33,408 nucleotides of DNA from Candidatus Pacearchaeota archaeon (GTDB lineage: Archaea; Nanobdellota; Nanobdellia; Pacearchaeales; GW2011-AR1). The stretch spans positions 1 through 33,408 of the forward strand of contig JAGVXG010000010.1 in assembly GCA_018303885.1 (NCBI GenBank), given 5' to 3'. The position numbers were made by a program, and so were the translations under genes. Each line of letters starts with the position of its first letter. Position 1 is the stretch's first letter. Below the pieces are notes generated by a model that worked only from the letters and a program-made list of their open reading frames with translations, had not been told where the DNA came from and searched no databases. Shown one piece after another: positions 1-33,408 of the stretch.

Positions 1-11
1 TTTTCAATTTT

Positions 12-3000
12 CTACTTCTCCATCAAAATTGTGCCTGTACTATTATTTGATAAGTAGTTAGTCCATTTTCTCCAATCGTGCCTATTTGCCGTCATCCTAT
101 AAGAAACTTCTCCTGCCTGACTTCCGTGAATTGTCAAGGTTTTCGCTTTTGGATTCTTTTCATACCAAACATTTCCGTTGAAACCAGGAGTCAAAATTAC
201 CTGTAGTTTTTCCCAGTTACCGCCAAAGTCTGTTATTTGATAGAATAACCACAAATCAGAACCAACTTCAAGTTTTTTGAAATCAATTACATAATTACTA
301 TTCAGCGTTACTGTTCCTGAAACTTCTTCTTTAACACCGCCAGCAATAGAGGAAACATATGTTGCATAACCAACACCATTTATTACATAAGGAGGGTCAA
401 TTGTAGTTACTGTGATTTTATTGAATGTTGGGCTGCTCGTCGTCGTTAATGCCTGTCCTGTATTGAATGCGAGTTGAGTGTCGCCTATTACATCGTTTGC
501 TATATCTCCTGCAGCTATTGTTAAATCTGTTATCTCTGAGCTCTCTATGCTACTTCCTAATTGGCTGAATGATGCCGAACTTACGCCGTCGAGTAGATCA
601 GCGTCCAACCCAGAACCAGCGCCGTCTACGGTTACTAAAGCAGCTAATATTTCTGAAGCAGTTTGGTCATCTGTATATCCACTTGGATTTGATGCGAGAT
701 AAAGTGTTCCATTTATAGCATTAGCCCAAGAAGCCATTGTCCCATTCACAACATTTGCCCATGATGCAAATGATGCCGAACTTATGCCATCAAGAAGATC
801 CGCATCTAAACCAGAACCAGCACCATCAACTGTTTTTATAGCAGTTAATATTTCTGAAGCAGTTTGATCATCAGTATATCCGCTTGGATTTGATGCGAGA
901 TAAAGTGTTCCATTTATAGCATTAGCCCAAGAAGCCATTGTTCCGTTAACTACATTCGCCCATGATGCAAATGATGCCGAGCTTATACCATCAAGAAGAT
1001 CCGCATCTAAACCAGAACCAGCGCCATCAACTGTTTTTATAGCAGTCAATATTTCTGAAGCAGTTTGATCATCAGTATACCCGCTTGGATTAGAAGCTAA
1101 ATAAAGTGTTCCATTTATAGCATTAGCCCAAGAAGCCATTGTTCCGTTTGTTACTTGCGCCCATGTTGGCTTTGTAAGATAAGTTGAATAGTTCAATGTC
1201 CAAAGTGAATCGTTTAAAGCATAAGCTCCAGTTGTCATTGATATAGCTGTTCCATTAACTACCTGTGCCCATGTTGGCTTTGTCAAGTAAGTCGAATAAT
1301 TCAATGTCCAAAGTGAAGCATTTGTTGCATATGTTCTTATTGCTAAATAATCCGTATAGTTTAGTGTCCAAAGTGAATCGTTTAAGGCATAAGCTCCAGT
1401 TGTCATTGTTATAGCTGTTCCATTAACTACTTGCGCCCATGTTGGCTTTGTAAGATAAGTTGAATAGTTCAATGTCCAAAGTGAAGCATTCAATGCATAT
1501 CCATAAATCGTCGTCATATTACTTGCATTACCCAACTGATTTCCATAAACAGTTGTGAAATTTGAAGCATTGTTTGCCCAACCCAGTGCATTACCATAAA
1601 CAGTTGTGAAGTTCGAATAATTTGCATTCCAATTTGTTTCTCCACTTAGCAAACTTCCATTTGTCGCGTAATCATATCCAATCGACAAGTTCTTTGTATT
1701 CTGCGCAAATACCGACGTTGTTGCATTAACATCTCCAACAATGTTCAAAGTGTTCTGTGGAGATGTTGTCTGAATTCCTGTTCTGTTCAACAACGCCCAT
1801 ATAACTAAATTCGATGTGTTAAATGTTTGATTGAAAACTCCGAATGAGTTGGCAGCATCTGTCTTCGCCAATGTTCCGTTATAAGCTGTTGCCCAAGTAA
1901 TTCCTGTTGAACTTGCATTTAATGCGTAGTCATATCCTAGTGAAAGATTTTTATTTTGAGAGAATACAGTTGTTGTTGCATTAACATCTCCAATAACATT
2001 CAATGTATTTTGCGGTGATATTGTTTGAATTCCTGTTCTGTTCAACAATGCCCAGATAACTAAGTTCGAAGTGTTGAAAGTTTGATTGAAAGCCCCGAAT
2101 GAGTTTGCGGCATCTACTCTGGCAACAGATGTTCCGTTAGTAACTTGTGCCCATGTCGGCTTTGTTAAGTAATCAGAATAATTCAGCGTCCATAATGAGT
2201 CGTTGATTGCATATCCGTAAATTGTTGTGAAGTTGGAGTAATTCGCATTCCAATTAGCTTCTGAACTAATTAAACTTCCGTTAGTTGCATAGTCATATCC
2301 TATTGACAAATTCTTTGTTCTTTGTGCATACATCGTTCCTGTTGCATTGGCGTCGCCAACAACGTTCAATGTATTCTGCGGCGTTGTCGTTATTATGCCT
2401 ACTTTATCACTATTGCTATCAACAAATAAGATATTTGTGTCAACAGTCAAATTGCTTCCTAAAACTATATTTCTCCATCTATTTGTCGCGTTTCCCAAGT
2501 CAAATTGATTATCTAAATAAGAATTCATAGAGCCATTCACATTTAAATTCGTAACCTGTAGGCTTGATATGTTGTAAAAGTAACCTGTCTGGGCAAAAAT
2601 GTTTCCTCCCGAAATAGAAAATCCTCCATTCTGCCAGCCACCATTGAAATCAAAGTTTCCAACGACGCTAGTATTAAGCGGCATGAAATAACTTGAATCA
2701 TATCCGTCTAAAGTAGAAGCATTAACATTTGTCAGCTGAGAACCATTTCCATAAATTAGTCCTGTCACGTTAGCATCTCCAACAACGTTCAGCAAATTCT
2801 GTGGTGTTGTTGTACCTATACCAATTCTGTTATTCAAAGCCCATAAAAATAAAGTTGTTCCGTTAAAAGTTTGGTTGAAATTTCCAAATGTGTTTGCAGC
2901 AGTTACTAAAGCTACATTTGTTCCGTTTGTTACTTGCGCCCATGTTGGCTTTGTCAAATATGTTGAATAATTTAACGTCCAAAGTGAATCGTTAATTGCA

Positions 3001-3749
3001 TACCCATAAATTGTCGTGAAGTTTGAGTAATTAGCTGCAAACGTATCACCGCTACCAGTGGAATTGATTGCATATTCATAACCTACTTCCAAACTTTTAT
3101 TGTTTACGTAAAGCGCGCTTGTGAAATTTCCATCTCCAATAACATTAAGTAGATTCTGTGGTGTTGTTGTGTTAATTCCTGTTCTGTTTAGAAGAGCCCA
3201 AAAGTTTCCCAAGCTCAAATTTGAATCAATAGAAACTTCGCTTAAATTTACTTGCGTCGCCCTAAATGAATATGGAACACGCCCCAGCTGAGACACATCT
3301 TTTAAAGAACCGTCACGATAATAACAAAGATAATATTGCTTGTCAAAATCCAAGGTGCTCAAGTTTCCTCCGCCAGAGCCAGAAGTTGGAAGATAAAGAG
3401 AGGCAATACCTCTTGAATCAGTTGCTAATGATGTAGAATGATTGTAAACAACAGGGGATAAACAACTTGTGTTTGAGCTTTCTGTAATATTAAATGCAAA
3501 AGTGAAAGTTCCATTTTGTATTGAACCATTAGAATAGGTGGTTTGTAAATTTATATGAAAAGTGTCGTTAATCGCTGCTGCAGAAATCAAGCCAGAAAGA
3601 GATATTAACGCTGTTAAAAATAAAAAGCCTATCATAAAGTTTTTCTTTTTGGTTGTTTTTCTGGGTTTTTTAGGGTATCTTTTAAATTCAATCTTCTTCT
3701 TGCTAACTGAAATATACCATACGCTACCTGACATGTACAAAAAAACCAA
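12..3749 (-). CDS. Large secreted/cell-surface repetitive protein (adhesin or tail-fibre-like), N-terminal signal/TM segment
   Basis: 1245-aa ORF. Basic N-terminus then hydrophobic FMIGFLFLTALISLSGLISAAA; repeated ALLNRTGI..TTPQN.LNV.GD, NDSLWTLNYSTYLTKPTWAQV.NGT and DADLLDG.SSASF units; very many N-X-S/T sequons. True start may be an internal Met (about 3734 or 3635). Confidence 0.75.
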   Translation of the reverse strand: MVFLYMSGSVWYISVSKKKIEFKRYPKKPRKTTKKKNFMIGFLFLTALISLSGLISAAAINDTFHINLQTTYSNGSIQNGTFTFAFNITESSNTSCLSPVVYNHSTSLATDSRGIASLYLPTSGSGGGNLSTLDFDKQYYLCYYRDGSLKDVSQLGRVPYSFRATQVNLSEVSIDSNLSLGNFWALLNRTGINTTTPQNLLNVIGDGNFTSALYVNNKSLEVGYEYAINSTGSGDTFAANYSNFTTIYGYAINDSLWTLNYSTYLTKPTWAQVTNGTNVALVTAANTFGNFNQTFNGTTLFLWALNNRIGIGTTTPQNLLNVVGDANVTGLIYGNGSQLTNVNASTLDGYDSSYFMPLNTSVVGNFDFNGGWQNGGFSISGGNIFAQTGYFYNISSLQVTNLNVNGSMNSYLDNQFDLGNATNRWRNIVLGSNLTVDTNILFVDSNSDKVGIITTTPQNTLNVVGDANATGTMYAQRTKNLSIGYDYATNGSLISSEANWNANYSNFTTIYGYAINDSLWTLNYSDYLTKPTWAQVTNGTSVARVDAANSFGAFNQTFNTSNLVIWALLNRTGIQTISPQNTLNVIGDVNATTTVFSQNKNLSLGYDYALNASSTGITWATAYNGTLAKTDAANSFGVFNQTFNTSNLVIWALLNRTGIQTTSPQNTLNIVGDVNATTSVFAQNTKNLSIGYDYATNGSLLSGETNWNANYSNFTTVYGNALGWANNASNFTTVYGNQLGNASNMTTIYGYALNASLWTLNYSTYLTKPTWAQVVNGTAITMTTGAYALNDSLWTLNYTDYLAIRTYATNASLWTLNYSTYLTKPTWAQVVNGTAISMTTGAYALNDSLWTLNYSTYLTKPTWAQVTNGTMASWANAINGTLYLASNPSGYTDDQTASEILTAIKTVDGAGSGLDADLLDGISSASFASWANVVNGTMASWANAINGTLYLASNPSGYTDDQTASEILTAIKTVDGAGSGLDADLLDGISSASFASWANVVNGTMASWANAINGTLYLASNPSGYTDDQTASEILAALVTVDGAGSGLDADLLDGVSSASFSQLGSSIESSEITDLTIAAGDIANDVIGDTQLAFNTGQALTTTSSPTFNKITVTTIDPPYVINGVGYATYVSSIAGGVKEEVSGTVTLNSNYVIDFKKLEVGSDLWLFYQITDFGGNWEKLQVILTPGFNGNVWYEKNPKAKTLTIHGSQAGEVSYRMTANRHDWRKWTNYLSNNSTGTILMEK
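560..1150 (-). repeat. Intragenic tandem repeat, 201-nt (67-aa) unit, about 3 copies
   Basis: 'aaagtgttccatttatagcattagcccaagaagccattgt' begins at about 701, 902 and 1103 (201-nt spacing); protein unit ASWANAINGTLYLASNPSGYTDDQTASEIL..VDGAGSGLDADLLDG.SSASF. Confidence 0.9.
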
Positions 3750-3821
3750 TAAATAGTCATAAACATTAGGAACGTTTTAGGGCCTTAAACCGGGCATTTT
3801 GGGCCTATTCCTGTTTTTCAG

Positions 3822-3908
3822 TTACCTTACATTTCTTTTTGTGTAAGTAAACTTTTTTTCTTATTTTACCGACGATAGAAAATTTTTAAAATAGTGTAAG
3901 TAAACTTT
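3822..3908. promoter_or_regulatory. Operator-like repeat cluster between the surface-protein gene and the RHH-like gene
   Basis: Direct repeat GTGTAAGTAAACTTT at 3841-3855 and 3894-3908 (53-nt spacing); TTACCTTACA (3822-3831) forms an imperfect inverted repeat with TGTAAGTAA. Confidence 0.5.
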
Positions 3909-3991
3909 ATAAAAGCGAAAAACCTTAGATTTAAAGAAAAGAGTAAGAGTTTAAGTACATCAGACTCCAACTTTTTCATCAAAAGAGGAAA

Positions 3992-4180
3992 ATGAAGCAG
4001 CCAATTAAGGTATATCTAGATGCTGAAACACAAAAAAAACTACTTAAAAAAGCAAATGAAACAGGATTTTATGGCAGGGGCGCTTTAACTAGATTTATTG
4101 AAAAAATAGCTGTAGAAGATATTTGCTTTCTGGATGAAAATCTCAGAAAAATGCTCACAGCCTTGTTTCCTAGAAAATAA
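3992..4180 (+). CDS. Small ribbon-helix-helix (CopG/Arc)-like putative DNA-binding protein
   Basis: 62 aa; N-terminal strand PIKVYLDAETQKKLLKKA followed by a GRGALTRFIEKIA helix, RHH-like; preceded by repeated sites. Confidence 0.5.
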   Translation: MKQPIKVYLDAETQKKLLKKANETGFYGRGALTRFIEKIAVEDICFLDENLRKMLTALFPRK

Positions 4181-4277
4181 AAAATGGACTTTATTTTTGA
4201 TGTTAATTTTTCCTCATTAAAATTTTAAAACATAACTCAATAACCTACTTGATCTCTCCTATCCCCACTCATAAAAC

Positions 4278-4286
4278 TTTATAAAT
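4278..4286 (+). promoter_or_regulatory. Archaeal TATA-box-like promoter of the tRNA-Ile gene
   Basis: aaaacTTTATAAATttcc about 30 nt upstream of the tRNA 5' end. Confidence 0.5.
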
Positions 4287-4313
4287 TTCCATATTCTAAA
4301 AATTACAACAAGT

Positions 4314-4457
4314 GAGCCCGTAGCTCAGCCTGGTCTAGAGCACTGCTCTTATATGAAACTAATTCGTTAGGATTAGTGATCTTTTAGAACGATAAAATAA
4401 CAGAAAGATTTATTCTAAGAGAGGCAGGGGTCCTCGGTTCAAATCCGAGCGGGCTCA
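4314..4457 (+). tRNA. tRNA-Ile(UAU) with 68-nt canonical 37/38 intron (intron 4354-4421)
   Basis: Acceptor GAGCCCG/CGGGCTC, D-arm GCTC..GAGC, anticodon stem CTGCT/GGCAG, loop CTTATA|A giving anticodon TAT, T-arm CTCGG-TTCAAAT-CCGAG. Splice site fits a bulge-helix-bulge: exon CTTA pairs with intron TAAG, bulges TA|T and AG|A. Confidence 0.88.
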
Positions 4458-4680
4458 TAAATTACCAAGCATGGGAATTTATCCCGCGATATTGCCCAAG
4501 TGTGGTCAACATAGAGCGGGCTCATTTTTCTATTTTATTATGTTCTTAGTTATCTTTAAAAACTAGCTTTAATACTTTTAATTAGAAAGATTTATGTGAA
4601 AATTTTAATCAATCTCGGTTAAGAGAAAAATCGAAAAAGTTCCTTAAGGGAAAATCGAAAAAAACCGCAGGTTGTTTTCA

Positions 4681-4714
4681 GCCCCGATAGTTCAGGCTGG
4701 AATTAAAATTCCGC
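4681..4714 (+). repeat. Partial tRNA 5'-half-like copy upstream of tRNA-Glu
   Basis: GCCCCGATAGTTCAG matches the first 15 nt of tRNA-Glu (GCCCCGTTAGTTCAG) with one mismatch, then runs into the palindrome GGAATTAAAATTCC. Confidence 0.6.
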
Positions 4715-4740
4715 TAAGTCCTACGAAGCAAAGCGAGTAA

Positions 4741-4813
4741 GCCCCGTTAGTTCAGAGGCCAAGAATGCGTCCCTTTCACGGACGTGACCCGGGTTCGAAT
4801 CCCGGACGGGGCG
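4741..4813 (+). tRNA. tRNA-Glu(UUC)
   Basis: Acceptor GCCCCGT/ACGGGGC, D-arm GTTC..GAAT, anticodon stem CGTCC/GGACG with loop CTTTCAC (anticodon TTC), T-arm CCGGG-TTCGAAT-CCCGG. Confidence 0.95.
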
Positions 4814-4874
4814 TGGATAGGACGTAGGAAAGTGCTTTCACAAGTTTTTTAAATAGGTGTCTTTAAAGTTTATT

Positions 4875-5528
4875 ATGTCAGTACTAGACTTATTTGGAAA
4901 AAAAGGAAATGTTTTCATTAAAGAGATATCACTAGAAGAACTCTCAAAAGAACCTCTTCCTAATTCAACACTTCATTATGTTAACGTTCCTGATTTTGAA
5001 TATGGTGGTTTTAGATATAAGATCTTCTTTTCCAATCCAAAGCATGCAAAAGATACTTCTTATCCACATATAGTACTAAAACAGATAGCAAACTCTGTCG
5101 ACTCAGGAAAACCCCTAACAATTAGTATTGATGAAAATCCCTTAAGAGATGAAGTTCTTAAAAGACTTCTTCCATCATCACAACCTCCAATATTTGCTAG
5201 GTTCTCTGGGGGGAGAGAGCTAGTTACGGATATAGTGCATTATGGAGTAATTTCTAAAGCATTGCAAGACATTCTTGGAGTTGGATATCCAAATTTAGTG
5301 GAGGATAAAAGAACAGAAATCTATGGTACTTTTGATTTACAACAAGCTAGCCCACCATCAGGAAGAACATTAAACCAAAGAAGCGCTGCAGAATACATTT
5401 CTAGAATTTCAAACGTTTCAGTATTTCCAGAGTTCAAAGGAGTTAGTGCACATTATGTGGGTGTTAGGAAAAGGTCTTTTGATAAGGTGAATCTAAAAGA
5501 TCAAGCTCTTGCACTTGGATTTTCTTAA
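4875..5528 (+). CDS. Hypothetical protein
   Basis: ORF starts at GTG 4857; internal ATG 4875 is preferred given TATA-like TTTTTTAAATA at about 4842. No recognised domain. Confidence 0.6.
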   Translation: MSVLDLFGKKGNVFIKEISLEELSKEPLPNSTLHYVNVPDFEYGGFRYKIFFSNPKHAKDTSYPHIVLKQIANSVDSGKPLTISIDENPLRDEVLKRLLPSSQPPIFARFSGGRELVTDIVHYGVISKALQDILGVGYPNLVEDKRTEIYGTFDLQQASPPSGRTLNQRSAAEYISRISNVSVFPEFKGVSAHYVGVRKRSFDKVNLKDQALALGFS

Positions 5529-5631
5529 TCCTACACCCTGTCGTGATTTCAGTCTGGGCGTTCTCATTATAACAACAAACATATTTTCCATTACACAAAT
5601 ATTAATAAACAAACAGCATTTACAATATTTT

Positions 5632-6000
5632 ATGAATAATTATTACAAAACAATGATTGCTTTTGGAGCCTTGACATTTGGAGTTGCTGCTTGTTCTAAA
5701 AAACCCGAAACACGACCAGTTTCTGTAGCAGATACAACTGTTTCCATCCAACCTGTTCCTCAAGATACTCTTCCAAGCAGCTATACTGTTCAACAAGGAG
5801 ATTATCTTTGGAGAATTTCTTACAGAGAACTAGGAGCAAGAGGAGACTCTGCAATAACAGAAGGAGTCAAACAAATTCAAAGTTTAAGCAATCTAAGTCT
5901 TGATAGAGATATCTCAATGGTAGTTGATGGACAATTAGTTCCGGGAAAAGATGGCCTTGCGGATTTAATTTATCCTGGTGAAGTTTTAAAAATTCGTTAA
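5632..6000 (+). CDS. LysM-domain putative lipoprotein
   Basis: Starting at the internal ATG: MNNYYKTMIAFGALTFGVAACSKKPET (lipobox-like) and SYTVQQGDYLWRISYRELG...VPGKDGLADLIYPGEVLKIR, typical LysM. Confidence 0.75.
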   Translation: MNNYYKTMIAFGALTFGVAACSKKPETRPVSVADTTVSIQPVPQDTLPSSYTVQQGDYLWRISYRELGARGDSAITEGVKQIQSLSNLSLDRDISMVVDGQLVPGKDGLADLIYPGEVLKIR

Positions 6001-6101
6001 TTTTCTTCAATTATTGATAATCAAAACTTTAATAATCAATAAAGCTCCGCCAAATTTCTTATCCATTATTTTATTTTGGATTTTAGAAAAAAGTTATTAG
6101 T

Positions 6102-6731
6102 CTAATTTTTCCTATTACTAACTTTATTATTATCTTTTGTCCCGGCAGCTTTTTCAGTTGCTTTTCCAACAGGTTGCTTTTGCTCAGTTTTCTGCCCGCT
6201 AGTTGCTTGTCCTGCGCCGCCTTTTGTAAACTTCAATAAGTCAAAGAAAGATTTCTTTTCCATGAATAAAACAGTTCTGCTTTTATCTTCAACATGCGCC
6301 ATTAGCAAGCCCAAACCTTTCAAAAACGCTGTGCAGTTCCAGATAACCTCACCATCAGTTATATTTACAAAAACCAAAATCTTTTCTATCTGGTATGTCA
6401 TGCCACGATTGTGCATTTCATCTGTCAAAGTCGGTTCTATTTCATCGACATCCATTTTTATTTTTTCAGTTAGCGCCTTAGGGACAAACTTCTTATGCGT
6501 AAGAGTCTCTGCTTTCTTTCCAAGAGGAGCTCTTTCAACTTTTTTGTCTACTTTAAAGCTGACAATCATCTTTATTTTTGGAGAATAAAAATCTACTTGT
6601 GTTTCGCTTCGCTTTTCAGCAAAATCCCTTGTGAAAAACAAGGAGCAAAGGTAGGCTTTTGGATCTTCTTTCATAAAATCCTTAAAAACTTGAGATTCTC
6701 TCACCTTTTTTATATACGCTTCTGGTTTCAT
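6102..6731 (-). CDS. Hypothetical protein, 209 aa, basic low-complexity C-terminus
   Basis: Long ORF in coding context; no recognised domain. Confidence 0.65.
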   Translation of the reverse strand: MKPEAYIKKVRESQVFKDFMKEDPKAYLCSLFFTRDFAEKRSETQVDFYSPKIKMIVSFKVDKKVERAPLGKKAETLTHKKFVPKALTEKIKMDVDEIEPTLTDEMHNRGMTYQIEKILVFVNITDGEVIWNCTAFLKGLGLLMAHVEDKSRTVLFMEKKSFFDLLKFTKGGAGQATSGQKTEQKQPVGKATEKAAGTKDNNKVSNRKN

Positions 6732-6828
6732 TTTATGATTAAAAGTTTAAACAGTTTGAATATATCTACATTTTATTAGCGGGGCTTGATAATTTCTTAA
6801 TATATTTTTATGTTTAAATAGGTAATTG

Positions 6829-8553
6829 TCATTTTCTCTCTTCAATTAATTCTTTAATTTCTTTAATAAAACCATCAGCTTTAACATCATATTTAACTTT
6901 TCCTTCATGCCTGACTGCCAGCGTATTTTTTTCTTGTTCTTTATCTCCGATTAAAATTACAAAAGGAATTCTCATCAGCTCTGCTTCTCTTATTTTTGAA
7001 TTTACAGGAACTGCTCTAAAGTCAGCATCAATTCTCAATCCAGGAATGCTCTCTGCCAGTTTTTTAATTGTTTTTTTTGCATATTTAACATTTCTGTCTG
7101 TAAAGCTTAAAACACGAATCTGAACAGGAGCTAACCAAGCGGGCAAGCGTCCGTTTGTATGTTCTAATAAGATTCCTATAAATCTTTCCAAGCTTCCATA
7201 AAGAGTCCTGTGAAGCATAACAGGCCTTTTCTTTTTATTGTCTTTATCAACATACTCAAGCTCAAAACGTTCAGGCATTGAAAAATCAAGCTGGATTGTT
7301 CCACATTGCCAGGTTCTTCCTAAAGAATCTTTCAAATGAAAGTCTATTTTTGGGCCGTAAAAAGCCCCGTCGCCTTTATTGACTTTGAATTTCATTTTTG
7401 ACTTCTTTAAAACTTTTTCAAGTATCTTCTCCGCCGCTGTCCATTGCTTATCTGTTCCGATTCTCTTTTCAGGTCTAGTTGACAACTCCAATGAGTACTC
7501 GAAGTCAAATTTAGAATAAATAGCATCATCGAGTTCAATAATCCCCTTGATTTCTTCTTCTAATTGATCTTCTGTGCAAAAAATATGTGCGTCATCTTGG
7601 GTAAATTGTACCACTCTGAATAAACCTCCCAAAACTCCTGAAAGTTCCTGCCTGTGCACAATTCCAAGCTCTGCTACTCTTAAAGGAAGCTCTTTGTAAC
7701 TTTTAGGCGAACTCCTATAAACAACCATCCCCCCAGGGCAATTCATTGGCTTCACAGCAAAGTCTTTGTTCTCATAATTTGACAAAAAAATATTTTCTTT
7801 ATACTTCTCCCAATGTCCCGAAATCTTCCAAAGTTTTGCGTCCATTATTTGGGGTGTTGAAATTTCTTTGTAACCTCTATTTCGTTGAAGCTCCCGCCAA
7901 AATTCAACAAGCTCGTTTCTTATAATTAATCCGTTGTTATGCCAAAAAACCATTCCAGGAGCTACTTCACTAAAGCTAAACAAGTCCATTTGCTGCCCCA
8001 GTATTCTGTGGTCATTATCTTTTAGCTTAGAAGAATCTAACTTGGATTTTGATATTTCGTTGAGAAGTTTCTTTGGGTCATAATCTTCTGATTTTTCTAT
8101 TTGCCTTGATTTTTTTTCTTCTTTAATTGTGGCTAAACTGCCGAAGCTTCTGCTCAGCTCGCTTAACGGATGCCCCTTAACTTTTAATTCAAATTCTTTA
8201 TAATATCCAAACGGTGCCTTTGTAACTTTGAAATCTTTGCTAAGTTCTTTTTCAGCTTTTTCAAGAATCTCAACAGCAATATTCGGCGACGCAAGATTGC
8301 TTGAAAGATGAGCGTATGGATAAAGCACAATATTCTTTGCTTTAACTTGCGAGGCAACATCTTTGACATTTTTCACAAGTTCACTTACAGAGGCCTGAAC
8401 AGAGTCGCCTTTCTCAACAGCAGTTAGAACAACCAAAGCCTCAGAAACTTTCTGTTCTTTTTTCTCCTGTTCTGATAAATCAGAAACGCTTTTCAGGGCT
8501 TTTTTCAATGGCTTAAAATTAATGTAATCAACATGCAATGTTAGGATTTTCAT
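6829..8553 (-). CDS. thrS: Threonyl-tRNA synthetase, archaeal type
   Basis: N-terminal MKILTLHVDYINFKPLKKAL (archaeal D-aminoacyl-tRNA-deacylase-like editing domain); class II motifs YKEISTPQIMDAKLWKISGHWEKYKENIF, KPMNCPGGMVVY, and C-terminal anticodon-binding domain PAWLAPVQIRVLSF. Confidence 0.97.
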   Translation of the reverse strand: MKILTLHVDYINFKPLKKALKSVSDLSEQEKKEQKVSEALVVLTAVEKGDSVQASVSELVKNVKDVASQVKAKNIVLYPYAHLSSNLASPNIAVEILEKAEKELSKDFKVTKAPFGYYKEFELKVKGHPLSELSRSFGSLATIKEEKKSRQIEKSEDYDPKKLLNEISKSKLDSSKLKDNDHRILGQQMDLFSFSEVAPGMVFWHNNGLIIRNELVEFWRELQRNRGYKEISTPQIMDAKLWKISGHWEKYKENIFLSNYENKDFAVKPMNCPGGMVVYRSSPKSYKELPLRVAELGIVHRQELSGVLGGLFRVVQFTQDDAHIFCTEDQLEEEIKGIIELDDAIYSKFDFEYSLELSTRPEKRIGTDKQWTAAEKILEKVLKKSKMKFKVNKGDGAFYGPKIDFHLKDSLGRTWQCGTIQLDFSMPERFELEYVDKDNKKKRPVMLHRTLYGSLERFIGILLEHTNGRLPAWLAPVQIRVLSFTDRNVKYAKKTIKKLAESIPGLRIDADFRAVPVNSKIREAELMRIPFVILIGDKEQEKNTLAVRHEGKVKYDVKADGFIKEIKELIEERK

Positions 8554-8645
8554 AAAAGTCAGAAGGAAAGCAAGTTTAAAAAATTATTGAGTTAATCTTA
8601 TATAAAAATTCTTTTATAAATTTGCATAATTTTATATTTTTAAAA

Positions 8646-8885
8646 TTAACAGCGACGACCGTTACCATTACCATTGCATTTTTTATAATCTTTATACATC
8701 TCTCCTTTCATTTGGTGCCATCTACCTAAAACAGTTCTTCTTGTCACAAAAATATATTGGCCATTTTGATATGCCCTTCTTTGTTCATATTTAAGTAATT
8801 GTCTTACTCCATAAAAAGTAAGTCCTGTTCTAAAATCATCATAAGATAAAACCTCATCAATCACCTCTTCAAGCATAAACCCCAA
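8646..8885 (-). CDS. Hypothetical small protein
   Basis: 79-aa ORF in an intergenic slot; no recognised domain. Confidence 0.45.
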   Translation of the reverse strand: MGFMLEEVIDEVLSYDDFRTGLTFYGVRQLLKYEQRRAYQNGQYIFVTRRTVLGRWHQMKGEMYKDYKKCNGNGNGRRC

Positions 8886-8933
8886 AAAATAAAATCATTT
8901 ATTAATTTTTGTTACTATAAAAATAAATAACTA

Positions 8934-10055
8934 TTACATCTTAAAAATAAATTTATCAACTTCTTTTTTCGCAATCTCCCTTCTTTTCTGGTGTTCTGCT
9001 AAAAAAGCATTTATTTTTTTTATCAGGTATTCTTTTAACTCTCCTGTAAGCAACTTTCCGCTTCTGTAATCTTCTTCAATCTTCCCCAGTTTTTTATCTT
9101 CAGGCTCGAAAAACATTCTTAGATATTGAAAACTTACATCAACATCAGGATTTCCGCCTTTCTTTCTATGCTCTTCAACCGTATCTCTACCGCCTGAAAA
9201 AGCATATTTTCGAATCTTGGTTTCAACTTCTTTTGGAGAATCCGTGGAAAAAATAGCGGAACTTTCCTTGCTACTGCTCATTTTCCCTCCTGTTCCAGTC
9301 AAAGGTGGAAGAAACATTCCGTGAACAATTGCTGGCTTATAATAACCTAATTTAGGATAAACATCTCTAGCAACCCTAAAATGTGGGTCTTGGTCTATGG
9401 CAAGAGGTATCAAGCAAGGGATATTTTTTTTATTTAAGATAGAAGGAACAATAGCAGGAACAGCTTGCATGCTTGTATAGAAAATCTGGCCAATATTGTA
9501 ATCATTAGTGAATCCAAAAGCAGCCTTCACAGTAGAAAAATTAATTTTTTTTGCAAATTTTATTGCTTCTGGGTACAATAAGGACGCGTGTTTTGTATCA
9601 ACCAAAAAATGTGTTTTTTTTGGATCAAAACCAACAGCAATAGCATCTAACATGTTATCATGAGTCCATTTTTGGATTTCATCATAAGACTTATCTGTAA
9701 AAAGGAATTTCTCATCATCTGTAAACTGAAACCATAATTCAACACCAAACTTTTCCTGAAGCCACTTGGTAAAATACCATGTCTGCAAATGTCCGAGCTG
9801 GACTCTGCCAGAAGGCCCTCTGCCCGTATACAAAAAGAATTTGTTTCCTTTTTCATATTCATCAAGAAGCCAGTTTAAATCCCTATGAGAAAAGAATACT
9901 CCTCTTCTTAACATGAAATGTAAGTCTTTAGTGTGTCTTTTTATTCTATCAAGGATCTTGGAATCTATTTTTTGGACCCCAAACTCCTTAATCAGTTTGT
10001 CATAATCTATTTCTCCAGATACTTCCCAGGGCGTCACTTTCATTTTCTTGTCCAT
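8934..10055 (-). CDS. trpS: Tryptophanyl-tRNA synthetase, archaeal type
   Basis: FFLYTGRGPSGRVQLGHLQTWYFTKWLQ (HIGH-like), GTGGKMSSSKESSAIF (KMSKS), AIDQDPHFRVARDVYPKLGYYKPA. Confidence 0.97.
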   Translation of the reverse strand: MDKKMKVTPWEVSGEIDYDKLIKEFGVQKIDSKILDRIKRHTKDLHFMLRRGVFFSHRDLNWLLDEYEKGNKFFLYTGRGPSGRVQLGHLQTWYFTKWLQEKFGVELWFQFTDDEKFLFTDKSYDEIQKWTHDNMLDAIAVGFDPKKTHFLVDTKHASLLYPEAIKFAKKINFSTVKAAFGFTNDYNIGQIFYTSMQAVPAIVPSILNKKNIPCLIPLAIDQDPHFRVARDVYPKLGYYKPAIVHGMFLPPLTGTGGKMSSSKESSAIFSTDSPKEVETKIRKYAFSGGRDTVEEHRKKGGNPDVDVSFQYLRMFFEPEDKKLGKIEEDYRSGKLLTGELKEYLIKKINAFLAEHQKRREIAKKEVDKFIFKM

Positions 10056-10280
10056 TTTATAATTAAGATGGTTCGTCTTTTAAAATTATCTCTATAAGAT
10101 ACTTTGTATAGATTAAGTTTATTTAATAGAATAATTCATAAAGTTAATGTAGCTAATGCCCTTTCATTTTTTGGAGCTAATTAATCATAATTTTGATAAG
10201 ATTAAAGATATAATATACTCTGCACAATCACAAACATCTTCTATAAATATATTTATAAATAAGTCAGGACTTTAAGATTC

Positions 10281-12323
10281 ATGAAAAAAATCATCACGAT
10301 ATCCTTATTACTCCTATTTCTTCCGTTGATATCTTCAGAAATAATAATAAATCAGCAACCAGATGCAATTTACAATTTAGGAGATGTAATCACTGTTCCA
10401 ACAACGGTAAAATCTCCGAAAAGCGTCGCCGGATTCTTCCAGATGGACTTAATTTGCTCGGGAATCCAAGAAAATTTTTACAAGAACGGAGTAAGCCTCT
10501 CTCCTGGGGAAGAGAAAAAAATCGAGGCTTCTCTTGTTCTAACAAAAAGCGTCATAGGTGAAATGAAAGGAAACTGTACAATTAAAGCTTTTTTAGGGAA
10601 TGACTTCTCACTGACAAATAATTTCAAAATCTCTGATTCTATAGCAATAAAAACGACTTTTGAAATTGTTGAGTTCAACCCTGGAGAAACCATAACTCTT
10701 TTGGGACAGGCGCTTAAAGAAAACGGAAAAGCAGTCAACGGACTCATAGAACTTTCAATAATAGAAGACAATTCCTCAAGAATTAGCCAAGCCGGAACAA
10801 TAAACAACGGTGCTTTTTCAATTAGTCTTTCTCTTCCAGAAAATATTAAAGCAGGGAATTATCTCATCAAATTAAATGCATATGAACAGGATATTGATAG
10901 CCAAACAACAAACAACGGTTTTCTAAACCAGAATATTCTTGTAAAGCAGGTTCCAACAAGCCTCGAAATTGTCTTTGACAGTTCTGAAGTGCAACCAGGA
11001 ACAAGCTTAAGAGTAAAGGCTGTTCTTCATGACCAAACCGGGGAAAAGATACAATCCTTAACATTCTTATCAATAAAAAACAGAAATAATAAAATCTTGG
11101 AGCAGGTTGAAATTGAAACAGACCAATTCTACGAATTTCCAGTAGAATATAATGAACTTCCTTCATCTTGGAAAGTAGTTGCTGTTTCAAACAAACTAAC
11201 AAGCGAGGCAAATTTCACAATACTCGAGAAAGAAGCAATAAAAATTGAAATTGCAGATAAAATAGTAACTATCACAAACATGGGTAATGTTCTTTATAAC
11301 AAAACAGCTCTTGTAAAAATTGGAAACCAGTCATTAAACATAGACGTTTATCTCGAAGTCGGAAAAAGCCAGAAATATGTCCTGACTGCGCCAGACGGCA
11401 GTTATAGTATAGAAATTTCAACAGGAGAAGAAAACGCCTCGGCAACAAACGTTGTTCTTACGGGAAAAGCAGTAGATGTGAAAAAAGCTCCTGGAAATCT
11501 TGGCAGTATTATAAGATATCCTTTTGTCTGGATTTTTATTGTCATCATTTTAGCTTTTGCAGTTTTCATTTTCGTGTCCAGAAGCTCAAAGAAGAGTTTT
11601 TTTGGATACATAACTTCAAAAATTCCAAGAAAACACAGTGACTCTAGTCAGGGTGTTGGCCAAGGTCTTAATCATGGTTATGAAATGGTTCCGTTAACAA
11701 AAGGCTCTTTGATAAGTTCAAGAAACAAGGCAGAAATTTCTCTTTCTATAAAAGGAGATAAACAGGATGTGAGCGTTGTTTCCCTGCATATAAAAAATCT
11801 TAAAACAATCCAAACAAAAAGCGGGTTGGAAGAAACTCTTCAAAAAATCGTTGACATAGCAGAAAGCAAGAAAGCGGCAATATACGAAGACAGCAGTTCG
11901 ATAATTTTCATACTATCTCCAAGTTTAACAAGGACATTCAAAAACGAAAAAGCTGCTTTGGAAATCGCACAATCGGCAAAGGAAATCTTATTGCACCATA
12001 ACAAGATGTTCAAGCAAAGAATTGAATTTGGAATTTCCTTGAACCATGGGCCAGTTATAGGAAGTTATGAAAACCATGTCTTTAAGTTCAGTAGCATAGA
12101 CACGACATTATCTGCAGCCAAAAAGATCTCTTCTTTGGCTAATGAGGAAATTCTTTTAGGAGAAAAAATAAACGATAAGCTTCGTTCTGAGGTAAAAACA
12201 ATAAAACAAAATAAATCAGGCATTGATGTCTACGCAATAAAAGAAATAAAAAACCCAGAACAGCACGCAAAGTTCATAAAAAACTTCACAGAAAGATATG
12301 AAAGGGAACATGGAAAAAGATGA
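10281..12323 (+). CDS. Membrane protein: signal peptide, extracellular beta-sandwich-like region, one TM, cytoplasmic degenerate class III nucleotidyl-cyclase-like domain
   Basis: MKKIITISLLLLFLPLISSEI signal; TM YPFVWIFIVIILAFAVFIFVS; C-terminal KAAIYEDSSSIIFIL...RIEFGISLNHGPVIGSYENHVFKFSSIDTTLSAAKKISSLANEEILLGEKI matches the cyclase pattern GIxxGxVxG...G..VN.AARL...A...IL. Confidence 0.75.
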   Translation: MKKIITISLLLLFLPLISSEIIINQQPDAIYNLGDVITVPTTVKSPKSVAGFFQMDLICSGIQENFYKNGVSLSPGEEKKIEASLVLTKSVIGEMKGNCTIKAFLGNDFSLTNNFKISDSIAIKTTFEIVEFNPGETITLLGQALKENGKAVNGLIELSIIEDNSSRISQAGTINNGAFSISLSLPENIKAGNYLIKLNAYEQDIDSQTTNNGFLNQNILVKQVPTSLEIVFDSSEVQPGTSLRVKAVLHDQTGEKIQSLTFLSIKNRNNKILEQVEIETDQFYEFPVEYNELPSSWKVVAVSNKLTSEANFTILEKEAIKIEIADKIVTITNMGNVLYNKTALVKIGNQSLNIDVYLEVGKSQKYVLTAPDGSYSIEISTGEENASATNVVLTGKAVDVKKAPGNLGSIIRYPFVWIFIVIILAFAVFIFVSRSSKKSFFGYITSKIPRKHSDSSQGVGQGLNHGYEMVPLTKGSLISSRNKAEISLSIKGDKQDVSVVSLHIKNLKTIQTKSGLEETLQKIVDIAESKKAAIYEDSSSIIFILSPSLTRTFKNEKAALEIAQSAKEILLHHNKMFKQRIEFGISLNHGPVIGSYENHVFKFSSIDTTLSAAKKISSLANEEILLGEKINDKLRSEVKTIKQNKSGIDVYAIKEIKNPEQHAKFIKNFTERYEREHGKR

Positions 12324-12324
12324 T

Positions 12325-12762
12325 TTATTTTATTGAACTATCAGAGGGTTGTAAAGTCTCAATACCTTGAATATAATATCTCGTGCTTCCTCTTGTTGGA
12401 AAAGGGATAATAGATTGAATATAACTAATTTTAATTTTTTGCTGATTGTTTAAGGCATCTTGTAACTTATAAACAAGACTATCAACATTTTCGTCATGAT
12501 CTGTTTTTCGGTCAATGCTAAAATTCCAAAGGTTCGCTCCAACACTTCTTCCTCCGACAATTCCTTCTAATGCCATTTGCCCTTCATGTGTTTTCCAAAA
12601 TAAGCCTTTTTTTGAAACCTTGTTTATAACTCCAACTCTTTCGCCTTGAGAATAATCTATGCTATTCACTAATCGGCATGTTCCGCAAGTTGCCACTAAA
12701 GCGGCTCCCGTTAATAGAGTTCCTATTCCAAATTTTTGTAATCGATTACTGGGATAACTCAT
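12325..12762 (-). CDS. Small lipoprotein/membrane protein resembling a bacterial 'YSxGERxGxxxKxSxKGxxxKTxEG' family
   Basis: 145 aa; GTLLTGAALVATCGTCRLV N-terminal hydrophobic segment; DYSQGERVGVINKVSKKGLFWKTHEGQMAL. Confidence 0.55.
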   Translation of the reverse strand: MSYPSNRLQKFGIGTLLTGAALVATCGTCRLVNSIDYSQGERVGVINKVSKKGLFWKTHEGQMALEGIVGGRSVGANLWNFSIDRKTDHDENVDSLVYKLQDALNNQQKIKISYIQSIIPFPTRGSTRYYIQGIETLQPSDSSIK

Positions 12763-12831
12763 AATTTCTTCATCAACTCCAACTTTATAAATCTTTCTCT
12801 TTTGTTACCTTTTAAGAATTAAAACAGTATT

Positions 12832-13500
12832 TTATCTCTTCTTCTTTGTCGTTTCCTTTTTTTCCGTCTTCTCCGTAATCTTCTTTACAAAATCAGCATT
12901 GGAAAACTTCAGTCCAAGCCCAATGCCTATAAGCACCAAGCCAAAAATGAAAGATATCCAGAATACCATAAGCGCTTTGCTAAAAAATATGTTTAAGAAA
13001 GTCGACAAAACACTAATTTCTCCAGGAATAAACAAAGATATTAATCCTTTAATCTTAAGCAGTGGAATAGAAGAAAGTATCAAAATGCTCCCAACAATAA
13101 CAGGCCAGTTTAGCTTGTTTTGCACCAAAAAGAAAATCAAACCTACAAGCGCGAGTGAAATCAGCAGAGAATAGTAAAATTTTTCTTTCCAATAATCTTT
13201 TGCTTTTTGAGATACCAAAAACAACGGTGTTTGCTCTGTGGCGAGGCAATTCCAAAAATCGCAATCATAATTTTTATAGTAAGAATCTTGTAAAAGTTCT
13301 CGTACTGCTGTCTCATTAAATAAAGCCCTATTTTCATCGTTTAATCCTTTTGATAATTCTTGAATTACCGGACCGAGTTCTTTCTGAACATTTTCATATT
13401 TGAGTGAAGTGCTCACAATCAAAAAAGAACCAGCTGCAAAAAAAGACAAAAGTAATAAAATGCTTAAAATGAAAAGTGAACTGCCTCTAAAAAATCCCAT
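12832..13500 (-). CDS. Polytopic membrane protein, about 4 TM
   Basis: 222 aa with hydrophobic segments LFILSILLLLSFFAAGSFLIV, FYYSLLISLALVGLIFFLV, WPVIVGSILILSSIPLL, ALMVFWISFIFGLVLIGIGLGL. Confidence 0.7.
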   Translation of the reverse strand: MGFFRGSSLFILSILLLLSFFAAGSFLIVSTSLKYENVQKELGPVIQELSKGLNDENRALFNETAVRELLQDSYYKNYDCDFWNCLATEQTPLFLVSQKAKDYWKEKFYYSLLISLALVGLIFFLVQNKLNWPVIVGSILILSSIPLLKIKGLISLFIPGEISVLSTFLNIFFSKALMVFWISFIFGLVLIGIGLGLKFSNADFVKKITEKTEKKETTKKKR

Positions 13501-13736
13501 ATCGAGTTAATGTAAAAAGTGTTTATAAATTTTATATTGTGAAAGCTAATAAAAAAGTTAATTATTGTGTTTTTATATAAGATAAACTAAAAGTTATTAG
13601 TCGGATAAAACCATGCCAAAGTTAAAGAAGGCCAGATGTTAAAACCATAACTTATGAAAAACTTTAGAAATCTTTAACAGAACTAATCAACAAAATTAAC
13701 AAAAACCTTTATTAACTATTTCAGTTTTTATATGAT

Positions 13737-16454
13737 ATGCAGGAAAAAAGAGGTATTGTTGCTGAATTTGACACAAAAACAGGCTTCATAAAATGGTTTT
13801 CTGAATTAAATAAAAATTCCGGAAGCGTTGCCGGTGGAAAGGGCGCAAATCTTGCTGAAATTTATAATTTAAAAGTTCCTGTTCCTCCTGGCTTCGTGGT
13901 TACGGCGCAGGCATATGACTATTTCATAAAAAACGCAGGACTCAACGAAAAAATAAAAAACCTTCTCGAAAAGATAAACTACGAAGACACTAAACAATTA
14001 GATAATGTAACCGAAGAAATTCGTGAGAGCATAGAATCATCAGCGTTTCCAGAAACTATGAAAGAAGAGATTCTTGAGGCATATGAAACTTTAAGTGCAG
14101 AAAATTCAAGTTCAAGAAGCAAACAAGCTGATGAATTAATAGAAAAATCCGCAGAACAGCCGTTCGTCGCTGTCAGAAGCAGCGCAACAACTGAGGATTT
14201 GGCAGAAGCCAGTTTTGCGGGGCAGCAAGAAACTTTCCTGAATGTACAGGGCCCTGAGGAACTTTTAAAAAACATAAAAAAATGCTTTGCATCGTTATTC
14301 ACGCCAAGAGCCACATACTACAGAAACAAAAAAGGATTTCAGCATGAGCAGGCAAGCCTTGCAGTCGTAGTCCAAAAAATGATTGATTCTGATAAATCTG
14401 GTGTGATTTTTTCAAAAGACCCTTCTACTAAACGCGATGTTGTCATAATAGAAGCTGTCTGGGGATTGGGTGAGGGAATTGTTTCAGGGCAGATAACTCC
14501 TGATAGGTATGTGATTTCTCAAAATAAATCAAATGGCTTTGAAGTTCAGGAAAAAGTCATAGCAAAGAAAAAAATTGCAATTATATGTGGCTCAAAAGGA
14601 GGAAAGGAAACCATAAAACTTAAACCAGAGAAATCAGAACAACAAGTTTTGAAAGACCATGAAATAAGAACATTAACTGATATCGCACTCAAACTCGAAG
14701 CCCACTACAAAAAACCCCAGGACATTGAATTTGCAATTCAGTCAGAAAGCGTTTACATAGTCCAAACAAGACCAATCACGACTATGGAAAAAAGAACAGA
14801 TGCTGGCTCTGAAAAAGAACTGAAAGGCGAGGTCGTGCTGACAGGACTTGCAGCTTCTCCAGGGATAGGTTTTGGCAAAGTAAAAATCGTCGAATCTCTA
14901 GATGATTTATCAAAAATAAACATAGGGGACGTACTCGTTACTAAAATGACAAATCCAGACATGGTTGTTACAATGCAAAAATCAGCTGCAATAGTTACTG
15001 ACGAAGGCGGATTAACAGCGCATGCCGCCATTGTTTCTCGAGAAATGGGGATACCTGCTGTTGTTGGCACTGAAGAAGCAACTATAAAACTAAAAGAAGG
15101 AGAAATAATAACTGTCGATGGCTTCACTGGAAAGATCTACAAAGGAAAAGTTTCCGAAGTTGTCCAAAAAGAAATCAAACCAGTAACTGCAAAAACAAAG
15201 ACAGAAATAAAAGTCATGATTGATCTTCCCAGCTTTGCGTCAAGGGCCTCGAAAACAGAACTGAAAGGAGTTGGCTTAGCCAGAATTGAGGGAATTATCG
15301 CTGAATCTGGAAAACATCCAAGCTACTTTGTAGAAAAAAACAAAGTTAAAGATTATGAAGAAATGATTTTCCATGGCTTGCACGAAATAGCAAAATACTT
15401 CGATGAAATTTGGGTAAGAACATCTGACATACGTAGCGATGAATTTCAAAACTTACAAGGCGCGCAAAAAAAAATAGAAGCAAACCCAATGTTGGGAATG
15501 CACGGTATTCGTTTTTCCTTAAAAAATCCGGAAATTCTCCTAGCAGAACTAAGAGCAATGAAGCGGGTTTCCAAACAAGGCAAGAAAATTGGAATCATGG
15601 CCCCTCAGGTAATTTCACTAGAGGAGGTTAGGGCTTTAAAAAAATTCTTGGGAGATATTGATTTCCTAAACGCAAAAGTTGGGGTTATGATAGAAACTCC
15701 TGCTGCTGTTCAATTGATAGAAGACTTTTGCGATGAAAATATAGACTTTATTTCTTTCGGCACAAACGATCTTACACAATACACTCTTGCTATCGACAGA
15801 GGAAACGAACTTGTCCAAGATCTTTATGATGAGATGCATCCTTCTATTCTAAGACAAATTGCTTATGTAATCAAGGTATGCAAAAAGAGGGGTGTTGAAA
15901 CAAGCATCTGTGGTCAGGCAGGAAGCAAAAAGGAAATGGTCAAGTTCCTCGTAGAACAAGGGATTTCAAGTATAAGCGTAAATGCAGATGCTGCATCTGA
16001 AATCGCAGAGTACGTGTCAGAACTTGAGCAGAGTCCAGAAAAAAAGACAAAAACATTTACACCTTTCAAAGAAACCGCAGAAGAAAATGTAAAAATACAT
16101 AAAAATAATTTCAAAAATAAAAACGAAAACCGTGAAGAAGCGCAAAGACCAGTAAAGGCGCATGAAGACATTGTTCAAATGGCTGCGGTCGCAAGCTTAT
16201 TCGAATCATATGAACTACCCGTAATAAATGGTGCTGAATTTTTAAGAGAAATCCAAGAAGGTATTGAAGAAAGTCTAGAAAAAGCTGAAGTAGAACAAGA
16301 GTTCATTTACAGCATTGCAAATCAAATCTCAAAGCCAGAACAAGAACAAAATCAAACACGAAATCAATCTAAAGTAAATCAATCTGATACAGGTCAAAGT
16401 AAGGTTAAAGAAGTAGAAGCTTCCAATGAAGATGAGATTCTTGACATTTTCTAA
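13737..16454 (+). CDS. ppsA: Phosphoenolpyruvate synthase with C-terminal extension
   Basis: AGGKGANLAEIYNLKVPVPPGFVVTAQAY, VRSSATTEDLAEASFAGQQETFLNV, GGLTAHAAIVSREMGIPAVVG, FISFGTNDLTQYTLAIDRGN, SICGQAGS; extra acidic/polar tail of about 130 aa. Confidence 0.95.
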   Translation: MQEKRGIVAEFDTKTGFIKWFSELNKNSGSVAGGKGANLAEIYNLKVPVPPGFVVTAQAYDYFIKNAGLNEKIKNLLEKINYEDTKQLDNVTEEIRESIESSAFPETMKEEILEAYETLSAENSSSRSKQADELIEKSAEQPFVAVRSSATTEDLAEASFAGQQETFLNVQGPEELLKNIKKCFASLFTPRATYYRNKKGFQHEQASLAVVVQKMIDSDKSGVIFSKDPSTKRDVVIIEAVWGLGEGIVSGQITPDRYVISQNKSNGFEVQEKVIAKKKIAIICGSKGGKETIKLKPEKSEQQVLKDHEIRTLTDIALKLEAHYKKPQDIEFAIQSESVYIVQTRPITTMEKRTDAGSEKELKGEVVLTGLAASPGIGFGKVKIVESLDDLSKINIGDVLVTKMTNPDMVVTMQKSAAIVTDEGGLTAHAAIVSREMGIPAVVGTEEATIKLKEGEIITVDGFTGKIYKGKVSEVVQKEIKPVTAKTKTEIKVMIDLPSFASRASKTELKGVGLARIEGIIAESGKHPSYFVEKNKVKDYEEMIFHGLHEIAKYFDEIWVRTSDIRSDEFQNLQGAQKKIEANPMLGMHGIRFSLKNPEILLAELRAMKRVSKQGKKIGIMAPQVISLEEVRALKKFLGDIDFLNAKVGVMIETPAAVQLIEDFCDENIDFISFGTNDLTQYTLAIDRGNELVQDLYDEMHPSILRQIAYVIKVCKKRGVETSICGQAGSKKEMVKFLVEQGISSISVNADAASEIAEYVSELEQSPEKKTKTFTPFKETAEENVKIHKNNFKNKNENREEAQRPVKAHEDIVQMAAVASLFESYELPVINGAEFLREIQEGIEESLEKAEVEQEFIYSIANQISKPEQEQNQTRNQSKVNQSDTGQSKVKEVEASNEDEILDIF

Positions 16455-16486
16455 ATATTTATAAATAAAATTTCCTTGTATAAAAC

Positions 16487-17041
16487 ATGAAAAGAGGTTC
16501 TAAAAGCTGGAAAACTGTTTCTAGAAAAAGCAATACTAAAACTGGCGGAAAAGTCACAAAAATAATTCATGAATCCACGAAAGAAATAAAAATAGAACGC
16601 GCCCTTGTGGAAAACTTCATCGCCCTCCAAAAAGTAATGGTAAATCTCTCGGGGAAATTCGACAATCTCTCTGGCCAAATATCAAAGCTTCTTGAATTGT
16701 TTGAAATTTCTGCAAAGTCTCTGGCAAAAAGAGATTTTGAGGATCTTGGTAAAGAAAACATCGCCACAAAGCGCATTATGGAAAAGCTCGACAGCCTTAC
16801 TCAACAAGCTGGTTTAATAGGACGCGGCTTGGCGCTAATTCATGAAACAGGTTCTGAAAGAAGTATGCCATCAATGGCGGTAAATGTCCCATCAAAGCCA
16901 GCAACACAATTTTCCCAGCAACAGATGCAAACACAATCGAATAAACCTAGGCCAATGCCGCCAACACAATCAACACAGCAACCACCAGCAGAGGAATACC
17001 GAAAGTCGCCATTCTCAAGGGTTTCTGAAACTAACGAATAA
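16487..17041 (+). CDS. Hypothetical coiled-coil protein with Pro/Gln-rich C-terminus
   Basis: 184 aa directly downstream of ppsA; heptad-like central region, PTQSTQQPPAEE tail. Confidence 0.65.
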   Translation: MKRGSKSWKTVSRKSNTKTGGKVTKIIHESTKEIKIERALVENFIALQKVMVNLSGKFDNLSGQISKLLELFEISAKSLAKRDFEDLGKENIATKRIMEKLDSLTQQAGLIGRGLALIHETGSERSMPSMAVNVPSKPATQFSQQQMQTQSNKPRPMPPTQSTQQPPAEEYRKSPFSRVSETNE

Positions 17042-17066
17042 ACACTTTAAGCTTTAAAACACTAAA

Positions 17067-17810
17067 ATGCCGGAACAAACTTCTAAAACACGTCAAGATT
17101 TTGGAAAATATATTTTATTAGTTTTCACAAAAGAGCTTATAAGAAATACCGCATCATATCAAAAACTAGTAATAAAAGAACAGTCTAAGAAATTCTCTGC
17201 TGAAAAAAAAGAAGCAGAAAAAACCGTCGAAACAGAAATAAAAGAAAATGAAAACGCAGTTAAGCAACAAAAAAAACAAGTTCAGACAATAGTTAAAGAA
17301 AAAATAAAACGGGATTCTCAACATCTGCTTCAGTTGAAAAAAAGAACTTTTGAAATTCCTCAATCAAAAGAAGTCAATCCTTTCAGGGCTTTTTTCGCGC
17401 AAAGAGCTCCGCAAAAAAGAGCTATTCCTCCAATGCCGCAAATACCCGAGCTTATACTCCCGCCAACTGTTCAATACTTAAGGCCTGTTCCAATTCCAAT
17501 AGAGGTCAACCTAAAAAAGCTTACTCCACTTGTAAGAGATCCTCTTGTTAGAATTATAGAATGCAATGGCCCTAATGAAAATGTAGTCGTGATTGGTACA
17601 ATGGGAAGAAAAAAGACAGGAACAGTTCTCAATAAAGAAGAAATAGACGAAATCATAAAAACTTTTTCTGAAGCCACAAAAATCCCGATTAACGAAGGAA
17701 TTTTCAAAGTGGTTTTTGGGAAGCTAATCCTATCTGCAATTGTCTCTGATGTAATCGGTTCAAAGTTCATAATAAAGAAAATGCCCGGGCCGCCTGTTTT
17801 TCATAGATAA
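17067..17810 (+). CDS. Hypothetical protein; C-terminal region resembles the N-terminal domain of VirB11/CpaF-type secretion ATPases, without an ATPase core
   Basis: KLTPLVRDPLVRIIECNGPNENVVVIGTMGRKKTGTVLNKEEIDEIIKTFSEATKIPINEGIFKVVFGKLILSAIVSDVIGSKFIIKKM resembles 'DP.V.EI..NGP...V.V....G...T...L...E....I..L......I.......G.R....I.......IRK'. Confidence 0.5.
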   Translation: MPEQTSKTRQDFGKYILLVFTKELIRNTASYQKLVIKEQSKKFSAEKKEAEKTVETEIKENENAVKQQKKQVQTIVKEKIKRDSQHLLQLKKRTFEIPQSKEVNPFRAFFAQRAPQKRAIPPMPQIPELILPPTVQYLRPVPIPIEVNLKKLTPLVRDPLVRIIECNGPNENVVVIGTMGRKKTGTVLNKEEIDEIIKTFSEATKIPINEGIFKVVFGKLILSAIVSDVIGSKFIIKKMPGPPVFHR

Positions 17811-17933
17811 ATTTAATAATATGAGCAAACCATTTTAATAATTGGCTTGGAAGTAGAACTAGGCCTTATTGGCAGAGGAAGAAGTATAATTCAACATAAA
17901 AATCTTTATATACTTCCTTCAAAAATATTTTTT

Positions 17934-18386
17934 ATGCCAAACTTGATGCAAATTTTGGAAAGCTTGGATATTCGGAATAGAAACAATCGAGATTCCGACT
18001 TAAAAAGAATTGTTGGACAAGCTGTAAGAATGGCTTTGGAGGAAGTGCCAATTGTGACAAGTCTTCAAATTTCTAAAATTTTAAAAGAATATAGTCAAAA
18101 AGGTATAATAAAGCAGATTCTCGCTAAACGCGTAGCAGAGTTTTCATCAACGGAAAATCCTTCAATATGTGTTGAAGGAGTTCATTCTACACTACTAAGA
18201 GATGCCGTAAAGAATGTTTTAGGGGAAATTGTTGGATTTGAGGTTATAATTCACTACCGCATAACAGCAGGCAATGGTGGAACAATTTACTATAAAAACG
18301 ATTCTGACTTAGAAGAATATATTAGAACTCATCTAACTTGTAGGCCTAAAGGAGCACTTCATTACGATTTTAAATTAGAAGACTAA
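17934..18386 (+). CDS. Hypothetical protein
   Basis: Internal ATG (MPNLMQ...) preferred over TTG 17847 because TATA-like CTTTATATAC lies about 30 nt upstream. Confidence 0.6.
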   Translation: MPNLMQILESLDIRNRNNRDSDLKRIVGQAVRMALEEVPIVTSLQISKILKEYSQKGIIKQILAKRVAEFSSTENPSICVEGVHSTLLRDAVKNVLGEIVGFEVIIHYRITAGNGGTIYYKNDSDLEEYIRTHLTCRPKGALHYDFKLED

Positions 18387-18393
18387 ACAAAAA

Positions 18394-19848
18394 TTAAGGA
18401 ACAGAAACATTTCCCAAAAATTCTTCAAGGTTTTTTTCTGGTTCCTCTTCCTGTGAAAGAGCTCTTGCAATGTCTTTAAGCCATTTTACCTTATCATGTT
18501 CCATGAACAAGCCGAGAGTTTCATTGCCCAAGCTGGCGTCATAAGAATGTTCAACCCAATAATTTCCAAGCTCATGCCTTATTGTTATAAAACCATTCTT
18601 TAACATGGCTTCTTTAGCTTCGACAGAAAAATTGCCGAATTCATTAGTTAAAACAGATCTTTCTTCCGGCGTAAGTTCTAATATTTCTAATGGCGGTATA
18701 AAAGTAACATTAGTTTCTGATTCTTCGGTTTGATTTGTTATACTAGATTTTTCTGTTTCAGGGATTATTTTTTCAGCAACGATTTCGCCTTCTTCTTGTG
18801 CAGTAGTTGTTAAAAACATTAGCTCTTGTCCTTGATCAACAATGCTAACTTTAAGATCTCCTTCTTCGAAAACAAGGTTTAATTTTGATAAGTCAATTGT
18901 TAATTCTTTTTTATCTGTTCCAAGGTAATCGCTTCCAAAGCCAGAATCGTCCTCAGAGTAACTTGTAGTTACAATTGCTTCGCCGCCTTCAATTTTTAAT
19001 TCGACGTCGTTGTCGTTTAATTGTTTTGAACCTGTTTTAACACTTCTTGGTTTAATTTCTGCTCTCTGTCCTTCTGATAATGTGTATTTGTACTCCTCGT
19101 CGGCTGAGACCTCACCTTGGACTTCATTTTCAAATTCAGCAACAGCATTTCCCGTCGCTGTAAACCCAAAGCTTCCAAAAATTCTTGCAATTGCGTTTCC
19201 TGTTATCGGTGCTGGAGTGTTTTCTATAGGTTCTGTGCTGGTTTCAGTGCTAGTTTCTTCTTGTGTTGTTTTTTGAGTTTGCTCTTGCTGTTCAGGGGTT
19301 TCTTGTGTTGATTCTTGTAGCTGTCCTGATGATTCCTCTGGCAAATTTTGTTCAGAAAGCACGCTTAATGTAAAATAAACATTAGGGTATGTCTTTTTTT
19401 TGCCTGGAATGCCATATCCCTCTCCAGAACCTGAAACCTGAGTTCCAGCCACATAAAAATTCCCTGAAGTTTTTTCATCAGGAATCAAATCCATTAAGTC
19501 ATACTGAAAGGTTTTTCCATTGTTTTCTAAAACAAGTTTAGACGACGCAGGAATCAGCTCGCCTTCTTGCAAAGACAATCTAAGTTTTCCTTCAAGAGGC
19601 TGATTTTTCTGGTAATTTGCATTCAAATCAAGAATAGCATTTCCAGTAATACCCTTATCTGAAAATCCTAAAAAATAAATAAAAATCGCTAATAACAAAA
19701 CACCAAAGGCTAAAAGAAAAAACTTCTTGTAGTCAATTTTTCTTGAGCCATGATATTCAGAAACGACTTTTCCGTCAATTCTCTTGCTGTGATAAATGTA
19801 AGGTCCATAAGTCTTCCCGTCTTTTTTTATGAATTTTTCATAAGCCAT
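18394..19848 (-). CDS. Single-pass membrane surface protein with Gln/Thr/Glu-rich linker and TGNA motifs
   Basis: Cytoplasmic KDGKTYGPYIYHSKRIDGKVVSEYHG, TM KKFFLLAFGVLLLAIFIYFLGF, low-complexity linker, repeated ITGNAIL/ITGNAIA/ATGNAVA. Confidence 0.75.
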   Translation of the reverse strand: MAYEKFIKKDGKTYGPYIYHSKRIDGKVVSEYHGSRKIDYKKFFLLAFGVLLLAIFIYFLGFSDKGITGNAILDLNANYQKNQPLEGKLRLSLQEGELIPASSKLVLENNGKTFQYDLMDLIPDEKTSGNFYVAGTQVSGSGEGYGIPGKKKTYPNVYFTLSVLSEQNLPEESSGQLQESTQETPEQQEQTQKTTQEETSTETSTEPIENTPAPITGNAIARIFGSFGFTATGNAVAEFENEVQGEVSADEEYKYTLSEGQRAEIKPRSVKTGSKQLNDNDVELKIEGGEAIVTTSYSEDDSGFGSDYLGTDKKELTIDLSKLNLVFEEGDLKVSIVDQGQELMFLTTTAQEEGEIVAEKIIPETEKSSITNQTEESETNVTFIPPLEILELTPEERSVLTNEFGNFSVEAKEAMLKNGFITIRHELGNYWVEHSYDASLGNETLGLFMEHDKVKWLKDIARALSQEEEPEKNLEEFLGNVSVP

Positions 19849-19854
19849 TTTTAA

Positions 19855-20850
19855 TTAATCCCCGCAAGTAGAAGACGCCCATATTTCATATGTGTCTCCT
19901 GAAACAATAGATGATGGCAACTCAAGTCTTATATAACTTTTATTGTATGCTGGATCAGATAGGTATTCTGCATAAGAAATTTGTAAGCAACGTGCCTCTC
20001 CGCCGGTACCGCTAAAGTTTGCATATTTTCCTATGAAGGTCACGACTTGACTCGAATCTTTAGGAAGATCGTCGCTGTCAAAATATTTAGCTGCGCCAAA
20101 AGGCCATATTGATTCTATTAATCCAGAACTTAAACTCGGCTCAGAAACACACCCTCCAGAACCATCTCCTGTAAATCCTGTTGGACATGTACAGCTTGCA
20201 AGGCACTTCAAACCGCCGTCGCATTCAACCCCTACATCTTCTGCACCAGGTGTCCATGTTCCATTACAGGAAACTGGAATTGCAGAGCAATCCTGAGAAC
20301 AGCTTTGTGTTGTTTCTCCTGATTCGCAAACTCCATTTCCACAAACAGCCCCTGTTCCGCCGCCAGGCCCGCCGCCCATAACACCGGATGAAGAACTTAT
20401 TTCTGCCGTGTCTGTAATTCCTAAAATAACATCTGTTCCAGAATTTAAATAAACAGGTGATACTGAGACAAGCTCAACATTATCTATTCCTCCGACTTCA
20501 GAAGAATTAAATGTAAATGTTTTTTCTTCGAGTTCTTTTAAAGCAATGTTTCTTTTCACGCTTGAACTAGAAGTTCCGTTATGAAATATAAAATAAACAC
20601 CAGACAAGCTCCCTGCTCCTGCGCTTCTTCTCACAGCAACTTTAACTTCACTGCCATCGATATAAGCATTGCTAATGCCTAGATTCAAAGAAAACTTATC
20701 AAATGAAATTTCGGTTGCGGCATTTCCTATCAGGTTTTTCACAACAACCCAAATAATTCCGATAGCCACCAAAGACAAAAGAATAATTAGTAAAGTTGTA
20801 ACAACAGTAGAAAGTCCCTTAGTTCCTATTTTATCTCCTCTTTCACCCAT
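19855..20850 (-). CDS. Archaeal type IV pilin-like secreted protein with Cys-rich C-terminal region
   Basis: GTKGLSTVVTTLLIILLSLVAIGIIWVVVKNLI (class III signal-peptide-like) and CGNGVCESGETTQSCSQDC. ORF extends to 20889; ATG 20850 preferred because minus-strand TATA-like TTTATAAATAA lies 20-30 nt upstream of it. Confidence 0.75.
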   Translation of the reverse strand: MGERGDKIGTKGLSTVVTTLLIILLSLVAIGIIWVVVKNLIGNAATEISFDKFSLNLGISNAYIDGSEVKVAVRRSAGAGSLSGVYFIFHNGTSSSSVKRNIALKELEEKTFTFNSSEVGGIDNVELVSVSPVYLNSGTDVILGITDTAEISSSSGVMGGGPGGGTGAVCGNGVCESGETTQSCSQDCSAIPVSCNGTWTPGAEDVGVECDGGLKCLASCTCPTGFTGDGSGGCVSEPSLSSGLIESIWPFGAAKYFDSDDLPKDSSQVVTFIGKYANFSGTGGEARCLQISYAEYLSDPAYNKSYIRLELPSSIVSGDTYEIWASSTCGD

Positions 20851-21078
20851 AGAAAAAAATAAGTCTATGTTATTTATAAAATTACGCATCGTAGTTTTAT
20901 GGTTTTTTAATATAATATTTAGTTTAATGATTGTTAAATAAAATTTAAGGCAATGTTCTTTTGAAGTAAATACTGTCGGAATTGATATAACTGCTGTGAA
21001 ATGGCCGAATAAATTATAAGAAAATTTTAAATTAAACTGCTAAACAATCTAGATTAATCTAATTAAATCCTTAAAAAA

Positions 21079-21354
21079 TCAGACAACCGGCTGTTCAACT
21101 TGCGTAGGCGGGGTATATGGAACTAAAATAAGCGTCTGATTACCTAAAGGCAACTGAACAAATCCGTTTTGTTGCAGTTGTGAAAGAATATCTGCAACAC
21201 AAAATTGAACCCCTTGTATTTGTCCTTGGGTTGTATATCCTGTAATATACCCTGAAACTTTTGGTTTTAGAACAAAAGCATATAAAAGTATGCCTGCAAG
21301 AATCACTACGATCAAAACCAAGAAAACAATCACCACTTTTGTTCTATTCGCCAT
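21079..21354 (-). CDS. Small single-pass membrane protein
   Basis: 91 aa; RTKVVIVFLVLIVVILAGILLYAFVLKPKVSGYITGYTTQ. Confidence 0.65.
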   Translation of the reverse strand: MANRTKVVIVFLVLIVVILAGILLYAFVLKPKVSGYITGYTTQGQIQGVQFCVADILSQLQQNGFVQLPLGNQTLILVPYTPPTQVEQPVV

Positions 21355-21563
21355 AATGAAAGATTGAGCTTTGTTTTGTTTATAAACTTTTTGTCAGTCT
21401 AGTATAATTCATTGGTTATGTGTAATATAATAATTGCTTTAAAACTAAGAGGCTACCAAAACTACTAATTTTTATCTTTAAAAATACAGTTATTAATTTT
21501 AAACTTTCAACATTATTTCTAGGTTAGAATTTTATATTTCCAGTCAATTTAACAAATGCAAAA

Positions 21564-22322
21564 TTAATCACTAGTCGTAATTTCAACCATTGTTATTACG
21601 TCTTTCCAAACAACATCGCCTTCTGCCTTGGCGTATACAGAAATAACATCTCCTGCGTTAAATTGAACAGTATTTTTCGACTGAACATCGTAGTCTTTCT
21701 TTATTCCAGAAACGCCTGCATCAAGCGTATTTCCAAAGCTTATTTGTTCTCCATTCTTGTAGACGATAATTTCAATGTTTCCTAAACCTTCTGAAACTTC
21801 TAGATTTGTTGAAACTGCTGTGATTGAACCATCACGAGGCATCACATATCCTTTTTCAAGACTCGTTGCCACGCCTGTTGCTGTTTCCAAGAATCCTGAA
21901 CTCATTTCTCCACTGTGTCCAAATGCCAAAAAGTTTCTCTTGTCCTGTGCAATAATCAAGTCTCCTTGGCTCTTAAGTTGTTCAACAGAATAAGCCACAA
22001 CATAAATCTTCTCTGGCTGTTGTTTTTCATTGTTGTAATCAACTTCGTAAACTCCAAGATTATGGTCTCCAACGTTTTCTATGTTGACTTCTTTTGGCAA
22101 CGCGTCAAAGTCAACGCTTTCAATTTTGTTTATATCTTGAGCATCAATGCCTCTTTTAGAAACAAAATCCTGAATAAAACCAGAAACTTCGGGCTCAACA
22201 TCAGTGCCAACTGCATTATCGACTGCAGCAGAAACTTCAGGGCTTACAGATATCTCCTCTGCTGCTGCAAAAATCCCAAATAATAAGATTGCAAAAACTA
22301 GAACAAAAAATATCTTTTTCAT
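21564..22322 (-). CDS. Secreted protein with C-terminal jelly-roll/fibre-like region
   Basis: Signal MKKIFFVLVFAILLFGIFAAAEE; C-terminal MPRDGSITAVSTNLEVSEGLGNIEIIVYKNGEQISFGNTLDAG...QFNAGDVISVYAKAEGDVVWKDVITMVEI. Confidence 0.7.
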   Translation of the reverse strand: MKKIFFVLVFAILLFGIFAAAEEISVSPEVSAAVDNAVGTDVEPEVSGFIQDFVSKRGIDAQDINKIESVDFDALPKEVNIENVGDHNLGVYEVDYNNEKQQPEKIYVVAYSVEQLKSQGDLIIAQDKRNFLAFGHSGEMSSGFLETATGVATSLEKGYVMPRDGSITAVSTNLEVSEGLGNIEIIVYKNGEQISFGNTLDAGVSGIKKDYDVQSKNTVQFNAGDVISVYAKAEGDVVWKDVITMVEITTSD

Positions 22323-22447
22323 TTGGATTTTTCCTGAATACGAATGAATGAAAATCTTTGATTTGCTTTCATAAGCCTCTTTTATTTAAACAATATGATA
22401 AATTAGAGAGTATTGTATTTAAATATTTCTTATAGTGTTTCTTTAAG

Positions 22448-24796
22448 TTAATTATATTCAATTCCGCCGCCTACTTTTCTATTAGTAGATAGATTTCCAG
22501 TTGTTCCGGTTTCTGAGACGGGGGTAAGTTTTCTAGTATTCGGATAAAAAATTTCGGCTCGAGGATATTTTTCTCTTATTGTTTCAATAACATCACTAGC
22601 TTTTTCTTCTGATGTTGCCCTTAGAACCAGGGAGTAATCAGATAAGAATGATAATGTGTAAGGATGGAGCGTTTCTTCAGACCTATCTGTTCTCCTATAA
22701 TCTATATTAACCCCTTCTCGAAAAAATCTTCTTCTGAGTAATTTTTTCTTTACTCCTAAATGCTCTTTCATTTCTTCGTCTATTTGACGAGTAATAGGCC
22801 CAGTAGGAATATCTTTTATTTCTATCCTAGCATACTCCCTCATCTCCTGCTTCGGCATCTCGCTCGGCAAACCCGCTTCGAGGCGTTTTCTTCTCAATGC
22901 ACGGTTTGTGAGATATTTTTGTAATCCCTTGCGTAATCCCCATGCTAAAGGTAGAGAAGAGAATTGTAAAGCAAATGCTTCAGGAACAGAATAAGAACCT
23001 AAAACATACCCAGCAGTGCTTAATCCAAGAGCCCCTAATCCCGAGCCCAAAGCTACTTTATTTGTGACGGCATCAATCTTCTTCTCTTCTTCCCAACTCA
23101 ACTCAACATCTTCACCTCGAGTTTCCAAACCTTGCGCAACACGAGCTTGGTAAATCCACGTATCCATTTCACGCGCTCTTTTGATAAGTTTTCTTTTTGC
23201 GACGTATTGGCCGATTTTTGAGCCGGTAATTGCACCTAAAGCCAAACTCCCAAAAAAGTCTACTACTCCAACTATTACTGCATATTTTTGAGGCATAGGT
23301 ACAACTCCTAAATATTTAAGAAAAGGAATAGTGGCGAAGGCGCCTCCATAACCTCCGATAATGCCAGCAACAGCGCCTATGTTAACAAAATCATCTTCAC
23401 CAACCCCCAAAACATCGCAAATATCTTTTCGTCTTTGAAGATGTGCGTGTTTTGCTTCTTGATAAGCTTCTCTATTATATGATGGTAAAAGTGGACTTTC
23501 TCGAACACTTTTTCTAAAATCCATTTTTCTTGGTTTTTTCTCTCTCGCCAAACTTTCTAAACTTTTTCCTTGAACAGCATCTTGTAAAATTGAATGTTCT
23601 GTTTGTGCTGCGTGTTGGAGATAGGCGAGAGGAAATTCTGGATTAGTTGCTAGAGTTTGTATGTGTCTTGCTGTTTCGTAAACATCAGATTTCTTAACAA
23701 AAGAGTTTCCATCAATTATGACCAAAGCATCATTTTCTTCAACTTTAATCGGCAAATTTGAATTTTCTTGTCTTTTTATTTCTGGTTTTGGTTGCTCCTG
23801 AACTCTCGCTTCAACTCTTGGAGCTAAACTTCTATGCCCTAAAATAGCTTCAAGTTCTTCGCGTGTTTGTGGCGCGCGTTCAATGTTGTAACCTAAGTCT
23901 CTAGCGATTTCTATAAGGCTTCCATATCTCTCGTCAATTTTCAAATTTGTTCCTTTTCTTATTGCAGTGATTAATTTTTCTGGTACATTTGGAGCTGTTA
24001 CTCTGCTCAAATCCTTTTTTCCAAAATTTTCAAGCATTATGCACTCTTCCAGTGTTCTAAATAATCCATACCAATCAGTAGTTGAGTTTACTTCTCCCCA
24101 TTGTTGTTCTGGAGGTCTATAGCCTAAACTTCCAAGAACGCTTCCAGACATTGTAGCATCGCCGACTTTACTCTCAGTCAAATCAACCAATTTGAATGGG
24201 TATGGAGAATCTCCATTTACATCCATTATATTTGCAGGTTTTATGTCACGATGATGAACTGGTTGGCTTCTTGAAGTGTGCATATATTCAATAACGCCTC
24301 CTAAGCCAAATAATAATTTTAGCAAATCTTCTTGACTGGGGGAATATTTTTTCTTGATGTGCTCTGAAATCGGTTCGCCGTCTACAAATTCCATAACAAC
24401 ATGGGGAACCATTATTCCTTTTCCATTATTTTCCCAATAATATCCAAGAACCTGAACTAACCCAGAATGGTGCAACATAGAATAGGTTCCAACAAGGCTT
24501 TCAAGCTCTTTCTCTGGAGACCTTGATCCTTGCATATCATCGGGATTGAAGCTTCCTGTTAACTCTTTTATTGCAACATTTCTTCCTGTTTTTGAATCAG
24601 CTGCCTTGTAAATCCACGAATTTTTATTTGGGTTTCCTCTTCTATGAACTTTTAATTCTGGAAATCTCTCACGCCAGTTTGTAATTCTTCCTTCATACTG
24701 TGATGTAATTGCTTCTAAATCTGCTTGCGTTGCTGGTTGGACTAAAGGACTTTGTGTAGCTTCAACAACAGGCCCGCCATCATCATAATCTGTCAT
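22448..24796 (-). CDS. Ser/Thr protein kinase with multi-TM C-terminal half
   Basis: NVAIKEL, VHHRDIKPANIM, FKLVDLTESK, GSLGYRPPEQ kinase motifs; hydrophobic Gly/Ala-rich helices between the kinase domain and C-terminus. ATGA overlap with the upstream gene. Confidence 0.88.
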   Translation of the reverse strand: MTDYDDGGPVVEATQSPLVQPATQADLEAITSQYEGRITNWRERFPELKVHRRGNPNKNSWIYKAADSKTGRNVAIKELTGSFNPDDMQGSRSPEKELESLVGTYSMLHHSGLVQVLGYYWENNGKGIMVPHVVMEFVDGEPISEHIKKKYSPSQEDLLKLLFGLGGVIEYMHTSRSQPVHHRDIKPANIMDVNGDSPYPFKLVDLTESKVGDATMSGSVLGSLGYRPPEQQWGEVNSTTDWYGLFRTLEECIMLENFGKKDLSRVTAPNVPEKLITAIRKGTNLKIDERYGSLIEIARDLGYNIERAPQTREELEAILGHRSLAPRVEARVQEQPKPEIKRQENSNLPIKVEENDALVIIDGNSFVKKSDVYETARHIQTLATNPEFPLAYLQHAAQTEHSILQDAVQGKSLESLAREKKPRKMDFRKSVRESPLLPSYNREAYQEAKHAHLQRRKDICDVLGVGEDDFVNIGAVAGIIGGYGGAFATIPFLKYLGVVPMPQKYAVIVGVVDFFGSLALGAITGSKIGQYVAKRKLIKRAREMDTWIYQARVAQGLETRGEDVELSWEEEKKIDAVTNKVALGSGLGALGLSTAGYVLGSYSVPEAFALQFSSLPLAWGLRKGLQKYLTNRALRRKRLEAGLPSEMPKQEMREYARIEIKDIPTGPITRQIDEEMKEHLGVKKKLLRRRFFREGVNIDYRRTDRSEETLHPYTLSFLSDYSLVLRATSEEKASDVIETIREKYPRAEIFYPNTRKLTPVSETGTTGNLSTNRKVGGGIEYN

Positions 24797-26427
24797 TTTA
24801 TTTTATCCTCTAAATTTTTATAAAAATTTTTTTTTATTAACTCATTCTCATTAACATAACCTAATAATTTTTTAGAGGAATATTTTGGTAATTTGGGTTC
24901 GTTAATATAACCAGTATAAGATCCAAAACTGCCAGATGAACTAGTAGTCTCTTCAGCTTCACGCATTCTTCCGAAAAAAAGACTTACTCTTTTGTACCAT
25001 GGTCCGCTTCCGCGAATATTTATGAGTCCATATTGATTAACATTTCCTCTTCCAGCATAATTAATTAGTCCGATTTGCGTTCCTACTTTTCTTTCTAAAC
25101 TATCTGACCTACTTTTACCAATTTCTCCAGTAATATTTAAAATCCCCCCACTTTGATGTTCGCCAATTTTTCTAGCAATATTTATTAAATTAGTCCCTCC
25201 TTGTCCTTTTCCAACTTCTCCCGCAATATTTGCCAACATACCAAGCGCTACCTGATCTCTTCCAACTTCTCTGGCAATATTTAATCCTGAGAATAATCCG
25301 CGCTGGTCTCCCCCAACTTCTCTGGCAATATTCGCTAATGTAAAAACTCCAATCTGATACCCTCCAACTTCTCTGGCAATATTTGGAATTAAGATACGCA
25401 CTCGTTCTTCGCCTAGTTTGTAAATGGATTTAGCTTTTGCGGCAATTTGAGGATATTGATCTGCTCTTTTTTCAGGTGGAATTGGGAGGTTTCTTATAGC
25501 GGCATCAAAAGCATCATAAAATTCTAAAACATTTCTGTAACGATTTTCTGGTTTTTCTTGTGTTGCTTTTTGGAGAACTTTTACAACGCCTTTTGGAACA
25601 TTCAAAGTTTCAAAATCTTTTTCACTTGGAATTCCATCTGAAGCTTCAAATAAGTCTTTTCCAAGAAGCATGAATTGCGCGACTTTTCCTAAACTGTATA
25701 TATCTGCTCTTACATCTGATTCTTCTCCTTCACTAACCTCTGGAGCTGTGAAATATTTTGTATACATCTGTGTTCTAATCAAAGTTCTTCCAGTTGAGGG
25801 GTTTGAAGAAGAAGCCCAATCAATTAAAATTGGAGTTCCATTAACTAATATGTTCCCCGGATTAATGTCTTTATGAGTAATTGGCTTAGCACCATTTTTA
25901 GTGTGTGCATATTCAAGAGGTTCTCTAAGTCCTCCAACTACTTCCCATGTTTTTTCTAATGAAGGCGTATAAGTTGGATCTGCAACTTCTTCTTCTAACT
26001 TCTTTCCAGGAAAAGATTCAAAAACTGCAACAGGTGATTTTATGAAAGAGCCAGTTGTTCCACATTCTAGTAAAATAGGCAATCCAGAGACACCATCTGC
26101 ATTTGCTCTTTTTAAAAAACCAATTTCTCTTCCAGCTCTTTTCTCTTCATGAAAAATAGCTTCCCAACTTCCTGTTTCCTTTGCAGAATAAACTTTAACA
26201 ACAGCATCAAGTCCATCTTCTCTTCTTTTAGCTCTGAAAACTCCTCCTTGTCCTCCGTTTTCAGTATTAGCAAGCTGTTCTCCTAATTCATACTTTGCTA
26301 GAATATCTCCTTCAGTATATTCGATGTTTCTGTTTTGTGATGGCGCGGTTAAAGCTTTTTGCCGAGCTAACATTTCGTCCATTTTTTGGCTAGCTTCAAT
26401 ATCTGCTCTTGTAACTCCATTTCCCAT
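24793..26427 (-). CDS. Ser/Thr protein kinase with C-terminal tandem ~17-aa repeats
   Basis: AVVKVYS, ITHKDINPGNILVNGTPILIDWA, YFTAPEVSEGEESDVRADIYSLG; then NIAREVGGYQIGVFTLA/NIAREVGGDQRGLFSGL/NIAREVGRDQVALGMLA repeats. Confidence 0.88.
   Translation of the reverse strand: MGNGVTRADIEASQKMDEMLARQKALTAPSQNRNIEYTEGDILAKYELGEQLANTENGGQGGVFRAKRREDGLDAVVKVYSAKETGSWEAIFHEEKRAGREIGFLKRANADGVSGLPILLECGTTGSFIKSPVAVFESFPGKKLEEEVADPTYTPSLEKTWEVVGGLREPLEYAHTKNGAKPITHKDINPGNILVNGTPILIDWASSSNPSTGRTLIRTQMYTKYFTAPEVSEGEESDVRADIYSLGKVAQFMLLGKDLFEASDGIPSEKDFETLNVPKGVVKVLQKATQEKPENRYRNVLEFYDAFDAAIRNLPIPPEKRADQYPQIAAKAKSIYKLGEERVRILIPNIAREVGGYQIGVFTLANIAREVGGDQRGLFSGLNIAREVGRDQVALGMLANIAGEVGKGQGGTNLINIARKIGEHQSGGILNITGEIGKSRSDSLERKVGTQIGLINYAGRGNVNQYGLINIRGSGPWYKRVSLFFGRMREAEETTSSSGSFGSYTGYINEPKLPKYSSKKLLGYVNENELIKKNFYKNLEDKIK
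25010..25386 (-). repeat. Tandem 51-nt (17-aa) coding repeats in the kinase gene
   Basis: 'ccaacttctc...gcaatatt' at 25211, 25262, 25313 and 25364, exactly 51 nt apart, with degenerate units on the low-coordinate side. Confidence 0.9.
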
Positions 26428-26428
26428 T

Positions 26429-26581
26429 TTATTTTCCCTCCTCCCCTTCTTTTTCCTTCAAAATCTTATTCAAGCTGAATTCAACAGCATGAGATTTATT
26501 TCTAAATATACCTGTTGCTATGATTTCATCTATAAGTTTTAATGTTTTCTCTTCAACTGTAACGGATATTTTTTGTTTCAT
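26429..26581 (-). CDS. Ribbon-helix-helix (CopG/Arc) transcriptional regulator, 50 aa
   Basis: Hand-translated minus strand: MKQKISVTVEEKTLKLIDEIIATGIFRNKSHAVEFSLNKILKEKEGEEGK*. Classic RHH pattern; absent from the ORF track (below its length cutoff); GGAGGG lies just before the downstream kinase start. Confidence 0.85.
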   Translation of the reverse strand: MKQKISVTVEEKTLKLIDEIIATGIFRNKSHAVEFSLNKILKEKEGEEGK

Positions 26582-26582
26582 T

Positions 26583-27014
26583 TTATGGTTTTAGTCCCGT
26601 AAGGGCATAGATTTCTGCTTGTGGCTCATTGTGAAAAAAATATGCTAAATGCCCTTTATTTTCAATATGCCCATCTGCAATATGATATAGTTCATGTTTT
26701 AGTGAATGTTCGCTTGCTCCTAAATTGGATAAAACTATTTCATACTCCCCTTCTTTAATTTTTCTAGCATAAGCAGTAGGAGAACTATCTTTGTCTGTGA
26801 TTAATCTCGCAGTAATTACTATATTTTTTCCTATTTTATCTTTTAATTTTTCTCTTTCTTCAGAAAGTTTTAATTCAAGTTGAGACTGATTTTCTATTTT
26901 TGGAGACCTAGAAAAAGCAACACTCTGGACACCTGATAATAAAGCGATGTATGCGGAGCCGGCTAATGCGATTGCGAACATTGCCTTTCCAAGATGTCTT
27001 AAAGCTTTTTTCAT
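26583..27014 (-). CDS. Membrane-anchored HExxH metallopeptidase, ImmA/IrrE-like
   Basis: N-terminal hydrophobic segment AMFAIALAGSAYIALLSGV; SLKHELYHIADGH (HExxH) and NEPQAEIYAL (downstream Glu, ImmA/IrrE-like spacing). Confidence 0.65.
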   Translation of the reverse strand: MKKALRHLGKAMFAIALAGSAYIALLSGVQSVAFSRSPKIENQSQLELKLSEEREKLKDKIGKNIVITARLITDKDSSPTAYARKIKEGEYEIVLSNLGASEHSLKHELYHIADGHIENKGHLAYFFHNEPQAEIYALTGLKP

Positions 27015-27136
27015 TTTATCCTACTTTATAGTATTTTATTGCATATTACCGGCTTTATAAATATTTCCGTGCGTTGTAATTTTAAAAAGGTAACAAGATT
27101 AATATAATAAAGGAATTTAAATAATTAATTACTTAT

Positions 27137-27454
27137 ATGAGTAATACAATACTCAAATTATTAAAAATGCAAAACCATGATAAAATAACCCCAGAAAAAC
27201 TCAAAAAATACAAAAATCTTACTGGGAAGGCATTAGAAATAGCAAAAAAATCCATAGCAAAGGGAAAAAACAAGCAAGCCAAGGAAATAATTGACATGGT
27301 TTCTAATTACCTATCTGATGCGAAGTATTTTGAAGCTCGAGGAAACCTTATTGACGCGTTCGCAGCGTTGAATTACGCTCATGGCTGGCTTGATTCGGGG
27401 GTGCGTCTAAGTGTTTTCAAGGTAAAAGATAATAAGTTATTTACAATAAAGTAA
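27137..27454 (+). CDS. DUF357 family protein
   Basis: ALEIAKKSIAKGKNKQAKEIIDMVSNYLSDAKYFEARGNLIDAFAALNYAHGWLDSGVRL, typical of archaeal DUF357. Confidence 0.75.
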   Translation: MSNTILKLLKMQNHDKITPEKLKKYKNLTGKALEIAKKSIAKGKNKQAKEIIDMVSNYLSDAKYFEARGNLIDAFAALNYAHGWLDSGVRLSVFKVKDNKLFTIK

Positions 27455-27582
27455 CCGTTCGCTTCGCTCGCTAATTTCCTCTTCGTCTAATTATTGATAA
27501 AATAGTTAATATAAACAGCTGTTAAAGTTAAAGCTTATTTAATTAAGGGAAAATTATTAAATGTTCTTTCCTTGGTCAAATC

Positions 27583-28269
27583 ATGAAAGAGGTTGTTGTG
27601 CTAAGTCTTGGCGGGAGTTTGATAATTCCTGACAAAGTTGACGTTGTCTTCTTGAAAAAATTCAAAAAATTCATTCTTCAAAACACAAAAACCCACAAGT
27701 TTGTTATCGTCTGCGGCGGCGGAAGCCTCGCCAGGAAATATATCGCCGCCTTAAAATCTGCGGGATCCTCAGTACATCTTCAAGGTTTAGCAGGAATAGC
27801 ATCGACAAGAACAAACGCCAGATTCATGAGTTATTTTTTTAATAGAGATTCAGAAAAAGGAATTCCACATCATGTAAAAGACATAAAAAGGTTATTGGAA
27901 AAGCAGGATTTTGTATTCTGCGGAGCACTAACATATAAAACAGGCGCAACAACAGACGCACAAGCCGCAGAAATCGCTGCTTCTTTTAAGGCGCCGTTCA
28001 TAAATTTAACAAATGTTTCAGGCTTGTATAACAAAAATCCGCTAAAACACAAAGATGCAAAATTTATACCAGAAATTACATGGAAAGAATTTCATAAAAT
28101 GGCAACAAAAGAAAAATTCAAACCAGGCCAGCATTTTGTTATTGATGGCACAGCCTCGGGAATAATCTTAAAACATAAAGTGAAAACATACATTCTTGGA
28201 CGAGATTTAAGCCAGCTGGAAAATGTCCTCAAAGGCAAGAGATTCAGGGGGACTTTGATTTTTGGGTAA
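27583..28269 (+). CDS. pyrH: Amino-acid-kinase-fold protein, likely archaeal UMP kinase
   Basis: VVVLSLGGSLIIP, KFVIVCGGGSLARKYI, TTDAQAAEIAASFKAPFINLTNVSGLYNKNP, FVIDGTASGIILKHKVKTYILGRD. Confidence 0.85.
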   Translation: MKEVVVLSLGGSLIIPDKVDVVFLKKFKKFILQNTKTHKFVIVCGGGSLARKYIAALKSAGSSVHLQGLAGIASTRTNARFMSYFFNRDSEKGIPHHVKDIKRLLEKQDFVFCGALTYKTGATTDAQAAEIAASFKAPFINLTNVSGLYNKNPLKHKDAKFIPEITWKEFHKMATKEKFKPGQHFVIDGTASGIILKHKVKTYILGRDLSQLENVLKGKRFRGTLIFG

Positions 28270-28315
28270 AAGTTCTTAACCCAATTTTTATAAACATCTT
28301 TCTTTTTATTCTATA

Positions 28316-28639
28316 ATGGACAACTATGTATTAATTCAAGAAAACGATTTCCAAAAAGCTAGAAGAAAAATAAATGAAGCCAGAAAAAACGGGAAAGCAG
28401 TGATTTTTTCAAGCAATGATGACGAGCTTAACAGGAAGATTCTTGAAAAAGAGAATGTGGATTGTCTTTTAATAAACCTAGCCGGAAGAAAAGACAGTCG
28501 AGTTCGACAGAATATAAAATTATGCAACAAGAATAAGTTAAAAATGACTTTTATTTCTAAAGAAAAGCAAGATACTTACAATTTAAAATCTCTTGGCTTG
28601 GTTCTTGGTATGCCGACATGGATGACGAAAGAGATCTAG
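28316..28639 (+). CDS. Short RNase P protein p30 (Rpp30/Rnp3)-like protein, 107 aa
   Basis: KAVIFSSNDDELNRKILEKENVDCLLINLAGRKDSRVRQNIKLCNKNKLKMTFIS matches the Rpp30 core pattern (N..A.E...VDIL......RKDS....N..L.....K....). Confidence 0.6.
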   Translation: MDNYVLIQENDFQKARRKINEARKNGKAVIFSSNDDELNRKILEKENVDCLLINLAGRKDSRVRQNIKLCNKNKLKMTFISKEKQDTYNLKSLGLVLGMPTWMTKEI

Positions 28640-29052
28640 TTATCTTTCCTAAGAATATCAAGAAGACCTATGTTTGTAAAAACTTTAATTTTATTTTGTT
28701 CCTTGAAATGAGAATCATGAGTCCAAATTCCTTTGGCTTTTTTTATAATCGCTACAGAAATGTAGGGGATATCTTTTATGTCAGAAACTTCTCCTTTTGT
28801 TGTTTTAATTAATTTTCCATATTCTGATTCTGGAATAATAAATATGTTTTCAAAAAGTATTTTTATAAGTATGTCAAAATAAGCTTCGGTTATATGCGCC
28901 TTTTTAAGAATATAAAATTTATAATTATTAATCTCACTAAAAATATAAGAGGGGGCAATAAATTCAAATTTTTTATTAAATAGAAGATTTCTTGTTGTAC
29001 TATCTTTTATTAAAGCAGCAATTACCCTGTTGCTGTCTATTACAATTTTCAT
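28636..29052 (-). CDS. PIN-domain toxin, VapC-like
   Basis: KIVIDSNRVIAALI, SEINNY, DIKDIPYISVAIIKKAKGIWTHDSHFKE acidic PIN residues; paired with a VapB-like gene via ATGA overlap. Confidence 0.85.
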   Translation of the reverse strand: MKIVIDSNRVIAALIKDSTTRNLLFNKKFEFIAPSYIFSEINNYKFYILKKAHITEAYFDILIKILFENIFIIPESEYGKLIKTTKGEVSDIKDIPYISVAIIKKAKGIWTHDSHFKEQNKIKVFTNIGLLDILRKDN

Positions 29053-29273
29053 TTAAGTCCATGTCTTTTTGCAATTCCCTCATTTATCTTTCTACCTAAT
29101 TTTAAAGCGTCCTCTTCAGTTAATTTACTATTAGCTAAAATTTTATCCATTAACTCAAGTTTTGCAGCCTGGTTCTGAATTGCCTGTCTTGCTATTTCAC
29201 TCCATTTTATATGCTTATTCTTTCTCATAATTTCATGGAGATCTTTTGGAATTGCTAACGTCATGTTCGTCAT
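29049..29273 (-). CDS. VapB-like antitoxin
   Basis: MTNMTLAIPKDLHEIMRKNKHIKWSEIARQAIQNQAAKLELMDKILANSKLTEEDALKLGRKINEGIAKRHG; N-terminal RHH-like, archaeal VapB pattern. Confidence 0.8.
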   Translation of the reverse strand: MTNMTLAIPKDLHEIMRKNKHIKWSEIARQAIQNQAAKLELMDKILANSKLTEEDALKLGRKINEGIAKRHGLK

Positions 29274-29391
29274 TTTATATTAAGTAAAATAAGTAATAAT
29301 ACTTATTTAAATGTTTCTGTCTTTGGGAATTTTTTCGGCTAGAGACAATCGTAAGCAAAACCCTTTTAACCTTCAACTTTCTCTTATTAAA

Positions 29392-30912
29392 ATGGAACCA
29401 AACCTTGAAAAAACTCTGGAATCTTTAAGTCCTAATGAGAAAAAAATTTTACCTCATCTTGAAGAAGGTTCTGTTTCTGAAATTTGCAAAAAATCTAATC
29501 TTGACAAAATCTCTGTAATCAGGTCCCTTGAATATCTAAAAAACAAAAAAATAATAGAAATTTCCAAAGAAAAAAAGAAGATAGTTGAATTAGGAGTTAA
29601 CGGAGCATTATACAAGAAAAAAGGCCTTCCTGAAAGAAGGCTCCTTAGTCTTTTGAATGAAAAAAAGATTTTGAAGTTGGAAGAAGCTCAAAGTCAAAGC
29701 AAACTCTCTGAGGAAGAGTTCAAGGCTTCCTTGGGTGTTCTAAAAAATAAAAATCTCATTGAGCTAAAAAATAGCAAGATAGTGCTCAATGTTGGTAAAG
29801 AAGATATTTACAGGAAAAGCCTAGAAGAGTCTCTTTTGGAAGCTCTGCCTTTAGAATATGATTCTTTAACTCCAGAACAAATTACAGTGTTAAATTCCCT
29901 AGAAAAAAGAAAGAACATGGTTGAAACAATAGAAGAGAAAACAATAGAAATAGAAATAACAGAATTTGGAAAAAAAGTAATCAGCTCAGGAATGAAAAGC
30001 AAGGATTTGATAGAACAAATAACGCCAGAGATTCTTAAAAAAGAATCGTCATGGCGAAGCAAAAAATTCAGAAGATATGATGTTACTTTGCCTGTTTCTT
30101 CTGTTCACGGCGGCAAACGTCATTTCGTAAACCAGGCAACAGACTATGCAAGAAGAATCTGGACAGATATGGGTTTTAAAGAAATGGAAGGCCCGATGAT
30201 TGAAAGTTCATTCTGGCTTTTTGACGCATTATTCACTCCTCAAGATCATCCCGCAAGAGAAATGCAAGATACATTTTTTATTAATAAAAAAACAGAGTTG
30301 CCAGATAAAAAAACCATCAAAGCAGTAAAAGAAGCGCACGAAACAGGAGTGGCTGGTAGCATTGGATGGAGATATAACTGGGATGAAGAAGAGGCAAAAC
30401 GTCTCGTTCTAAGAACACACACAACCTGCCTTTCTGCACAGACTCTTGCTAAATTAAAAAAAGATCAAATTCCAGGAAAATTTTTCGCAATAGGGAAATG
30501 CTTCAGGAATGAAACAATAGATTGGAGCCATGGATTTGAATTCAACCAGACAGAAGGAATAGTTGCAGATAAAAATGCAAACTTTAGGCACCTACTTGGC
30601 TACTTACAAGCTTTTTTCTCAAAGATGGGATTTGAAAAAGTTCGCTTCAGACCAGGTTATTTTCCATATACAGAGCCAAGCGTTGAAATAGACGTCTGGC
30701 ACCCTGAAAAAAAAGTCTGGCTAGAACTTGGCGGAGCTGGGATTTTCAGGCCAGAGGTTACAATTCCACTTCTCGGGGAAGCGATTCCTGTTTTGGCATG
30801 GGGTCCTGGCTTTGATAGAACGCTCATGGATTATTATCAGATAAAAGATCTCAGAGATATGTACAAAAATGATCTCACACAATTAAGAAAAATGAAGTTT
30901 TGGATGAAATAA
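29392..30912 (+). CDS. pheS: Phenylalanyl-tRNA synthetase alpha subunit
   Basis: MGFKEMEGPMIESSFWLFDALFTPQDHPAREMQDTFF, RTHTTCLSAQTLA, GKCFRNETIDWSHGFEFNQTEG, PSVEIDVWHP; N-terminal winged-helix repeats. ORF opens at 29311; start MEPNLEK preferred. Confidence 0.96.
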   Translation: MEPNLEKTLESLSPNEKKILPHLEEGSVSEICKKSNLDKISVIRSLEYLKNKKIIEISKEKKKIVELGVNGALYKKKGLPERRLLSLLNEKKILKLEEAQSQSKLSEEEFKASLGVLKNKNLIELKNSKIVLNVGKEDIYRKSLEESLLEALPLEYDSLTPEQITVLNSLEKRKNMVETIEEKTIEIEITEFGKKVISSGMKSKDLIEQITPEILKKESSWRSKKFRRYDVTLPVSSVHGGKRHFVNQATDYARRIWTDMGFKEMEGPMIESSFWLFDALFTPQDHPAREMQDTFFINKKTELPDKKTIKAVKEAHETGVAGSIGWRYNWDEEEAKRLVLRTHTTCLSAQTLAKLKKDQIPGKFFAIGKCFRNETIDWSHGFEFNQTEGIVADKNANFRHLLGYLQAFFSKMGFEKVRFRPGYFPYTEPSVEIDVWHPEKKVWLELGGAGIFRPEVTIPLLGEAIPVLAWGPGFDRTLMDYYQIKDLRDMYKNDLTQLRKMKFWMK

Positions 30913-30913
30913 C

Positions 30914-31366
30914 ATGAAAAACGAAAATTGCATATTTTGTAAAATCGTGGCAGGAGAAATACCAAGCGTGAAGGTTTGGGAAGATGAAAAACACCTAGCA
31001 ATATTAGACATAAACCCAAATACAGAAGGATTAACTTTAGTTCTAACAAAAGAACATTTTGATAGTGATGCCACAGATATGCCTAATAAAAATTATATTA
31101 ATTTAATGATTGCCGCAAAAAAGATTGCGAAATTATTAGAAAAAAAACTTAATGTAAAGAGGGTAGCTATCATTATGGAAGGTCTTGGAATAAATCATGT
31201 TCATATAAAACTTTATCCTTTATATGGCTTAGACGAAAAGTTTAAGGAAACGTGGGCTAAAGATAGAGTATTTTTCAAAAAATATGAAGGATATATCTCA
31301 ACGCAATTAGGCCCTCAAAAATCAAAAGAAGACCTAAATAAAATCGCAGAAAAAATTAGAAAATGA
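30914..31366 (+). CDS. HIT-family nucleotide hydrolase/transferase-like protein
   Basis: NCIFCKIVAGEIPSVKVWEDEKHLAILDINPNTEGLTLVLTKEHFD and NHVHIKLYP. Confidence 0.88.
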   Translation: MKNENCIFCKIVAGEIPSVKVWEDEKHLAILDINPNTEGLTLVLTKEHFDSDATDMPNKNYINLMIAAKKIAKLLEKKLNVKRVAIIMEGLGINHVHIKLYPLYGLDEKFKETWAKDRVFFKKYEGYISTQLGPQKSKEDLNKIAEKIRK

Positions 31367-31623
31367 ACTTCGACGAAATGCAACATATACTTAAGGAAAC
31401 AGAAGAATTGCTAATAAAGAAAAATAAAATGTATGGAGATGGAAATATAGATGAAATTGGCGAAGAAGGAGTTATAATAAGAATAAAGGAAAAAGTTGAG
31501 AGACTAAAACACCTCTTAAGCATAAAAGAAGATCCTCCAGAAGAAACCATAGAAGATAATTGGAAAGACATAATTGGTTATGGAATAATCGGTTTGATGG
31601 TAAAAAGGAAAAAGTGGAAATAG
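31363..31623 (+). CDS. DUF1599-like (nucleotide modification associated domain 1) protein
   Basis: LLIKKNKMYGDGNIDEIGEEGVIIRIKEKVERLKHLL...EETIEDNWKDIIGYGIIGLM matches the KN.DYG...GI..RI.DK..RL..L....ESI.DT..D...Y.II.L pattern. Confidence 0.62.
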   Translation: MNFDEMQHILKETEELLIKKNKMYGDGNIDEIGEEGVIIRIKEKVERLKHLLSIKEDPPEETIEDNWKDIIGYGIIGLMVKRKKWK

Positions 31624-31630
31624 ATAAAAA

Positions 31631-33283
31631 ATGGCAATCGTAAACTTTAACAAAAAGCTCTTTGAACAAGAAATCGGAACCTTGGATTCCAATATGCAAA
31701 ACAGAGTTGCAATGTTCGGAACGCCTGTTGAAAGTGTTGGGGGGGAAGAAATACAAATTGAAGTATTCCCAAACAGACCTGACCTGCTTTCTTACTCTGG
31801 TTTTAGGCGTTCTTTTCTCGCTTTTCTCGAAAAAAGTGTTGGATTAAAAGAATACAAAGTAAACAAACCAGAGAAAGATTATAGAGTTATCATTGATTCT
31901 TCTGTAAAAGATGTAAGACCTTATACAGCCTGCGCGATTGTTCGTGGTTTGAGCCTTGACGATGAAAAAATCAAGGAACTTATTGAAATACAAGAGAAGC
32001 TTCACATAACAATTGGAAGAAAAAGGAAAAAGATGGCCATAGGAATTTATCCTCTTGAAAAAATAAAACTTCCAATAACATTTAAAGCAATAGAACCAGA
32101 CAAAATAAAATTTATGCCCTTGGAATCTGACAAAGAACTTTCAGGCTTGGAAATTCTTCATAAGCATCCGGCAGGAAAAGAATATGCACATCTCCTCGCG
32201 GGAAAAGTAAAATTCCCTGTTTTTGTTGACGCAAACAATGAGGTTTTAAGCATGCCCCCGATAATCAACTCTCAAACAACAGGGCGTGTGGATTCCAAAA
32301 CAAAAGATGTTTTTGTCGAGTGCTCTGGATTTGATTTCGATGTCCTAAAAACCTGCCTTAACATAATCACAACCACTATGGCTGAGATGGGCGGTAAAAT
32401 TTATCAAATGGAAATAAAATTTGGCCTTACAAAACAGGAAACAACGCCAGATTTAAAGCCAAGAGAAATGAAGCTTTCCCTGCAAAACGCAAATAAGCTC
32501 CTTGGCTTAAATTTAAATGAAAAACAGCTGAAACAGCATATTGAAAAAATGGGATATAATTACTCAAAAGGAAAGGTTAAAATTCCTTCTTGGAGGGCAG
32601 ATATCCTTCATGAAGTTGACTTGATTGAGGATGTTGCAATTTCCTACGGCTACGAAAACTTTATCCCTGAAATTCCTAAAATATCTACTACAGGGCTTGA
32701 GGATCCAACAGAAACAGCGAAAAGAAAAATTTCGGAAATCATTTCTGGCTTGGGATTCATTGAAGTTTCAAACTATCATCTTACAACTAAAAACGACCAG
32801 GAAGAAAAAATGAATGCTGTTAGTAGCAAAGGCACTTTCATCGAAGTTATTGGGTCGAAAACAGAGTATAATATCTTAAGAGAAAACTTATCACATTATA
32901 TGCTAAAGAACTTTTCCGAGAACGTAGACTCAGAATATCCTCAAAAAATATTTGAAATCGGGCGGGTTTTCACTTCAGAAAACTCCGAAATAAAAGAAAA
33001 AGAATTTCTTTCCTTAGCTGTTTCGCCTGGAAATTTTACAGAAGTAAAACAGATGCTTGAATATGTTTTCAGAATGATTGATAAGAAAGTAGAATTAAAA
33101 GAAGCGCTAGACGCTCCAGAACACTTTATAGAAGGCCGTACAGCAGAAATCATTTTTAACAAAAAAAGAATCGGCTTCATTGGTGAGGTGCATCCGCGCG
33201 TTCTCAGAAACTGGAAAATAAAGATGCCTGTTGCATTATTTGAAATAAACCTCGATGATGTTTTGGAAGAGTTGGAAAATTAA
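31631..33283 (+). CDS. pheT: Phenylalanyl-tRNA synthetase beta subunit, archaeal type
   Basis: EIEVFPNRPDLLSYSGFRRSF, VNAVCSSGFDF-like VECSGFDFDVLK, PSWRADILHEVDLIEDVAISYGYENF, GRTAEIIFNKKRIGFIGEVHPRVLRNWKIKMPVALFEINLD. Confidence 0.96.
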   Translation: MAIVNFNKKLFEQEIGTLDSNMQNRVAMFGTPVESVGGEEIQIEVFPNRPDLLSYSGFRRSFLAFLEKSVGLKEYKVNKPEKDYRVIIDSSVKDVRPYTACAIVRGLSLDDEKIKELIEIQEKLHITIGRKRKKMAIGIYPLEKIKLPITFKAIEPDKIKFMPLESDKELSGLEILHKHPAGKEYAHLLAGKVKFPVFVDANNEVLSMPPIINSQTTGRVDSKTKDVFVECSGFDFDVLKTCLNIITTTMAEMGGKIYQMEIKFGLTKQETTPDLKPREMKLSLQNANKLLGLNLNEKQLKQHIEKMGYNYSKGKVKIPSWRADILHEVDLIEDVAISYGYENFIPEIPKISTTGLEDPTETAKRKISEIISGLGFIEVSNYHLTTKNDQEEKMNAVSSKGTFIEVIGSKTEYNILRENLSHYMLKNFSENVDSEYPQKIFEIGRVFTSENSEIKEKEFLSLAVSPGNFTEVKQMLEYVFRMIDKKVELKEALDAPEHFIEGRTAEIIFNKKRIGFIGEVHPRVLRNWKIKMPVALFEINLDDVLEELEN

Positions 33284-33408
33284 GGTTTACGTTCGCTCCT
33301 TTTAGTCGCTCACTTTTATAGAATTAAATAAATTGTTAAGGTAAAATTGCTGTCAAGGTTAAAAATTTCTTATGGGGGTGGGAAGATTTTAACAAGTAAG
33401 AAAAATCA

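Follow-up and report, generated by a model that had tools for sequence, protein, structure and literature searches.

An apparent accessory kinase operon with its own RHH regulator in a Pacearchaeota archaeon

Very few signalling systems have been described in DPANN archaea, whose genomes are tiny. What, in such a cell, would a membrane peptidase, a small DNA-binding regulator and two protein kinases do when their genes lie end to end? The question is raised by the window analysed here, a 33,408-nucleotide stretch of a Pacearchaeota genome (720 kb, 85% complete). Four minus-strand genes, separated by gaps of 1 nt and 1 nt and joined at the last junction by an ATGA overlap, encode PEP (26583–27014, 143 aa), a membrane-anchored HExxH metallopeptidase-like protein; RHH (26429–26581, 50 aa), a CopG/Arc-like regulator of a family with a FRNKSH motif; K1 (24793–26427, 544 aa), a soluble Hanks-type kinase; and K2 (22448–24796, 782 aa), a second Hanks-type kinase with a C-terminal membrane module. 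This packing had been described in an earlier, sequence-only reading of the DNA, and the ORF listing reproduces its coordinates and junctions exactly. Genome and profile searches found homologues elsewhere for all four proteins, which represent genuine families or domains, and the genes probably form a single transcription unit with one RHH-type promoter. That reading had also failed to recognise the combination as a described system, and we agree: a literature search confined to open-licence papers turned up no system with an RHH protein, Hanks kinases and a membrane HExxH peptidase, and nothing relevant on RHH with a kinase in DPANN, on Pacearchaeota protein kinases or on phosphorylated RHH. 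We propose, with a probability of roughly 0.55, that the locus is a laterally acquired (or lost), RHH-autoregulated accessory membrane-signalling kinase operon. It seems to represent, as an accessory signalling operon, a self-regulated type that is widespread, and not a known defence system.

The cassette (approximately 22432–27094) appears to sit between two chromosomal genes that are conserved, in an archaeon of the Pacearchaeota/Nanoarchaeota type. In G003, G008 and G009 these flanking genes, a 252-aa gene and a DUF357 gene, are adjacent (80–175 nt apart) with several genes syntenic on both sides, and G007 has the same junction on a short contig. Since the flanking genes are directly adjacent in four genomes of the same genus, the operon came or went as a single block, and the simplest reading is that the window genome gained it and not that its sisters lost it. 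The promoter-like sequence of the 252-aa gene, TATTTAAATATTTC, is kept at the left edge of the cassette. Around the cassette no attachment-site repeats were found, but merely short AT-rich matches of the kind that promoter sequence would give. tRNA-linked insertion was considered and rejected, as it is clear in G003 only. Close to the operon lies a VapBC-like toxin–antitoxin pair, consisting of a 138-aa PIN ORF (PF10130) and an overlapping upstream 74-aa ORF (28636–29273, minus strand), whose genes have no match in the sister loci compared.

The 50-residue regulator is the most widespread part of the locus. It scores just under the cut-off of the Pfam RHH_1 model (E 0.0016, 18.7 against 20.5 bits), and ParD and NikR RHH models also match weakly. 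A profile built from the copies in the window, G003 and G172 finds homologues of 45–55 aa in 93 of the 180 family genomes, with a single copy in the window's own genome. Among 65 RHH loci examined, RHH lies within 15 nt of the next gene in 54 and overlaps it in 47, and what follows is varied: AAA_5-type ATPases (17), Hanks kinases (6), pilin-like genes (5), RIO-like candidates (3) and others. In this archaeal family, about a hundred further operons appear to begin with related RHH regulators, and the recurring unit is smaller than the foursome: RHH is a generic operon head with swapped cargo. Because it heads many non-kinase operons, RHH itself says little on kinase biology. About half of the sampled family genomes, then, carry the same tiny regulator, which in most cases heads an operon with a candidate operator and a promoter that can be recognised. 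In the AAA_5-ATPase operons, the ATPase gene is often followed by at least one paralogous protein of 230–300 aa with C-terminal LGVRxxR or VxCAEGT-like motifs (loci L084, L087, L088, L093, L095–L099, L101, L106, L081–L083, L094 and L105).

Where would such a regulator bind? Upstream of PEP, on the minus strand, we found a promoter box of the GTTAC..GTAAC type, GTTACCTTTTTAAAATTACAAC (27073–27094), followed by a BRE/TATA box, GGAAATATTTATAAA (27054–27068), which aligns with the TATA of other RHH operons, and, between TATA and start codon, by a candidate RHH operator of the form TACT-N4-AGTA, TACTATAAAGTA (27022–27033). Across the whole genome, the full promoter pattern in its strict form has a single match, the one before PEP. 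GTWAC lies 3–30 nt before the BRE/TATA in 36 of 63 RHH-operon leaders and in 7 of 217 other operon leaders at the same loci (p 2e-21). As the RHH operator itself the box was rejected, since it is also found before stand-alone PEP genes, repeat proteins and five other genes of the window's own genome that have no RHH beside them. The leader offers a better candidate: TACT or AGTA is present in 25 of 36 leaders of RHH operons as against 7 of 28 leaders of other box promoters (p=9e-4), and the leaders are longer as well (38 nt compared with 29 nt). It is on this moderate enrichment, together with the single RHH copy and the single strict promoter pattern, that the suggestion of RHH autorepression is based. 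TrmB-type archaeal operators, TACT-N3-AGTA and TACT-N7-8-GAGTA (PMC4158304), are similar in having inverted TACT...AGTA sites at the TATA or start site, but the candidate sites here go with RHH genes and have N4 spacing in the window.

Both kinases have the sequence hallmarks of the Hanks type. Pkinase (PF00069) is matched above cut-off by K1 (E 4.5e-18, domain 25606–26259) and K2 (E 1e-15, domain 24062–24619), and both keep the catalytic residues, namely the lysine of VVK/VAIK, the Asp and Asn of HKDINPGN/HRDIKPAN and the metal-binding Asp of IDWA/VDLT. K1 carries NIAREVGGxQ repeats at residues ~349–470 (about 25018–25383), which stand-alone ORFs in G006 and G038 share. Matches to NF047436 (LA_2272-type surface repeat proteins) reach 13.9–15.6 bits, below the cut-off of 25. 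A single-sequence AlphaFold model of K1 reached a pLDDT of 35. The stand-alone proteins, made largely of NxAxEVGGxQ repeats (L013:6521–7432 and L014:7328–8377), each have a box-type promoter. In K2 we count 3–4 hydrophobic segments, with the membrane module at about 22715–23710. Two kinases, repeats in the first and several membrane segments in the second had all been proposed from the letters, and all stand.

In G003 a single kinase gene, coding for 775 aa, comes after RHH, 72 nt behind a tRNA-Val. The kinase domain of its product is of the K1 type (56% over 313 aa), while the C-terminal membrane module is of the K2 type, and the QPATxADLE N-terminus is possibly K2-type as well. A K1-type domain inside a K2-type membrane protein means that the neighbouring kinases have a common history and swap domains, and this links them to one function. 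The K2 membrane module is clearly found, among 281 class genomes, only in the window genome and in G003, of the same genus, a third match being marginal; no relatives came to light when K1 was used to search the named genome contigs.

Is the link between RHH and kinases more than coincidence? PF00069 kinases are present in 160 of the 180 family genomes and were divided by ORF length into short ones of ~200–250 aa, one per genome and presumably the Bud32-like universal kinase, and 38 long accessory kinases. Of these 38, 6 have an RHH gene no more than 1.5 kb upstream on their own strand, in 6 distinct operons, where 0.019 would be expected; since the window and G003 copies had gone into the RHH profile, two of the six are not independent, leaving four (G011, G025, G194 and G211) against an expectation of about 0.02. 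In G211 RHH precedes two tandem kinases, as in the window, and the RHH-linked kinases of G194, G025 and G011 have, as read by eye, a hydrophobic stretch resembling a TM segment behind the kinase domain. A subset of the RHH operons encodes kinases, and among these, neighbouring genes have swapped domains. The sequence-only reading expected its four genes to keep company in related genomes, and the outcome is divided: the complete foursome PEP-RHH-K1-K2 occurs only in the window genome among the 180, most of which are draft assemblies (the named ones MAGs) with neighbourhoods cut at contig ends and small-protein E-values that rest on profile scores, yet RHH–kinase adjacency is far above chance.

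As the sequence-only reading had it, PEP appears to be a membrane HExxH peptidase, with an N-terminal TM helix, HELYH (26682–26696) and a downstream glutamate; in 16 aligned sequences of its family H107, E108 and E130 are invariant and H111 nearly so. Its assignment to the ImmA/IrrE type, in contrast, had to be dropped. HExxH with a downstream Glu is common to many gluzincins and has no diagnostic value for ImmA/IrrE (M78), whose Pfam profile matches neither PEP nor its 15 homologues at E 0.5; the family has no Pfam entry and no convincing match to any Pfam peptidase. Foldseek searches with the AlphaFold model of PEP (pLDDT 82) returned mostly Zn peptidases at the top (M32, BepA, SPRTN-like, CapP, jannalysin), all weakly (E 0.03 or worse), and CapP (7t5t), which we take to be ImmA/IrrE-like, ranked no better than a SPRTN-like protease. 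These matches point to HExxH zinc peptidases in general. The charges flanking the TM helix (+4 on the N-flank as against +1) suggest that the catalytic domain is outside the cell, with a mixed pattern across the family. PEP homologues occur in 15 of the 180 genomes, the named loci belonging mostly to Pacearchaeota and Nanoarchaeota MAGs; they are mostly stand-alone, and most PEP and most RHH genes are unlinked. Outside the window PEP–RHH adjacency recurs once, in G172, where one operon has the order PEP-RHH-peptidase-kinase-like-TM and includes further HExxH genes. The kinase-like gene there is a tentative RIO-like kinase candidate; of the similar small ORFs of G172, G199, G118 and G047, one has a weak RIO1 match and there is no PDB match, so these assignments are tentative. 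Around PEP-RHH in G172 there are also three paralogous HExxH proteins of ~190–200 aa with an EGDATLI motif (L037:3796–4971 and 5552–6115), and two copies of this kind also lie behind an RHH in L089; the one member scanned has no Pfam family.

How would the operon work? We suggest that RHH binds TACT/AGTA sites beside the promoter and represses the whole unit, and that the products make up a membrane-linked phospho-signalling module. K2 would be the membrane-anchored kinase and K1 the cytosolic one, its repeat tail probably serving as a docking scaffold, while PEP would be a membrane-anchored zinc peptidase, probably outward-facing, and would process either an envelope protein or the part of the pathway that lies outside. 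The operon would then be induced once repression is lifted, perhaps through phosphorylation of RHH. Operator binding, repression, the kinase targets and the substrate and topology of PEP are all inferred here. A stricter version, in which the Hanks kinases phosphorylate a Ser/Thr of the RHH reading strand (KxSxT) and so derepress their own operon, the RHH-plus-operator head being an exchangeable control cassette for alternative cargo of kinases, AAA ATPases or pilin-like genes, seems to us rather unlikely. The Ser/Thr of the DNA-reading strand is conserved, but also in RHH proteins heading non-kinase operons, so that it gives no specific support for RHH phosphorylation. In any case, the candidate binding site, the 50-residue regulator and the two kinases provide testable handles on how accessory surface and signalling genes are regulated in reduced cells.

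Several known systems come close to the cassette. The kinases resemble the membrane Hanks kinases PknB/PrkC/Stk in catalytic domain (NCBIfam PknB_PASTA, 1e-10 to 1e-18) and in their link to the membrane, but lack PASTA, come as a pair together with RHH and a peptidase, and carry NIAREVGG repeats in K1 and, in K2, the membrane module whose clear occurrences are confined to this genus. Among archaeal kinase pairs that have been studied, ArnC and ArnD of Sulfolobus come nearest as analogues with a regulatory output; they are eukaryotic-type kinases that influence gene regulation, with motility as the output (PMC5300886). They belong to a different lineage, and the regulator here is an RHH protein of the same operon. 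With autoregulatory RHH repressors (CopG/Arc/ParD, RHH_1) the cassette shares a tiny RHH gene at or near the operon head and inverted half-sites in the leader, but its FRNKSH subfamily falls below the Pfam cut-off and its cargo is kinases and a peptidase, not a toxin or plasmid-copy gene.

The reading as a kinase operon has points against it, as RHH–kinase operons including that of G003 do without PEP and the upstream GTTAC..GTAAC box is not RHH-specific. In a possible though doubtful alternative, RHH and promoter are a generic self-silencing head, and kinases and peptidase are cargo without mechanistic link to RHH or to each other. The varied cargo of the 65 RHH loci, the mostly stand-alone PEP and the uniqueness of the foursome would all fit, but not the excess of RHH–kinase operons, the domain swap in G003, by which the kinases belong together, or the recurrence of PEP-RHH beside a kinase-like gene in G172.

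Cleavage of RHH by PEP, in the manner of ImmA/ImmR or CapP/CapH, would be another way to induce the operon, and the sequence-only reading had suggested that the peptidase could cleave or release the regulator. As in those pairs and in IrrE/DdrO, an HExxH peptidase gene adjoins a DNA-binding gene, PEP directly preceding RHH both here and in G172, and CapP is among the weak fold matches. We nevertheless consider this very improbable: PEP is membrane-anchored with its catalytic domain suggested to be outside, and so would not reach a repressor in the cytosol, a 50-aa protein offers little to cleave, the two genes mostly live apart, and PEP is not recognised as M78/ImmA. The locus also differs from the known pairs in that the partner is an RHH and not an HTH protein, with kinases in addition. 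Only slightly less improbable is a defence or conflict module, with kinases acting against viruses like MAD6, PglW or PD-T4-6, under the control of RHH and with PEP in the role of effector or sensor. Both K1 and the kinase of G003 do match MAD6 and PD-T4-6 models (for G003, E 1.4e-21 in NCBIfam and 2.4e-27 in PADLOC), the cassette is present or absent as a block and the G003 operon lies just 3' of tRNA-Val. However, these matches cover the kinase domain only, score at a small fraction of what the curated cut-offs demand and are equalled by PknB/PASTA models, that is, they reflect generic kinase similarity, and none of the nine window neighbours scanned is a defence gene or a partner gene of MADS, BREX PglW or PD-T4-6; defence was rejected as the main reading. 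Other accessory kinases of the family, moreover, are often found beside ABC transporters and AbrB-PhoU genes. Of the self-contained signalling or defence module proposed from the letters, the unit of regulator plus kinases, gained or lost as a block, is thus retained and defence is not.

Many of these other accessory kinases belong to an apparently recurrent cluster, in which the kinase gene adjoins an AbrB-PhoU-type gene that is convergent with it and codes for about 300 aa (L142–L151, L160 and L161; e.g. L142:73–951). Near several of them there are ABC transporter genes of the branched-chain type, and upstream of some lies a 60-aa AbrB-like gene.

The box itself belongs to a wider promoter class. 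The pattern TAACAA..AGAAANRTTTATAAA occurs 29 times in 39 relatives and not once in the reversed control. Most of these occurrences precede lineage-specific genes, and the start codon often follows the TATA at a distance of exactly 21 nt. The shared form of the class is (GTTAC..)GTAACAA-TAGAAAGATTTATAAA, seen in the window at 12784–12807 (minus strand) upstream of the ORF 12325–12762, and elsewhere at L171–L174 and L176–L204. Since some TrmB-like regulator genes carry this promoter themselves, a TrmB-like protein may bind it.
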